DNA of 64,000 bases from Rhodobacteraceae bacterium CCMM004 (GCA_004005435.1 RZWH01000001.1:1-64000); one strand, 5' to 3'. Shown: positions 1-64,000, counted from the stretch's first letter. Numbers and translations: made by a program. Notes: generated by a model not told the origin, from the sequence alone.

Positions 1-1
1 C

Positions 2-61
2 GAGATCGAGGGCAACGCCAAACCCCAGATCACACCGCCGCCCACACCCAAAGCCGCCTGA
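2..61 (+). CDS. C-terminal tail of an unidentified protein (5' partial)
   Basis: The reading frame is open from the left edge and stops at the TGA at 59-61. It ends in a basic, proline-rich tail (…PPPTPKAA) with mostly G/C third positions, as expected for a real C-terminus in this genome. Only 19 residues are inside the window, so no family can be named. It could equally be a chance open stretch in GC-rich DNA. Confidence 0.3.
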   Translation, partial: EIEGNAKPQITPPPTPKAA

Positions 62-83
62 ACCGATGAACCCGGAGCCAGAC

Positions 84-516
84 CGAAATTACACCTCATT
101 GACGGACGTGATCGGGGCGCATCATCACCGGCGGATTGGTAGAGCTGCGGCGCGGGCGCTTGACCATGTCGACCTGTGCCGAAGCGGAAAGGCGGCTGAG
201 CCGGCTTTACCCCGTATTGGAAGGTCTGCGCTGGAGTCACCACTGGACCGGCACCGTTGGCATTTCCGCGCGGCAGCGGCCGGCGATCTTCGAACTGGAG
301 GACGGGCTCTGGGGGCTGACGGGCTATTCCGGGCGCGGCCTGCCGACCTCGGCGGTGCTGGGGCGCGCCTTCGCCGCCACGCTCTTCGATCCGGCGGAAG
401 GGGCGACGGTCTGGCCGCACGATCCGCCAGCTCATATTCCCGGTCGTCGACTGATCGGGCTGATGGTACAAACCCTGCGCGGCCCTCTCAACAAACTGCG
501 CGACCGCCTAGCGTGA
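84..516 (+). pseudogene. FAD-dependent oxidoreductase (DAO family), C-terminal remnant
   Basis: The frame ending at 516 gives GRIITGGL, then a W-x-G-T-V-G-I stretch, 'RPAIFEL' and 'GLTGYSGRGLPTSAVLGRAFA'. This is the C-terminal FAD-binding segment of DAO-type oxidoreductases, which oxidise amino groups. The residues expected just before it (TSLTDVIG) lie in another frame (about 96-117), so a frameshift near 115 separates them. The FAD-binding N-terminal two thirds of the usual protein of about 430 residues are absent from this frame. I read it as a truncated pseudogene. The remaining doubt is whether an intact gene once began left of the window edge. Confidence 0.7.
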
Positions 517-861
517 GACACGTCCCCGTAGGGCTGTCCGGAATGGTCGAACAGTTCAGACCGGCCCTCTTGCGCAACGCGGGTGAAGCCCGAACCTCTC
601 CGTTCCTTAGAAGCACTTATCCTACGGGTTACATGATCGATATGCCGAGCCCGGTGTAGCCGTTGGGAACGGCGGCGCGAACTTGGAGTTCGGCGACCTA
701 GCGATCGTCATCGCCGGCCAGGTTGCAGAGCCGCAGGTCCGCATCGCCGTTCTGAATGGCTACACCGCACTGGGCATACCCGTCACAAGGCACGGAGATT
801 GAGTTTGTCCCGGGCAACCGGAGGTTCGGTCAAACCCTCATTTCTGCAGCAAGGCCAACAG
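517..861. other. No recognisable gene
   Basis: This spacer lies between the oxidoreductase remnant and the IS481-type remnant. Open frames here have no family resemblance and poor codon use. It probably holds decayed flanks of mobile elements, but no terminal repeats could be identified by eye. Confidence 0.5.
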
Positions 862-1170
862 CACCGCTGCAAAGCATAGAAGCGGTCGCCCAGCGTCAGG
901 AGGGCTTGCCGGTGGACGGCGACGATGATCTCGGCCTCGGACAGATCCGTCGAACGCGGCCCCGTCGGCCCGGCCCATACATCCTCGACCGTCACGCGCT
1001 TGCGCCACGTCGCCAGCTCCTCGGAGGCAATGCCGAGTTCCCGGCTCGACGCCGCGGTCGCAGTTCGCGATCGCTGTATCGCCGCTCTGACCGCGTGCGT
1101 CCGGCGTCGTCCTCGGACCGACGACCGCTCGATGCCGCACCGTGGCGCTGCCATGACGACTTTGGCCCAT
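862..1170 (-). pseudogene. IS481-type transposase, N-terminal remnant
   Basis: From the ATG at 1170 the first residues (MGQSRHGSATV) match the start of an IS481-type transposase. The continuation (THAVRAAIQRS, SRELGI…, ATWRKRVTVEDVW, GPTGPRS, FYALQ) is the helix-turn-helix part but lies in a different frame, so there is a frameshift near 1090. The similarity stops after FYALQ near 862, and the whole DDE catalytic domain is missing. No terminal inverted repeats were recognised. The element is dead; assignment is by motif recall, so the exact IS subgroup is uncertain. Confidence 0.7.
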
Positions 1171-1296
1171 CGTGCTTGCTTCCGTTCCGAAAAACGGGAT
1201 CGCGACGCGAAACCGTGGGATCGCATACCTGGCCGGCCGGATCGGCCCAGCCGACGTCCCGCAGGCGCGGGTGGACAGCCGGGACCCCGGTCCGGA

Positions 1297-2496
1297 TCAC
1301 CGCAGATCGGACCTGGCGACGACGCCAACGCCGTCGGCGATCCGATCATTGGGATGGAGAATGACGCGCTCGCCGATGTCGAGACCGCCCAGAACTTCGG
1401 CCTTCGTCTGTCCCATCCGTCCGATGTCCACCGTCCGCACACGGGCCCTCCCGTCCTGCTCGACGAAAACGGTCCAGTCGCCGTCACGGCGAAACGTCGC
1501 GGACAGCGGAAGGATCACCGCGTCGTCGACCCGCCAGATCTCGATTTCGAGGACGACGCCGTAGCCGTGCCCCAGGCCGGCTCGCTCCTCCGGCGGGGTG
1601 AGCAGATCGAAGACGGCGTCTACCCGCTGTTCCTCGATGCCGAGGGCGGAGATGTCCGTCCGGGCGACGGGATCGACACGCTTCAACTGTGCCGCAAGGG
1701 GTGTCGGACCACCCCAACGGGTCACGTGTGCCGTCGCCTCCGGCGGCAACTGAACGGCGTCCGACGACAAGAGGTCTGCCACGATCTCCAGATCGGTCGC
1801 GTTGCCCACCGCCATCAACGGCGCACCGGCGGCCACGGGACGGCGGGACGCTTCTTCGATATCCAGAACGATGCCGTCGATGGGCGAGACGAGAGGACGA
1901 CAGCAACTCCCCCCGGGCACCGGCTCCGCCAGGGTCGCCTCCGCACGGTGCAGCGCGCCGTCCGCCATGGCGCGCCGCGATCTGGCGGCTTCGGCCCCTG
2001 CCTCGGCGGTATGAACCGCACGGGCGGACGCCTCCACCGCGACCAGCGTCGTCAGGCCGCGGTCGAGCAGTTTCAGAACGCGGTCGTGTTGCGCTTGAGC
2101 GTAGCTCAGTTCTTCCTCTGCCGCGGCGACTTCGGCATCGGCCGCCGCGAGCGCAGCGCGCGCTTCCTCCAGCGCCGCTTCCGCCTGCGCGCGGGACCGA
2201 GCGTCCAGGATCGGGGTGTCTGCAGGTTCGACCGAGGCGAGGATCGTCTTCCCGGCAACGACGGGATCGCCGATTTGCAGGCTGATGCGACTGACCGTGC
2301 CCGTTACAGGTGCGGTGATCTGGTAGACGTTGCTGACCCGCGCAGTCCCATCCGCGCGGACGAGTCCGATCAACTCGCCCCGCGCGAGGGTCGCGAGATC
2401 CACCGGCTCCGGTTCCGTCCGGAAGGCCACGACGCCGAGAGCGATCAGGATAGCGGCCCCGATCCCGCCAAAGATCAACAGTCTGAGCGATGGCAT
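1297..2496 (-). CDS. Periplasmic adaptor (HlyD-type membrane fusion protein) of an ABC exporter
   Basis: A protein of 399 residues with one N-terminal membrane helix (about residues 5-25), a first lipoyl-like half (about 55-95), an Ala/Glu-rich coiled-coil hairpin (about 100-190), the second lipoyl half ('SPIDGIVLDIEE', about 205-225) and a beta-barrel C-terminal part. It is the last gene of a three-gene operon (ATPase, FtsX permease, adaptor) and should connect the inner-membrane permease to an outer-membrane exit. No outer-membrane TolC gene is in the window. The ATG at 2496 was chosen over the GTG at 2505 because GGGGAGGT sits about 8 bases before the ATG. The substrate is unknown. Confidence 0.85.
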   Translation of the reverse strand: MPSLRLLIFGGIGAAILIALGVVAFRTEPEPVDLATLARGELIGLVRADGTARVSNVYQITAPVTGTVSRISLQIGDPVVAGKTILASVEPADTPILDARSRAQAEAALEEARAALAAADAEVAAAEEELSYAQAQHDRVLKLLDRGLTTLVAVEASARAVHTAEAGAEAARSRRAMADGALHRAEATLAEPVPGGSCCRPLVSPIDGIVLDIEEASRRPVAAGAPLMAVGNATDLEIVADLLSSDAVQLPPEATAHVTRWGGPTPLAAQLKRVDPVARTDISALGIEEQRVDAVFDLLTPPEERAGLGHGYGVVLEIEIWRVDDAVILPLSATFRRDGDWTVFVEQDGRARVRTVDIGRMGQTKAEVLGGLDIGERVILHPNDRIADGVGVVARSDLR

Positions 2497-2545
2497 GTCA
2501 GGCACCTCCCCAGCGGGGCTTTGTGTTTGTATCGGTCATCGGCCG

Positions 2546-4912
2546 CTACTCACGCGACTTCATGACGGCGACGAGATCGAGCCGGTCGACGCGCCGTCGG
2601 ACCAGCATCACGGACCCGAACGCGGCGAGAATGACCACGAGGCTGGCCATGGCAAAGGTCGCCGGTTGGACGACGAGCGGCAGCACGTAGAGGTCGGAGG
2701 AGAACGCGCGCGTCATCAGCGCCGCGATTTGATAACCGATCCACCAGCCAAGCGGCTGCGCGCAGACGACAAGGATCATCGCCTCGCCAATCAGGACCCA
2801 GGAGACATCGCCGCGGCCGAAGCCGAGGATGCGCAGGCTCGCCAGTTCCCGCGCCCTCTCCGACAGCTGGATCCGCGCGGCGTTGTAGGCGACGCCGACG
2901 GCTATGGCACTGCCGAGCAGAATGTAGATCGTGGTCATCGCGCCGATGTTCTCGGCCACGGTCTTTTCAAAGGAGCGCCGGTTGTCGGCCAGAAGGATTG
3001 CGCCGCCGAGGCCGGGCATCGTCTTGACCGCGGCATGGAACGCAGCGGCCTCGTCCGCGGCGAGCGTGACGTTGACCGCCGACACCGCCGGAGCACGGTC
3101 GAGCATGGCGTTGATCGCGCTTGGCGACATATAGGCCCCGAGGCCGAGGACTTGCGGCACCTGGGCTGCGACCGTAACAAAGACCGGGTCCGCCAGATGG
3201 CCGGGCAAGTCCAGTTCGATCAGGTCGCCGGTTCGCGCCTCCAGCGTTTCGGCAAGCCGATCGGACAGGACGAGCCCGCGATCCGGGATTGCGATGACGC
3301 CATTTTCGCCGACGACGCGGGCAAGGTCGGCGTCAGCGGACAGGCCTTGCAGCGTCGCGTCCTTTTCCAGATGGCCGTGCCGCAGCGTTGCCGCCATCGA
3401 CAGGTTGCCCTCGGCCTGTATCACACCTGGCAACTTCCGGATCTCTTCCACCGCGATGTCCGGGACGTCCGACGGGAAGGTCAGGATGGCGTCCTGTCGG
3501 TTCGACTGGTCGAAGGCGAGGTCAATGATGCGGTCGAGGGAGTCGGGAAAGAAGTTCGAAGCAACGAGAACGGAGGTCGCCAGGGCATAGCCCAAAAGAC
3601 TCGTTGCCGCGCGCAGGGGCCAGCGGGTGATTGAGCGCGCGATCATCAGGTCGGGCGTTGCCATGCGAACGGCATCGAGGGCGCGGTCGATCACCCCGCG
3701 GTTGAAATGGGGCGGCGGCGCAGGGGCCATGGCGACGGCCGGTGGCAGCCGTGCCGCCGACAGGGCCGCGCGGACCGCCCCCACGGTTGCTGCTGCAAAG
3801 CCGGCAATCGCCGCAAGTGCATGGGTCGTCCACGAGACCGAGTGGATCAACTCGGGGAACTCGTAGAAGCGGGCAAATTGCCCGGCCATCCACCGTGAGA
3901 GATACGTCCCGCCCAAGGACCCCAAGACGATCCCGACCGCCGCCACCAGCCCCGCCAGAAGAAGGTAGTGCGCCAGGATGGCGCCGTCGCTGTAACCCGT
4001 TGCCTTCAAGAGGCCGATCTCAAGGCGTTCCAACGCCACGATCCGGCCGATCACCATGTTCACGAGGAATACTGTAATAAGGAGGAAGACGGGTGGCAGC
4101 ACGTAGGCCATGACGCGCAACTGTTCGATTTCTGCGTCGAGAAACGAATGCGAGATCTGCTGCGCGCGTCCGTGGACCCCGTAGTTCCCGTATGGCTCCA
4201 GAATGAGGTCGAGCGCCTCGATGACGGCCCGTTCGTCGGTCCGCATATCGAGGCCCAGGACCAAGTCGTCGAATGCCCCGGTCATGTTGAACGCGGCTTC
4301 CGCGGCCCGCTGTCCCATCCAGATGACCCCGTGCGAGGCAGCGTCCGGCATCATCGACCCAGGTCCAATCGTATAGATGAACTCGGGGCTCAGCGCGGCG
4401 CCCACGACGGTGAGCTCCCTCCGCGACCCGCCGATATTTGCGGCAAAGGTATCGCCCGACCGCAGTCCGTGCGCCTCTCCGAACGACGATCCGACCACGA
4501 CTTCCTCGGGGTGGTCTGGGTTCGGCAGCCGTCCGAACGTGAGCGTCGGTCGGTTCAAAGTTGTATCCCGACCTTCGGGCAGAGTGACGACCTGTGCTGT
4601 TGCCGGTCGCTGCCGCCCCGGCATATCGAGGACGACGAACTCGCTGACCCGGGCCTCGGCCGCCCGCACGCCGGATAGGGCCCGGATCTCGGGGAGGATG
4701 GTCAAGGGCGCGCGGCGGACCGACGCGAAGATATCGGCAAAGGCATTGCGTTCGTAGTAGGCGGCGCGCGACCGGTCCAGCGCGTCCGATACCCCCAGTG
4801 CCATGATCAAGACGGCGACGCCGCAGCCGAGTACGGCCGCGATGGCCAGCGCCTGCGCCCAAAGACGCCCGAGATCCCGCAGCAGCTTGCGTTCCAGTGC
4901 ACGCATCCGCAT
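2546..4912 (-). CDS. ABC transporter permease with two FtsX domains
   Basis: A 788-residue inner-membrane protein. It has a membrane helix at about 20-42, a large extracytoplasmic domain, three helices near 255-390 ('LPPVFLLITVFLVNMVIG' onward), a second helix near 425-445 followed by a second extracytoplasmic domain, and three more helices near the C-terminus. This is the duplicated FtsX layout of MacB- and LolC-like permeases with the ATPase on a separate chain. The start ATG at 4912 overlaps the ATPase stop codon (TGATG), which indicates translational coupling; GTG codons at 4915 and 4918 are less likely starts. It works with the neighbouring ATPase and adaptor in export or mechanotransmission of an unknown substrate. 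Confidence 0.85.
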   Translation of the reverse strand: MRMRALERKLLRDLGRLWAQALAIAAVLGCGVAVLIMALGVSDALDRSRAAYYERNAFADIFASVRRAPLTILPEIRALSGVRAAEARVSEFVVLDMPGRQRPATAQVVTLPEGRDTTLNRPTLTFGRLPNPDHPEEVVVGSSFGEAHGLRSGDTFAANIGGSRRELTVVGAALSPEFIYTIGPGSMMPDAASHGVIWMGQRAAEAAFNMTGAFDDLVLGLDMRTDERAVIEALDLILEPYGNYGVHGRAQQISHSFLDAEIEQLRVMAYVLPPVFLLITVFLVNMVIGRIVALERLEIGLLKATGYSDGAILAHYLLLAGLVAAVGIVLGSLGGTYLSRWMAGQFARFYEFPELIHSVSWTTHALAAIAGFAAATVGAVRAALSAARLPPAVAMAPAPPPHFNRGVIDRALDAVRMATPDLMIARSITRWPLRAATSLLGYALATSVLVASNFFPDSLDRIIDLAFDQSNRQDAILTFPSDVPDIAVEEIRKLPGVIQAEGNLSMAATLRHGHLEKDATLQGLSADADLARVVGENGVIAIPDRGLVLSDRLAETLEARTGDLIELDLPGHLADPVFVTVAAQVPQVLGLGAYMSPSAINAMLDRAPAVSAVNVTLAADEAAAFHAAVKTMPGLGGAILLADNRRSFEKTVAENIGAMTTIYILLGSAIAVGVAYNAARIQLSERARELASLRILGFGRGDVSWVLIGEAMILVVCAQPLGWWIGYQIAALMTRAFSSDLYVLPLVVQPATFAMASLVVILAAFGSVMLVRRRVDRLDLVAVMKSRE

Positions 4913-5673
4913 CACCACGCGACCTCGGAGGGGGCCAGACGGTCGGTGATCCGCGCGTCACCGACGAGACGTCCGTCCGCGAAATGCATCACCCGGTGCG
5001 CCATGCGCTGGATCATGGCGTTATGCGTGATTACGACGGTTGTGGTCCCCATCTCCCGGTTGACTTGATCCAGCACCTCAAGGACCTGCACGCCCGTCTT
5101 GCTGTCGAGCGCACCTGTCGGTTCGTCGCACAGAAGGACGGCCGGGCGTTTTGCGACGGCGCGCGCGATGGCGACGCGCTGCTGCTCGCCCCCGGACAAC
5201 TGCGCCGGGAAGTGATCCAGCCGGGCCGACAGACCGACCAGCGACAGGGCCTCTTCGGCGGACATCGGATCCGGGGCGATATCGGTGATCAGGCGCACAT
5301 TCTCACGCGCGGTGAGGGATGGCACGAGATTGTAGAACTGAAACACGAAACCGACGTTGTCGCGGCGGTAACGGGTCAGCGCACGATCGCCCAGTCCGGT
5401 CAGTTCCAGATCGCGAAACCAGACCTGTCCCGACGTCGCGTGATCCAGGCCGCCCAATATGTTCAGCAGCGTCGATTTGCCCGATCCCGAAGGACCCAGA
5501 AGCACGGTCAGATCGCCGCCGTTCAACGTCAGGTCCACTGCATCGAGGGCGACCACGCGCACCGATCCGGTCTCGTAGATCTTTGTCAGAGCCGACGTTC
5601 GAAACACGACTTCACCGCCGTGCGCCCGGTCACCGGTCGCGTCAGAGCGGGGTTGGACATTGGTCGACGACAA
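4912..5673 (-). CDS. ABC transporter ATP-binding protein (MacB/LolD type)
   Basis: The cytoplasmic ATPase of the exporter operon. Visible motifs are Walker [10 protein letters not shown]-loop FVFQFYN, signature [14 protein letters not shown], Walker [13 protein letters not shown] and the H-loop TH in 'VVITHN'. The [14 protein letters not shown] plus EPTGALD pattern is typical of LolD/MacB ATPases that serve FtsX permeases. The frame is open back to 5733. I prefer the TTG at 5673, which gives 253 residues and has GAGGGA 8 bases upstream, because residues before it resemble nothing in the family. Two FNR-like dyads lie 60-122 bases upstream of this start. Confidence 0.85.
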
Positions 5674-5732
5674 ATCGGTAGTCCCTCGCGCGGCTGACCG
5701 GCCACAGGATCGTCGATCCTGCGCCCTGCGCA

Positions 5733-5746
5733 TTGACGCGGGTCAA
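5733..5746. promoter_or_regulatory. FNR-like dyad 1 (TTGAC-N4-GTCAA)
   Basis: A perfect inverted repeat TTGAC GCGG GTCAA, 60 bases upstream of the preferred ATPase start. The spacing and half-sites fit the Crp/FNR-family consensus (TTGAY-N4-RTCAA) used by FnrL- and NnrR/DnrF-type regulators. Binding is inferred from the pattern only. Confidence 0.5.
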
Positions 5747-5781
5747 AGGTGCCAGGGCGCCGCCAGGTCCCAAGCGTCGGA

Positions 5782-5795
5782 TTGAGGGAGGTCAA
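5782..5795. promoter_or_regulatory. FNR-like dyad 2 (TTGAG-N4-GTCAA)
   Basis: A second dyad with the same spacing, TTGAG GGAG GTCAA, one mismatch from dyad 1. The centres are 49 bases apart, so the two lie on nearly the same DNA face. Two boxes together make a chance match less likely than one alone. Confidence 0.4.
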
Positions 5796-6224
5796 GGCCC
5801 GATCGCGGTCGCCGTCGTAGAGTTGTTGTCTCAAAACGTCCCAGACACGGAGCCGAGGATGAAACCGGCCAAACGCCCCAGCGGTCGTCCGTTCGGGTCG
5901 GATGGGGGCGACACCGGGCCGCCGCTGGTCGCCGGTGCAATCCGGGGGCCGTCCGTCCCGAACGGACCGCGCATCAGAGTATCTGGAAACTCCGACGTCT
6001 TGACGCAGATGCGGACTGGGACAGCGAGGTTCGCCCCCTGTTTCCGCCTATCGCCGGGGCTCGGGGTCTGGCGGGAGCTGGCAAGCGGTCGTCAGCGCCC
6101 GCCTGACCCGACAGAGCCGCCGGTCGAACATTACGCGAGCCCGGTCCGAGCCGCGGCGATGCCCCACGCATCTGTCCATCTCTTCGCTCACCCGGTGCGC
6201 TGGACCGACAGGATTGGCCATGAC

Positions 6225-6839
6225 ATGAAGCATGCTGCGACCGAGACATCTTCCGATCCGGCCCCTTTCTCGGCGGCTCTGCGCGATCTTCCCGACCTCG
6301 CGCCCGGCCGCACGGCCGGGCCCAGCCTGGCGATGGTGTTGGACCGGCTCGGCACCCGGGTTCACGGGTCCGCCCTCCTGCTCCTCGCCTTGCCGGACGC
6401 GGTTCCTCTGCCGATCCCAAGCGCCGGCGCCGTGCTCGGGATCCCCCTGATCCTGGTCTCCACCCATCTGGTCCTCTATGGCGAAGTCGGCACGCTGCCG
6501 GCAAGGGCCCTGCGGTGGCGGCTGCCGCTGCCGGTGGTCGAGGTGATCGCCGACAGGATCGCGCCAGTGTTCGCGCGGCTGGAGCGGTGGTCGCGCCCGC
6601 GACTGCCGTTGGTCGCCGGAATGGAACGGCCCGTGGGGGTGGCGGCGCTGTTCCTGTCCGTTCTGCTGTTCCTCCCGATCCCTTTCGTCAACCTTCCGAT
6701 CGCCATTGGTCTGGCCGTCCTGGGTTGGGGACTCATTCAATGGGATGGCGTAATCATCGCGGTCGGTATCGCCTACGCCCTGGCGATCCTTGTCATACTC
6801 GGTGTGGCCTATGGGATGCTTCGAAATGCTGTCTTCTGA
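6225..6839 (+). CDS. exoD: ExoD-family membrane protein
   Basis: A 204-residue protein of the ExoD family, named after a rhizobial gene linked to exopolysaccharide production. It has a soluble N-terminus ('LPDLAPGRTAGPSLAMVLDRLG' type family start, about 20-45), a hydrophobic pair with the family's proline-rich turn ('ALPDAVPLPIPSAGAVLGIPL', about 55-85), and strongly hydrophobic C-terminal segments (about 140-200). The ATG at 6225 is the only start consistent with family length; the frame is open far upstream without resemblance. It stands alone, with the ABC exporter divergent and an IS5 relic behind it. The biochemical role is not established. Confidence 0.85.
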   Translation: MKHAATETSSDPAPFSAALRDLPDLAPGRTAGPSLAMVLDRLGTRVHGSALLLLALPDAVPLPIPSAGAVLGIPLILVSTHLVLYGEVGTLPARALRWRLPLPVVEVIADRIAPVFARLERWSRPRLPLVAGMERPVGVAALFLSVLLFLPIPFVNLPIAIGLAVLGWGLIQWDGVIIAVGIAYALAILVILGVAYGMLRNAVF

Positions 6840-6955
6840 TAATGCAGAGGTGACACCTGCAATGGGCCCGTTTCCCGACAAGAAGAACAGTTGGGTCAGG
6901 ATGCCTTGATTTCCAAAGCGCTGCGTCATTCACGGCCGGAAAGCGGAGCGGTGAC

Positions 6956-7525
6956 CTGAGCCACCTCCATTGGCTGACCGATGGGCAGATGGCCGAGCTT
7001 TCCCCCTTCTTCCCGACGTCGCACGGCACGCCGCGGGTCGATGACAGACAGGTGTTGAGCGGGATTATCTCCTTCAATCGCAACGGGTTAAGGTGGCGAG
7101 GCGGTCCAAGCCCTGACGGGCCACACAAGACGCTTTACAGCAGATGGAAGCGTTGGAGCGCCAAAGGCAGCTTCATGCCCGCAGGTCAGGTCAGCGATGA
7201 TATCGGAGCCCCCGCTTTGGTGAGCAGTGTGCCAAAGGTGGAATGGCCGCCCGGAGATCGAGGATATGACCCCGACTGGTTCCGAGAAGCGTTGATCGAC
7301 AAAGGGATACGCGCCTTCATCCCTGGCCGGAAACAGCGGAGCAATGCGGTGAAGTACGACACGCGCGGCGACCGGATCGAGATCATGTTCGGCAGGCTGA
7401 AGGACTGGCCGCGCGTTGCGACCCAACACGATAGACGCCCAGAGGTCTTCCTGTCAGCCATCGCTCTTGCAGCACTCGCCATCTACTGGCTATCAGTCGG
7501 CGCCCTAATAGTCCTTGCAGCATAA
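6956..7525 (+). pseudogene. IS5-family transposase with internal deletion
   Basis: The first part (HWLTDGQMAELSPFFP, SHGTPRVDDRQVLSGII, GLRWR, GPHKTLYSRWKRWS) and the last part (GDRGYDPDWFREAL, IRAFIPGRKQR, RIEIMFGRLKDWPRVATQ, FLSAIALAALAIYWL) are IS5-type. They join abruptly near 7175, where roughly 80 residues carrying the first catalytic Asp (the usual 'IDATYLKAHRTA' region) are missing. The frame stayed open across the deletion, so a 178-residue protein could still be made, but it cannot be an active DDE transposase. Flanking inverted repeats were not identified. Confidence 0.85.
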
Positions 7526-7647
7526 CAACTTACGGCACCAATATGGGGACTGAGGGTGCAAAGCACCGCTGACAACAAGCGAAAATCTCACCCGCGATTC
7601 TGATTGACTAGGGGCCAGGGACAGCAGCTCTTTCCTCTCAAGGCAAG

Positions 7648-7676
7648 TTGTGTAATTTTCTCGGAAAATTTCACAA
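7648..7676. promoter_or_regulatory. Candidate operator upstream of tautomerase gene 1
   Basis: A near-perfect dyad with 13-base arms (TTGTGTAATTTTC and GAAAATTTCACAA, one mismatch) around a TCG centre, ending 15 bases before the tautomerase ATG. The half-site GTGAAATTTT resembles dyads in the two other divergent or promoter regions of this locus (8575-8599 and 17104-17151). It is a likely target of one of the XRE-cupin regulators; this is inference. Confidence 0.55.
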
Positions 7677-7691
7677 GTCCCGGAGATACTC

Positions 7692-7910
7692 ATGATCATC
7701 ACGGTTCAACTCGAGGCCGGTCGCAACCAAGACACCAAGCGGCGCGCCGTTGCCGCCTTGACCCAAGCCGCCGTCGATACGCTTGGCGCGAAACCCGAAT
7801 GGGTTAACGTCCTCTTCGAGGAGTATTCCAAGGAAAACTGGGGCATCGATGGCAAGATCCAGCTCGATCGCCACGGGCCGGACCCCGTGACCCTGGGCAA
7901 CAGGGACTGA
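7692..7910 (+). CDS. 4-oxalocrotonate tautomerase-family protein lacking Pro1
   Basis: A 72-residue protein with the tautomerase fold signature: G10-R11, a hydrophobic helix, 'WVNVLFEEY' and 'WGIDGK'. In this family the catalytic base is the proline exposed after removal of Met1. Here the sequence starts MIITV: aligned on the conserved Gly-Arg, the initiator Met itself occupies the Pro1 position and no in-frame upstream start would supply a proline. The paralogue at 10259-10474 keeps MPH. RBS-like GGAG lies just upstream. It faces the XRE-cupin gene tail to tail (9-base gap). It may be inactive as a tautomerase or have another role. Confidence 0.8.
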   Translation: MIITVQLEAGRNQDTKRRAVAALTQAAVDTLGAKPEWVNVLFEEYSKENWGIDGKIQLDRHGPDPVTLGNRD

Positions 7911-7919
7911 CGCCAGGCC

Positions 7920-8531
7920 CTACTGCCTGTACAGCGCCCAGATGACCTTTGCGGTTTTTCTGCCCGCGTTGAGGTACCTGTGCGGGCGGTTGCTGGCGAA
8001 ACGGAAGCTGTCGCCCTCGCCCAGGACATAGCGCTTTGCGTCCACGAACAGCTCGATCCCGCCTTCCAGCACGACACCGGCCTCTTCGCCCTGGTGCACG
8101 AAATCCTCGTCGCTGGACGAGCCCTCGGGCTCGATGGTCATCATGTAGATGTCCAGCCGCGGATCGGTCTCGAACGGTGTGAGCAGCTCCTTGGTGACCC
8201 CGGTTCGGTTCAGCTCGATCCGGCGGTGTTCCCGCTTGCGCGCCACCACCCGGTCGCCTGCGCCGACGTCCTTACCATGTTCGAACATGTCCGAAATGGC
8301 GACGTCGAGCCCGTCCGCCAGCTTTGCCAGCACCCGCACCGATGCCGAGGATATACCGCGCTCGATTTGGCTGATCAGCGCGATGGACAGACCCGATTTC
8401 TCGGCCATGTCCTTGATCGACAGACTGCGCGCCTGGCGCAGGTGGCGGATGTGCGCCCCGACCTCGTCATCCGCGCTCCTTCCGCCGCCGGTCTCGTCCA
8501 CCACCGCTCGTGTCTGTTCATTCTGAACCAT
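7920..8531 (-). CDS. XRE-family regulator with C-terminal cupin domain (copy 1)
   Basis: A 203-residue DNA-binding protein. A helix-turn-helix covers about residues 24-80 (IRHLRQARSLSIKDMAEKSG, ALISQIERG, SASVRVLAKLADGL), and a small beta-barrel cupin covers about 130-198 (GEEAGVVLEGG, GEGDSFRF, PHRYLNAG) that in this family senses a small-molecule ligand. It is transcribed away from the solute-binding protein at 8652; the 120-base gap holds a dyad (8575-8599). It is a paralogue of the regulator at 17182-17910. The natural reading is control of the adjacent peptide-uptake genes. Confidence 0.88.
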   Translation of the reverse strand: MVQNEQTRAVVDETGGGRSADDEVGAHIRHLRQARSLSIKDMAEKSGLSIALISQIERGISSASVRVLAKLADGLDVAISDMFEHGKDVGAGDRVVARKREHRRIELNRTGVTKELLTPFETDPRLDIYMMTIEPEGSSSDEDFVHQGEEAGVVLEGGIELFVDAKRYVLGEGDSFRFASNRPHRYLNAGRKTAKVIWALYRQ

Positions 8532-8574
8532 TCAGGGCCCTTCTTGAAGTTGCCGATACCAGACTACCTGTTTA

Positions 8575-8599
8575 GTGAAAAAAATAATTGAGTTTTCAC
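8575..8599. promoter_or_regulatory. Candidate operator between XRE-cupin copy 1 and solute-binding protein 1
   Basis: GTGAAAA and TTTTCAC arms (7 bases each) flank an 11-base A/T-rich centre, in the only AT-rich stretch of this divergent gap. It is preceded by TTTA, giving TTAGTGAA, the same octamer seen at 17105-17112. It is placed to control both divergent genes. No -35/-10 pair could be assigned with confidence. Confidence 0.45.
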
Positions 8600-8651
8600 C
8601 TTTGCGCTAGTACTCTTTTTCATGAACGGAATATCGTGAAGGATTGGGCAA

Positions 8652-10157
8652 ATGAAGACCATTGCTGGGTTTATAACGGCGTGCAGCATAGCATGCAGCG
8701 CTTTGGCGCCCCAAGCTTCGCATGCCGATACGCTGACCATCGCTCTGGATTATGACCCGGCCGACCTCTACGGGACGCTGTCGACCAACAACCCCATGTT
8801 CGCGATGCTGGAATCGCTCTATCTGGACGACCCCCGAACGGGGCAGGTCGAACCCTATCTCGCGCTCAGCCACGAGATGGCCTCGCCGACCGAGGTCATG
8901 GTGACCCTCCGCGAGGGCGTGACCTTCTCCAACGGCGAGCCGATGGATGCCGAAGCCGTCGTCCACTCGGTCACTGTCTTCTCCAATCCAGAGATCGTTC
9001 CGGCTTACGGCATCTACGCGCCGATGATCGACAGCGCCGAAGTCATCGACGACACCACCGTCAAGATCGTCCTTTCCGAGCCCAATCCCATCGTCGACCT
9101 GTTGCTCGCACAGATCATCGTCGTGCCGCCGGACTACTGGGAAGAGGTCGGCGGCACAGAGGGGTTTGGCCAGGCTCCGGTCGGCACCGGTCCGTTCGTG
9201 CTGACGGACTGGGTCAAAGACGACCGGATCGTCATGGACACCAACCCCGATTACTGGGGCGACCTGCCGGAGAACATCGACGAGGTGGTCTGGCGGACCG
9301 TGCCCGAGGCCAGCTCTCGCGCGGCGGGGCTGCGCACCGGAGAGTATGACCTGGCGATGAACCTGCCGGCCATTGACGTGGACGCGATCAACGCCGAGGA
9401 TGGCCTGACCGTCTACGAAGGCGACGTGGCGCGGATCTTCAGCCTGGTGCTGTCGAGCCTCGATATTCACGAGACGCCCGTGCAAGACCGGCTGGTCCGT
9501 CAGGCGATCAACTACGCCATCGACAAGCAGACGATCATCGACGCGCTCTACTTCGGCAAGGCGCGGCTGCTGAACGGTCAGGTCGTTCTGCCCGGCCAGC
9601 CCGGCTATGACCCCGAGATGACGGACTACCCCTTCGATCCAGAAAAGGCGCGCGAGCTGCTGGCCGAGGCAGGGTATCCCGACGGGATCGACGTCGAGTT
9701 CAAATGCGCATCGAACCGCTATGCCCAGGGTCTGGAGACCTGCGAGGCCATCGCCGCGATGCTGGGTGACGTGGGCATCAACGCCTCGCTCACCTTGCTG
9801 GAATCGGGTGAGTTCATCGGCCAGTATGTCCGCCGCGAACTGGCGCCCATCGGTCTGATCGGTCTCGGCGTTCCCAACGATCCCAGCTTTGGGATTGGCG
9901 TCTACCGGTCCGATTGGCGGTATTCCTACTACCAGAACCCCGAGATGGACGCCCTGATCGACGCCAGCCGCAGCGAAACCGACCCCGAGGCCCGGGCCGA
10001 AATCATCCGGCAGGCCAGTCAGCTGCTCTTTGACGACGCTGTCATCGCCTACCTCTTCGGTGCGCAGAGCTTTTTTGGCCATTCCGACGATCTTGAGGGC
10101 TTCGCTACGAACGTTGCCCAACGGTTCTTCGTGCACACGCTCTCTCTCGCGGAGTAG
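8652..10157 (+). CDS. Peptide-type ABC solute-binding protein (SBP family 5), copy 1
   Basis: A periplasmic 501-residue binding protein of the DppA/OppA type. It has a Sec signal peptide (residues 1-25, cleavage near SHA-DT), family hallmarks 'VMVTLREGVTFSNGEPMDAEAVVHS' in the first lobe, 'RQAINYAIDKQTII' and 'PFDPEKARELLAEAGYPDG' in the second. RBS AAGGA lies upstream of ATG 8652. It is monocistronic: divergent from the XRE-cupin gene and closed by the strong hairpin at 10202-10242. It is clearly paralogous to the binding protein at 15473-16981 and probably delivers to the same permease, perhaps widening substrate range. Confidence 0.9.
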   Translation: MKTIAGFITACSIACSALAPQASHADTLTIALDYDPADLYGTLSTNNPMFAMLESLYLDDPRTGQVEPYLALSHEMASPTEVMVTLREGVTFSNGEPMDAEAVVHSVTVFSNPEIVPAYGIYAPMIDSAEVIDDTTVKIVLSEPNPIVDLLLAQIIVVPPDYWEEVGGTEGFGQAPVGTGPFVLTDWVKDDRIVMDTNPDYWGDLPENIDEVVWRTVPEASSRAAGLRTGEYDLAMNLPAIDVDAINAEDGLTVYEGDVARIFSLVLSSLDIHETPVQDRLVRQAINYAIDKQTIIDALYFGKARLLNGQVVLPGQPGYDPEMTDYPFDPEKARELLAEAGYPDGIDVEFKCASNRYAQGLETCEAIAAMLGDVGINASLTLLESGEFIGQYVRRELAPIGLIGLGVPNDPSFGIGVYRSDWRYSYYQNPEMDALIDASRSETDPEARAEIIRQASQLLFDDAVIAYLFGAQSFFGHSDDLEGFATNVAQRFFVHTLSLAE

Positions 10158-10201
10158 GTTGCACGTTGCAACGCGGACATCCGGGTCCGCCTCGTGAGAG
10201 C

Positions 10202-10242
10202 AAAAAAAAGCGCGCGAACCTTCGGGTCCGCGCGCTTTTTTT
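10202..10242. terminator. Bidirectional rho-independent terminator
   Basis: A GC-rich stem (GCGCGCG…CGCGCGC with GAACC/GGTCC extension and a TTCG loop) flanked by eight A residues on one side and seven T residues on the other. It ends transcription of both the plus-strand binding-protein gene and the minus-strand tautomerase operon, which converge here. Confidence 0.9.
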
Positions 10243-10258
10243 GGTCGGGGGCGGGACG

Positions 10259-10474
10259 TCAGGGGTGATCGCCGTCCGTGACCGGGCCTTTGCGGTCGAT
10301 GTTCAGGCGTCCGCCCACGGCCCAGTGCTCGCGGTCGATGTCGTGAAAGATGATGGTGACCCAGTCGCGCTCTCCGCCGGTGGCGGCAAGTACGGCGTCG
10401 GTAATGCCCTCGGCCATCTTGCGCTTGCATTCGACCGAACGGCCCTTGTCCCAGGTGATTTCAATATGTGGCAT
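10259..10474 (-). CDS. 4-oxalocrotonate tautomerase-family protein with Pro1
   Basis: A 71-residue tautomerase homologue with the expected catalytic Pro1 (MPHIEITW), G10-R11, and the 'HWAVGG' loop near residue 52. The frame is open upstream to 10489, but the ATG at 10474 is the start because it puts proline at position 2. It is the last gene of the minus-strand operon that begins at the binding protein at 16981, 57 bases after the ATPase gene. It could isomerise a keto/enol product released from the imported compound, but the substrate is unknown. Confidence 0.85.
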   Translation of the reverse strand: MPHIEITWDKGRSVECKRKMAEGITDAVLAATGGERDWVTIIFHDIDREHWAVGGRLNIDRKGPVTDGDHP

Positions 10475-10531
10475 GGCTTTCCCTTTCATTGATGCCTGAC
10501 GAACTGGTGTGGTCTGCGGCGCCGGACGCGA

Positions 10532-11524
10532 TCAGGTGATCTCGTCGATCCGGATGCAACGGACGAAGTGACCCGGCTCGCGCTCCAGAAGTTCGGGGGT
10601 GGTGGCCGAACAGGCATCGGTCGCAAAGGGACAGCGGGTGCTGAAATGGCAGCCCTTCGGCGGATCGATCGGCGAGGGGACCCCGCCTTCGAGGATGATC
10701 TCTTCGGACACCGCCGTCGGGTCCGGCACCGGCACCGCCGACAGCAGCGCCCGAGTGTAGGGATGCAGGGCGCGGCTATAGAGCGCCTCTGTCGGTGCGA
10801 TCTCGACGATCCGCCCGAGATACATCACAGCAACCCGGTCGCACATGTGTTCGACCACGCTGAGGTCGTGCGAGATGAAGAGGTAGGACAAGCCCAGCTC
10901 GTCCTGCAGCTCCATCAGCAGGTTGATGATCTGGGACTGGATCGACACGTCGAGGGCCGAGACCGGTTCGTCGCAGACGATGAGCTTGGGGTTCAGGGCG
11001 AGGGCCCGGGCGATCCCGATCCGCTGCCTCTGCCCACCCGAGAACTCGTGGGGATAGCGGTCGTAGTGCTCGGATTTCAGGCCCACGAGGTCGAGAAGCT
11101 CGTGCACCCGTCTCTGGCACGCGGCCCGGTCGCCGATCCCGTGCAGGCGCAGGGGTTCGGTCAGCATGTTGCCGACCGTCATGCGCGGATTGAGCGACGA
11201 CATGGGGTTCTGGAAGATGATCTGGATCTCGCGCCGGTAGGGCCGCAGACGGCGGTCGTCGAGCATGGCGATATCCGTGCCCTCGAACCGGATCTCGCCT
11301 TCGGTCGGTGTGTCCAGTCGGACCACGTTGCGGCCAAGCGTCGACTTTCCGCAACCGGACTCGCCGACCAGCCCCAGCGCCTCGCCCCTGCGGATCGAGA
11401 AGTCGACGCCGTCGACCGCCTTGACGCTCTTACCCGAACGGCCGAGCACACCGCCGCCGACCGGGAAGTGGCGGCGCAGCGAAACGACGTCGAGCAGGGG
11501 GATGTCCCGGTTGTCGAGAGCCAT
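10532..11524 (-). CDS. Dipeptide/oligopeptide ABC transporter ATPase (DppF/OppF type)
   Basis: A 330-residue cytoplasmic ATPase: Walker [10 protein letters not shown], signature 'FSGGQRQRIGIARALAL', Walker B LIVCDEPVSALD, and the family C-terminal oligopeptide region with a Cys cluster ('GCHFSTRCPFATDAC', about 290-305) that can bind an Fe-S cluster in this family. The start ATG at 11524 lies 2 bases after the stop of the preceding ATPase gene; a longer frame runs upstream inside that gene but is out of family. It pairs with the DppD-type ATPase. Confidence 0.92.
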   Translation of the reverse strand: MALDNRDIPLLDVVSLRRHFPVGGGVLGRSGKSVKAVDGVDFSIRRGEALGLVGESGCGKSTLGRNVVRLDTPTEGEIRFEGTDIAMLDDRRLRPYRREIQIIFQNPMSSLNPRMTVGNMLTEPLRLHGIGDRAACQRRVHELLDLVGLKSEHYDRYPHEFSGGQRQRIGIARALALNPKLIVCDEPVSALDVSIQSQIINLLMELQDELGLSYLFISHDLSVVEHMCDRVAVMYLGRIVEIAPTEALYSRALHPYTRALLSAVPVPDPTAVSEEIILEGGVPSPIDPPKGCHFSTRCPFATDACSATTPELLEREPGHFVRCIRIDEIT

Positions 11525-11526
11525 GG

Positions 11527-12594
11527 CTATCCCCTTCCCTTCTGGCAGTGCAGCCAGCACCGAACCCGGCGGGCCGGTGCGCCCGGTGCAAGGTCGTCCG
11601 GCGCCGCAAGCGGCGGCTCGGCCTCGCGGCAGCGATCGTGCACGTCGGGGCAACGGTCGGAGAACCGGCAGCCCTTTGGCAGGTTGCCGAGGCTGGGAAC
11701 CACGCCCTTGATGGTGTGAAGCTTGCGCCGACGCGCCACGCTCCGGTCCACTCGGGGGATCGAGCGCATCAGGCCCACGGTATAGGGATGCAGCGGCCCG
11801 GCGAAGAGGTCGTTGACGCCGGCTTCCTCGACCACGACGCCAGCGTACATGACCAGCACCCTCTGGGCCATTTTCGCGATGACCCCAAGATCATGGGTGA
11901 TCAGAAGGATCGAGGTGCCGGTCTCGCGCTTGAGCCGGTTCATCAGGTTCAGGATCTGCGCCTGGATCGTGACGTCGAGCGCCGTTGTCGGCTCGTCGGC
12001 CAGCATGATCTTGGGCTCGCAGGCCAATGCCATTGCGATCATGACCCGCTGGCGCATGCCGCCTGACAATTGGTGCGGGTAGTTGTCGATCCGCACGTCC
12101 GGCAACGGAATGCCCACCAGGTTGAGCATGTCGATGGCTTTGCGACGTGCCTCCTGATTGCTGACCGACCGGTGGGCCCGGATCGCTTCGGTCAGTTGGA
12201 AGCCGACGGTGAAAACCGGGTTCAGGGATGTCATCGGTTCCTGGAAGACCATCGAGATATCGTCGCCCCGCACGGACATCATCCGGCGTTCCGGCAGCTT
12301 GACGATGTCGCCGACACCTTCGAGCTCGACACTGCCGCTGGCGATGCGGCCGATGGGACGGGGGAGAAGACCCATGATCGACAGGGCGGTCATGCTCTTG
12401 CCGCAGCCGCTTTCCCCGACGATGCCCAGCGTCTCGCCCGCCGTCAGCGTGAAGGAGACGCCGTCGACGGCCATGATCGGGCCGCCCTCGACCCGCAGCT
12501 CCGTCCTCAGATCGCGGACCTGTAGCAAGGGTTTGCCCCCCGCCGCGCCATCCGTCTGCGCCGCCGCGATGGTGCCCGGAGAGGTCTCGCTCAT
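11527..12594 (-). CDS. Dipeptide/oligopeptide ABC transporter ATPase (DppD/OppD type)
   Basis: A 355-residue ATPase: Walker [10 protein letters not shown] (the usual S/T after GK is present as S), signature '[16 protein letters not shown]', Walker [13 protein letters not shown], and the C-terminal '[15 protein letters not shown]' Cys motif. The start ATG at 12594 overlaps the stop of the M19-type gene (ATGA at 12591-12594), so the two are translationally coupled. It acts with the DppF-type partner under the DppB/DppC permeases. Confidence 0.92.
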
Positions 12595-13598
12595 GCGTCC
12601 CAAACCACGCCGTAGACCCGCAGAAGGTTGCCTCGCATGACCTTTTCGATAACCCGGTCCGACAGCCCCCGGCCCGAGAGCGCGTCGATCAGGTTGCCGG
12701 CATCCGCCATCGATTCGAACCCCGGCGTCGCGCGGTTGTCGTAGGTGTACCAAGGGCCGAGGATCCCGGTCACTTCGGGCCAAATCGGGTCCGGGCCGTA
12801 GAGCGCCATCCAGTCCTCCAAGGTCTTGGTGCCCTCGGACAGGTCCCCGCCGAAGGCGACGTGATCCTCGCCCACGAGGTTGAGGTAGTGTTCCACGTGA
12901 TTGCAGAAATCCTCCAGGGTCGGCCTGTCATCGAGCCCTAGCAGGGGCGGCCACATGGTCACGCCGACGGTGCCGCCGGTGTCCGCGGCCAAGCGGGCCA
13001 GGTCATCGGGGATGTTCCGGGGCGAACGGCACAGCGCGCGGGCGTTGGAATGGCTGAAGATCACCGGTTGCCCGGATGCCGCCAACACGTCCCGCGCCGT
13101 CTCGTAGCCCGAGTGCGACAGGTCGATCAGAAGACCGAGGTCGTTCATCAGGGCCACCCACGCGCGGCCGGCCTCGGTCAGCCCGGTATCCGGCGTCACC
13201 AGCGCGCCGCAGCCGAACCGGTTCCGGCTGTTGTAGACCGGCTGGAGGATGCGCATGCCCAAAGCCTTGTAGGCGCGGAGAAGCTGCGGATCGCCGTCCA
13301 TGAAGCTGGCGTCTTGCGTGCCGATGATGATGCCGAGGATGCCATCGGCCTCCGCCTGCCGGATCTCCTCTACCGAAGTCACGATCCGCACGAGATCGGC
13401 GTTGTCTTCCACGATCCGGAACAGGCCGGATAGGCTGGCCAGGCTTCCCTCTACCGAGGTATCCGGCCGCGTCGCCGTCAGGTTGAAGGCGGCGATCCCG
13501 CCGGCGAGGGTGCGTTCGAACTGATCCCGGCTGAGAAGCGCGCAGTTCAGCCCGTCGATGATCCCAAAGCGGCGCGAATAATGTGCGTCGGCGCTCAT
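12591..13598 (-). CDS. M19-type (membrane dipeptidase family) protein, copy A, altered metal site
   Basis: A 335-residue amidohydrolase-fold protein. Family M19 enzymes hydrolyse dipeptides, including D-residue ones, with two zinc ions. The second-site ligands are visible (His162 in IDLSHSG, His183 in FSHSNAR) and so are Arg191 and the Asp of '[10 protein letters not shown]'. The first-site motif is not: where the family has DGHND this protein has D15-G-L-N-C19, and the bridging Glu region reads 'GTQDAS' (94-97). Copy B at 17888-18886 has the same changes, so they are not random damage. It sits inside the transporter operon, implying action on the imported substrate. Confidence 0.85.
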
Positions 13599-13611
13599 GT
13601 CAGGTGGCTCC

Positions 13612-14514
13612 TCATTCGTGGTTCAGTTGCGGGTCGAGCGCGTCGCGCAACTCGTCCCCGAGAATGTTGAAGGTCAGGATGACCGCCCCGATGGCGAGGC
13701 CGGGGAACAGAGAGACCCACCAGGACAGTGAGATGTAGTTCCGGCCGTCCGAGATCATCCCGCCCCAGGTCGGCGTGGGCGGCTGCACCCCCAGGCCGAG
13801 AAAGCTGAGCGTCGCTTCCAGCAGGATCATGCGGGCCAGTTCGAAACTGGCGTAGACCACGATGGCCGACAGGATGTTCGGCACGATGTGGTAGGCCATG
13901 ATCCTGAGGTGGCCCGCACCGATGGCCCGTGCGGCGTCGATGTACTCAAGCCCCCTGACCGAGAGGACCGAGCCGCGCACGATCCGCGCCATCCGCGGCC
14001 AGCCCGAAAGCCCCATGATGATGATGAGGTTGGTCAGCGAGGGGCCGACAACCGCGACCACCGCGATCACCAGAAGGATGACGGGGAAGGACAGCTGCAT
14101 GTCGATCAGCCGCAGGATCACCGCGTCGGGCTTTCCGCCGAAGTATCCGGCAGCGAGCCCGGCCGCGATCCCGATGGCGGTCGACACCGCGACGGCCAGC
14201 AGGCTGACCAGCAGCGTGATCCGCGCGCCATAGATGATCCTCGACAGGGTGTCCCGGCCAAGGTGGTCGGTCCCCAGGTAGTATCCTTCGCGTCCCCCCT
14301 CCATGAAGGCGGGCGGCTTTAGCCGCAGCAACAGCGACTGGTCGTAGGGGTCCTGAGGGGCGACCAGCCCCGGGAAGAGCGCGCAGATCACCGCGATCAC
14401 AAGCATCACGGTGCAGATGACGACGGTTTTCTTGCGGAAAAGTCGGCGAAGGACGATCCGGGTGTTGCTCTGGCTCTTTCGCGGGGGGGCGGGGGCGGCT
14501 GCGTCGATGCTCAT
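13612..14514 (-). CDS. Dipeptide/oligopeptide ABC transporter permease (DppC/OppC type)
   Basis: A 300-residue inner-membrane permease. It has a cytoplasmic N-terminus, a first helix at about 34-54, the family OppC N-terminal segment ('YYLGTDHLGRDTLSRIIYGAR'), five more helices, and the EAA-type coupling loop ('YIDAARAIGAGHLRIMAYHIVPN', about 195-217) that docks the ATPases. Its start lies 10 bases after the DppB-type stop. It forms the channel with DppB. Confidence 0.92.
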   Translation of the reverse strand: MSIDAAAPAPPRKSQSNTRIVLRRLFRKKTVVICTVMLVIAVICALFPGLVAPQDPYDQSLLLRLKPPAFMEGGREGYYLGTDHLGRDTLSRIIYGARITLLVSLLAVAVSTAIGIAAGLAAGYFGGKPDAVILRLIDMQLSFPVILLVIAVVAVVGPSLTNLIIIMGLSGWPRMARIVRGSVLSVRGLEYIDAARAIGAGHLRIMAYHIVPNILSAIVVYASFELARMILLEATLSFLGLGVQPPTPTWGGMISDGRNYISLSWWVSLFPGLAIGAVILTFNILGDELRDALDPQLNHE

Positions 14515-14524
14515 GGGCCGGACC

Positions 14525-15442
14525 TCACTTGTAGCCGATGCGCGGATCGACCGCGGCGTAGAGCAGGTCGACGACGAGATTCACCAGAACGAAGATCATG
14601 GCGAAGAGGAACACCACCGCCTGCACGACGGGGAAGTCGCGGGCATAGATCGCCTGGATCGCCAGTCGTCCGACCCCGGGCCAAGAGAAGACCGTCTCGG
14701 TCACCACCACACCGCCCAGCAGGAACCCGACCTGCAGCCCGATCACCGTCAGCACCGGAATGAAGGCGTTGCGCAGGGCATGAAGCCAGACCACCCGCCG
14801 CTCTCCCAGACCCTTGGCCCGTGCGGTTCGGATGTAGTCCTGACCGAGAACGTCCAGCATGCAGGACCGCGTGACCCGCGCCAGCAGGGCGACCAGCTGG
14901 AACGACAGGGTCGTCGCCGGGAGGACGAGATGAGCCCATGTTCCCCGCCCGCCCGAGGGGAACCACCTGAGCCAGACCGAAAAGACGATGATCGACAGGA
15001 TCGCGAGGTAGAACGACGGCATCGCCTGCCCCAAGAGGGACACGCCGCGCACGCCGATATCGACGGGCGTGTTGCGCCGGTAGGCCGCGATCACGCCGAT
15101 CGGAATGCCGGCGAGGATCGCGATTGCCATCGCCGCCGCGGCCAGCTCCAGCGTCGCGCCCATGCGCTCCAGCACCAGGTCCAGGGCGGGCTGGTGGAAC
15201 CGCAGCGAGTCGCCAAAGTCGCCGCGGGCGACATTGCCCACGAAGGTCACGAACTGGACCGGAAGCGGCTGGTCCAGTCCATGGGTCCGGCGGAACGCCT
15301 CTCGCGCCGAATCCGGGGCGTCCGGTGGCAGGATCAGATCGGTCGGGTCGCCGCTGAGCCGGGTCAACATGAACGAGATCACGAGAATGCCGAAGACGAC
15401 CGGTATGGTAAGGATCAGTCTTCGCAGGATGTATCGGAGCAT
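14525..15442 (-). CDS. Dipeptide/oligopeptide ABC transporter permease (DppB/OppB type)
   Basis: A 305-residue inner-membrane permease starting MLRYILRRLILTIPVVFGI, the typical first helix of DppB. It also has 'RLSGDPTDLILPPDAP' in the first periplasmic loop and the EAA-type loop ('YIRTARAKGLGERRVVWLHALRN', about 200-222). Six membrane helices are evident. It is preceded by the binding-protein gene (30-base gap) and followed by DppC. Confidence 0.92.
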   Translation of the reverse strand: MLRYILRRLILTIPVVFGILVISFMLTRLSGDPTDLILPPDAPDSAREAFRRTHGLDQPLPVQFVTFVGNVARGDFGDSLRFHQPALDLVLERMGATLELAAAAMAIAILAGIPIGVIAAYRRNTPVDIGVRGVSLLGQAMPSFYLAILSIIVFSVWLRWFPSGGRGTWAHLVLPATTLSFQLVALLARVTRSCMLDVLGQDYIRTARAKGLGERRVVWLHALRNAFIPVLTVIGLQVGFLLGGVVVTETVFSWPGVGRLAIQAIYARDFPVVQAVVFLFAMIFVLVNLVVDLLYAAVDPRIGYK

Positions 15443-15472
15443 TCCTAGGAAACCTCGTTCATGCCGGCTGTG

Positions 15473-16981
15473 TCACTCGTAGCTCACACCATAGAAGAAC
15501 ACCCGCCCGTCACCACGGGGCGCGAGGTTCGAGATGCCCGCGGCCGTGCCGTAGACGTCGACGCCGCCGTAGAGGAAGATGATCGGGGCCTGCTCATGCA
15601 TCAGCGCCATCAAGTCCTTGTAGATCTGGATGCGCGCCTCGGGGTCGGCTTCGGTCGCGCCAGCCTCGATCAGGGCGTCCATCTCGGCATTGGCGATGGG
15701 GCTGTAGCGCCAGCTTGAAAGATACTGGGACGCCTGGAAGCCCGGATCGTCCTGCGGCGCCAGTCCGACATAGTACATCGGTGCCAGCTCCATCGTTCGC
15801 AGCTGACGCAGGAACTCGCCCGGCTCAAGCAGGACGAGGTTGGTCTGCACGCCGACGTCGGCGAGCATCCCAGCCACGGCCTCGCAGACTTCGCGATCCT
15901 GGGCGTAGCGGCCCGAAGGACACTTGAAGCTGATCTCGAAACCGTCCGGGTATCCTGCCTCGGCCAGCAGCTCCCGCGCCTTTTCGGGGTCGTAGGGATA
16001 GTCTTCCAAATCTGTGTTGAAGCCGGGCTGCGGCTCGCGCAGGACCTGGCCATTGAGGGCAAAGGCCCGGCCGAAGAACAGGCTTTCGATGATCGCCTGT
16101 TTGTCGATCGCATAGTTGAGGGCCTGCCGGACGGTCACGTCCTGAAGGGGGCTGACCGGTTCGGGATGCGAGGACAGGCCAATCTGGTAGATCCTGTAGC
16201 TCGGCACGGTCACAAGGCTCACAGAGTCGTCGGTTTCCAGCATCGGGATTGCCGAGACGGGCAGGTCCTTCACGATCTGGAACTCGCCGGTCTGAAGGCC
16301 CGCCAGCCGCGCCGCATCCTCAGGCACCGGCCGCCAGACAAGCTCGTCGATGCCCGCCGGCAGCTCGCCCCAGTAGTCGGGGTTGGCGGACATCGTCAGG
16401 CGGTCGTCGCGCACCCAGCTGTCGAGCACGAAGGGTCCGGTCCCGATCGGATCCTGGCTGAAGGCCTCCAAGCCGACTTCCTGCCAGTAGGCCGGTGGCG
16501 TAACCGAGATTTGGCTCAGGGCCAGTTCGAAGGCCGGGTAAGTGTCGGACAGGGTGATCCGCACCGTCAGGTCGTCGACCTTCTCAACGCTCTCCAGAAG
16601 CTCGGAGACCCGCGCGTATGCCGGCGCCTGCTCCTCGTCCATGAAGACCTCGACCGAATGCACGACCGCGTCGGCATCCATCGGCTCGCCGTTGGTGAAG
16701 CTCACGCCCTCGCGAAGTGTCAGTATGGCCTCTGTCGGCGATACCATCTCTAGATCCATCGCCAGAAGCGGCTCGATCTCGCCCGTCGCCGGGTTCTGCC
16801 AGAACAGTGACTCAACGATGGCCGACCCGGCGTTCAGGTTGTCCGAAGCCGTCGTGCCGTTGGGCCAGAGCGTCTGAGGGTCGAAATTCTGGGCGATGGT
16901 CACCGTTTCGGCGACAGCGGCGGTCGAAAGCGCACTGCATAGGGCAGCGGTCGCAGCTCCGAATAAGATGCGTTGGGGCAT
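15473..16981 (-). CDS. Peptide-type ABC solute-binding protein (SBP family 5), copy 2
   Basis: A 502-residue periplasmic binding protein with a signal peptide (1-24, cleavage near AVA-ET). It shares with copy 1 the blocks 'LTLREGVSFTNGEPMDADAVVHS', 'RQALNYAIDKQAIIESLFFG' and 'PYDPEKARELLAEAGYPDG'. It is the first gene of the seven-gene minus-strand operon (binding protein, DppB, DppC, M19 copy A, DppD, DppF, tautomerase). The gap upstream to the divergent XRE-cupin gene holds the candidate operator at 17104-17151. Confidence 0.92.
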   Translation of the reverse strand: MPQRILFGAATAALCSALSTAAVAETVTIAQNFDPQTLWPNGTTASDNLNAGSAIVESLFWQNPATGEIEPLLAMDLEMVSPTEAILTLREGVSFTNGEPMDADAVVHSVEVFMDEEQAPAYARVSELLESVEKVDDLTVRITLSDTYPAFELALSQISVTPPAYWQEVGLEAFSQDPIGTGPFVLDSWVRDDRLTMSANPDYWGELPAGIDELVWRPVPEDAARLAGLQTGEFQIVKDLPVSAIPMLETDDSVSLVTVPSYRIYQIGLSSHPEPVSPLQDVTVRQALNYAIDKQAIIESLFFGRAFALNGQVLREPQPGFNTDLEDYPYDPEKARELLAEAGYPDGFEISFKCPSGRYAQDREVCEAVAGMLADVGVQTNLVLLEPGEFLRQLRTMELAPMYYVGLAPQDDPGFQASQYLSSWRYSPIANAEMDALIEAGATEADPEARIQIYKDLMALMHEQAPIIFLYGGVDVYGTAAGISNLAPRGDGRVFFYGVSYE

Positions 16982-17103
16982 TCCAGTATCCTCTTCGATG
17001 TTTGGTTACGTGCGTGGCTGCCCAGATCCTCGTCACTGATCTCGCCGATCCTTCTACAGGTCAGTTCGGGCGGATCATTGAATGATTTTGATACTGTCAC
17101 CCG

Positions 17104-17151
17104 ATTAGTGAATTTACAAACAAAAATTTCATCAATAACGTTTCTCGAAAC
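17104..17151. promoter_or_regulatory. Candidate operators between solute-binding protein 2 and XRE-cupin copy 2
   Basis: This AT-rich stretch contains TTAGTGAATTT and, 8 bases on, AAATTTCAT, an imperfect dyad related to those at 7648-7676 and 8575-8599. It is followed at 17140-17151 by the exact 12-base palindrome GTTTCTCGAAAC, whose core resembles the TTTTCTCGGAAAA centre of the 7648 site. It lies between divergent genes and just before the GTG start of the regulator, so autoregulation is plausible. Confidence 0.45.
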
Positions 17152-17181
17152 TAAGGCGTTCAGTAAAGCCGCGAGGAACTG

Positions 17182-17910
17182 GTGGCGATCTCAGACAGAC
17201 CGGAGGCAAGCGACAGCCCGTCCTCGACCGACAAGGTCGAGGACGTGAATCGCAAGGTCGGTGAGTTTGTCCGCCTCGTCCGAGTCGCGCGCGGCATGTC
17301 GCTCAAGGCGGTGTCCGAGGGGACCGGTCTGTCCACCGGCTATCTCAGCCAGATCGAACGGGGACAGTCCTCGGCCTCCATCAAGTCGTTGCGGGCGCTT
17401 GCACACCTACTCGACGTCGAGATCGAGGACTTCTTCTCCGATCATGGCTATGGCGCCAGCCTGCGCAGCGGCCTTGCCAGCCGTCTCGCCGACCGCGTCC
17501 AGGTCGAGATCGGCGGAGAAGGGGCCGTGCAGGAATGGGTCACGCCCCCGTCGGCCGGCGCCGGGCTGGACCTGTCCATCATTCGGCTGGATCCCGATGC
17601 CGAGGCCGACAGGCCGGCGCAGGAGAATCAGGGCGTCGAAGCCGGCTTCGTTCTCGAAGGGGGCCTGGAGTTACGGCTGGGCGACCAGACCTACCTCTTA
17701 GGGACCGGCGACAGCTTTACCTTTCGCAGCCAGCAGAGCCACCGCATCCGCAATGCGGGCGGACGCCAGGCCGCGATCTTCTGGGCCAGCCATGTCTCCG
17801 AACTTCCGCCGCCGCCGGAGCCGCCGCCGCCGCCCGAAGACCCCGAACACGCGACCCGAACAGAACAGCCACAGAAGGACACCTCGGATGACCAAGCAAT
17901 GGACAATTGA
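17182..17910 (+). CDS. XRE-family regulator with cupin domain (copy 2)
   Basis: A 242-residue regulator: helix-turn-helix at about 27-85 (VRLVRVARGMSLKAVSEGTG, YLSQIERGQSSASIKSLRAL), then cupin at about 140-200 (GVEAGFVLEGG, LGTGDSFTF, SHRIRNAG). Unlike copy 1 it ends in a proline-rich tail (about residues 213-225) followed by a charged C-terminus. The start is the GTG at 17182, with AGGAACTG before it. Its last 23 bases overlap the start of M19 copy B, so the two are co-transcribed. It is divergent from the uptake operon it probably controls. Confidence 0.88.
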   Translation: MAISDRPEASDSPSSTDKVEDVNRKVGEFVRLVRVARGMSLKAVSEGTGLSTGYLSQIERGQSSASIKSLRALAHLLDVEIEDFFSDHGYGASLRSGLASRLADRVQVEIGGEGAVQEWVTPPSAGAGLDLSIIRLDPDAEADRPAQENQGVEAGFVLEGGLELRLGDQTYLLGTGDSFTFRSQQSHRIRNAGGRQAAIFWASHVSELPPPPEPPPPPEDPEHATRTEQPQKDTSDDQAMDN

Positions 17911-18886
17911 CGGACTGAACTGCGCCGGCATGAACCGCGAGCAAATGGAAAAGACCCTCAAGGGCAACGTCCATGCGATCAACTACACGTCGATCCGGCC
18001 CTACGCGAGCCTGACCGACAGCCTTCTGCTGCTGGAGAAGGTGCGCGCCACGATCGAGGAGATGGACGATGTCGCTTTCGTGGCGACAACCGTGGCCGAT
18101 ATCGAACGGGCGGCCGAGACCAATCGCGTGGGGGTCATCCTCGGCACGCAGGATTCCACGATGATCGAGCCGGAAACCGGGCTTCTGGCGACACTGAAGC
18201 AACTTGGCATCCGCATCCTTCAGCCGAACTACAACAGGCCAAACCACTACGGCTGCGGCGCGCCGCAGACGGGCCCCGCCGACACCGGCATGACCGAGGC
18301 CGGCGCGGAATGGCTCGAAGAGATGCACCGACTGCGCCTCGTCGCGGACATTTCGCACTGCGGTCACAAGACGACCAGCGACTTCATCGCGGCCAGCAAG
18401 GGCCGGCCGCTGGTGATCAGCCACGCCAACTCCTACGAGGTCTGCCCCAGCCCCCGGAACAAGACCGATGAGCATATCCGCGGCGTCGCGGAGACCGGCG
18501 GCCTGATCGGCGGCGTCATGTGGACCCCCGCCGTGCGCCACGACCAGCGACCGGACATGGACGATTTCGTCAATCACATCGACCGCCTTGTGAAGTTCGC
18601 TGGTATCGACCACGTCGGCTTCAGCTCGGATACCGTCGAATCCCCGCGACCGGACCCGGAGGTCTGGGACAAGAGCTTCGGCCCCAACGGCCCGGACCAG
18701 AACATCGTCGGGGTTCTCGGCGACTGGTTCGTCTACGAGAACAGGCTCAACCTGGGGTTCCAGTCCCAGGTCGACACGCCCAAGGTCTGGGACGGCCTGG
18801 CGAAGCGGGGCTATTCCGAGGGGGACATCGAAAAGATCATGCGCAAGAACTGGCTGCGCGTTCTGAAGGATATCTGGGGGGAATAG
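17888..18886 (+). CDS. M19-type (membrane dipeptidase family) protein, copy B, altered metal site
   Basis: A 332-residue paralogue of copy A, starting at the ATG at 17888 inside the end of the regulator gene. Matching blocks include D8-G-L-N-C12, 'VILGTQDST', 'RILQPNYNRPNHYGCGAP', ADISHCGH, VISHANSY, CPSPRN and 'VGFSSDTVESP'. The first-metal HxD motif is again replaced by L-N-C and the bridging Glu is missing, while the two second-site histidines remain. Because both copies share the substitutions but keep the fold, a specialised subfamily is more likely than decay. The substrate is unknown. Confidence 0.85.
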   Translation: MTKQWTIDGLNCAGMNREQMEKTLKGNVHAINYTSIRPYASLTDSLLLLEKVRATIEEMDDVAFVATTVADIERAAETNRVGVILGTQDSTMIEPETGLLATLKQLGIRILQPNYNRPNHYGCGAPQTGPADTGMTEAGAEWLEEMHRLRLVADISHCGHKTTSDFIAASKGRPLVISHANSYEVCPSPRNKTDEHIRGVAETGGLIGGVMWTPAVRHDQRPDMDDFVNHIDRLVKFAGIDHVGFSSDTVESPRPDPEVWDKSFGPNGPDQNIVGVLGDWFVYENRLNLGFQSQVDTPKVWDGLAKRGYSEGDIEKIMRKNWLRVLKDIWGE

Positions 18887-19352
18887 ACGAAGCGAACTGA
18901 TCTCTAGTGTTCGACCTTCGATGGCGCCGACTTTGAGGTCGTCAGGCCGTACCCATCAAAGAAGATCACGCCTGGGTCGACAGGATAGCTAACATCTGCA
19001 CGGACAGTCCTGCTGCTGCGAACGCTTGCATGAGCAGGGCTGTCTCTCACTCTCCGCTACGATTTTTGATGCAGGAGCGTCTGCTTGTGGAGATGGCCGA
19101 CTGCGCGCGCACATTGGACTGGATGATCGGTCTCGCGTCAGCGGATCTCGTCAAGGCCACCACGACCGAGCTGAGCAACCGGACGAGGCTGCAAGCGACC
19201 GGCCCCTGTTGGCAGACCGATACCGGCGAACCCCCCGTATCCGGCGACCAGGGCGCAACTGGTGTTGGAGTTCCCCCGGTTTCGTGGACACCCTTTGACT
19301 GACGTGGAAAGGTGTTCCCAAGCCACGAACAAGGACCGCGGACCCGACGGCG
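18887..19352. other. No intact gene; probable mobile-element debris
   Basis: About 470 bases between M19 copy B and the recombinase remnant. A 90-codon open stretch at 19030-19302 has no recognisable family and poor codon use. Given the recombinase debris immediately after it, this is most simply the eroded interior of an integrated element. No terminal repeats or target duplication were identified by eye. Confidence 0.5.
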
Positions 19353-19715
19353 TTCCGGCAGCAGATCGTCGCGAGCGGCAGACGCCAGATCGCCGATCTC
19401 GAAAAACAGCTCGATGGGCTCCTCGACCCTGTGATCGAGGCCAGCAGCCCGACCGTCATCCGCGCTTACGAAGCCAAGATCGAACGCAAGCGGCCCATCG
19501 CCGCCGAGAAACAGAAGAACCAGGCCGACCCAAAGGGCGCATACGAAGATCAGTGAGAGCCGGCCCGCAAACCCCTGGGAAAGCTGGGAAAGCGGCACCG
19601 TCCGCCTGTCTCGAACCGTGCTGAAACTGGCCTTCGTCGACCGCATCGCACACGACCGAAACAAAGGTCCTTGAGCCGCCGAAACAGCCTTTCTGTTCAA
19701 GGTGTCAGGGCAGTT
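19353..19715 (+). pseudogene. Site-specific serine recombinase, C-terminal remnant
   Basis: From 19353 the frame reads QQIVASGRRQIADLEKQLDG, 'LLDPVIEASSPTVIRAYEAKIE', then a TGA at 19554. One frame over, from 19567, it continues 'ANPWESWESGTVRLSRTVLKLAF', VDRIAHDRNKG, a second stop at 19672-19674, then ETAFLFKV. This is the C-terminal coiled-coil and tail of resolvase/invertase-family recombinases (ANPW…W..G…RTVLKLAF…FKV). The catalytic N-terminal domain is absent. With one frameshift and two stops it is a relic. It ends 22 bases from the 3' end of tRNA-Leu. Confidence 0.8.
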
Positions 19716-19736
19716 TCACACCGCCAACATGAGAAG

Positions 19737-19822
19737 TGGTGCGGGCGGCGGGACTCGAACCCGCACGGCACCGGGGCCCGCAGATTTTAAGTCTGCTATG
19801 TCTACCATTCCATCACGCCCGC
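19737..19822 (-). tRNA. tRNA-Leu (anticodon TAA)
   Basis: On the minus strand the 7-base acceptor stem GCGGGCG pairs with CGCCCGC. The anticodon loop CTTAAAA within GCAGA…TCTGC gives anticodon TAA, a long variable arm (GGGCCCCGGTGCC) marks a class II leucine tRNA, and the T arm is GCGGGTTCGAGTCCCGC. The 3' CCA is encoded. It is transcribed toward the recombinase remnant and divergently from mipZ. Confidence 0.95.
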
Positions 19823-19952
19823 AGCGCGCCCTTGGTAGCCCTCCGTCGCGGCGGGGGGAAGCGGGGATTGCCGTGGCGGCGCGCGGTTCTGGGCACCTTG
19901 GCTTGGCGGAGAGCCGCTCATATAGTCCGCGCGGGGCAAGAGCGGGAGCGTC

Positions 19953-20762
19953 ATGGCGCATATCATCGTCGTCGGCAACGAAAAGGGCGGCTCGGGCAAA
20001 TCCACCACGTCGATGCATCTGGCCACCGCGCTCGCGCGGATGGGCTGGACCGTGGGCGGACTGGATCTGGACCTGCGGCAGAAGAGTTTCGGCCGCTATG
20101 TCGAGAACCGCCGCGCCTACATGGAGCGCAACGGGCTGGACCTGCCCAGCCCCGCCTATCACGATCTGCCGGAGGTGGATCAGGCCAGCCTCGCACCCGG
20201 CGAGAACGTCAACGACCGGCGGCTGTCCATGGCCGTGGCGCGGGTCGAGAAGGACGCGGACTTCATCCTCATCGACTGCCCCGGCAGCCACACGCGGCTG
20301 AGCCAGGTGGCCCATTCCCTGGCCGACACGCTGATCACGCCCCTGAATGACAGCTTCGTCGACTTCGACCTCCTGGCCCGCGTGGATGGGGAGACCAACC
20401 GAATCCTCGGACCCTCGGTCTATTCCGAGATGGTGTGGAACGCGCGCCAGCTCCGCGCCCAGGCAGGACTGCCGCCCATCGACTGGATCGTCGTGCGCAA
20501 CCGCCTCGGCGCGCAGCAGATGCACAACAAAAAGAAGATGGGCGATGCGCTGTCGAACCTGGCCAAGCGGATCGGGTTCCGCGTGGCACCGGGGTTCTCC
20601 GAGCGGGTGATCTTTCGCGAGCTGTTTCCGCGGGGGCTGACGCTCCTCGATCTCAAGGATATCGGCGTCGGCGGTTTGAACTTGTCGAACGTCGCGGCGC
20701 GGCAAGAGCTGCGCGACCTCGTGCGCGCGCTCAAGTTGCCCGGCGTCGAGGTCGCGTTCTAG
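19953..20762 (+). CDS. mipZ: MipZ-type ParA-family ATPase, division-site regulator
   Basis: A 269-residue ParA/MinD-family ATPase with deviant Walker A (K11-GGSGKST), switch region 'GLDLDLRQKSFGRYVENR' and Walker B 'ADFILIDCPGSHT'. The DLRQ-x-SFGRY-x-ENR and 'LPEVD' segments match MipZ. In alphaproteobacteria MipZ forms a gradient from ParB at the poles and inhibits FtsZ polymerisation, placing division at midcell. It stands alone; parA/parB are not in the window. It converges with the gene ending at 20772 (9-base gap). Confidence 0.9.
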   Translation: MAHIIVVGNEKGGSGKSTTSMHLATALARMGWTVGGLDLDLRQKSFGRYVENRRAYMERNGLDLPSPAYHDLPEVDQASLAPGENVNDRRLSMAVARVEKDADFILIDCPGSHTRLSQVAHSLADTLITPLNDSFVDFDLLARVDGETNRILGPSVYSEMVWNARQLRAQAGLPPIDWIVVRNRLGAQQMHNKKKMGDALSNLAKRIGFRVAPGFSERVIFRELFPRGLTLLDLKDIGVGGLNLSNVAARQELRDLVRALKLPGVEVAF

Positions 20763-20771
20763 CAGGCCGGT

Positions 20772-21494
20772 CTAGGAGCTGACCGGTAAGCCGCAGAGCG
20801 GCGTGCGCCGATTGCGCGGCCGTCTGGAGCGCGGCGGGCCATCGTCCTGCGGCGCCAGGGGGGCGAAGCGGGCCGCGCTGGCCGAGGTCCGCGGCGCGGG
20901 CAGCGCCGGCGGCGTCGCGGGTTCCGGTTGCGGCACCGGCACTGCCGAGATGCGCGTGGTGCCGAGGCCCAGGACGAACGCCGCCAGTGCCGCGCTGAGA
21001 AACAGCGCGCGGCGGCTCTGCGGCACCGCCTGCGCCGCGACGGGATAGAGCAGAAGCCCGTCCGTCCCGGCCATCGCGCTCCCGGCGGCGCGGAGCATCG
21101 AAGCGGCCACCTGGATCACCGCGGGATCGGCGACAGGGATGCCGCGCAGGTCGACCACCGCCGAGCGACGCGGAAGCACCGGATCGCGGCCCGACCCGTC
21201 CCAGTCGCGCACGGCATAGCCGACCTTCTGCCCCGTCTCCTCTTGCGGCACGTAGAGCGGCGTCAGCATCACTGCACGCGCGTCCCGTCCCTCTCCGGGT
21301 AGGGTGACGATCCGCGTCTCTCGCGGGGCGGCGCGCACCCGGACCAGCGCCTCCTGCGGCGCCTTGACCACCTCCCGCTCGGCCAGCATCCGCACGGCGT
21401 CGGATCGCACCACCAGATAGGCGTCGATCAGCGCAGCGCAGAGGCAGGCGATGGAGATGGAAAACAGGGCGATGGTCAGAGAAGAACGCGGCAT
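20772..21494 (-). CDS. Conserved membrane protein of unknown function
   Basis: A 240-residue protein, if the ATG at 21494 (MPRSSLTIALF) is the start; the frame extends to 21542, but the added residues do not look like a natural N-terminus. One membrane helix at about residues 5-28 and another at about 160-180 ('ALFLSAALAAFVLGLG') enclose a domain of roughly 130 residues. A proline- and arginine-rich tail follows. No family was recognised. Between mipZ and the atp operon it looks like a lineage-specific envelope protein. Confidence 0.6.
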   Translation of the reverse strand: MPRSSLTIALFSISIACLCAALIDAYLVVRSDAVRMLAEREVVKAPQEALVRVRAAPRETRIVTLPGEGRDARAVMLTPLYVPQEETGQKVGYAVRDWDGSGRDPVLPRRSAVVDLRGIPVADPAVIQVAASMLRAAGSAMAGTDGLLLYPVAAQAVPQSRRALFLSAALAAFVLGLGTTRISAVPVPQPEPATPPALPAPRTSASAARFAPLAPQDDGPPRSRRPRNRRTPLCGLPVSS

Positions 21495-21643
21495 GTGCAG
21501 ACACCAGTGCGGTTTCACCGACCCCATGGCAGCGGGATCCAAGACAGACTGCCGCCCGTTCAGGGCAGATCTGTGGCAAGGATCGGGTCACCTCAGACGA
21601 GAAAATGCACATCGGCGGGAACCCGCTCATATCCGCCCGCGGG

Positions 21644-21994
21644 TCAGTCCACCTGCCAGGCTTCGGGGTCGGGGACGGGTCCGAGCGCGATCCAGTCGAT
21701 GCGCACCCGCGCCACCCGCGTGTCGTCCCAAATCTGGAACGCGAGCGAGAAGCTCTCGGCGGTCACGTCCTCGACGATGATGTCGCCGCGGCCATTGGTG
21801 GATTGGTCGGTATCCCACATGCCCATCCCCGCATGGACGGCCGGTGCCGCGGCAAAGGGCGGGTCGAAGGCCACCACGCGGGTCACGCGGCGCACGCCCG
21901 CGCCGCGCCACATCGGCCCCTGCTCCTCAAAGTCCGAAAACATCCACTCGCGCCCCTGCAAAATGCCAAGAGCGCCGGTGATTACGATCTGCAT
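21644..21994 (-). CDS. H-type lectin domain protein
   Basis: A 116-residue protein resembling the H-type lectin domain. Supporting features are 'REWMFSDFEEQGPMWRG', 'HAGMGMWDTDQSTNGRGDI', 'VTAESFSLAFQIWDDTRVARVRIDWIA' and a terminal 'GPVPDPEAW'. In lectins of this fold the domain binds sugars. There is no signal peptide, so a cytoplasmic location is expected. It starts 19 bases after atpC and is probably co-transcribed with the ATP synthase genes. A link to ATP synthase function is not known to me. Confidence 0.75.
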   Translation of the reverse strand: MQIVITGALGILQGREWMFSDFEEQGPMWRGAGVRRVTRVVAFDPPFAAAPAVHAGMGMWDTDQSTNGRGDIIVEDVTAESFSLAFQIWDDTRVARVRIDWIALGPVPDPEAWQVD

Positions 21995-22013
21995 CGGCCC
22001 GAGGGCATGGCGA

Positions 22014-22451
22014 TCAGAGGTTCGGCTCCTTGGGATTGAGCCCGATATGGGTGCCCATGGCCACCATGTCCGCCAACAGCTTGGCGGCGTCGTCCACCGG
22101 CCCGGGCTCGTTCTGGAACTGATCCTTGGCCTTCTTGTGAGTGCGGGCGGCGTCCGCGACCATGCGGTCGATGTCTTCTTGCGTCACGTCCTCGCGGGCC
22201 TTGCTCTCCTCGGCGAGGACGGAGATCCCTTCGGGCGAGATCTCGGCGAATCCGCCGGTGACGACGAATTCCTTGGTGCCCTCGGGCCCCTCGACGCGGA
22301 GCACACCGGGGCGCAGCGTGGTGATCGTGGGCGAGTGATCCGGCATCGCCGTCATGTCGCCGTCGGCGCCGGGAATCTGCACCGAGGTGACCTCGTAGGA
22401 GGCGAGGCTGCGCTCGGGGCTCACCAGGTTGAACTGAATCGTGTCGGCCAT
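22014..22451 (-). CDS. atpC: F1 ATP synthase epsilon subunit
   Basis: A 145-residue epsilon subunit. The N-terminal beta-barrel carries '[37 protein letters not shown]' type sequence (about 7-45). A C-terminal helical part follows (about 90-130), including '[12 protein letters not shown]'. The subunit couples gamma rotation to the catalytic hexamer and inhibits ATP hydrolysis. It follows atpD by 55 bases. The helical end is followed by an extra tail ([20 protein letters not shown]), as in other alphaproteobacterial forms. Confidence 0.95.
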
Positions 22452-22506
22452 GGGGCGTCTCCGCGGGGTCAGGTGCGGGGACCGGCGGACCGGCCCCCAA
22501 GGGTCG

Positions 22507-23997
<1,491 letters not shown>

Positions 23998-24063
23998 TCA
24001 ATGGGCGGCGTTCGGTCCGCCGCCCCGCGATGATCGCATCCGGGCGGCGGGCGGCCCCATACG

Positions 24064-24939
24064 CTAGAGCGCTTCCGCGCCCGAGATGATCTCGATCAGC
24101 TCGTTGGTGATCACGGCCTGACGCGAGCGGTTGTATTCGATGGTCAGCTTGTCGATCATCTCGCCCGCGTTGCGGGTGGCGTTGTCCATGGCGCTCATCC
24201 GGGCGCCCTGCTCCGACGCCGCGTTCTCCAAGAGCGCGGTGAAGATTTGGGTCGCCACGCCGCGAGGCAGCAGGTCGGCGAGGATCTCTTCCTCCCCCGG
24301 TTCGTAGTCGTAGAGCGTCGACGGCGCGTCGCCCTCGCTCTGCTCAAAGTCGGCCGGGATGATCTGCTGCGCCTGCGGCACCTGCGTGACAACGTTCTCG
24401 AACTCACCGTAGAAGATGGTGGCGACATCGAACTCGCCCTCGTCGAAGCGGTTCAGCACGTCGCGCGCGATCTCTTGCGCGTTGCCGTAGCCCACCCGCT
24501 TGACGTCGGAGAGGTCGATATGACCCACCAGTTTGTCGCCGTGGTCGCGGCGGAGCTGATCGCGCCCCTTCTTGCCGACGGTCAGGATCTTGACCGTCTT
24601 GCCCTGGCCCAGGACCTCGGCGATGCGCGCGCGCGCCTTCTTCACGATGGACGAGTTGAAGCCGCCGCAGAGCCCGCGCTCGGCCGTCATCACGACCATC
24701 AGATGCACGTCGTCCTTGCCCGTCCCCGCCAGGAGCCGGGGCGCGCTGTCAGACCCGCCGACCGACGCGGCCAGCTGCCCCATGACGGCGTTGAACCGCT
24801 CGGCATATGGGCGCGCCGCCTCGGCCGCGTCCTGGGCGCGCCGCAGCTTGGCTGCGGCGACCATCTGCATGGCCTTGGTGATCTTACGGGTCGATTTGAC
24901 CGTCTCGATCCGATTCTTGAGGTCCTTCAGGCTGGGCAT
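24064..24939 (-). CDS. atpG: F1 ATP synthase gamma subunit
   Basis: A 291-residue rotor subunit. The conserved N-terminal helix '[36 protein letters not shown]' and C-terminal helix '[36 protein letters not shown]' form the central coiled coil, with the '[19 protein letters not shown]' motif between. It starts 22 bases after atpA and is followed by atpD. Confidence 0.96.
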
Positions 24940-24961
24940 CGGGCTCTCCCTTCAGGTCCGC

Positions 24962-26499
<1,538 letters not shown>

Positions 26500-26500
<1 letters not shown>

Positions 26501-27060
26501 TATCCGACCTCTTTCATGGTGTTCTGGAGTGCGTTCAGCTTCGAGCGGATCGAGGTGTCGATCATCTTGGAGCCGACCTTGACGACCAGGCCGCCGATCA
26601 GCGCCTCGTCGACAGTGAGATTGATGTTGACGTCCTTGCCCACCGACGCCTTCAGCGTCTCGGCCAGCTTGGCCCGCTGCGCGTCCGTCAGTTCGGTCGC
26701 GGCGACGACGTCGGCGGTGATTTCGCCGTTTTCGTCGGCGATCATCTGGCGCAGTTCGGCGATGAGCTGCGGCAGGACGAAGAGCCGCCGCTTGGACGCC
26801 ATCAGGCGCAGGGCGTTGCCCACCGTCGCGCTCAACCCCATCTTGTCGGCCAGGGCGCCGGCGGCGCGCTGCTGTTCGTCGCGGCCATAGATCGGCGAGT
26901 GGATCAGGCGGCGAAAATCCTCGCTGTCGGCGAGGGCCGAGGACAGGGTGTCGATGTCGGACTGGACGGTGGCGAGGGCGTTTTCTTCCTTAGCCAGATC
27001 GAAGACGGCCTTGGCATAGCGCTGGGCGATGCCGGTTGAGATCGAAGCTGGTTCGGACAC
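26500..27060 (-). CDS. atpH: ATP synthase delta (OSCP-like) subunit
   Basis: A 186-residue stator subunit linking F1 to the peripheral stalk. It begins [20 protein letters not shown] with the delta-family N-terminal helices and ends with the strand-helix module '[30 protein letters not shown]'. A longer frame reaches 27126, but the GTG at 27060 is preceded by AAAGGGTGG and gives the usual family length. It opens the operon atpH-A-G-D-C. F0 genes are not in the window, as in other Rhodobacterales where they form a separate operon. Confidence 0.93.
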
Positions 27061-27267
27061 GTCCACCCTTTCGACTTCGTGTTCGCCCCCGAAGGTCCGG
27101 TGCGGGCACCGGTCCGACGGCAGCATCTTGGACGCACATCGCAGGACGTGCCGTCAAATCGCGCTTGCTCTAGCAGAGCTTCCCAGACCCCGCAACCGCC
27201 TTGCAGCCGCCCGCGGCCCCGCAAAAGCGGGCCTTGCGGGCTGGCAGAATGTCGCACGTCGCGCCGC

Positions 27268-28188
27268 TTATTTCCGGCTGATCAGTCGGCCGTAGTCCGG
27301 GATTTGCTTTTCCGTCCCGTTGGTGCGCATCCACTGCTGCCCCGGCTTTGGCTGATAGGCCAGCGGCGGCCCCATGGGGTATTCGGCCGCAAACTCATAG
27401 CCCAGTGTGTTGTGCGGGGCCCAGTTGGTCTTGCGGAACCGGAACACCCAAGTGCCCTTGGAGCGCCGGATCTCCTTGTGGATCAGATAGGCGGCGCCGG
27501 GGATGTTCGTCCACGTCTGGCCGTCGGGGCTGAACTGATACCACTGCTCGGCGACGTTGCTGCCCTCGACATAAGGATATCGCGCCACCAGTTGCGGCGG
27601 CTTGATCGAGTGGTCGTCGCGGCCATAGCCGTGGGAGGCGCCGCGGGTCTCGCCCCAGCGGAACTCCAGGTCGGGGGGCATCACATCGTTGAAGGGCGGG
27701 TTGCGCTGTGAGGTGCGGAACTTGACGTGTTCGCGGGTCCAAACATCGGCGAGGTCGGTCATGTCGCCGGTCGAGCTCTTCCACTTCAGGTCAAAGACGT
27801 GGTGCAGCGACCCGGGCTCCAGCAGCACCAGCTTGTCCTGGCCGTCGTGGGTCTTGCCGACGTAGGAATAGAGCCCCTCGTCGAAGCGAACGAAGTTCAT
27901 CGTCGGCTTGTCCGGCCGCCCGCAGATGAAAAATCCGCCGGCCTTCAGCGGCTCCAGCGCGCTGGCATACTTCACCATCGAGGCGTGCGGCAAGGTGTAG
28001 ATCATCTCTTGCAGCCGGTCCGACATCTCGGGGCTCAGCGTGGTGCGCGCATGCGTCCCGATCAGCTTGAGGATCCCGTCGAGGGCGCTTTTGCGGTAGC
28101 GGCCGAGATGAGGGTTGATGCGGCGCGCCTCGGCGTGCACGCGGCTTGCGTCGAATGGTCTCACGAAAATGTCCCCGCTCCAGAGCAA
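27268..28188 (-). CDS. Hypothetical protein
   Basis: A 306-residue protein of no family I recognise. It is soluble-looking, rich in aromatic and basic residues, with no signal peptide or membrane helix. The first 100 residues are helical and charged; the rest has many Trp, Tyr and Phe residues in a beta-rich pattern (FEFRWGETRG-like, 'WYQFSPDGQTWTNIPGAAYLI'). Codon use matches neighbouring genes and the frame is long and clean, so it is a real gene. It lies upstream of atpH on the same strand with a 207-base gap, and its stop is 87 bases from nothing but its own intergenic region. Confidence 0.7.
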   Translation of the reverse strand: MLWSGDIFVRPFDASRVHAEARRINPHLGRYRKSALDGILKLIGTHARTTLSPEMSDRLQEMIYTLPHASMVKYASALEPLKAGGFFICGRPDKPTMNFVRFDEGLYSYVGKTHDGQDKLVLLEPGSLHHVFDLKWKSSTGDMTDLADVWTREHVKFRTSQRNPPFNDVMPPDLEFRWGETRGASHGYGRDDHSIKPPQLVARYPYVEGSNVAEQWYQFSPDGQTWTNIPGAAYLIHKEIRRSKGTWVFRFRKTNWAPHNTLGYEFAAEYPMGPPLAYQPKPGQQWMRTNGTEKQIPDYGRLISRK

Positions 28189-28275
28189 TGACTTGGTCTT
28201 TGCAATGGACGCAGCCTAGCCGACGCGCGGTTCGGCACAAGATATATCGACGTCGATGAAGTGCCGCCGGGCGGC

Positions 28276-29019
28276 TCAGGCGGTGCGCGCCGTCGGCTGC
28301 GCCGCCGTGTCGAGGATCCGTCGCGGACGCTCTGCCGCCCGCAGGCCGCCGGTGGGGCGCGGTGCCGCCTGCTTGCCCGCCTCGACGAACAGCACACCGC
28401 CGGCGAAGCGGCCCGAGATTCGCTGTCCGGCGTTCTCCAGATACGGACCCGCGCGCATCCAGAACCGCTGTTCCGACGGCGGCTGGAACAGCGCGGCGGC
28501 GTGGCGCCCCGGCTCGAACCTGTGGAGGCGCAACTGCGCCTCCAACTGCCCCAGGCTATAGGGCCGGCCGAACCCGAACGGCGTGCGGTCGCGGCGGGTC
28601 CAGAGCCCCGCGCGGTTCGGCACGATGACCATCAGCCGCCCCCCCGGCCCCAACACGCGCCAGGCCTCGTCCAGCACCGCCGACGGGGTCTCGGAGGTCT
28701 CCAGCCCGTGCAGGAGCACCAGCCGGTCGGCCACGCCGGTCTCCAGGGGCCAGAGCCGCTCTTCGCACAGGACGCTCGCGTTGGGCAGATCGGGCGGCCA
28801 GGGCATGACACCCTGCTGACCGGGCATCAGCACCACCACCCGCCGCGCGTCCGCCAGATAGGGCCGCAGGAGCGGCGCGGCAAAGCCAAAGCCCACCACC
28901 GTCTGCGCCCGGGCGTCTGGCCACAGGCGCAGAAGTTGATCGCGAACGGCCTTTTGCGCCGCACGGCCCAGTTTGGTGCGGTAGTAGAAGGTTCGCAGGT
29001 CCAACACGTCAAGGTGCAT
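28276..29019 (-). CDS. Class I SAM-dependent methyltransferase
   Basis: A 247-residue protein starting at [15 protein letters not shown]; the frame is open to 29037 but this start fits the family better. Motif I is atypical ('[15 protein letters not shown]', with G-x-G-x-A). Later class I motifs are clear: '[38 protein letters not shown]' (about 105-142), followed by '[19 protein letters not shown]'. The SAM-binding fold is supported; the substrate is unknown. It is divergent from gloB, with starts 63 bases apart sharing one promoter region. Confidence 0.8.
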
Positions 29020-29082
29020 TGCCGTGAGCCGTCCCAAGTCCGATATTGAGAACTGACATAGGGTTAGAGTGGACCGCTTACC

Positions 29083-29853
29083 ATGGCTTTCGAAATCGTC
29101 ACCGTCCCGTGCCTATCGGACAACTATGCCTTTCTGGTCCGGTCGGACAGGACGGACGAGACCGCGCTCGTCGACGTGCCGGAGGCCGGGCCGGTGCTGG
29201 CGGCGCTCGACGCGCGGGGATGGCGGCTGACCGAGGTGTGGCTGACCCACCACCACGCCGACCACGTTCAGGGGCTCGATGCGGTGCGCGAGCGCTGGCC
29301 CGAGATCGCCGTCACCGGCGCCGCGGCCGACGCGCGCCGCCTGCCCCCGCTCGACCGCGCGGTGGGCGACGGCGACCGGTTCGACTTTGCCGGGGCGGCG
29401 GTCCAGGTGCTGGACGTCTCGGGGCACACCGTCGGCCACGTCGCCTATCACCTGCCGGCCGCGCATGCGGTCTTCACCGCCGACAGCCTGATGGCGCTCG
29501 GCTGCGGGCGGCTGTTCGAGGGGACGCCGCCGATGATGTGGGAAAGCCTGCAAAAGATCGCCGGTCTCCCCGCCGACACGATCGTCTATTCCGGCCACGA
29601 ATACACCGCCGCCAACGCCCGCTTCGCCCTGACCATCGAGCCGGACAACGCCGCTCTCGTCGCACGGGCCCGGGCGGTCGAGGCCGCCCGCGCCGCCGGG
29701 CGACCCACGGTGCCGTCGTCCCTGGCCGAAGAACTGGCCACCAATCCGTTTCTCCGCGCGGGCTTGCCCGAGGTGAAAACGGCCATATCTATGGCCGAGG
29801 CCGCCGATGCGGAGGTCTTTGCCGAGATCCGCGCCCGCAAGGACGCGTTTTGA
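29083..29853 (+). CDS. gloB: Hydroxyacylglutathione hydrolase (glyoxalase II)
   Basis: A 256-residue MBL-fold enzyme that hydrolyses S-D-lactoylglutathione to lactate and glutathione, the second step of methylglyoxal detoxification. Metal-binding motif T55-HHHADH61, the later His in '[11 protein letters not shown]', the Asp in '[18 protein letters not shown]' and '[14 protein letters not shown]' are all present. The C-terminal '[12 protein letters not shown]' contributes to glutathione binding in the family. The start is unambiguous ([15 protein letters not shown]). Confidence 0.95.
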
Positions 29854-30032
29854 CATCGCGCACGGATAATCGTCACGCGATGACGGGATTGGTCGCAGGT
29901 GCTGAAATTGTGACCTCGGGTCGGCAGAATTCACTTGAAGCACGGGTGCAAACAACCAAGCTTTAAGATCAAGACGTCATGGTGGTCGGGCACCCGCTGT
30001 CCGGCCGGCCCAGAGCAGAAGGAGCACTGCCC

Positions 30033-32354
30033 GTGCCTTCATTTTCCAACACGCTTGAGCAGGCCATTCACGCGGCGCTGGCCCTGGCCAACACCCGCCG
30101 CCACGAGTTGGCGACGTTGGAGCATCTGCTCCTGGCCCTGATCGACGAACCCGACGCCGCGCGGGTGATGCAGGCGTGCTCGGTCGACCTGGCCGAACTC
30201 AAGCAAACGCTGGTCGACTTCATCGACGACGATCTCTCCACCCTGGTCACCGAGGTCGAGGGGTCCGAGGCGGTGCCGACCGCCGCCTTCCAGAGGGTGA
30301 TCCAGCGCGCCGCGATCCACGTCCAGTCCTCGGGCCGGACCGAGGTGACGGGCGCCAACGTCCTGGTCGCCATTTTTGCCGAGCGTGAATCGAACGCCGC
30401 CTATTTCCTGCAAGAACAGGACATGACCCGCTACGACGCGGTCAACTTCATCGCCCACGGCGTGGCCAAGGATCCCGCTTTCGGCGAGACGCGGCCGGTC
30501 ACCGGCGCCTCCGAGTCCGAAGAGGAGACCTCCCAGGCCGACGAGGGCGACGGCAAAGAGTCCGCGCTCGCCAAATACTGCGTCGACCTGAACGCCAAGT
30601 CCCGCAAGGGCGACGTCGACCCCCTGATCGGGCGCGAGCACGAGGTCGAGCGCTGCGTGCAGGTGCTCTGCCGCCGGCGCAAGAACAACCCCCTGCTGGT
30701 GGGCGACCCCGGCGTGGGCAAGACCGCGATTGCCGAAGGACTGGCGCGCAAGATCGTGTCCGGTGAGACGCCCGAGGTGCTGCAAGGCGCCACCATCTTC
30801 TCGCTCGACATGGGCGCTCTGCTGGCCGGCACCCGCTATCGCGGCGACTTCGAGGAGCGGCTCAAGGCCGTCGTGACCGAGCTGGAGGACCACCCCGACG
30901 CGATCCTCTTCATCGACGAGATCCATACGGTGATCGGCGCCGGGGCGACGAGTGGCGGGGCGATGGACGCCTCCAACCTGCTCAAGCCCGCGCTCCAGGG
31001 CGGCAAGCTGCGCTGTATGGGCTCCACGACTTACAAGGAGTTCCGCCAGCACTTCGAGAAGGACCGCGCGCTCTCCCGCCGGTTCCAGAAGATCGACGTG
31101 AACGAGCCCACGGTCGAGGACAGCGTCAAGATCCTCAAGGGCCTCAAGCCCTATTTCGAGGAACATCACGACATCAAGTATACCGCCGAGGCGATCAAGA
31201 CCGCGGTGGAACTGTCGGCGCGCTATATCAACGACCGCAAGCTGCCCGACAAGGCCATCGACGTCATCGACGAGGCCGGCGCGGCGCAGCACCTGGTGTC
31301 CGAGAGCAAGCGGCGCAAGACCATCGGCGCCAAGGAGATCGAGGCCGTGGTGGCCAAGATCGCCCGCATCCCGCCCAAGAACGTCAGCAAGGACGATGCC
31401 GAGGTGCTCAAGGATCTGGAGGCGACGCTCAAGCGCGTGGTCTTCGGCCAGGACCCGGCCATCGAGGCGCTGTCGAGCGCGATCAAGCTGGCCCGCGCCG
31501 GCCTGCGCGAGCCCGAAAAGCCCATCGGCAACTACCTCTTTGCCGGCCCCACCGGCGTCGGCAAGACCGAGGTGGCCAAGCAGCTGGCGTCGAGCCTCGG
31601 GGTCGAGATGCTGCGCTTCGACATGTCCGAGTACATGGAAAAGCACGCCGTCAGCCGCCTCATCGGCGCGCCCCCGGGCTATGTCGGCTTCGACCAGGGC
31701 GGTCTGCTGACCGACGGCGTCGACCAGCATCCGCACTGCGTGCTGCTGCTCGACGAGATCGAAAAGGCGCATCCCGACGTCTTCAACATCCTGTTGCAGG
31801 TGATGGACCACGGCAAGCTGACCGACCACAACGGCCGGGCGGTGGATTTCCGCAACGTGATCCTGATCATGACGTCCAACGCGGGCGCGGCCGAGCAGGC
31901 CAAGTCGGCCATCGGCTTTGGACGCGACCGGCGCGAGGGCGAGGATACGGCGGCGATCGAGCGCACCTTCACGCCCGAGTTCCGCAACCGGCTGGACGCC
32001 GTCATCTCGTTCGCCCCCTTGGGCAAGGAGACGATCCTCAGCGTCGTGGAGAAGTTCGTGCTGCAACTGGAGGCGCAGCTCCTCGACCGCAACGTCACCA
32101 TCGAGCTGACCCGCCCCGCCGCCGAATGGCTGGCCGACAAGGGCTACGACGACAAGATGGGCGCGCGTCCCCTCGGCCGCGTCATCCAGGAGCACATCAA
32201 GAAGCCGCTGGCCGAAGAGTTGCTCTTCGGCAAGCTGGCCAAGGGCGGCGTGGTCAAGGTCGGTGTCAAGGACGGCGAGATCGACCTCAGGATCGATCCG
32301 CCCGAGGCGCGGCGCCTGTCGTCCAAGAAACCGCCGCTCCTGACCGCGGACTGA
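30033..32354 (+). CDS. clpA: ATP-dependent Clp protease ATP-binding subunit ClpA
   Basis: A 773-residue Hsp100 unfoldase that feeds substrates to ClpP. The N domain (about 1-145) begins '[19 protein letters not shown]', with an acidic linker at about 150-180. The first AAA+ module has P-loop GDPGVGKT (224-231) and the second GPTGVGKT (505-512). The C-terminal '[25 protein letters not shown]' is the Clp signature. The GTG at 30033 is preceded by GAAGGAG at 8 bases and starts the protein at the family N-terminus. The adaptor clpS is not adjacent in the window. Confidence 0.95.
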
Positions 32355-32370
32355 GCGGCGCAGGGACGAC

Positions 32371-33336
32371 ATGCGGCGCACGACCCTCGCCCTGATCTGT
32401 GCCGCCGCGGCCACCCCGGCCGCGGCGCGCGAACCCCTGCTGACCCTGCCGGTGGACTGCACCCTCGGCGCCGACTGCTTCATTCAGAACTACGTCGACG
32501 CCGATCCTGGGCCGGGCCACGCAGACTTCACCTGCGGGCCGCTCTCCTATGACGGGCACAAGGGCACCGACTTCGCCGTCCCGAGCCTCGCCGCGATGCA
32601 GGCGGGCGTCGTCGTGCGCCCCGCCGCCAACGGCACGGTGATCGGCGTCCGCGACGGGATGCCCGATACCGGCCCCGACGCCAGCGGCGGCATCGACGGG
32701 CGCGAATGCGGCAACGGCGTCGTGATCCGCCACGGGGCCGGGTGGGAGAGCCAGTATTGCCACCTGCGCGAGGGCAGCGTGGCCGTCGAGATCGGCCAGC
32801 GGGTGAACCTGTCGACCGAGTTGGGCAAGATCGGACTGAGCGGCAACACCGATTTTCCCCACCTGCACATGTCGCTGCGCAAGGACGGCGAGACGGTGGA
32901 CCCTTTTGCCCCGGACGGCCGCGCCGACTGTGCCGAGGCGCCCACACGGACCCTGTGGCTCGACGCACCGGACTATGTGCCCGGCGGCATCCTCGACACG
33001 GGCTTCGCCGATGCGATCCCCGATTACGACCGGATCAAGGCGGGCTCGGCCGCAACCGACCGCCTGGCCCCGGACGCCCCCGCGCTCGTGCTCTGGGGCT
33101 ACCTCTTTGGCGGCCGCGCCGGCGACACCGTACGCCTGGTCGTCGAGGGGCCGAGCGGCGCGGTGCTCGATGAGACGGTGACGTTGGACAAGACCCAGGC
33201 GCAGCTCTTCCGCGCGATCGGACGGCGGCTGCCCGATGACGGCTGGACCCCGGGGTCCTACACCGGCACCGTCATCCACAGCCGCGGCGACACGCGGCTC
33301 GACGCGGCCGCCACCGCGGTGACCGTCGCCCGCTGA
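32371..33336 (+). CDS. M23-family (LytM-type) metallopeptidase
   Basis: A 321-residue secreted protein with a signal peptide (1-19, cleavage after PAAA). The zinc site of M23 peptidases is complete: H63-x3-D67 in GHKGTDFAVP and the HxH pair H164/H166 in 'DFPHLHMSLR', plus H131 in YCHLREG. It has 'SGNTDFPHLH' in place of the usual TG.STGPHLH. A C-terminal beta domain (about 215-318) has no catalytic residues. It probably cuts peptidoglycan cross-links. It follows clpA by 16 bases and converges on the MotB-like gene. Confidence 0.88.
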   Translation: MRRTTLALICAAAATPAAAREPLLTLPVDCTLGADCFIQNYVDADPGPGHADFTCGPLSYDGHKGTDFAVPSLAAMQAGVVVRPAANGTVIGVRDGMPDTGPDASGGIDGRECGNGVVIRHGAGWESQYCHLREGSVAVEIGQRVNLSTELGKIGLSGNTDFPHLHMSLRKDGETVDPFAPDGRADCAEAPTRTLWLDAPDYVPGGILDTGFADAIPDYDRIKAGSAATDRLAPDAPALVLWGYLFGGRAGDTVRLVVEGPSGAVLDETVTLDKTQAQLFRAIGRRLPDDGWTPGSYTGTVIHSRGDTRLDAAATAVTVAR

Positions 33337-33434
33337 CCTCTGGACCCGCGCGAAGGCCGCGGGAGAACGGGTCGCCGGCCGGCCACCGCCGCCAGCATGT
33401 TGTGCGGGCGGCGCCAGCCGGCCGCGCCGCCGGA

Positions 33435-36400
33435 TCAGCGCTCGGTCAGCTTCAACTCGATGCGGCGGTTCTGGGCGCGGGCGGCCGCGGTATTGCCGGT
33501 GGCGATCGGGCGGTACTCGCCAAAGCCGGTGGGGGCCAGCCGCTCTTCGGGAAAGCCCAACTCTTCGGACATGAACCGCACCACCGACAGCGCCCGCGCC
33601 TGGCTCAGCTCCCAGTTGTCGGCAAAGGGGCCGCCAAAGATGGGCACGTCATCGGTGTGCCCGTCGACCCGCACCACCCAGTCGATGCTCTCGGGGATCT
33701 CGTCCGCGACCTCGGACAGGAGCCGCGCCACCCGCGCCACCTGCGATCGTCCCGCCGCCGACAGGTCCGCCGACCCCGACGGAAACAGCACCTCGGAGGA
33801 AAAGACAAAGCGGTCCCCCACCACCTTGACTCCCTCGCGGTTGCCCAGCACGTCGCGCAGCCGACCGAAGAACTCGGACTGATAGCGTTCCAGCCGCTCC
33901 AGCTCGGTGGCCTCCAGGGCCACGCGCTTCTTCTCCTCGACCAGCGCGCGGGCCAGGGCGGCGTTCAGGTCCTGGCCCAAGGTCTCGATCCGCACCCGGG
34001 CCGCGGCGTCGCGCTCGGACGCGAGATCCAGAAGCCCCTGGAGCGTGTCGAGCTGCGACCGCAGTTCGGCCACCTGTTGGTTCAGTGCCTCGACCTGCCG
34101 TCGGCTTTCCTCCGACAGCGCGCGCTCGTCGGCCAGTTCGGTCTGCGCAGCCGCAAGCAGGGCCGCCCGGCGCTCGGCCTCGCTCAGCGCCTCGGCGCCC
34201 TGGCGCTCGGCCGCCAGGCGGGCGGCGAGCGCCGCCTCCAGCTCGCTGCGCAGATCGGCCTGGGCGTCGGCGGCGCCGGACAGCGCCGCCGCCTCGGCCT
34301 GGGCCGCGGCCAGCGCAGCGGCAAGGCGGTCGCGCTCGGTGGCCTCGCGGCCGGCCGCCGCGCGTAGCGCCTCGACCTCCGCCTCGGCCTCGGCCAGACG
34401 CGCACGGGCGTCCTCCAGCGACCCCTGATAGGCCATCTCGGCGGCCTTGGCCGTCTCCAGCGCGTCGCGGATCTGCGCCAACTCGCTCGTCGCGGCGTCC
34501 TCGCGCGCCAGCGCCTGGGCCAGCGTGTCCCGGGCGGCGTCGCGGTCGGCCTCGGCCTCGGCGCGGGCGGCCAGCGCCGCCTCCAGCGCCGCCTCGGCCC
34601 GGGTCAGATCGCCGGTCAACTGCGCCCGCACCTCCAGCGCCGCGGTCAGGGCCGCCTGTGCCGCATCCACCTCGGCCCGGGCGCTCAGCGCGGCGGAGAG
34701 ACGCGCGGTCAGCTCGGCCCCCTCGGCCTCGGCCGTCTCCAGCGCGGCGCGGGCGGCCGCCAGGTCGCCCTCGGTCTGGCTCTGGGCCAACAGTGCGGCG
34801 GCCAGGCGGGCGTTCAGGTCGTCGGCGTCGGCCGTCGCCGCGGCCAGGCGGGCGCGCAGGTCGTCGGCGGCCCGCTCGGCCTCGGCCAGTTGCGCGCCCA
34901 GGGTCTCGGCCACGCCGCGGGCGCTGTCGAGTTCGGTCGCCAGGGCGGCGCGGGCGGTCTCGGCCGCGGCCAGGTCGCCGGTTAGGCTGTCGCCCGCGGC
35001 CTCGGCAGCGGCCAGGCGCCGCGACAGGTCCGCGGTCTCGGCGCGGCTGGCGTCGAGTTCGGCGGCCAGCGCCGCGCGCGCCTGGGTCAGCGCGGTCAGG
35101 CTCTCGGCGCCCTCGGACTGGGCCAGGAGCGCCGCGGCGAGCTGCCGGTTCAGCTCTTCGGCGTCCACTGCGCTCTGCGACAGGCGGACGGTCAGGTCGT
35201 CGACTTCGGCCTGCGCGGCGGTCAGCCGGTCGCGGGTCTCGCCCAGGTCCTCGGCCTGGACCGACAGCGCGTCCTGGAGGCTCAGAACACGCCCCTCGGC
35301 GGTGCCCTGGGCGACGAGCGCGGCGGCGAGCTGGGTGTTGAGCCGCGCGGCCTCGGCGGCACTGCCGTCCAGCTCGGCGCGGAGCGCGGCGATCTCCTCG
35401 GCGCTGCGGTCCTGGCTGAGCAGCGCGGCGGCCAGCCGGGCGTTGAGATCGGCGCGGTCGTCTTCGGCGGCGTCGAGGGCGGCTTGCAGCGCGGCCATCT
35501 CTTCCTGGCTGCGCTCGCGGGCCAGGAGTGCGACGGCGAGGCGGGTGTTCAGCTCGGCACGCTCGGCCTGGGCCTGGGCCAGCTCGGCGCCGGTCTCGTC
35601 CCGCGCCAGGAGGGCCGCGGTCAGGCGGTCGTTCAGCGACGCCTCGGCCGACCGCGCCGCAGCGAGGAGGGTCAGCGTGTCCTCCGCGCGCTTGCGCTCG
35701 GCCTCCAGCGACAGGGTCATCGCGGTCAACTCGGCGTCGGCATCGGCCAGCCGCTCGCGCAGGGCCTGGGCCGCGGCAGCCTCGGCCAGGCGCGCCGCCT
35801 CCTCCTCGGACAGCGCCGTCTCCAGCTCCGACACCTCGGCCGACAGCGCCGCTGCCGCGGCCTCGCCCTCGGCCAGGTCGGCGCGCAGATCGGCGGTCAG
35901 CGCCTCCAGCGCCTCGCGCCGCGCAGCGGCCAGGCGCGCGGCCTCGGCGGCGGCGTCGATTTCGTCGCGCGCCTGGGCCAGCGCCAGGTTCAACGCCTCG
36001 CGGTCCGAAATCAGGTCGGCCCGCGCCGCCTCCAGATCGGCGACGGTGGCGGTGAGCGCGGCGGTGCGGTCGCGCGCCGCGTCGCGGTCGGCCAACAGCC
36101 CCGCGACCTGCTCTTCGAAGCTGGCGATGCGGTCGGCCTGGCGGGCGGCGTCCGCGGTGAGGCTGGAGATCAGGGTGTCCTGCTCGGCCGCCCGCGACTC
36201 CAGGTCGCCGATCAGCGCCGCCTGCCGTGCAGCGGTGTCGCGCGCGGTTTCCAGATCCGCCTCCAGGCCCGCGCGCAGCCCCTCCAGCTCGGCCGTCTTG
36301 GTCCGCTCCAGGCCCAGCATGCGCGACAGGCCCGCAACCTCTGCGGTCAGCGCGTCGAGCTCGGTGTCCTTGCCCGAAATCTCTTCGCGCAGCACGAACT

Positions 36401-36521
36401 GCACCACCATGAAGATGGTGAGGACGAACATCATCACCAGAAGGAGCGCCGTCATCGCGTCGACGAAGCCGGGCCAGATCGAGCTGGAAACCTGTCGGGT
36501 GGAGCGGCGGCTGAGCGGCAT
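33435..36521 (-). CDS. MotB-like/OmpA-domain protein with a giant coiled coil
   Basis: A 1028-residue protein. A short cytoplasmic N-terminus leads to one membrane helix (about 18-43) carrying Asp21 in 'WPGFVDAMTALLLVMMF', the position of the proton-carrying Asp in MotB. Residues about 45-865 are almost pure Ala/Glu/Leu/Arg heptads, with a recurring LNxRLAAALLAQ motif. The last 160 residues are an OmpA/MotB peptidoglycan-binding domain ('FSSEVLFPSGSADLS', 'VDGHTDDVPI', 'NWELSQARALSVV', 'NRRIELKLTER'). It lies 3 bases after the MotA/ExbB-like gene. It is likely the wall-anchored half of a proton-driven stator-like unit; function unknown. Confidence 0.85.
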   Translation of the reverse strand: MPLSRRSTRQVSSSIWPGFVDAMTALLLVMMFVLTIFMVVQFVLREEISGKDTELDALTAEVAGLSRMLGLERTKTAELEGLRAGLEADLETARDTAARQAALIGDLESRAAEQDTLISSLTADAARQADRIASFEEQVAGLLADRDAARDRTAALTATVADLEAARADLISDREALNLALAQARDEIDAAAEAARLAAARREALEALTADLRADLAEGEAAAAALSAEVSELETALSEEEAARLAEAAAAQALRERLADADAELTAMTLSLEAERKRAEDTLTLLAAARSAEASLNDRLTAALLARDETGAELAQAQAERAELNTRLAVALLARERSQEEMAALQAALDAAEDDRADLNARLAAALLSQDRSAEEIAALRAELDGSAAEAARLNTQLAAALVAQGTAEGRVLSLQDALSVQAEDLGETRDRLTAAQAEVDDLTVRLSQSAVDAEELNRQLAAALLAQSEGAESLTALTQARAALAAELDASRAETADLSRRLAAAEAAGDSLTGDLAAAETARAALATELDSARGVAETLGAQLAEAERAADDLRARLAAATADADDLNARLAAALLAQSQTEGDLAAARAALETAEAEGAELTARLSAALSARAEVDAAQAALTAALEVRAQLTGDLTRAEAALEAALAARAEAEADRDAARDTLAQALAREDAATSELAQIRDALETAKAAEMAYQGSLEDARARLAEAEAEVEALRAAAGREATERDRLAAALAAAQAEAAALSGAADAQADLRSELEAALAARLAAERQGAEALSEAERRAALLAAAQTELADERALSEESRRQVEALNQQVAELRSQLDTLQGLLDLASERDAAARVRIETLGQDLNAALARALVEEKKRVALEATELERLERYQSEFFGRLRDVLGNREGVKVVGDRFVFSSEVLFPSGSADLSAAGRSQVARVARLLSEVADEIPESIDWVVRVDGHTDDVPIFGGPFADNWELSQARALSVVRFMSEELGFPEERLAPTGFGEYRPIATGNTAAARAQNRRIELKLTER

Positions 36522-36524
36522 GGC

Positions 36525-37724
36525 CTAGCCCCTCCGGCCGCCGACCTGGCTGGCGCCGGCCTCGGGGCGGGACTGGTTGCGGATGGTCCGGGCGAGCTGG
36601 CGCATCTCCTGGCGCAGCTCCGTGGTGCTCTCCTGCCGCCCCGCCGAGACCTCTTCGAGCAGGCGCAGGAGCTGGACGTCGATGGAACGCAGGCGCATCC
36701 GGCTCTCGGCGTCCATGCCGGCGCCGTCCTCTGACTGGGCCTCCAGCACGTCGGCCAGACGCTCCTGCCCCTGCGCCACCCGCGTCAGCGCCGTGCCCAC
36801 CCCGGTCTCTGCCGCCATCTTGTCGGTCAGGGCCGACACCGCGGTGGCGAGGTCGCCCAGGCGCGTGTCCACCTCGGCGCGGGTGGCGTTGGATTCCCCC
36901 ACGATCTCCTGGAGGCGGTCCATCTGCTGGGCCATGTGCTCCATCATCGCGGCCATGACGCTCTGATCGCCGCCGCCCTCGCCCTCGCCCGCGGCAAAGC
37001 TCAGGCGGGTGATCGAGCTCAGCCACTCCTCCAACTCGCGGTAGAAGCGATTCTGGCTGTGGCTGGCGAAGAGTTCCAGGAGGCCGACGACCAGGCTGCC
37101 CGCGAGACCCAGGAGCGACGAGGCAAAGGCGACGCCCATGCCGCCCAACTGGCTCTCCAACCCGCTCATCAACCGACCGAAGACCGCCATGCCGTCCTCG
37201 CCCGGCGTGGGCGCCAGCCCGCGGATCGTCTCCACGATGGCCGGGACGGTGGTGGCGAGGCCATAGAAGGTGCCCAGAAGGCCGAGGAAAATCAACAGGT
37301 TGACAATGTACCGCGTGATGTCCCGCGCCTCGTCGATACGAGTGGCCACGGAATCGAGCATGGACCGCGACGAGGTGGCCGAGATCTGCATCCGCGTCGC
37401 CCGCGACCTGAGCAGAGCGGCCAACGGCGCCAGCAGCCGCGGCGCGCGCACGATCTCGTGCCCCGGCGTCTCGGCCGTGTAGCCCTCGATCCAGTTCACT
37501 GACTGGATGAGCTGATATTGCTGGTAGAAACAGGCCAACACGCCGATGATGAACACCACGCCGATGAACCCGTTGAGCCAGGGGTTGGCCAGGAACACCG
37601 GCGCCACCGACGGGAACGCCACATAGGCGCCGAGACCGACCAGGACGAGCACGGTCAGCATGGCGCCGATCTGTCTGATCGGTTGCGAGAAATACGCCCC
37701 CTCCAGGGCGTGTGGCGGTCTCAT
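36525..37724 (-). CDS. MotA/TolQ/ExbB-like proton channel protein
   Basis: A 399-residue inner-membrane protein. Two helices near the N-terminus (about 20-38 and 50-68) are followed by a cytoplasmic segment and then the diagnostic MotA/ExbB pair: 'YIVNLLIFLGLLGTFYGLATTVPAIV' (about 140-165) and 'GGMGVAFASSLLGLAGSLVVGLLELF' (about 190-215). The remaining 180 residues are cytoplasmic, partly coiled coil. It should assemble with the MotB-like protein 3 bases downstream into a proton-conducting complex. There are no flagellar, Tol, TonB or Zorya genes nearby to define the load it drives. Confidence 0.85.
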   Translation of the reverse strand: MRPPHALEGAYFSQPIRQIGAMLTVLVLVGLGAYVAFPSVAPVFLANPWLNGFIGVVFIIGVLACFYQQYQLIQSVNWIEGYTAETPGHEIVRAPRLLAPLAALLRSRATRMQISATSSRSMLDSVATRIDEARDITRYIVNLLIFLGLLGTFYGLATTVPAIVETIRGLAPTPGEDGMAVFGRLMSGLESQLGGMGVAFASSLLGLAGSLVVGLLELFASHSQNRFYRELEEWLSSITRLSFAAGEGEGGGDQSVMAAMMEHMAQQMDRLQEIVGESNATRAEVDTRLGDLATAVSALTDKMAAETGVGTALTRVAQGQERLADVLEAQSEDGAGMDAESRMRLRSIDVQLLRLLEEVSAGRQESTTELRQEMRQLARTIRNQSRPEAGASQVGGRRG

Positions 37725-37788
37725 CGTGCTGATCCGACTTTCATGTTGCGCCGCAGCATAAACGCCCGCCGCGCGGTGTCCAAGCCCG

Positions 37789-38337
37789 TCAGTCTGCGTG
37801 ACGCTCTATGTCACGAACGCGCCGCGACAACCACTCCAGATCGCCGTCGCCGATCCCCAGTTCCGTCAAATGCGCGGCAGTGTTGTAGAGATACTCGGTG
37901 TTTGGGCCGCGCCCGCCGACCGCGTGGGCGATGACCTGGGCCTGCGCCTCCAGGGTCAGCCCGCCGCAATACTGCCGGTGCACGGGGTCGACGACATAGG
38001 CCACCGTTTCGATCCGCCGGCCGTCGCGGGTGGTGACGGGCAGCCGGCTCTCCAGATAGGCCGACGAGATCAGCTCGCGCGCCCGCAGCATCTCCAGCGT
38101 CGCCGCCTCCGTGCCGGGCGCGGCCCGGAATGCGACCCCGTCGCAATGGGCGCCCTCGGCGGCGTCGAGCGCCAGGACCAGGCCCGGCTCCGCTTCGGTC
38201 CCGCGGTGGTGGATCGACCACATGCAGAACGCCCGGTGATACCCGTCGAGCCGCGCGATCGCCCGCTCGGCCACATCGAAGCCCGGGTTCCAGATCAGCG
38301 AGCCGTAGCCGAAAACCCAGAGCGGCATGTCGGTCAT
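37789..38337 (-). CDS. ChaC-like gamma-glutamylcyclotransferase
   Basis: A 182-residue protein with the ChaC signature 'LWVFGYGSLIWNPGF' at the N-terminus, 'GYHRAFCMWSIHHRGT', 'GVAFRA', a conserved acidic position in the 'LRARELISSAYLE' region, and 'CGGLTLEAQAQVIAHAVGGRGPNTEYLYN'. Members cleave gamma-glutamyl peptides, including glutathione, releasing 5-oxoproline. The ATG at 38337 is preceded by AAGGACC; a longer frame to 38472 is rejected. It is divergent from the DUF2125 gene. Confidence 0.9.
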   Translation of the reverse strand: MTDMPLWVFGYGSLIWNPGFDVAERAIARLDGYHRAFCMWSIHHRGTEAEPGLVLALDAAEGAHCDGVAFRAAPGTEAATLEMLRARELISSAYLESRLPVTTRDGRRIETVAYVVDPVHRQYCGGLTLEAQAQVIAHAVGGRGPNTEYLYNTAAHLTELGIGDGDLEWLSRRVRDIERHAD

Positions 38338-38401
38338 GGGGATGGTCCTTGCATCGTCGGGCCTGTAAACACCATCCGTCCGGGGGAGAGAAGGGCCGTC
38401 C

Positions 38402-39403
38402 ATGCGCATACTCGTGGCCATCGCCGTGATCGCGGCCGCCCTCTGGGGCGGATACTGGTTCGTCGGTGCCACGGCGGTCGAGCGGGCGCTGGCCGCCTGG
38501 ATCGCCGAGCGGCGGAGCGACGGCTGGGTGGCCGACTACGCCACACTCGACACCCGCGGCTTTCCCAACCGGTTCGACACCACGCTCACCGACCTGGACA
38601 TCGCCGATCCCGCCACCGGCTGGGCCTGGACCGCGCCGTTCTTCCAAATCCTGGCGCTCAGCTACCGCCCCACCCACGTGATCGCCGTCTGGCCCGAGGC
38701 GCAGAGCCTGGCCACGCCTCTCGAACGGATCGACATCGCCAGCGACACCTTGCGCGCCTCCGTGGTCTTCGAGGCCGACACGGCCCTGACCCTCGACCGC
38801 GCCACCCTGGTGGCCGAGGCGGTGCGGCTGAGATCGAACGCCGGGTGGAACGCAGCGCTCGCCGAGGCCCGGCTCGCCACGCGCCAGACCGCGGCGCGGC
38901 CGCTCGCCCACGACCTGGGCTTCGAGGCGCGCGATCTGGTGCTGGCCGAGGCGCTGCGCGACGGGCTCGACCCCACGGGCCTCTTGCCCGGCACGGTCGC
39001 GCGGCTCGCCGTGGATGCCACCGTCGCCTTCGACGCCCCCTGGGACCGGTTCGCGGTCGAGCGGGCGCGGCCCCAGCCCACCGCCATCGACCTGCGCCTC
39101 GCCGAGGCGCAGTGGGGCGACCTGGCGCTCAAGCTCGCGGGCAGCCTGGAGGTCGACGCCGAGGGGCGGCCAGAGGGCGAAATCGTGGTCAAGGCCACCA
39201 ATTGGCGCGACATGATCGCCATCGCCGTCGCTTCCGGCGCGCTGCCGGAGGGCATGGCGGGCACCCTGGAGGGCGGTCTGGGCCTCCTCGCCGGGCTGTC
39301 GGGCGACCCCAAGACGCTGGACGTGCCCCTGCGCTTTGCCGATGGGCGCGTGTCGCTCGGCCCCATTCCCCTGGGCCCCGCCCCGATTCTGCGGCTCAGA
39401 TGA
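38402..39403 (+). CDS. DUF2125 family protein
   Basis: A 333-residue protein with an N-terminal membrane anchor or signal (about 1-22) and the DUF2125 features 'DTRGFPNRFDTTLTDLDIADPATGWAWTAPFFQILALSYRP' (about 50-92), then repeated beta-rich segments. The domain is common in Rhodobacterales and of unknown function; an envelope location is expected. Its stop overlaps the start of the next gene (ATGA at 39400-39403), so the two are translationally coupled. Confidence 0.85.
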   Translation: MRILVAIAVIAAALWGGYWFVGATAVERALAAWIAERRSDGWVADYATLDTRGFPNRFDTTLTDLDIADPATGWAWTAPFFQILALSYRPTHVIAVWPEAQSLATPLERIDIASDTLRASVVFEADTALTLDRATLVAEAVRLRSNAGWNAALAEARLATRQTAARPLAHDLGFEARDLVLAEALRDGLDPTGLLPGTVARLAVDATVAFDAPWDRFAVERARPQPTAIDLRLAEAQWGDLALKLAGSLEVDAEGRPEGEIVVKATNWRDMIAIAVASGALPEGMAGTLEGGLGLLAGLSGDPKTLDVPLRFADGRVSLGPIPLGPAPILRLR

Positions 39404-40593
39404 TCCCGCGGCTGGAGAACGCCGCGGCGCGACGCCTGTTTCTCCACCGCCACGGGCTGGGCGCCTCCCCTTCCGGGCCGGGCCGCGGCGCCGACCTCCT
39501 CGGCCTGATCGAGGCGCTCGGCTTCGTCCAGGTGGACAGCGTCTCGACCGTCGAACGCGCCCACCACATGATCCTTCACAGCCGCCGCACCCGCTATCGC
39601 CCCGCGCATCTGCGCCCGCTCCTGGAGCGCGACCGCCGCCTCTTCGAGCATTGGACCCACGACGCCGCGGTGATCCCCACCGCGTTCCTCGGCCACTGGC
39701 AGCACAAGTTCGCCCGCGATCGCGCTTTCATCGAACGCCGGTGGAAGAGCTGGCGCCGCGAAGGCTATCAGGCCCGCTTTCGGCCGGTGCTCGACCACAT
39801 CGCCCGTCACGGCCCCTGCCGCTCCGACACCTTCGCCGAGCCGGAGGGCAAGACCGGCGAGGGCTGGTGGGACTGGCACCCCTCCAAGACTGCGCTGGAG
39901 TTCCTGTGGCGGTCCGGCCGCCTGGCCGTCACCCGGCGCGAGGGGTTCCGCAAGGTCTATGACCTGGCCGAACGGGTGCTGCCGCCGCCCCGGCCGGTGC
40001 CCTCCGAGGCCGAGACGGTGGACTGGGCGTGCGCCGCCGCGCTCGACCGGCTGGGCTTCGCCACCTCGGGCGAGTTGGCCGCGTTCTGGGACCTCGCCAC
40101 CCCGGCCGAGGCCAAGGCTTGGGTCGCCGACGCCCTGGCCCAAGGCCGCGTCGACCCCCTCGACGTGATCGGCGCAGACGGCCGCCCGCGCCGCGCCGTC
40201 GCCTGGCCCGGCACTCCGGCCGGAGCGGCCGCCCTTCCCCCCGCCCCCGGGGTGCTGCGCATCCTCAGCCCCTTCGACCCCGCGCTCCGCGACCGCGCCC
40301 GGGCCGAGCGTCTCTGGGGCTTCCGCTACCGCATCGAGATCTTCGTGCCGGCCGAGCGCCGCAGCTACGGCTACTACGTCTTCCCCCTTCTCGACGGCGA
40401 GCACCTGGTGGGCCGCCTCGACATGACCGCCGACCGCGCCGCCGATACCCTCGCCGTGACCGCCCTCTGGCCCGAGCGCGGGGTCCGCTGGGGCGCCGGC
40501 CGCCAGGCCCGTCTCGACGCCGCCCTCGCCCGCACCGCCCGCCTTGCCGGCGTCTCCCGCATCGCGTTCGCCGACGGTTGGCTCCGCGCCTGA
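39400..40593 (+). CDS. YcaQ/AlkX-family DNA glycosylase (winged-helix protein)
   Basis: A 397-residue protein of the family whose E. coli member YcaQ unhooks DNA interstrand cross-links. Present are 'IEALGFVQVDSVSTVERAHHMIL' with the family Q-x-D motif (Q45-V-D47 region), 'LFEHWTHDAAVIPTAF', 'RRLFEHW', a winged-helix region at about 130-190, and the C-terminal 'ILSPFDPALRDRARAERLWGFRYRIEIF' and 'GRLDMTADR'. The start ATG at 39400 overlaps the DUF2125 stop. The frame is open far upstream only because of GC bias. Confidence 0.88.
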   Translation: MIPRLENAAARRLFLHRHGLGASPSGPGRGADLLGLIEALGFVQVDSVSTVERAHHMILHSRRTRYRPAHLRPLLERDRRLFEHWTHDAAVIPTAFLGHWQHKFARDRAFIERRWKSWRREGYQARFRPVLDHIARHGPCRSDTFAEPEGKTGEGWWDWHPSKTALEFLWRSGRLAVTRREGFRKVYDLAERVLPPPRPVPSEAETVDWACAAALDRLGFATSGELAAFWDLATPAEAKAWVADALAQGRVDPLDVIGADGRPRRAVAWPGTPAGAAALPPAPGVLRILSPFDPALRDRARAERLWGFRYRIEIFVPAERRSYGYYVFPLLDGEHLVGRLDMTADRAADTLAVTALWPERGVRWGAGRQARLDAALARTARLAGVSRIAFADGWLRA

Positions 40594-41174
40594 TCCGGCG
40601 CGGCCCCTAGCGGCAGATCGCCCCCATCGGGGTGGCAACCTCCCCCCGCGCGGCTCGCCCTCTCGGCAGCTCCCGCCCCGCAGATCGGGATCCACCAGCA
40701 CCGTCTGCAATGCCATTCTGCCCGGTCCCCGGCGCAGGGCTCACCGATGTCACTGCACAGGGCGGAAGACCGGTCGAGCCTCCGCACCGGACCGGCAAGC
40801 ACCACCCCGCGCGCACGACGGGATCGGGCCGAGGACCGCAGGGCACGACCGTCGCACCCGCACCCTCCGGCCCGACCCCAGCCCTCACGGCCCGCTCCTC
40901 CAGCGCCGTCTCCCTCCCTTCCCACCGGCATCCGCCAGACATCGAACCCCGGCAGTCGGCACCGGGGTGTCCCTGCGCCCCAGTACGGCGCCGGTTGTCC
41001 GTTGCCGATGAGCGAAGGTCGATGGGGTCGGAATGAGGCCGTCTCCCTCTGGGCCCATAAGCCCGCGCGGGCGCGAGCGTCCCCTCCACGTCACGAGCAA
41101 CCTGGACCGGTCCTTCGGACGTCTGGCCCCGATCCCGCACGCCATGGGCGGAAGCGTCGACCACACCACGGACT
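40594..41174. other. No recognisable gene, between the YcaQ-like gene and the IS110 relic
   Basis: About 580 bases. Long open frames exist on both strands but have no family resemblance. The right part may be the non-coding leader of the IS110-type element whose coding remnant follows. Nothing else was recognised. Confidence 0.5.
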
Positions 41175-42001
41175 GTCATCGGCGGCGAGCTCGCGAGCGG
41201 CTGGATCGACAGGCATGCCCCGCCGTCCGGCGCGACTGCAAAGATCGAGAACACGCCGACAGGCGTCGCGCGGTGGGCTGCGTCCCCGGCTGGCGGCTTG
41301 GCACCTTCGAAGGAGGGGCGCAGGACGCATCGGTCCGGTGGAACGACCCGCCCAACGGCCTCTTAGACGGCTTCCTGATCGCTGCGCCCGCCGGCCGCGA
41401 CGTCCGCGACCTCGCCGAGATGGGCCGGATGCGACGTCTGGACGCCACGGCGCCACCGGATCCCCATCGCGTGCGGTTGGCCGATTCCGTGCGCCGGCGC
41501 TGGCACTTGGTCGAGATGCGCAAAGCTGAGAGGGTGCGCCGCCACACTGCCGGCCAGCCATCGATCATCGAGAAGACCGAGACGATGATCGCGCCTGTCG
41601 ACCGGCGCGTCGCCGAGATGGATCGCCAGATCGCCGACATCATCGCCGTCAACCGCAAGCTCGCCGAGCTGCCGCGCTTGCTCTTAGGCGTCCCCGGCGC
41701 CGGCCCCACTGTGCTGTCGGAGCATCTCGGCGAAATGCCCGAACTCAGCGCACTGTGTGGAGGCCCGAGCGCCTCCCTCCCCAGTCTTGCACCGCGCGCG
41801 CGTGAGAGCGAAACGTGACGCATCCGGGGCGGCCGGCACAGGGCGCGCGACGCCTTCTACATCGCCGTCCTCAGCACCTCGCGCCGTGTCCCAACCCTCA
41901 CCGCCATGCCGGACCGCATGAGAAGGGCGGGCAAGGCGCCACAGACCAGCCTCATCGCCATCGCCCGACACCTCCTCGTCATCCTCAGCGCCATGACATG
42001 A
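41175..42001 (+). pseudogene. IS110-family transposase remnant
   Basis: Three pieces in different frames follow the IS110 order. Near 41190 the frame reads ASGWIDRHAPPSGATAKIEN (N-terminal RuvC-like region). From about 41490 it reads RRRWHLVEMRKAERVRRHTA…RRVAEMDRQIADIIA…LLLGVPGAGPTVLSEHLGEMPEL (coiled coil and start of the transposase_20 domain). From about 41825 it reads ARDAFYIAVLSTSRR…MRRAGKAPQTSLIAIARHL-LVILSAMT, ending at the TGA at 41999. Frameshifts and a deletion after 'PELSALCGG' make it non-functional. IS110 elements lack long terminal repeats, so the ends cannot be set. Confidence 0.8.
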
Positions 42002-42053
42002 CATCGACAGCCCATCCGGCTCCGAGGAAAAACGCAGGCGCCCCCCGCCCGCA

Positions 42054-42118
42054 GACCTTCCCTTGTGAGATATCCTCAGGGGGCCGGTCCGCAGGACCGC
42101 GGGGGCAGAATGCCCCCT
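42054..42118. repeat. REP-like intergenic element, copy 1
   Basis: A leader GAC-CTTCC…GA-ATATCCTC-AGGGGG-type sequence (here GAGATATCCTCAGGGGG) is followed by two hairpins: CGGTCC-gca-GGACCG (42085-42099) and GGGGGCA-gaa-TGCCCCC (42101-42117). The same leader plus two hairpins recurs at 46162-46231. It lies between the IS110 relic and the 3' end of nadK. Confidence 0.65.
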
Positions 42119-42194
42119 CCGCCCACACACCGTCCCCCCCGGCCGGGGACGGCGGGCGGGGCGATGCGCGTTCCGCGCGAGCGCCGTCCCGCCG

Positions 42195-42956
42195 TCAGGT
42201 GAACTGCTCGCGGATCAACCGCTCTTCCAGCCCGTGTCCCGGATCGAACAGCAGCGTGTGCGTCACCGCCGGCTCGCTGGCGATGGTGACGGCCTGCACC
42301 CTCCCGGCCGAGTTGCTGTCGGCGTCCGCCATCACCGGCCGCTTGTCCGGCTCCAGCACGTCGAACCGCACCTCCGCCGTCTTGGGCAGCAGCGCTCCGC
42401 GCCAGCGCCGCGGCCGGAACGCGCTCATCGCCGTCAGCGCCAGGACGTCGGCCCCGATGGGCAGGATCGGTCCATGCGCCGAGTAGTTGTAGGCGGTGGA
42501 GCCCGCCGGCGTCGCCACCAGCGCCCCGTCGCACACGAGTTCCGGCATCCGCACCTGCCCGTCGACCGAAATCCGCAGCTTGGCCGCCTGCGGCCCCGCC
42601 CGCAACAGCGACACCTCGTTGATCGCCAACGCCTCCATCCGCCGCCCGTCCATGGTCTCGGCCCGCATCTTTAGCGGGTTGATGTCGGCGCGTTCGGCCT
42701 CGGCCAGCCGCGCCGGCAGATCGTCCTCGCGATACTCGTTCATCAAAAACCCGATGGTCCCGCGGTTCATCCCGTAGACCGGCGCGTCCAGGCCCTGGGT
42801 CGCGTGCAGCGTCTGCAACATGAACCCGTCGCCGCCGAGCGCGACGATCACCCCCGCCTCCTCCACCGGCACCGCGCCGTAGAGGCCGACCAGGCGGTCG
42901 CGCGCCGTCTCGGCGATGTCGGCCCCGCTGGCCAGAAATGCGATCCCCCGCGCCAT
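42195..42956 (-). CDS. nadK: NAD kinase
   Basis: A 253-residue enzyme phosphorylating NAD to NADP. It has the G41-G-D-G44 catalytic motif in '[16 protein letters not shown]', '[13 protein letters not shown]', 'AINEVSLLR', '[26 protein letters not shown]' and the late '[10 protein letters not shown]' stretch. The ATG at 42956 is preceded by GGAGGAGGG; the frame extends to 43013 without support. It is transcribed divergently from glyA. Confidence 0.95.
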
Positions 42957-43118
42957 CCGGCCCTCCTCCGTGCGGTCGCGGCCAGAGTTGACCGGACCGC
43001 CGCGCGAAAACAACCCCTTGCCGCCCAGCGCCTCCAGGCTGCCGCTTTGCGCCCTTCCCGCCTCGGCAGCTTTGCGCTAGGACCGCCTCAGCCAGACCCC
43101 TGCCGCAGGAGCCCAGAG

Positions 43119-44414
43119 ATGAACCTGTCTCACCGCGACGACGGATTCTTCACCGACAGCCTCGCCCAGCGCGATCCCGACCTCCACGCCGCGATCCGCG
43201 ACGAGCTCGGCCGCCAGCGCGACGAGATCGAGTTGATCGCCAGCGAGAACATCGTGAGCCGGGCGGTGCTGGAGGCGCAGGGCTCGGTCCTGACCAACAA
43301 GTATGCCGAAGGCTATCCCGGACGCCGCTACTACGGCGGCTGCCAGTTCGTGGACGTGGCCGAAGAGCTGGCCCGCGACCGCGCCAAAGAGCTCTTCGGC
43401 GTCGGTCACGCCAACGTCCAGCCCAACTCGGGCAGCCAGGCGAACCAGGGCGTGTTCACCGCCCTCCTCACTCCCGGCGACACGATCCTCGGCATGAGCC
43501 TCGCGGCCGGCGGGCACCTGACCCATGGGGCCAAGCCCAACCAGTCGGGCAAATGGTTCGACGCGGTGCAGTATGGTGTGCGCCAGGACACCCTCGACAT
43601 CGACTACGATCAAATGGCCGCGCTGGCCGAGGAACATCGGCCCAAGCTGATCATCGCCGGCGGCTCGGCCATCCCGCGGGTCATCGACTTCGCCCGGATG
43701 CGCCAGATCGCCGACAGCGTCGGGGCCTGGCTGATGGCCGACGTGGCGCATTACGCGGGCCTGATCGCGGCGGGCGTCTATCCCTCGCCCTTCCCCCACG
43801 CCCACGTCGCCACCACCACCACGCACAAGACCCTGCGCGGCCCCCGCGGCGGCATGATCCTGACCGACGATGCCGATCTCGCCAAGAAGTTCAACTCGGC
43901 CATCTTCCCGGGCATCCAGGGCGGCCCGCTGATGCACGTGATCGCGGCCAAGGCCGTGGCCTTCGGCGAGGCGCTGCGGCCCGAGTTCAAGGTCTACCAG
44001 GAACAGGTCGTCGCCAACGCCCGCGCCATGGGCCAGGCGCTGGTCGAGGGCGGGCTGGACCTCGTCACCGGCGGCACCGACAGCCACCTGCTGCTGGTCG
44101 ACCTGCGCCCCAAGGGGGTCAAGGGCAACGCCACCGAGACGGCGCTGGGCCGCGCCCACATCACGTGCAACAAGAACGGCATCCCCTTCGACGACGAAAA
44201 GCCGACCGTCACCAGCGGCATCCGCCTGGGCAGCCCCGCCGGCACCACCCGCGGCTTCGGCACGCCCGAGTTCCGCCAGATCGGCCAGTGGATCGTCCGC
44301 GTCGTGGACGGCCTGGCCGCGAACGGGGCCGAGGGCAACGCAGCGGTGGAGGCCGAGGTCAAGGCCGAGGTCGCCACGCTGTGCGCCCGCTACCCGCTCT
44401 ATCCCGACCTCTAG
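43119..44414 (+). CDS. glyA: Serine hydroxymethyltransferase
   Basis: A 431-residue PLP enzyme interconverting serine and glycine with tetrahydrofolate, the main one-carbon source. PLP-binding Lys237 is in '[15 protein letters not shown]'. Also clear are '[20 protein letters not shown]', '[14 protein letters not shown]', '[20 protein letters not shown]' and '[15 protein letters not shown]'. The ATG at 43119 starts the canonical N-terminus; an upstream extension is rejected. No glycine riboswitch was seen in the 160 bases before it. A four-palindrome array (44423-44520) follows the stop. Confidence 0.97.
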
Positions 44415-44422
44415 GCCGGCGA

Positions 44423-44520
44423 CCAAGGGCTTTCGAAAGCCCTTGGCCCAAGCGCCGTGGACGGCGCTTGTGACGGCCCCGCGCGGGGCCGTGGCCAAGC
44501 GCCTTCGAAGGCGCTTGGCC
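44423..44520. repeat. Array of four tandem palindromes after glyA
   Basis: Four abutting palindromes occur within 98 bases: 44423-44446 (24 bases, perfect, centre TTCGAA), 44449-44470 (10-base arms CAAGCGCCGT/ACGGCGCTTG around GG), 44473-44492 (20 bases, perfect) and 44493-44520 (28 bases, perfect, centre TTCGAA). The second and fourth share CAAGCGCC. No T-tract follows any of them, so a classical terminator is not evident. Possible roles are mRNA 3'-end protection, attenuation or a DNA cruciform element. Confidence 0.8.
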
Positions 44521-44562
44521 CCCGCCGCAGACCGCTCGCCCACCCGCGATCTGGAGCGGCGG

Positions 44563-45387
44563 TTGGGGGACGCCGTCCGCACGCGCCTGCCCCACGGCAT
44601 CGCCGAACTGGTGCTGTTCGTGCTCAAGCAGGGCTGGGCGTCGCTCTTCGGAGCCCTTCTCCTCGCCGGGATGCTGCTCAGCGCCGCGGTCTGGCAGGAC
44701 CACTGGCCCGTCCACCGCTACGACGCGCTCCTCGTCTATGCCATCGCGCTCCAGGCCGCGTTCCTGGCCCTGCGGCTGGAGACCTGGCGCGAGGTGCGGG
44801 TGATCCTGCTGTTCCACCTCACCGGCACGGTGATGGAGTGGTTCAAGGTCTCGGCCGGCTCCTGGGCCTATCCCGACCCGGCGCTGACCAAGGTGCTGGG
44901 CGTGCCGCTCTACTCGGGCTTCATGTACGCCGCGGTGGGCAGCTACATGGCGCGGGCGATCCGCATCTTCCGCATGTCCTTCGCCCCCTACCCACCCTAC
45001 TGGACGACCGTCGCCCTGGCGGCGGCGATCTACGTCAACTTCTTCGCCCACCACTACCTGCCCGACATCCGCCTTGGCCTCTTCGCCGCCACGCTCGTCC
45101 TCTTCGCCCGCACCCGGGTCTGGTTCGACATGGGCGCCGGGGCCTACTGGATGCCCCTGCCCCTGGCCGCGCTCCTGACCGCCTTCGCGCTGTGGATCGC
45201 CGAGAACGTGGGCACCGCCACCGGCACCTGGCTCTATGCCGGGCAGGCACGGCTGGACTGGGTGTCTTTGGCCAAGATGGGCTCGTGGTACCTTCTGCTC
45301 TACGTCAGCTTTGTGACCGTCACCCTGGTCTACCGCGGAGCGCTCCGGCGCGAGGCTGGCCCTCCGCCAAAGACCGACCTAGGGTGA
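44563..45387 (+). CDS. DUF817 family membrane protein
   Basis: A 274-residue integral membrane protein of the DUF817 family: 'HGIAELVLFVLKQGWASLFGALLLA', 'LHLTGTVMEWFKVSAGSWAYPD'-like segment (FHLTGTVMEWFKVSAGSWAYP), 'GVPLYSGFMYAAVGSYMARA' and 'IAENVGTATGTWLYAGQ'. About eight helices are visible. The start is uncertain: the frame runs back through the palindrome array, but TTG 44563 has TGGAG 6 bases upstream and gives the family N-terminus. Function is unknown. Its TGA (45385-45387) lies 5 bases before the next gene. Confidence 0.8.
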   Translation: MGDAVRTRLPHGIAELVLFVLKQGWASLFGALLLAGMLLSAAVWQDHWPVHRYDALLVYAIALQAAFLALRLETWREVRVILLFHLTGTVMEWFKVSAGSWAYPDPALTKVLGVPLYSGFMYAAVGSYMARAIRIFRMSFAPYPPYWTTVALAAAIYVNFFAHHYLPDIRLGLFAATLVLFARTRVWFDMGAGAYWMPLPLAALLTAFALWIAENVGTATGTWLYAGQARLDWVSLAKMGSWYLLLYVSFVTVTLVYRGALRREAGPPPKTDLG

Positions 45388-45392
45388 CGCCC

Positions 45393-46139
45393 ATGCTCGC
45401 CACACAGACCACGGGCGCCCCGGGCGCCACACCCATCCTGATCGCCCACGGCCTCTTTGGATCGGCGCGCAATTGGGGGGCCATTGCCAAGAGGCTGTCG
45501 GAGGACCGCGAGGTCACCGCGGTCGACATGCGCAACCACGGCGCCTCGCCCCGCGACCCCGACCATTCTTATCCCGCTCTGGCAGGCGACCTTGCCGGGG
45601 TGATCGACGGCCGGGCCGACGTGATCGGCCACTCCATGGGCGGCAAGGCGGCGATGGCCCTGGCGCTCCTCCACCCCGAGAAGGTGCGAAGACTGGTGGT
45701 CGCCGACATCGCACCGGCCGCCTACGGCCACACCCAGATGCCGTTGATCGAGGCCATGCAGGGGGTCGATCTGGCCGCCGTCGAGACCCGCCGCGACGCC
45801 GACCGCCAGCTGGCAGAAGGCGTCGAAGACCGCGGCGTCCGCGCCTTCCTGCTGCAAAGCCTCGACGTGAAGGGCCGCGCCTGGCGGCTGAACCTCGATG
45901 CCCTGGCCGACCAGATGCCGCTGATCCTGGGATGGCCCGAGATCGCGGGCAGCTTCGACGGCCCGACGCTGTTCCTCACGGGCGGAGAGAGCGACTATGT
46001 CCAGCCCGAGCACCGAGCGGCCATCCGCGACCACTTCCCCGCCGCCCGCTTTGCCAAGCTGCCGAACGCGGGCCACTGGCTCCATGCCGACGCGCCCGAG
46101 GCGTTCGCCGACACCGTCCGCGCGTTTCTCGACCGTTAG
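45393..46139 (+). CDS. Alpha/beta hydrolase (YbfF-like esterase)
   Basis: A 248-residue alpha/beta-fold hydrolase. The oxyanion region is 'LIAHGLFGSARNWGAIAKRL', the nucleophile elbow is GHSMGG (Ser at about residue 80), the acid lies in the 'FLTGGESDYV' region, and the catalytic His is in 'LPNAGHWLHADAPE'. This pattern matches YbfF-type esterases. The ATG at 45393 has AGGGTGA upstream; the GTG at 45384 is an alternative. It is probably co-transcribed with the DUF817 gene. The substrate is unknown. Confidence 0.88.
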   Translation: MLATQTTGAPGATPILIAHGLFGSARNWGAIAKRLSEDREVTAVDMRNHGASPRDPDHSYPALAGDLAGVIDGRADVIGHSMGGKAAMALALLHPEKVRRLVVADIAPAAYGHTQMPLIEAMQGVDLAAVETRRDADRQLAEGVEDRGVRAFLLQSLDVKGRAWRLNLDALADQMPLILGWPEIAGSFDGPTLFLTGGESDYVQPEHRAAIRDHFPAARFAKLPNAGHWLHADAPEAFADTVRAFLDR

Positions 46140-46161
46140 GTCAAGGTGCCCCTCCGGTCCC

Positions 46162-46231
46162 GACTTTCCTTTCGAAATATCCTCCAGGGGGTGAATGGCC
46201 GCCAGGCCAGAGGGGGACGGAACGTCCCCCT
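46162..46231. repeat. REP-like intergenic element, copy 2
   Basis: The leader CGAAATATCCTCCAGGGGG is followed by two hairpins: TGGCC-gcca-GGCCA (46196-46209) and AGGGGGACG-gaa-CGTCCCCCT (46211-46231). The order and leader are the same as in copy 1 at 42054-42118, while the hairpin stems differ in sequence but keep complementarity. It sits between convergent genes. Confidence 0.65.
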
Positions 46232-46256
46232 AACCCCGCTTAGGACAGCGCCGCCG

Positions 46257-46826
46257 TCAGAAGACCACGACCTGCGTGCCCACCGGCACCCGCTGATACA
46301 GGTCCTGGACGTGGCTGTTCAGCATCCGAATGCAACCGTTCGAGACCGACCGCCCGATGGACTGGGGCTCGGTCGTGCCGTGGATGCGGAAATACGTGTC
46401 GCGGCCGTTCTTGAACAGGTACAGCGCGCGGCTGCCCAGCGGGTTGCCCGGGCCGCCCGGCTGGACATAGTCGTTGTCGACGAACTTGGCATAGGCGCGG
46501 GGGTCGCGCTCGATCATCTCGTCGGTGGGGCGCCAGGTGGGCCATTCCTTCTTGACCTGGATGACGGCCGTGCCCTTGAACTCCAGCCCCGCCTTGCCGA
46601 CACCGACGCCGTAGCGGATCGCCTGCCCGGGGACGGTGGTGAAGTAGAGGTAGTGCTGCTGCGGGACGACCAGGATCTGACCGGGCGCGATGGTGTTCTT
46701 GATCTGCACGAAACGCGGCATGAACTGCTCGGGCACCTGGTAGGCCTGGGCGTGGACGGCCGGAGCGGCCAGGCCGGCGGCCCCCAGGGCGGCGGCGGTG
46801 CCGAGGAAACGGCGTCGGTTCATCAT
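46257..46826 (-). CDS. L,D-transpeptidase (YkuD domain)
   Basis: A 189-residue exported enzyme forming 3-3 cross-links in peptidoglycan or attaching proteins to it. The N-terminus MMNRRRFLGTAAALGAAGLA is a twin-arginine-like signal, with cleavage near HAQA. The YkuD active site is complete: H149 in 'FRIHGTTEP' and C165 in 'SVSNGCIRM'. GGAGGG precedes the ATG at 46826. It converges with the esterase gene across REP-like copy 2. Confidence 0.93.
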   Translation of the reverse strand: MMNRRRFLGTAAALGAAGLAAPAVHAQAYQVPEQFMPRFVQIKNTIAPGQILVVPQQHYLYFTTVPGQAIRYGVGVGKAGLEFKGTAVIQVKKEWPTWRPTDEMIERDPRAYAKFVDNDYVQPGGPGNPLGSRALYLFKNGRDTYFRIHGTTEPQSIGRSVSNGCIRMLNSHVQDLYQRVPVGTQVVVF

Positions 46827-47049
46827 CGTAAAATCCCTCCACGGATCACTTGGGTCGGGCGGCGCAGGCCCCGGCACCCCGTTGTTTCTCTTGGGGGAAA
46901 CGGCAGCACAAAGGACAGGTTCCCGCGCAGCGCAGGTCAATGGCCACAGTGTTATCCACCGCCGCCCCGAGACGCAAAAGCGATTCGCCCGCCGCCGCCC
47001 CCACAATTTCGTGACCTGGCGCCGGGGCGCAACGGCCTACGACGGGCGG

Positions 47050-48222
47050 TCAGCCGCGCCCGCTCCAGGGGACGCGCCCCCGTTTGGCCATGCACAGCGG
47101 GATGTGGATGCCGCCGCCGATCGCCCCGATCAGGATGATCGCCATGATGACGATGCCGGTCAGTTGGATCTTCAACGCGCCCACGAGCCTCATGCCCGCC
47201 CGCACCTCCGGGGCGGTCGGTTCGGTGGCCACCAGCGTGCCGCAGCAGGCACCCAAGGCGACCCGCGCGCCGGTCGAAATCTCGGGCGCCGGATTGCGGA
47301 CGATCACCTGGCGCGGGTTCTGCCCTTTCGAGGCGCCGAGGGAGTAGGCCGCTTGGAGACTGGAAATCGCGACCTCCAAGACCCCGACGTGCGCGGCGAT
47401 GGTCATGCTCCACAGCGCGGCGAGGGACGGCGGGATGATCTTGCCCACCTCACCGATCCCCGCCCAGATGACGACGGGGGGGCATCGGGCCAGCGGCGGG
47501 ACGGGCCGCATGAACCCGAAGATGGATTCGACGCAACCTCGGAACCCATCGCAAGTGCCAATGGCAGAGCCCAGGGGGCTGCCCACCAGCGCGCCCGCGG
47601 CAAAGCCCGGAAACGACCCGGGAGAGGGACCAGAACAGAGGCTCCCACAGGGTGGAGCCCCGATAGCCGGTCGCAGCGGTCTCGGCGATCCGGCGCACCA
47701 CCGCCTCGGGCGGGGGGGGAGCGATCGGCTCCAACTGCCAGCCCTTGTCGGGGACGAACTCCGGCGTTCCCTTGGGCGACCTCCCGACTGGGCCGTCGGC
47801 GACCGAAACGGCGCCCGCAGGATCCGCGCGCAGGCCGTCCACGGCGGTGACCCGGGCATCGGCGTCGCGGCCGATCTCGTGGTCGCGGTCCACCCGGATC
47901 AGTCCGAAGCGGCCGATGGCCATGCTGGCCGCGTCGTCTTAGGCCCGACTCGCGCCCGGGTCGCCCTCCGACACCGTGTCGTCGCCATCCAGGAGGTGGA
48001 CGTCGACCGCCCCCGTCGCCGCCGTGCCCGAGCCGCTGTCGGCAGCCTCGGCGGCGTCGGTGAAGGTGGCGACCCCGAAAACGGCGCCGGCGCGTGCAAG
48101 AACCGCGGCACCCGCTCAGACCCCGTGAACGCCCCCCAGACGAGAAAGGTAGCAAGGACCGATATGACGGTGGCCGCCCGAGTCGGCCGTGCCGCGCTCT
48201 CGTCGCCGAAGGTCATCGTCAT
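47050..48222 (-). pseudogene. tauC: Taurine ABC transporter permease TauC, degenerate
   Basis: The order of recognisable segments follows a Rhodobacterales-type TauC. The N-terminus starts at 48222 (MTMTFGDESAARPTRAATV, first helix). A periplasmic insertion has LLDGDDTV and 'LIRVDRDHEIGRDADARVTAVDG', followed by 'AETAATGYRGSTLWEPLFWSLSRVV'. The core permease ends with 'FMRPVPPLARCPPVVIWAGIGE' and 'AAYSLGASKGQNPRQVIVRNPAPEISTGAR'. These lie in at least three frames, so several frameshifts separate them. Conserved positions are also eroded (Pro inside membrane helices, lost loop residues). It cannot make a working permease. It was downstream of tauB in a former tauABC operon. Confidence 0.8.
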
Positions 48223-48235
48223 GCGCCAGGTGACG

Positions 48236-48611
48236 CTGTGGGGAAGGAGACGACGTGCATGATCGGAAGGAGCACGACGGCGCCTCGGCCCGGCCTGCGG
48301 GTTCTTCTGCCATCTGGCAGATCATCGACAGGACTTCCTCGCGCCTGGGGGCATAGTCGGCGTGGATTGCGACCTCGCGCAGGTCCGCGTTGGCGCCCAT
48401 GTCCGCGAACCGCACGCGGCATTCGCGGTGGATGCGCCCCTGCCGCCGCGCCGTGACCAGCAGGCGCTTGCCCAACAGCCGCGCCTCTTCCACCGAGTCG
48501 GGGATCAGGATCGCGGTCTCGCCCCTCTCTTTCCACCGCTTGAGGACCGGGCTCTGCATCGTCGCTCGGGTGAGCGCGTCGAGCGCGCCCAGCAACGCGC
48601 GCCCCCCCCGA
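48236..48611 (-). pseudogene. tauB: Taurine ABC transporter ATPase TauB, 3' remnant fused to tauA
   Basis: Only the last part of an ABC ATPase remains: GALDALTR (just after a ruined Walker B), then a degraded H-loop region 'AILIPDSVEEARLLGKRLLVTARRQGRI', where TauB has ITH-D-EEA. The C-terminal 'YAPRREEVLSMI' is present. Walker A and the LSGG signature are missing. The frame runs without a break into tauA sequence at about 48611, showing that a deletion removed the 3' end of tauA and the 5' half of tauB and fused the rest. Confidence 0.78.
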
Positions 48612-49260
48612 AAGACCAAGGTTTCGATGGTCGATCTGGCGTGCTCGTCGGACACGCCCGCATCGAGGGCGATGACCGGCCGCATCTCCGCGGCACCCGA
48701 GGTGGACATATCGTTGCCGTCCGCCCTGACCCTGAGGGAAGCGGTCACCGGATCGCGGTTCTCGGCCACGACCTCGGCCGCGGCCGAGGTCGCGTCCAAG
48801 ACCCCGATGCCCCGCGTCTCCTATCCCGCGCCGGTCCGCAGGGCGTTGCCGTGTTCCTTCACCCGCCGCAGCCCCCCGCCCCCGCCGCAGGCCATGTCGA
48901 CGTCCGACGCGCCGAGCGCGGCGGCGCCCGGACGGACCGCCGCCGTCTTGACCGGGGGTTCGTCAGTGGCCAGTTGGCCTTTCTCCAGATCGGTGCGAAC
49001 GACGCAGGTGTCGTTCTCCGAACTCCTCACGGCACCGTCGACAACTTCCAGGTCCTGGCCCGCGCCGTGGCGACGACAAGGGGCGGCACCCTCTGGTTCA
49101 CGGCCGGGTGCACGTCGCCCGAGCCCATCGCCGTTCCCGTGTCGAAGCTGACCCTGTTCGCCCTGACGCCCATGTCCCGGACGTCACTGCCTTGGACATT
49201 GGCGCAGGGAAACGGCATCGGCCGGACTAGAAAACAGGCCACGGCGATCTCGTCGAGATG
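48612..49260 (-). pseudogene. tauA: Taurine-binding periplasmic protein TauA, degenerate
   Basis: Pieces follow the TauA order in broken frames. 'VSFDTGTAMGSGDVHPAV' and 'VPPLVVATARA' (49030-49200) come first, with the usual dipeptide deletion-sensitive AMASGDV shortened. Then come 'NDTCVVRTDLEK' and DVDMACGGGGGLRRVKEHG (about 48850-49020), a stop, 'VLDATSAAAEVVAEN', 'EMRPVIALDAGVSDEHARSTIETLVF', and the fusion with tauB. There is at least one stop and one frameshift, and no signal peptide in frame. The binding protein for taurine uptake is lost. Confidence 0.78.
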
Positions 49261-49397
49261 GCCCGAGCCCTAAGCACGAGCGCGGCGGCGGCGTCCGCCG
49301 CCGACCGCCGGCCGGCGCGATCCGCGAAATGCGCATCTCCCGCAGCCGCCAATGGCCCCGACAGGAGGGCCGGTGCGGGGACGCGGCCGCTGCCGCT

Positions 49398-49453
49398 CGC
49401 GAAGACCTTCGCGGGGGTAAGCCCTTACCCCCGGCGCCAGAGCTTGCGGCGCC
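49398..49453. repeat. Tandem palindromes upstream of tpa
   Basis: Three consecutive palindromes: CGCGAAG-ac-CTTCGCG (49398-49413), CGGGGGTAAG-cc-CTTACCCCCG (49412-49433) and GGCGCC-N9-GGCGCC (49433-49453). The first two have dinucleotide centres, as in the arrays at 44423-44520 and 50987-51032. They lie between the tauA relic and tpa, 130 bases before the tpa start. Confidence 0.7.
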
Positions 49454-49585
49454 GCTACTGGACCGAAGCGCGCCGCAGAACTGGCCCTATCTCCGCGTCC
49501 ACCCACTGGGCAGGCTTGCGGCGATCCAGGGCTCCGTGCGATCTTCCGGGCCTGGCCCCCGCTCCCTCGACGAAAGGACCCTGCC

Positions 49586-50986
49586 ATGACTATCGGCTTT
49601 CAGATGAACGATCCCCAGGCGGTGATCGAAGCCGATCGCGCCCATGTCTGGCACCACCTGATCCAGCACAAGCCGTTCGAGACGACCGATCCCCGGATCA
49701 TCGTCGAGGGCAAGGGGCTCAAGGTCTGGGACATCACCGGCAAGGAGCATATCGACGCCGTCTCGGGCGGGGTCTGGACGGTCAACGTGGGCTACGGGCG
49801 GGAACGCATCGCCGACGCGGTGCGCGACCAGATCCTCAAGATGAACTTCTTCGGAGGGGTGCTCGGCACCATTCCCGGCGCCCGCTTCGCCGAAGCGCTG
49901 ATCGACAAGATGCCGGGGATGAGCCGGGTCTACTATGCCAACTCGGGGTCCGAGGCGAACGAGAAGGCGTTCAAGATGATCCGCCAGATCGCGCACAAGC
50001 GCTATGGCGGTCGCAAGCACAAGATCCTCTACCGCGACCGCGACTACCACGGCACCACCATCGGAGCCCTCTCGGCCGGCGGCCAGCAGGAGCGCAACGC
50101 GCTCTACGGCCCCTTTGCGCCGGGCTTTGTCGAGGTGCCCCACTGCCTGGAGTATCGCCGACACGAGCAGCCCGGGCTGGAGAACCTGACCGGCGAGGCC
50201 TACGGCGTCGCTGCCGCCCGAAAGATCGAGGAGGTGATTCTGCGCGAGGGCCCCGACACCGTGGGGGGGCTGTGCCTGGAGCCCGTGACCGCGGGCGGCG
50301 GCGTCATCCCGCCCCCGCCGGGATACTGGGAGACGGTGCAGGAGATCTGCCGCCGCTACGACGTGCTGCTGCATATCGACGAGGTGGTCTGCGGCGTCGG
50401 CCGCACCGGCACCTGGTTCGGCTATCAGAACTACGGGGTGCAGCCCGACATCGTGACCATGGCCAAGGGCGTGGCCTCGGGCTATGCCGCGATCTCGTGC
50501 TGCGTCACGACGGAGGCGGTGTTCGAGATGTTCAAGGACGACGCAAGCGATCCGATGAACTACTTCCGCGACATCTCGACCTTCGGCGGCTGCACCGCCG
50601 GTCCGGCCGCGGCGCTGGAGAACATGGCCATCGTCGAGGAGGAGGGCCTCCTGGAGAACACCCAGGAGATGGGCGCGCGGGTGATCGAGAACCTCACCCG
50701 CCTGGCCGAAAAGCACAGCGTCATCGGCGACGTCCGCGGCACCGGCCTGTTCTGCGGCGCCGAGCTGGTGACGGACCGCGAGACGAAGGATCCCGTGCCC
50801 GAGGCGATGTGCGCCAAGGTGGTGGCCGACTGCATGGCTCAGGGGGTGATCATCGGCGCCACCAACCGCTCTGTCCCGGGCAAGAACAACACGCTTTGCC
50901 TGTCGCCGCCGCTGATCGCCACGGCCGACGACATCGACGCCATCACCGACGCCATCGACGGCGCGCTCGGCCGGGTCTTCGCCTGA
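49586..50986 (+). CDS. tpa: Taurine--pyruvate aminotransferase
   Basis: A 466-residue class III PLP aminotransferase. PLP-binding Lys294 is in 'DIVTMAKGVASGY', with 'LLHIDEVVCGVGRTG' (Asp265), 'YYANSGSEANEKAFKM' and 'GTGLFCGAELVTDRET'. The N-terminal 'EADRAHVWHHLIQHKPFE' and overall pattern match Tpa, which converts taurine and pyruvate to sulfoacetaldehyde and alanine. RBS AAAGGA lies upstream. The reading frame is intact, although the neighbouring transporter relics and xsc are not. It may now act on another amino donor; assignment to taurine rests on family resemblance plus context. Confidence 0.88.
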   Translation: MTIGFQMNDPQAVIEADRAHVWHHLIQHKPFETTDPRIIVEGKGLKVWDITGKEHIDAVSGGVWTVNVGYGRERIADAVRDQILKMNFFGGVLGTIPGARFAEALIDKMPGMSRVYYANSGSEANEKAFKMIRQIAHKRYGGRKHKILYRDRDYHGTTIGALSAGGQQERNALYGPFAPGFVEVPHCLEYRRHEQPGLENLTGEAYGVAAARKIEEVILREGPDTVGGLCLEPVTAGGGVIPPPPGYWETVQEICRRYDVLLHIDEVVCGVGRTGTWFGYQNYGVQPDIVTMAKGVASGYAAISCCVTTEAVFEMFKDDASDPMNYFRDISTFGGCTAGPAAALENMAIVEEEGLLENTQEMGARVIENLTRLAEKHSVIGDVRGTGLFCGAELVTDRETKDPVPEAMCAKVVADCMAQGVIIGATNRSVPGKNNTLCLSPPLIATADDIDAITDAIDGALGRVFA

Positions 50987-51032
50987 CCGGAATTCTAAGG
51001 AGAATTCCGGCCGGTTTTCGTGCGAAAACCGG
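50987..51032. repeat. Two tandem palindromes between tpa and the rhomboid gene
   Basis: CCGGAATTCT-aagg-AGAATTCCGG (50987-51010) is immediately followed by CCGGTTTTCG-tg-CGAAAACCGG (51011-51032). Both have perfect 10-base arms and begin and end with CCGG. They start at the tpa stop codon, between convergent genes. No T-tract is present. They could act as a bidirectional terminator in RNA or belong to the same class as the other palindrome arrays. Confidence 0.75.
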
Positions 51033-51038
51033 CGCTCG

Positions 51039-51602
51039 TCAGGCGCGGCGCGTCAGGCGGCAAGGGACGGTCCAGGCGGCCGCGACCCCCGCCAGGGCGC
51101 CGAAAAGATGCGCCTCCCAACTCACGCCGCGCTGCCCCGGCAAGACGCCCCAGAGGAGCGCGCCGTAGAGGACCCCGACCACCGCCGCCGTGCCCAGGGC
51201 CACCGCGCTCCGGTCGCGCACGCCCCGCGCCAGGAGAAACCCCAGCCAACCGAAGACCAGCCCGCTGGCCCCCACGTGGATGGCGAAGCCGCCGAGCAGC
51301 CACACCAGCCCACCGCCCAGGCCGACGATCACCCCGTTGACCCAGGCGATCCCCCGCGTCGCCGTGAGGGCAAAGATCCCGCCCAGCACGGCCAAGGGTC
51401 CGGTGTTGGCCGCGGCGTGGGCGGGCGAGGCGTGCAGGAGCGGCATCGCCAGCACGCCGTCCAGCCCCTCGATCCGACGGGGAACCAGCCCCAGCATCCC
51501 GTTCAGCCAGCGGCCCGAAACGATCTGTACCGCCTCCACCACCCAGATCGCCGCGATCAGCGCCGCCAACCAGCCCAGCCGCGCCACCAGACCCCGCCGC
51601 AT
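51039..51602 (-). CDS. Rhomboid-family intramembrane serine protease
   Basis: A 187-residue membrane protein with five to six helices. The catalytic Ser lies in 'HVGASGLVFGWLGFLL' (G-A-S-G motif) and the catalytic His in 'GVSWEAHLFGALAG'. 'MPLLHASPAHAAANTGPLAVLG' is the H-x3-H-x3-N helix of rhomboids. The ATG at 51602 has GAAGGAG at 8 bases. It sits, in opposite orientation, between tpa and tauR, which are otherwise functionally linked; nothing ties it to taurine metabolism. Confidence 0.88.
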   Translation of the reverse strand: MRRGLVARLGWLAALIAAIWVVEAVQIVSGRWLNGMLGLVPRRIEGLDGVLAMPLLHASPAHAAANTGPLAVLGGIFALTATRGIAWVNGVIVGLGGGLVWLLGGFAIHVGASGLVFGWLGFLLARGVRDRSAVALGTAAVVGVLYGALLWGVLPGQRGVSWEAHLFGALAGVAAAWTVPCRLTRRA

Positions 51603-51679
51603 CGCCCATGCTCCTTCCGCCCTTGCCGCCCGCGCGGGATCTGTCCAGACTGGCACCCTCAGTCGGTCCAGATCGCGCC

Positions 51680-53128
51680 ATGGCCATACCGCCCGATGCC
51701 CTCTACCTAGATCCCCGCGGCGAAGGGACCAAGCAGGCGCAGCTGCGCCAGCTGGTGGCGCAGGCGATCCTGGCCGGCCGGTTCCGCCCCGGCGAGCGGA
51801 TGCCGTCGTCGCGGGCCCTGGCCCGGCACCTGGGCTTGAGCCGGATGACCGTCACACTCGCCTATACCGAGCTGATGGCCGACGACTATCTCCGCTCCCG
51901 CGGGCGATCGGGCTATTTCGTCTCCGAGAACGCGCCACGCCCCCCGGACCACGCGCCCACCCCGCGCCGCGACAGCGTGGACTGGGCGCGCCACCTGCCC
52001 CGGCGGTTCTCCGGCGGTCGGGCCCTGGAGCGGCCCGCGGACTGGGCGCGCTACCGCTATCCGTTCATCTACGGCCAGACCGACGCCACCCTTTTCGACC
52101 ATGCCAATTGGCGCCTCTGCGCGCTCAAGGCACTGGGCCAGCGCGACTTCGCCGCCCTCGCCGCCGACGCCTATGACGGCGACGATCCGCAGCTCGTGGA
52201 CTTCCTCGCCCGCCACGCCCTGCCCCGCCGCGGCATCCTGGCCGACCCGGCCGAGATCCTGGTGACGCTCGGGGCGCAGAACGCCCTATGGCTGACGGCG
52301 CAGGTGCTGCTGGGGCCCGGCCGGCCCGCCGCGGTCGAGGATCCCGGCTATCCCGCGCTGCGCGACATCCTGCGTGCGCTGTCGGCCGAGACCCTTCCGG
52401 CGCCGGTGGACGACGGCGGGCTCGATCCCGCGGCGCTGCCCACCGGGGCAGGCGTCGTCTTCGTCACCCCCAGCCACCACTGCCCCACCACGGTGACCAT
52501 GCCGATGGAGCGGCGCCGGGCGCTCCTCGACCGGGCCGCACGCGACGATCTCCTGATCGTCGAGGACGACTACGAGTTCGAGATCCCGGGCCGCGGCGGC
52601 CCCCTGCCCGCGCTCAAGTCGCTCGACGCCGAGGGGCGGGTCATCTACGTGGGCAGCTTCTCCAAGTCGCTCTTTCCGGGGATGCGGCTGGGCTATCTGG
52701 TGGGCCCCGCCCCGTTCATCGCCGAGGCCCGGGCGCTGCGGGGCGCGGTGCTGCGCCATCCTCCCGGCCTGATCCAGCGGACGGTGGCGCATTTTCTGTC
52801 GCTCGGCCACTACGATGCGCTGGTGCGACGGATGGGGCGCGCCTATGGCGCCCGGCGCCGGACGATGATCGAGGCCATCGCGCGCCACGACCTGACCCTG
52901 GCCGGTCCCGGCGGTCAGGGGGGATCGTCCCTGTGGATGCGTCTGCCAAACGGCGGCGACGCGCGCGCCCTGGCCGAGCGGCTGCGCCGCGACAGCGTGG
53001 TGATCGAGCCCGGCGACGCCTTCTTCGCCGGGGCCGATCCGCCGCGGGGGTTCTACCGGCTGGCCTATTCCTCGATCTCCGAGGCGGCGATCCCCGAGGG
53101 CATCGCCCGGATCGCCGCGGCGCTCTGA
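51680..53128 (+). CDS. tauR: MocR-type transcriptional regulator TauR
   Basis: A 482-residue fusion of a GntR winged helix (about 18-82; 'PGERMPSSRALARHLGLSRMTVTLAYTELMADDYLRSRGRSGYFV') with a class I aminotransferase domain (about 120-480). The PLP-binding Lys329 is in 'VGSFSKSLFPGMRLGY' and 'VEDDYEFE' lies upstream. MocR proteins activate genes upon binding PLP and an amine. TauR activates taurine genes in Rhodobacter, and the position between tpa and xsc supports that name. The ATG at 51680 was chosen; the frame is open to 51608. The protein is intact. Confidence 0.82.
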   Translation: MAIPPDALYLDPRGEGTKQAQLRQLVAQAILAGRFRPGERMPSSRALARHLGLSRMTVTLAYTELMADDYLRSRGRSGYFVSENAPRPPDHAPTPRRDSVDWARHLPRRFSGGRALERPADWARYRYPFIYGQTDATLFDHANWRLCALKALGQRDFAALAADAYDGDDPQLVDFLARHALPRRGILADPAEILVTLGAQNALWLTAQVLLGPGRPAAVEDPGYPALRDILRALSAETLPAPVDDGGLDPAALPTGAGVVFVTPSHHCPTTVTMPMERRRALLDRAARDDLLIVEDDYEFEIPGRGGPLPALKSLDAEGRVIYVGSFSKSLFPGMRLGYLVGPAPFIAEARALRGAVLRHPPGLIQRTVAHFLSLGHYDALVRRMGRAYGARRRTMIEAIARHDLTLAGPGGQGGSSLWMRLPNGGDARALAERLRRDSVVIEPGDAFFAGADPPRGFYRLAYSSISEAAIPEGIARIAAAL

Positions 53129-53233
53129 GCCTCGCATGGCCTGGCCCGATCCGGCGTCGGGAACCGGCCCTGTCGCGGCCGACACGCCGCTCCTGCTCTG
53201 CGCCGGCGGCTCTACGAGAGGGGATCCCGCCCC

Positions 53234-55029
53234 ATGTGCACGACCAGCGAAGAGGCGTTCGTCAAAGTGCTCCAGCGGCACGGGATCGCCCGTGCCCATG
53301 GCATCATGGGGTCGGCGATGATGCCCATCTCGGACCCGTTCGCCAAGGCCGGGATCCCCTTTTGGGACTGCGCGCACGAGGGCAGCGCGCGGATGATGGC
53401 CGACGGCTCTACCCGCGCGACGGGCCGCATGTCGATGATGGTCGCGCAGAACGGGCCGGGCATCACCAACTTCGTCACCGCGGTCGGGACGGCGTATCGG
53501 ACCCGCACGCCGCCCCCTGGTCACGCTCCACGCGGCGAACAAGACCGTCGGCCCGGGTGGGTTCCGGGCGGTGCAGCAGATGGCGCCGTCCCGCGAAATG
53601 GTGACCTATCAGGAGGAGGTGGGCGATCCCGGCCGGGTGGCCGAGGTGCTGACCCGCGTGATCTCCAAGGCGCCGCGAGCATTCGGGCCCGGCGCAGATC
53701 AACAGCCCGCGGAACATGTGGACCCCGGTGATCGACGTCGACCTGCCCGCCCCCGTCGCGTTCGAGCCGAGCCCCGGCGGCAAGGCGCCGGCGGCCGAGG
53801 CGGTGCGGCTGCTGAGCGGGGCGCAGGCGCCGGTGATCCTGAACGGCGCGGGGGTGGTCCTGTCGCCGGGCGGGATCGCGGCGTCCAAGGCTCTGGCCGA
53901 GCGGTTCGATGCCCCGGTCTGGGTCCGCCATCAGCACGACGACGCCTTTTCCAGGTCGCACCCCCTTGTTCGCCTGGCCCTGAGGCGACAACGGGTCCAA
54001 GGCAGCGATGGCGCTGATCCGGGACGCCGACCCGGTGCTGGCGCTGGGCACGCGGCTCAACCCGTTCTCGACCCTGCCGGGCTACGGCATGGAGTATTGG
54101 CCCGCGGGCGCGGCGATGATCCAGGTCGACGTCAATCCCGACCGGATCGGCCTGACAAAGCCGGTGACGGTGGGCATCTTCGGCGACGCGGCCAAGGTGG
54201 CGCGCGGCATCCTGGGGCAGCTCTCCGAGGACGCGGGCGACGCCGACCGGCAGGCCCGGCGCGATCGCATCGCGCAGACGAAGTCCGCCTGGGCTCAGGA
54301 ACTGACCTCGATGGACCACGAGGACGACGATCCCGGCACCGCCTGGAACGAACGCGCCCGCGCGGCCAAGCCCGACTGGATGAGCCCGCGCATGGCCTGG
54401 CGGGCGATCCAGGCCGCGCTCCCGCGGGAGGCGATCATCTCCAGCGACATCGGCAACAACTGCGCCATCGGCAACGCCTATCCGTCCTTCGAGGAGGGGC
54501 GCAAGTATCTGGCGCCGGGGCTCTTCTGCGCGTGAGGCTATGGCCCGCCCGCCATGGTGGGGGGCAAGATCGGGCGGCCGGACGTGCCTGTGGTGGGGTT
54601 CGCGGGCGACGGCGCCTTCGGCATCGCGGTGAACGAACTGACCGCCATCGGCCGAGGGGACTGGCCCACCGTCACCCAGGTGGTGTTCCGCAACTACCAG
54701 TGGGACGCGGAAGAGCGAAACTCGACCCTGTAATTCGACGACAATGTCGTCGGACCGAGTTGAGCGAGGAGGTCAGCTATGCCGAAAACGCCCGCGGCCG
54801 CGGCTTGCAGAGGGTCGTGGCGCGGACCATGGACGCGCTGACCCGGGCCGTCGAGGACCAGATGCGACACGGCAAGACCACGCTGATCGAGGCGATGGTC
54901 AACCAGGGACTGGGCGAGCCCTTCCGCCGGGACGCAATGAAGACGCCGGTGGAGGTGGCGGGGATCGGCCCCGCGGACATGGCCGAGGTCCGACCGGCCC
55001 GGGCGCCGACATGCGCCGCCCGTGCCTGA
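53234..55029 (+). pseudogene. xsc: Sulfoacetaldehyde acetyltransferase Xsc, degenerate
   Basis: The start is preserved, including GAGAGGGGAT and ATG 53234 (MCTTSEEAFVKVLQRHGI, 'HGIMGSAMMPISDPF', 'GPGITNFV'). The TPP-enzyme sequence then breaks near 53510, 53690, 53985 and 54750. There are in-frame stops at TGA 54533-54535 (in the LFGPCGYG region) and TAA 54731-54733. Recognisable later blocks include 'LALGTRLNPFSTLPGYGMEYWP', 'SSDIGNNCAIGNAYPSFEEGRKYLAPGLF', 'VVGFAGDGAFGIAVNEL' and 'GEPFRRDAMKTPVEVAGI'. The enzyme that cleaves sulfoacetaldehyde to sulfite and acetyl phosphate is therefore lost. Confidence 0.9.
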
Positions 55030-55142
55030 AATTCGGGCAGGGCCCGGGCGCCGCCCCGTGCTGCGGCAGGGCGCCTCTTGCGCCCCGCCCCGCGATCGTC
55101 CACTCGTGAGCACAGACGCCGCCCCGCACCCGGAGACCCGCG

Positions 55143-56087
55143 ATGCCCGACGACGCCCGCCCCACCTTTCCCTTTCTCGCCCCTGGGGTGCCTGAGTGCT
55201 CTCCCCGCCTCCTGGCTCAGGCGCGCAGCGCCGGTGTGCCGCGCGTCGCGCTGGTCAACGCCGGGGCGCCGCACCCCCTGTCTGGGCTGCGCGAGGCCGC
55301 CGAGGCGGGCCTGGCCGAGCCGATCCTGATTGGCGACACGGACAAGATCCGCGCGGCCGCGGACGAGATCGGTTGGGACATCTCGGGCCTGAGGGTCGAG
55401 CACGCGCCCCACGCCCAGGCGGCATTTCGCGCCGCCGAGTTGGCCCGCGGCGGCGAGGCCGACAGCATCATGAAGGGGCAGGTCCACACCTCGACCTTTC
55501 TCAAAGGGCTGTTGCCCTCGCGGATGGGGCTGCGCGACCCAGGCAGCCGCTGCGGCCACGTGTTCCACATCACCCCGCCGGGGCGGGACCGGCCGCTCCT
55601 GCTGACCGACGCCGCGCTCAACGTCGACCCCGACGTGGCCACGCGCAAGGCGTGCCTGACCCATGCCGTCGACCTGGCCCGGCGGCTGGGCGTGGTGCGG
55701 CCCAAGGCGGGGCTGCTCGCCCCCACCGAGGACCCGATCCCGTCGGTTCCGAACACCATGGAGGCCGCCGAAATCGCCGCCTGGGCCAAAGACGCCCTGC
55801 CGGACGCAGTGGTCGAAGGGCCGATGGCGCTCGACCTGATCTGGTCGGCGGAGGCGGCCGCGATCAAGGGCTACGCCAGCGAAGTGGCGGGGGACGCCGA
55901 CATCCTGCTGACCCCCAACATCACCACCGGCAACGCACTGTTCAAGCTGATGGTGTTCGGCATGGGCTGCTGCGCGGGGGGCATCGTCCTGGGTGCGCGG
56001 GTGCCGATCCTGCTGACCAGCCGGGCACAGAAATCGGGCGCGCGGCTCGCGACCGCCGCGCTCGCCGCCATCGCCGCCCGCCCCTGA
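55143..56087 (+). CDS. pta: Phosphate acetyltransferase
   Basis: A 314-residue phosphate acetyl/butyryltransferase converting acetyl phosphate and CoA to acetyl-CoA. Family features are 'GLAEPILIGDTDKIRAAADEI', 'DSIMKGQVHTSTFLKGLL', 'LLTDAALNVDPD', 'VEGPMALDLIWS', 'ADILLTPNITTGNALFK' and 'GIVLGARVPILLTSRA'. In taurine degraders this form of Pta follows xsc. It begins 113 bases after the broken xsc and overlaps ackA by one base (TGATG). Confidence 0.92.
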   Translation: MPDDARPTFPFLAPGVPECSPRLLAQARSAGVPRVALVNAGAPHPLSGLREAAEAGLAEPILIGDTDKIRAAADEIGWDISGLRVEHAPHAQAAFRAAELARGGEADSIMKGQVHTSTFLKGLLPSRMGLRDPGSRCGHVFHITPPGRDRPLLLTDAALNVDPDVATRKACLTHAVDLARRLGVVRPKAGLLAPTEDPIPSVPNTMEAAEIAAWAKDALPDAVVEGPMALDLIWSAEAAAIKGYASEVAGDADILLTPNITTGNALFKLMVFGMGCCAGGIVLGARVPILLTSRAQKSGARLATAALAAIAARP

Positions 56088-57142
56088 TGCGCCTGCTCGT
56101 CGTCAACGCCGGGTCGACCTCGATCAAGACCGCCGTGTTCGACGCCGATCTGACCCAGATCGCGGCGGTCGACGCGGTCGAGATCGGCGGCGCGGCGCGG
56201 CTCACCGGCGACGTCTCGCGCGCGGCCCCCCTGTCCGACCATGCCGCCGCCCTGTCGGCGATCCTCGACGCACTGGCCGAGTGCGGCCTGCCGCCCGAGG
56301 GGTTCGCCGCGGCCGGGCACCGGGTGGTCCATGGCGGAGAGGCGCTGACCCGCCCGACCCTGGTGGCTGCCGAAGTGCGCGCCGCCATCGCCGACCAGAT
56401 CCCGCTGGCCCCGCTGCACAACCCGGTGAACCTGGCCGGGATCGACGCGCTGGCCCGGCGGCTGCCGGAGCTGCCGCAAGTCGCCTGCTTCGACACCGCG
56501 TTCCACGCGGGACAGCAGAGAGTCGCCACCGCCTATGCCGTCGCGCCCGACATCGCCGCCATGGGCATCCGCCGCTACGGATTTCACGGGCTGAGCTATG
56601 CCGGGCTGGTGCAGGCCATCGACCCGCTGCCGCCCCGCCTCCTGGCGTGTCATCTGGGGGGCGGTGCGTCGCTCTGCGCGATCCGCGACGGGCGGTCGGT
56701 GGACACGACGATGGGTTATTCGCCCCTGTCGGGTCTGCCCATGGCCAGCCGCACCGGCGACATCGACGGCAACGCGGTGCTGCGCCTGGCCGAGGAGATG
56801 GGGCTCGACGCCGCGGCGGAGGCGCTGAACCGCCGCAGCGGGCTCAAGGGGCTGGGCGGCACCTCGGACATGCGGGCGCTGTTGGCCGACCCCGGCCCCG
56901 ACGCGCAGTTCGCCGTCGCCCACTACTGCTATTGGGCGATCCGGCATGCGGGCGCGATGATCGCCGTCCTGGGCGGGCTCGACGCCATCGCCTTCACCGG
57001 CGGGATCGGCGAGAATGCGGCGCCGATCCGCACCGCGATCCTCGACGGGCTGGCCTGGGCCGGAGAGGTGCCGATCCACATCGTCGCCGCCGACGAAGAG
57101 CGGCAAATCGCCCGCGAAACCCTGGCGGTCCTCCGCGGCTGA
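56087..57142 (+). CDS. ackA: Acetate kinase
   Basis: A 351-residue ASKHA-fold kinase interconverting acetate and acetyl phosphate. Present are VVNAGSTSIK at the N-terminus (family NAGSSSLK), 'AGHRVVHGGE', 'ACFDTAFHAG' (catalytic Asp), 'RRYGFHGLSY', 'HLGGGASLCAIRDGRSVDTTMGYSPL' and 'AFTGGIGENAA'. It is shorter than the usual 400 residues, mainly in surface insertions, and all core motifs remain. It is translationally coupled to pta. Confidence 0.93.
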   Translation: MRLLVVNAGSTSIKTAVFDADLTQIAAVDAVEIGGAARLTGDVSRAAPLSDHAAALSAILDALAECGLPPEGFAAAGHRVVHGGEALTRPTLVAAEVRAAIADQIPLAPLHNPVNLAGIDALARRLPELPQVACFDTAFHAGQQRVATAYAVAPDIAAMGIRRYGFHGLSYAGLVQAIDPLPPRLLACHLGGGASLCAIRDGRSVDTTMGYSPLSGLPMASRTGDIDGNAVLRLAEEMGLDAAAEALNRRSGLKGLGGTSDMRALLADPGPDAQFAVAHYCYWAIRHAGAMIAVLGGLDAIAFTGGIGENAAPIRTAILDGLAWAGEVPIHIVAADEERQIARETLAVLRG

Positions 57143-57211
57143 GGGCCGGGGGGCGTTCCCTCGGACCGCCGGGACATGCTAGGTCCCGAGGGACACAGAC
57201 GGACCGACCCC

Positions 57212-60037
57212 ATGCCCCACCGCCAGCCCGCGCTCGACCTGTCGCCCCCCGTCTCGGACGAGGTGCGCAAGACCACGTGCTACATGTGCGCCTGCCGCTG
57301 CGGGATCGACGTGCACCTCAAGGAGGGCAAGGTCGCCTATATCGAGGGCAACCGCGACCACCCGGTGAACCGCGGCGTGCTGTGCGCCAAGGGTTCGGCG
57401 GGGATCATGCAGCATCTCAGCCCCGCCCGCCTGCGCGCGCCCCTGCGCCGCACCGGCCCCCGCGGGTCGGGGCAGTTCGAAGAGATCACCTGGGACGAGG
57501 CGCTGGGGATCGTGGCCGAGCGGCTGGCCGGCCTGCGGCGGACGGCCCCCGAAAAGCTCGCCTTCTTCACCGGCCGCGACCAGTCGCAGTCCTTCACCTC
57601 GTGGTGGGCGCAGGCCTACGGCACGCCCAACTACGCCGCGCATGGCGGCTTCTGCTCGGTCAACATGGCGGCGGCGGGCATCTACACCATGGGCGGCGCG
57701 TTCTGGGAGTTCGGGCAGCCCGATTGGGAGCGCACGCGCCTGTTCCTGATCTTCGGCGTGGCCGAGGACCACGACAGCAACCCGATCAAGATGGGGCTGG
57801 GGCGGCTCAAGGCGCGGGGCGCCAAGGTGATCGGGGTGAACCCGATCCGCACCGGGTACAACGCCATCGCCGACGAATGGGTGGGGATCACGCCGGGGAC
57901 CGACGGCCTGTTCATCCTCAGCCTGATCCACTGCCTGCTCAAGGCGGGCAAGATCGACGCCGACTACCTGGCGCGCTTGACCGACGCCTCGGTGCTGCTG
58001 GACGAGGATCCGCGCAGCGAGACCCACGGCCTCTACCTGCGCGACGCGGACGGCAAGCCGCAGGTGATCGACCGCCGCACGGGGCACCTGGCCCCCTGGG
58101 ACGGCGAGGGGGTGGAGCCGCGGCTGACCGGCAGTCTGCGCCGCGCCGGGACCACGCACCGCAGCGTGTTCCACCGGGTGGCCGAGGCCTATCTCGACGC
58201 CCGCTATGCGCCCGAGACGGTGGCGGCGACCTGCGGGGTCACGGCCGAGCGCATCCGCCGCATCGCCGCCGAACTGGCTCACGCCGCCTTCGATCAGGCA
58301 TTCGAGGTGGCGCAGCCCTGGACCGACTTCCGCGGCAAGCGGCACGAGACCATGCCGGGCCGGCCCGTCAGCGTCCACGCCATGCGCGGCATCTCGGCCC
58401 ACTCCAACGGGTTCCAGACCTGCCGCGCGCTTCACGTCCTGCAAATCCTGCTGGGTGCGGTCGAGACGCCCGGCAGCTTCCGCTTCAAGCCGCCCTACCC
58501 CAAGCCCGCCACCGCCCACCCCAAACCCCACGGCAAGGTCCGCCCGGGCGAGCCGCTGGACGGCCCGCATCTGGGCTTTGTCCACGGCCCCGCGGACCTG
58601 CTGGTGAACGACGACGGCACCGCGCGGCGCATCGACAAGGCGTTCACCTGGGAGAACCCCATGTCGGCGCATGGAATGATGCATATGGTCATCTCCAACG
58701 CCCATGCGGGGGATCCTTACCCCATCGATACGTTGTTTTTATACATGGCCAACATGGCCTGGAACTCCACCATGAACACCTCGGCGGTGATGGAGATGCT
58801 GGCCGACAAGGACGCGGACGGGGACTACAAGATCCCCTTCATCGTCTACTCGGACGCCTACAGCTCCGAGATGGTGGCCTATGCCGACATCGTGCTGCCC
58901 GACACCACGTATCTGGAGCGGCACGACTGCATCAGCCTACTGGACCGGCCGATTTCCGAGGCCGATGCCGCCGCCGACGCGATCCGCTGGCCGGTGGTCG
59001 AGCCCGACCGGGACGTGCGGGGGTTCCAGTCGGTGCTGGTGGACCTGGGGGTGCGGCTGGGCCTGCCCGGGTTCGTCGATGCCGAAGGCAAGGCGGTCTA
59101 TGCCGACTATGCCGACTACATGGTCAACCACCAGCGGCGGCCGGGGGTCGGGCCGCTGGCGGGGTGGCGGGGCGAGGACGGCGCGGCCGGGGGACGCGGC
59201 GCGCCGAACCCCGAGCAGTTAGAGAAATACAAGGAAAACGGGGGCTTCTGGACGGCGCATATCCCCGAGGAGGCGCAGTATTACAAGCCGTGGAACCGTG
59301 CCTATCAGGACTGGGCGGTGGAGGTCGGCCTGTTCGACGCGCCGCAGCCCTACCTGTTCTCGCTCTGGTGCGAGCCCCTGCGGCGGTTCCAGGCGGCAGC
59401 CGAGGGCAAGGGCCGCCACCGCCCGCCCGAACACCTGCGCGCGCAGATGCAGGCGACCATGACGCCGCTGCCGACATGGTACGCGCCCCTCGGCGACGGG
59501 CACGCGGATCCGGTGGAATATCCGGTCCACGCCCTGACCCAGCGGCCGATGGCGATGTACCATAGCTGGGGCAGCCAGAATGCCTGGTTGAGACAAATCC
59601 ATGGGCGCAATCCTCTGTATCTGCCCACCGCATTGTGGGAAAAGTACAGATTTCAGGAGGGCGATTGGGCCTGCGTCCGCTCCCCCGCGGGCGAGATCAC
59701 GGTGCCCGTGGCGCACATGGCGGCGCTGAACCCGCACACGGTCTGGACCTGGAACGCCATCGGCAAGCGGCGCGGCGCCTGGGCGCTGGACAAGGGCGCC
59801 CCCGAGGCGACCAAGGGCTTCCTGCTGAACCACCTGATCCACGAGCTGCTGCCCGAACGCGGCGACGGCCTGCGCTGGTCGAACTCGGACCCGATCACCG
59901 GCCAGGCGGCGTGGTTCGACCTGCGCGTCAGTATCGAAAAGGTCCGTGCGCCCCGCCACGTCTATCCCGACCCGCCGCCGCAGGCGAGCCCGGTGCCGCC
60001 CGCGCCCGCGCGCGTGGCCCAGAAGGTGCGGCCATGA
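57212..60037 (+). CDS. soeA: Molybdopterin oxidoreductase, SoeA-type sulfite dehydrogenase catalytic subunit
   Basis: A 941-residue DMSO-reductase-family protein. A [4Fe-4S] site is formed by C23-x2-C26-x3-C30 and the Cys of 'NRGVLCAKG' (about 55). The bis-MGD domains follow ('EITWDEALGIVAERL', 'FFTGRDQSQSFTSWW', 'GTPNYAAHGGFCSVN' with a Cys as the candidate Mo ligand). The C-terminal cap has 'MYHSWGSQNAWLRQIHGRNPLYL'. There is no Tat signal, consistent with cytoplasmic SoeABC enzymes that oxidise sulfite to sulfate and reduce quinone. Context behind xsc-pta supports sulfite over other substrates, but thiosulfate, polysulfide or other relatives cannot be excluded by eye. Confidence 0.82.
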   Translation: MPHRQPALDLSPPVSDEVRKTTCYMCACRCGIDVHLKEGKVAYIEGNRDHPVNRGVLCAKGSAGIMQHLSPARLRAPLRRTGPRGSGQFEEITWDEALGIVAERLAGLRRTAPEKLAFFTGRDQSQSFTSWWAQAYGTPNYAAHGGFCSVNMAAAGIYTMGGAFWEFGQPDWERTRLFLIFGVAEDHDSNPIKMGLGRLKARGAKVIGVNPIRTGYNAIADEWVGITPGTDGLFILSLIHCLLKAGKIDADYLARLTDASVLLDEDPRSETHGLYLRDADGKPQVIDRRTGHLAPWDGEGVEPRLTGSLRRAGTTHRSVFHRVAEAYLDARYAPETVAATCGVTAERIRRIAAELAHAAFDQAFEVAQPWTDFRGKRHETMPGRPVSVHAMRGISAHSNGFQTCRALHVLQILLGAVETPGSFRFKPPYPKPATAHPKPHGKVRPGEPLDGPHLGFVHGPADLLVNDDGTARRIDKAFTWENPMSAHGMMHMVISNAHAGDPYPIDTLFLYMANMAWNSTMNTSAVMEMLADKDADGDYKIPFIVYSDAYSSEMVAYADIVLPDTTYLERHDCISLLDRPISEADAAADAIRWPVVEPDRDVRGFQSVLVDLGVRLGLPGFVDAEGKAVYADYADYMVNHQRRPGVGPLAGWRGEDGAAGGRGAPNPEQLEKYKENGGFWTAHIPEEAQYYKPWNRAYQDWAVEVGLFDAPQPYLFSLWCEPLRRFQAAAEGKGRHRPPEHLRAQMQATMTPLPTWYAPLGDGHADPVEYPVHALTQRPMAMYHSWGSQNAWLRQIHGRNPLYLPTALWEKYRFQEGDWACVRSPAGEITVPVAHMAALNPHTVWTWNAIGKRRGAWALDKGAPEATKGFLLNHLIHELLPERGDGLRWSNSDPITGQAAWFDLRVSIEKVRAPRHVYPDPPPQASPVPPAPARVAQKVRP

Positions 60038-60774
60038 CCGCGCTGCCCAACCGCGTCGAGCGCAAGCTGGGCCTGGTGATCGACCTCGACACCTGCGTCG
60101 GCTGCCATGCCTGCGTCACCGCCTGCAAGGGCTGGAACACCGAGAACTACGGCGCGCCCCTGGGCGACGCCGACGCCTACGGCGCCGATCCCGTGGGCGC
60201 GTTCCTCAACCGCATCCACAGCTTCGAGGTCACGCCGGACGAGGGTCCGGCGCAGGTCGTCCACTTCCCCAAGTCCTGCCTGCATTGCGACGATGCGCCC
60301 TGCGTCACCGTCTGCCCCACCGGCGCCAGCTACAAGCGGTCCGAGGACGGCATCGTGCTGGTGAACGAAAGCGACTGCATCGGCTGCGGCCTGTGCGCCT
60401 GGGCCTGTCCCTACGGCGCGCGCGAGCAGGACCCGGTCGAGAAGGTGATGAAGAAATGCACCCTCTGCGTCGACCGCATCTACAACGACAACCTGCCCGA
60501 GGTGGACCGGGTGCCGGCCTGCGTGCGCACCTGTCCCGCGGGCGCCCGGCACTTCGGCGACCTGTCGGACCCCGACAGCGACGTCAGCCGCCTGGTGGCC
60601 GAGCGCGACGGCATGGACCTGATGCCCGAACAGGGCACGGCGCCCGTCAACAAGTACCTGCCGCCCCGCCCCAAGGACGCCGAGCTGGACATCCTCGCCC
60701 CGCTCTTGGAGCCGGTGGCCGAGACGCCGCGCGGCTTGCTGGGCTGGCTCGACCGGGCGCTGGAGAAGCTCTGA
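60034..60774 (+). CDS. soeB: Fe-S electron-transfer subunit, SoeB type
   Basis: A 246-residue ferredoxin-like subunit with four cysteine clusters: CVGCHACVTAC (near 21-31), 'CLHCDDAPCVTVCPTGA', 'CIGCGLCAWACPYGA' and 'CTLCVDRI…VPACVRTCPAGA', as expected for DmsB-type proteins with four [4Fe-4S] centres. It passes electrons from the molybdenum subunit to the membrane anchor. The start overlaps the soeA stop (ATGA). Confidence 0.92.
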   Translation: MTALPNRVERKLGLVIDLDTCVGCHACVTACKGWNTENYGAPLGDADAYGADPVGAFLNRIHSFEVTPDEGPAQVVHFPKSCLHCDDAPCVTVCPTGASYKRSEDGIVLVNESDCIGCGLCAWACPYGAREQDPVEKVMKKCTLCVDRIYNDNLPEVDRVPACVRTCPAGARHFGDLSDPDSDVSRLVAERDGMDLMPEQGTAPVNKYLPPRPKDAELDILAPLLEPVAETPRGLLGWLDRALEKL

Positions 60775-60775
60775 G

Positions 60776-61648
60776 ATGCATCCCGCGCCGTCGCTGATCG
60801 CGTTCACCGTGCTGTCGGGCCTGGGGTTCGGCCTCCTGGCCTGTCTGGGCCTCGGCCTGGCCCCCACCGAGCGGTGGACCGGCACCGTGTTCTTCGCCCT
60901 GGGGTTCGGACTGGCGGGGACGGGGCTGTTGTCCTCGACCCTGCACCTCGGCCACCCCGAACGCGCGCTCAAGGCGTTCACGCAGTGGCGCACCAGCTGG
61001 CTGAGCCGCGAGGCGTGGCTGGCCTGCGCCACTCTGGCCGTCGCGGGCCTCTATGCCGCGCTGGCGGTGCTGGCGGGCCTGACCGTGGCGCCCCTGGGCT
61101 GGCTGGCCGCGGCGCTGTGCCTGGTCACGGTCGGCGCCACCTCGATGATCTATGGGCAGCTCAGGACCGTGCCGCGCTGGCACCACTGGTCCACCCCTGC
61201 GCTCTTCGTCGGCTTCGCGGTCACGGGGGGGATCCTGCTGGCCGGGCAGGTGACGGCGGCGGCGGTGCTGCTGGCGCTCCTCGGCGTGGCGCAGTTCCTG
61301 GCCTGGCGGGCGGGCGACCGGCGGCTCGCGGCCTCAGGGTCCACCGTGGCCACGGCGACCGGCCTCGGCCCCCGCGTGCGCCTGTTCGAGCCGCCGCACA
61401 CCGGCGGCAACTACCTGACCCACGAGATGGTGTTCCAGGTCGCCCGGCGCCACGCGACCAAGCTGCGCTCGATCGCGCTGGTGGTGGCCTTTATCGCGCC
61501 CGCCGTCCTGCTGATGCTGCCCTTCAGCCACGCGCTGGCCGCCGCCGCGGTCGTGGCCCATGTGGCGGGCATGGTGCTGATCCGCTGGCTGTTTTTTGCC
61601 GAGGCCGAGCATGTCGTCGGTCTCTACTACGGTCGGCCTGTTGGCTGA
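60776..61648 (+). CDS. soeC: Membrane anchor subunit, SoeC (DmsC-like)
   Basis: A 290-residue membrane protein with about eight helices and DmsC-family features: 'STLHLGHPERALKAFTQWRTSWLSREA' in an early loop, 'WHHWSTPALFVGFAVTGGILLAGQ', and a late 'HATKLRSIALVVAFIAPAVLLML'. It anchors the enzyme and delivers electrons to quinone. It starts one base after the soeB stop and ends the operon. Confidence 0.9.
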   Translation: MHPAPSLIAFTVLSGLGFGLLACLGLGLAPTERWTGTVFFALGFGLAGTGLLSSTLHLGHPERALKAFTQWRTSWLSREAWLACATLAVAGLYAALAVLAGLTVAPLGWLAAALCLVTVGATSMIYGQLRTVPRWHHWSTPALFVGFAVTGGILLAGQVTAAAVLLALLGVAQFLAWRAGDRRLAASGSTVATATGLGPRVRLFEPPHTGGNYLTHEMVFQVARRHATKLRSIALVVAFIAPAVLLMLPFSHALAAAAVVAHVAGMVLIRWLFFAEAEHVVGLYYGRPVG

Positions 61649-61943
61649 CGGACCCCGGAGCGTAGGGGTCGTGGCGAAGGGGCGTGTCGCCAGCAAATCA
61701 CGGCGACTGGTGCGAGAGACGGCCTGGCGTCATGCCAAGGTCGGTAGTGCCGCATCCGGGTTTCTGAACGTCCGCGGGGTCAGAGCGGTGTTCCCTCCCG
61801 CCGCACCCGCACCGACGTATCGACCGCTCTTACTCAGATAAGGCGAACCGGATGGGCCAAACCCGTCCAAACTCAGCCAGTGGCTGATCTAGATAACCAG
61901 CCGGTTCGGCCGACCATCCATCCTTCCAACTAAAGAGACATTT
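61649..61943. other. No recognisable gene, between soeC and tRNA-Asn
   Basis: About 295 bases. Short open frames have no resemblance to known proteins. The 3' end of the tRNA faces this stretch, a common integration position, but no integrase or tRNA-end duplication was seen. Confidence 0.5.
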
Positions 61944-62018
61944 TGGCTCCGGCGGTAGGGATCGAACCTACGACCAATTGATTAACAGTCAACTGCTCTA
62001 CCGCTGAGCTACGCCGGA
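61944..62018 (-). tRNA. tRNA-Asn (anticodon GTT)
   Basis: On the minus strand the acceptor stem TCCGGCG pairs with CGCCGGA. The D arm is GCTCAGCGGTAGAGC, the anticodon arm TTGACTGTTAATCAA gives anticodon GTT, the variable loop is short, and the T arm GTAGGTTCGATCCCTAC is complete. The CCA end is encoded at 61944-61946. Confidence 0.96.
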
Positions 62019-62077
62019 ACACCGGAGCGCGATATAGCAAGGGGCCGGGGTGGCGTCCAGGGGCTGGAGCGGATTTT

Positions 62078-62989
62078 TCAGGCGCGGCGCCAGATTGCCG
62101 CCGGACTGGGATGGGGGGTGGCGCGGACACGGGATCTGGCTTCGAGATCAATGAGATGGGCCAGGACATTGCGCTCGGCCGCCGGCAGGAGGGCCGCGGC
62201 GATGTCGGTGTAGATGCGGGCGGTCAGCGCCGCGGCGGTGGCTGGTGCCGGGGCGAGCGCGTCCAGGATCTGCACCTCCCGGGCACGGCGGTGGCGGACC
62301 AGCCAGTCGAGCCGCTGGGCGGGGTCCTCCACCGGCGCGCCGTGGCCAGGGAGGAAGCGGCGGGCGCTGTGGCGGGCGAGCCGCGCGCAGGACTCCATGA
62401 AATCGGTCAGGTCGCCGTCGGGGGGCGAGACCAGGGACGAGGCCCAGCCCATCACGTGGTCGCCGGTGAAGACGGTCTCGCCCAGGGCGAAACACATGTG
62501 GTTGCCCATGTGCCCCGGCGTCCAGAGCGCGGTGAGGGTCCAGCCCTCTCCGGCCACTTCGGAGCCGTCGGCCAGGGTCGTGTCGGGGGCGAAGTCGGCG
62601 TCGACCCCCTCGCCCCCCGCCAGCGCCGCCGCGCCGGCCAGCGCGATCATGCGGTCGGAGCGCCCGGCCCGCGCGTCGCCGAAGGCCAGGACCGGCGCAC
62701 CCGTCGCCCGGGAGAGCGGGCGCGCCAGCGGGGCGTGGTCGCGGTGCGCGTGGGTGACTAGGATGTGGCTGACCCGCGCCCCGTCGAGCGCGGCCAGGAC
62801 GGCGTCCAGGTGCGCCGGGTCGTCGGGGCCGGGGTCGATCACCGCCACGGACCCGCCCGTCCCGACGAGATAGGTGTTGGTGCCGTGGAGCGTCATCGGC
62901 GAAGGGTTGGGCGCCAGCACCCGCCGCACCCCGCCGCCCAGATCCACGACCACGCCCGGCTGCGGCGACAATGCGCTTTCCTGTGCCAT
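62078..62989 (-). CDS. MBL-fold metallo-hydrolase (LACTB2-like)
   Basis: A 303-residue metallo-beta-lactamase-fold protein with metal motif T79-HAHRDH85, the following His in 'WTPGHMGNHMCFAL', Asp in 'VFTGDHVMGWASSL' and late His in 'FLPGHGAPVEDP'. A C-terminal winged-helix-like extension ('LTARIYTDIAAALLPAAERNVLAHLIDLEA') is typical of the LACTB2-like branch. The substrate is unknown. Its start lies 23 bases from that of the divergent histidine kinase. Confidence 0.88.
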   Translation of the reverse strand: MAQESALSPQPGVVVDLGGGVRRVLAPNPSPMTLHGTNTYLVGTGGSVAVIDPGPDDPAHLDAVLAALDGARVSHILVTHAHRDHAPLARPLSRATGAPVLAFGDARAGRSDRMIALAGAAALAGGEGVDADFAPDTTLADGSEVAGEGWTLTALWTPGHMGNHMCFALGETVFTGDHVMGWASSLVSPPDGDLTDFMESCARLARHSARRFLPGHGAPVEDPAQRLDWLVRHRRAREVQILDALAPAPATAAALTARIYTDIAAALLPAAERNVLAHLIDLEARSRVRATPHPSPAAIWRRA

Positions 62990-63012
62990 GCCCCTCGCCT
63001 ACCCTGCCGCTC

Positions 63013-64000
63013 ATGACGTTCGGCTGGCTCAAACGCTACGCGCCGCGCTCGCTCTACGGACGGGCGGCGTTGATCCTGCTGGTGCCGATCGTCACCATCC
63101 AGATTGTCGTCTCGGGCGTTTTCATTCAACGGCATTTCGAGGACGTGACCGAGCAGATGGCCTACAATATCGGGCTGGAGCTCGACCACATCCTGGCCCG
63201 GATCTCCGAGGCGCCGGACGCCGACGCCGCGGCGGACGCCATCGGCCCCCTGGCCGAGGCGCTGCAGATCGACGCGGCGCTGCCGGCACCGGCCGCGGTG
63301 CGGGGCGACCGGCGGCTGTTCTACGACCTGTCGGGGCGGCAGCTGATCTCCAGCCTGCGGCGGCGGATCGACGGCATCACAGGGATCGAGCTGGCCGAAG
63401 ACGACAACCGCGTCCACATGACCATCGAGACGGACAAGGGGCTGTTAGATCTGGGATTTTCGCGCTACCGGGTGTCGGCCTCGAATCCCCATCAGCTGTT
63501 GGTCATCAGCCTCTTCGTCAGCGTCGTGATGGCGACCGTGGCCTATCTCTTTCTCAAAAACCAGGTGCGGCCGATCGCCCGTCTGGCGCACGCGGCCGAG
63601 GCGTTCGGCAAGGGGCGGACCCTCCCCTATCACCCCTCGGGCGCCACCGAGGTTCGCGCGGCGGGCAGCGCATTTCTGGACATGCGCAACCGCATCGAGC
63701 GGCAGATCGAGAGTCGCACGCTGATGCTGTCGGGCGTCAGCCACGATCTGCGCACTCCGCTCACCCGGCTCAAGCTGGGGCTGTCGATGCTCGACCAGGA
63801 CGCGGACGTCGCCGCGCTGTTGCGCGACGTGGACGAGATGGAGCGGATGATGGACACGTTCCTGGACTTTGCCCGGTCGGGAGCGCTCGACGACCTCGAA
63901 GAGGTGGATCCGGCCGCACTGATGGCCGATATCGCCGCCAAAATGCAACGCGGCGGGGCGGACGTGACCCTGCGCCCGGCCGAAGGCACGGGCACCGCCA
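63013..64000 (+). CDS. EnvZ-like sensor histidine kinase (3' partial)
   Basis: The first 329 residues of a two-component sensor kinase. Helix 1 is at about 17-38, a periplasmic sensor region at about 40-160, helix 2 at about 161-181, a HAMP region at about 182-233 ('KNQVRPIARLAHAAEAFGKG'), and the H box 'SGVSHDLRTPLTRLKLGL' carries the phosphorylated His244. The HAMP and H-box patterns match EnvZ-type kinases. The ATP-binding domain lies beyond the window edge. The response regulator is not visible on this side. Confidence 0.9.
   Translation, partial: MTFGWLKRYAPRSLYGRAALILLVPIVTIQIVVSGVFIQRHFEDVTEQMAYNIGLELDHILARISEAPDADAAADAIGPLAEALQIDAALPAPAAVRGDRRLFYDLSGRQLISSLRRRIDGITGIELAEDDNRVHMTIETDKGLLDLGFSRYRVSASNPHQLLVISLFVSVVMATVAYLFLKNQVRPIARLAHAAEAFGKGRTLPYHPSGATEVRAAGSAFLDMRNRIERQIESRTLMLSGVSHDLRTPLTRLKLGLSMLDQDADVAALLRDVDEMERMMDTFLDFARSGALDDLEEVDPAALMADIAAKMQRGGADVTLRPAEGTGTA

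Follow-up and report, generated by a model that had tools for sequence, protein, structure and literature searches.

Motors of the 5:2 type serve swimming, gliding, nutrient uptake, outer-membrane upkeep, and phage defence. Members of this family work by a conserved Asp and a wall-anchored B subunit (PMC12905483, PMC11890865), and the periplasm in which the wall lies is 15–40 nm deep (PMC12905483). In the flagellum-less alphaproteobacterium Komagataeibacter hansenii, adjacent genes encode a 348-aa MotA with four TM helices and a 321-aa MotB with one TM helix and an OmpA domain; overexpression of motA/motB gave elongated cells and looser cellulose, GFP foci were seen at the pole, and increased motility was reported for this flagellum-less cell (PMC6570709). 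The K. hansenii genes are probably a short-coil relative of the pair described here. Because GFP fused to the C-terminus of a periplasmic domain is normally non-fluorescent after Sec export, the localization of K. hansenii MotB-GFP needs care. Apart from this overexpression study, we found no functional study of the pair in the literature. The NCBIfam models PRK09039.1-1 to -5, which cover proteins like the second subunit of our pair, are models of fixed length (342–350 and 627) and give neither a mechanism nor a partner.

The window analyzed here is a stretch of 64,000 nucleotides from Rhodobacteraceae bacterium CCMM004 (GCA_004005435.1 RZWH01000001.1:1-64000). Its minus strand carries a pair of ORFs, here called A and B, at positions 33435–37724, as a preliminary description of this DNA had placed them, with a ChaC-like gene directly upstream:

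36525..37724, minus strand: A subunit, predicted channel protein of the MotA/ExbB/TolQ/ZorA fold, 399 aa (ORF, homologues, AlphaFold model, fold matches)
33435..36521, minus strand: B subunit, MotB-like protein, NF006542 (PRK09039.1-1), 1028 aa (NCBIfam E 6e-222)
37789..38337, minus strand: ChaC-like gene directly upstream of A (in-frame ATG at 38337 taken as the start; the longest ORF begins at 38472)

A and B are separated by a gap of 3 bases, and the order A then B was found in approximately 166 loci, comprising 111 loci of the first round in which B is complete and more than 55 class-level loci. The genes nearest to the pair in the window encode ChaC, DUF2125, an M23 peptidase, and ClpA. 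Neighborhood comparison revealed ChaC at 103 of 120 loci; the Rhodobacteraceae synteny comprised ChaC upstream on the same strand, a divergent DUF2125 gene, ClpA downstream, and the M23 peptidase in some loci, and a chaC-A-B operon is probable in this family.

B matched NF006542 over its full length with 739 bits (curated cut-off 388), and two distant B relatives that we tested exceeded the cut-offs of NF006543/NF006544. By sequence match, B thus belongs to the NCBIfam family PRK09039 'peptidoglycan -binding protein', and the pair represents an already known core family. Homologues of A were present in 35 of 37 genomes of the Rhodobacteraceae, with loci in Roseovarius, Sulfitobacter, Salipiger, and Palleronia among the records of 80 loci. 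The pair occurred in 131 of 192 Alphaproteobacteria genomes spread over the class, A nearly always as a single copy. Outside the class, A was found in only 6 genomes of a 299-genome phylum sample, one of them a weak match.

A contains four predicted membrane helices (residues 15–46, 48–68, 139–164, and 195–222) and divides into two parts:

36987..37691, minus strand: conserved channel core of A, residues 12–246 (invariant columns in the A1/A3 alignments)
36528..36986, minus strand: helical cytoplasmic tail of A, residues 247–399 (AF2 helices 253–306, 309–332, and 339–385)

Against Pfam PF01618, A scored 17.0 bits, below the cut-off of 22.9, and it matched no NCBIfam model above cut-off. When solved structures were searched with the whole alignment of A, the hits were limited to designed coiled coils and similar entries, drawn in by the tail, and we therefore turned to a fold search. 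The AlphaFold model of A (mean pLDDT 82.6) gave as best matches TolQ (Z 12.0), ExbB (11.3), ZorA (10.2), and MotA (9.6); as helical bundles reach middling Z scores by chance, the assignment also rests on the pore motifs and on the adjoining B. Two pore motifs, GLLGTF (Thr152) and GMGxAFxxS (Ser203), were invariant in 40 homologues. The modeled fold and the pore Thr/Ser are those of a 5:2 motor-type A subunit, while the sequence by itself stays under the Pfam cut-off, and we assign A as a predicted channel of the MotA/ExbB/TolQ/ZorA type.

B starts with a basic N-terminus followed by a single membrane helix, and it ends in a wall-binding domain:

36378..36482, minus strand: membrane helix region of B, residues 14–48, with the invariant WPGFVD motif and Asp21 (helix prediction, alignment)
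33465..33788, minus strand: OmpA/MotB wall-binding domain of B, residues 912–1019 (Pfam OmpA E 1.5e-15)

The membrane Asp21 was present in every homologue whose N-terminus could be read (110 of 110), and the wall-binding residues GHTD957, N969, L972, S973, R976, and NRR1018-1020 were conserved in at least 98%. A membrane Asp combined with an OmpA-type wall domain is what characterizes the B subunit of a 5:2 motor. The reading of the locus as a MotAB-like pair 3 bases apart, with Asp21 and a terminal OmpA domain in B, is thus borne out by the ORFs, the Pfam search, and the fold matches.

The known motors of this kind were compared with the locus in turn. Among the scanned neighbor genes of the window, no flagellar, Tol, Ton, or Zorya gene adjoined the pair, which agrees with the preliminary description, the neighbors being ChaC, DUF2125, M23, and ClpA. 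A flagellar stator was rejected, since the genome, 99.99% complete, has no FliG (FliG_C); apart from A, it contains only two PF01618 genes, of TolQ/ExbB type. The Tol-Pal system was likewise rejected, as TolA, TolB, and Pal were absent from the scanned window genes and from the conserved neighbors of homologous loci. A chromosomal Zorya-like anti-phage motor would agree with the best PADLOC matches, which were ZorA1 for A (1.3e-11) and ZorB for B (2.8e-19); however, the PADLOC scan of the neighbors showed no adjoining ZorC, ZorD, ZorE, or other defence gene, and the pair is single-copy, syntenic, and near-universal in its family, unlike defence systems. The patchy defence-island distribution of Zorya was not seen. 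Zorya was thus rejected on gene context and distribution (35 of 37 family genomes, conserved synteny, 131 of 192 genomes of the class), and we consider an anti-phage motor of this kind highly improbable. The PADLOC matches of the neighboring ClpA reflected shared AAA domains only. The expectation that the pair is non-flagellar and its coil periplasmic was supported, and the outcome named beforehand as fatal to it, a known flagellar or Tol component, did not arise; the pair is nevertheless a known family, PRK09039. Beyond what had been described, we observed that this known family is widespread, that its coil varies in length, and that a third gene lies upstream in most of the class.

Between the membrane helix and the wall domain, the B subunit is occupied by a predicted coiled coil of three parts:

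35622..36386, minus strand: proximal coil, residues 46–300, conserved (length from the Asp is 1 mod 7 in 79/84 loci)
34242..35621, minus strand: middle coil, residues 301–760, expandable (repeat copies of LNxRLAAALLAQ)
33852..34241, minus strand: distal coil, residues 761–890, conserved (length to the YRSEFF landmark is 4 mod 7 in 71/74 loci)

The coil spans residues 46 to approximately 885; with a rise of 0.1485 nm per residue, its 835 or so residues would extend to about 124 nm, close to the 820 residues and 120 nm first estimated. It contains no proline in 845 residues and is 30% Ala and 16% Leu. Over these 845 residues, the hydrophobic period was 3.50 residues with a power of 49.8, compared with a mean of 1.0 and a maximum of 10.0 in 2000 shuffles; a chance coil was rejected, the shuffles lying far below the observed periodicity. 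The heptad register was constant from residue 46 to approximately 640 (about 600 residues unbroken) and was followed by two +3 shifts. Copies of LNxRLAAALLAQ in the middle coil were spaced 35, 35, 63, 42, 70, and 35 residues apart, all multiples of 7, and a few heptad-sized DNA repeats were found in the coil gene.

To compare coil length across homologues, we measured it from the Asp to the YRSEFF landmark. It ranged from 171 to 2197 residues in 109 first-round homologues with both landmarks, and the shortest coil in the class-level sample was 164 residues. The taxonomic survey proposed in the preliminary description thus returned a length that is not fixed, 164–2197 residues or 21 to 320 nm depending on the species. 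The window coil measured 863 residues in this way, the 91st percentile of its family.

The lengths were not distributed evenly. In the first round, 68 of 85 distinct lengths fell into classes 3, 6, and 0 mod 7 (p 1e-10). When 55 class-wide pairs were added, 50 of which were in class 3 or 0 mod 7, the 114 distinct lengths gave a mod 7 chi-square p of 1e-18. Shifts of +4, as from a hendecad, would link classes 6, 3, and 0. As the loci share ancestry, all of these counts overstate independence, and the safeguards are the nearest-relative comparison, in which coil length differed in 48 of 54 disjoint pairs and 19 of the 48 differed by a multiple of 7 (p 1.5e-5), and the control moduli 5, 6, 8, 9, 10, and 11, which were flat for the first-round lengths. 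The length of the A tail across loci served as an internal control and was flat mod 7, with no heptad phase. Length is gained in the middle coil, which was less strict mod 7, its lengths falling into three classes.

These counts bear on how the length changes arise. Besides selection, heptad-sized DNA repeats may play a part in the heptad indels, through slippage or unequal crossing-over between them. Carried further, this would make the pair a housekeeping stator-like one in which slippage of GC-rich heptad repeats lengthens and shortens a coil of inconsequential length. The length differences in 48 of 54 nearest-relative pairs and the repeat spacings in multiples of 7 are in keeping with such drift, as is the tolerance of E. 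coli TolA domain II, reported from Schendel et al. 1997 within PMC12204202, for deletions anywhere until it becomes too short. However, phase-breaking triplet indels are almost absent from the coil ends (79/84 and 71/74), where slippage alone predicts otherwise and does not account for the near absence of non-heptad in-frame indels, and short-coil families keep the same phase. We consider free drift possible, with the balance against it.

The arrangement of the chains was examined through charge pairing. In a parallel two-stranded coil, position g pairs with e' at +5, which is not an intrahelical salt-bridge spacing. The ratio of opposite to like charges for g-e' at +5 was 444:166 in the proximal, 233:104 in the middle, and 204:96 in the distal coil, and 778:352 in the whole coil, whereas the opposite-charge share was 0.36–0.54 at most other spacings. 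Heptad register and interchain charge pairing at +5 are together the pattern of a two-stranded parallel coil, and its occurrence in all thirds suggests that the B dimer forms a continuous, parallel, in-register coiled coil.

A different arrangement appeared in the single-chain AlphaFold model of B (mean pLDDT 62.7), which was helical throughout with breaks at 404–426, 581–586, and 746–753. This model permits a hairpin, with helices 427–580 and 587–745 (pLDDT approximately 75–87) joined by a short loop, and a chain folding back into packed helical hairpins would stay within the periplasmic depth at any length. The three length classes of the middle coil mod 7 also suit fold-back. Against it, the register runs unbroken through the predicted loops at 404–426 and 581–586, the charges of the middle coil are those of a parallel dimer (233:104 at +5, with a near balance at almost every other spacing), and a hairpin centred on 583 would bring together unfavorable g-g/e-e pairs (1:6 at i+j=1166). 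As the AF2 run contained a single B chain and no partner for it, and as register and charges cross the predicted loops, the hairpin was rated less likely, and we judge fold-back improbable. Among the three options first proposed for so long a coil, running along the wall is thus favored by the register, the heptad indels, and the g-e' charges; a coil broken into bundles is disfavored; and fold-back has a low-confidence single-chain model on its side and the register and charge pairing against it.

The sequence data on family, fold, motor and wall-binding residues, coil continuity, the parallel-dimer signature, and distribution are consistent with a non-flagellar, proton-driven 5:2 motor of the MotAB/ZorAB/TolQR kind bearing a continuous parallel coiled-coil cable along the wall, an overall explanation that we regard as reasonably probable. 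By analogy with the described motors, five A subunits would form a wheel around the two B membrane helices, and protons would cross at B Asp21 and the Thr/Ser of A, turning A against B. The two B chains would leave the membrane together, wound in parallel and in register into a single unbroken coiled coil, and two OmpA domains at its far end would grip the peptidoglycan. In the window species, the coil, at about 124 nm several times the depth of the periplasm, would have to lie along the wall, tangential to the cell, and may anchor or pull the wall at a lateral distance. Short members (21–40 nm) could span the periplasm, and lying along the wall cannot be general.

Since indels come in whole heptads and the length is free, the coil is better described as a cable or tether than as a ruler. 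We tentatively extend this to a torsionally continuous cable along the wall, up to hundreds of nanometers long, by which torque or tension might act on far peptidoglycan, with continuity and not length being kept. If the cable lies along the wall, the pair would be a periplasmic machine exerting force tens to hundreds of nanometers sideways, in a motor pair carried by most sampled Alphaproteobacteria, a flagellum-less one among them. Most likely the pair serves to maintain the cell envelope or poles in a force-dependent way, a best guess that draws on the K. hansenii overexpression study and is offered with low confidence.

Outside the Rhodobacteraceae, 49 of 60 class-level loci carry a further gene, here called P, which lies directly upstream of A and on its strand; 10 of the distant loci studied earlier have it as well, and among the distant loci looked at first the order efp-suhB-P-A-B was common. 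The 28 P proteins inspected have a signal peptide, 9–39% proline, and an OmpA-like C-terminal domain, and a lipobox-like Cys was absent from 27 of them. This C-terminal domain resembles those of YiaD, OmpA, and Pal. Like A, P scored above the cut-off of no NCBIfam model. In canonical OmpA-like domains, the Asp of GHTD holds peptidoglycan; in P, GHTD is replaced by an A/GYA-like sequence in which the Asp is lost, and the later Arg residues are kept. P is likely an outer partner of the pair in most Alphaproteobacteria. No strong P match was obtained in 37 Rhodobacteraceae genomes, and no P orthologue was detected in the window genome at E 1e-8, where the A2 hits were weak OmpA-like matches. In genome G040, P was present alone, the search for A being negative there. 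A link between P loss and longer coils was rejected outside the Rhodobacteraceae (medians 276 vs 280, Mann-Whitney p 0.76, with 13 values without P, one of which, that of locus L058, was estimated from total length). In the same sample, no coil longer than 466 residues has P; no link is claimed.

P and the A tail also bear on a sensor role, in which a slack B cable would respond to displacement of the wall or to new wall arriving within its range: wall binding would open the proton channel and turn a signaling A tail, as proposed for Zorya. The helical cytoplasmic tail of A, approximately 150 residues as in ZorA, is compatible with this, and Zorya defence requires both the ZorA tail and the binding of ZorB to the wall (PMC11890865). 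However, no effector gene adjoins the pair, the most conserved partner found is secreted and not cytoplasmic, and the length of the A tail is unconstrained. We hold a sensor to be unlikely, and the proton-driven motor with a coiled-coil cable remains our preferred explanation.

Set against the described systems, the pair has features in common with each. With the flagellar MotAB/PomAB stators it shares the 5:2 motor fold, the Asp, the OmpA domain, and the four TM helices in A, but it differs in the lack of a flagellum, in the 835-residue coil between membrane and wall domain, and in an A subunit below the PF01618 cut-off. With ZorAB, its nearest PADLOC profiles, it shares the channel fold, the membrane Asp, the OmpA wall domain, and the helical A tail; however, the long extension of ZorAB is mainly on A in the cytoplasm, whereas that of the pair is on B in the periplasm, and ZorAB is a defence gene set, whereas the pair is a core one with no ZorC/D/E. 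With TolQRA-Pal it has in common a putative proton-driven envelope machine, a long, length-variable periplasmic helix, and an OmpA-like partner. Lengths of 110 to 335 residues and an excess reach have been described for domain II of TolA (PMC12204202), whereas the predicted cable of the pair sits on the wall-anchored subunit itself and is far longer (to 2197 residues). The PRK09039 models do not describe freedom of coil length, heptad counting, or the P gene, and what is new in the pair is a coil free in length, counted in heptads, and apparently built as a parallel cable, together with the P gene.

The gene directly upstream of A, the channel protein of the proposed motor, encodes in most loci outside Rhodobacteraceae a secreted proline-rich protein (P) with an OmpA-like domain that lacks the GHTD Asp; P was not found in Rhodobacteraceae. 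This arrangement was present at L062, L067, and 57 more loci.

L062:9005-10345, (-), P gene
L067:7124-8008, (+), P gene

Good matches to P also occurred in two genomes without a match to A, where P may work independently of the motor, or the pair formed by A and its MotB-like partner B may be absent from the assembly.

G040:C8:211945-212250, P match
G057:C14:8578-8853, P match

The genome that holds the window encodes an additional OmpA-domain protein; one of the two PF01618 genes besides A lies approximately 5 kb away from it.

G000:C16:279649-280041 (L153), OmpA-domain protein, open frame of 643 aa

An M23 peptidase gene, found near the pair at 45 of 120 loci, could encode a wall enzyme partnering the motor or could be a neighbour by chance. 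A ChaC-like gene (103/120 loci) has no obvious connection to the motor.

window 32371-33336, (+), M23 peptidase gene, convergent with B
window 37789-38337, (-), ChaC-like gene, upstream of A

The B coiled coil carries long-period repeats at three loci: 113 residues at L059 (52% identity at lag 113; 13 heptads plus 2 hendecads), 109 at L036 (14 heptads plus 1 hendecad), and 39 at L096 (4 heptads plus 1 hendecad).

L059:8906-15997, (+), B gene, 2363 residues
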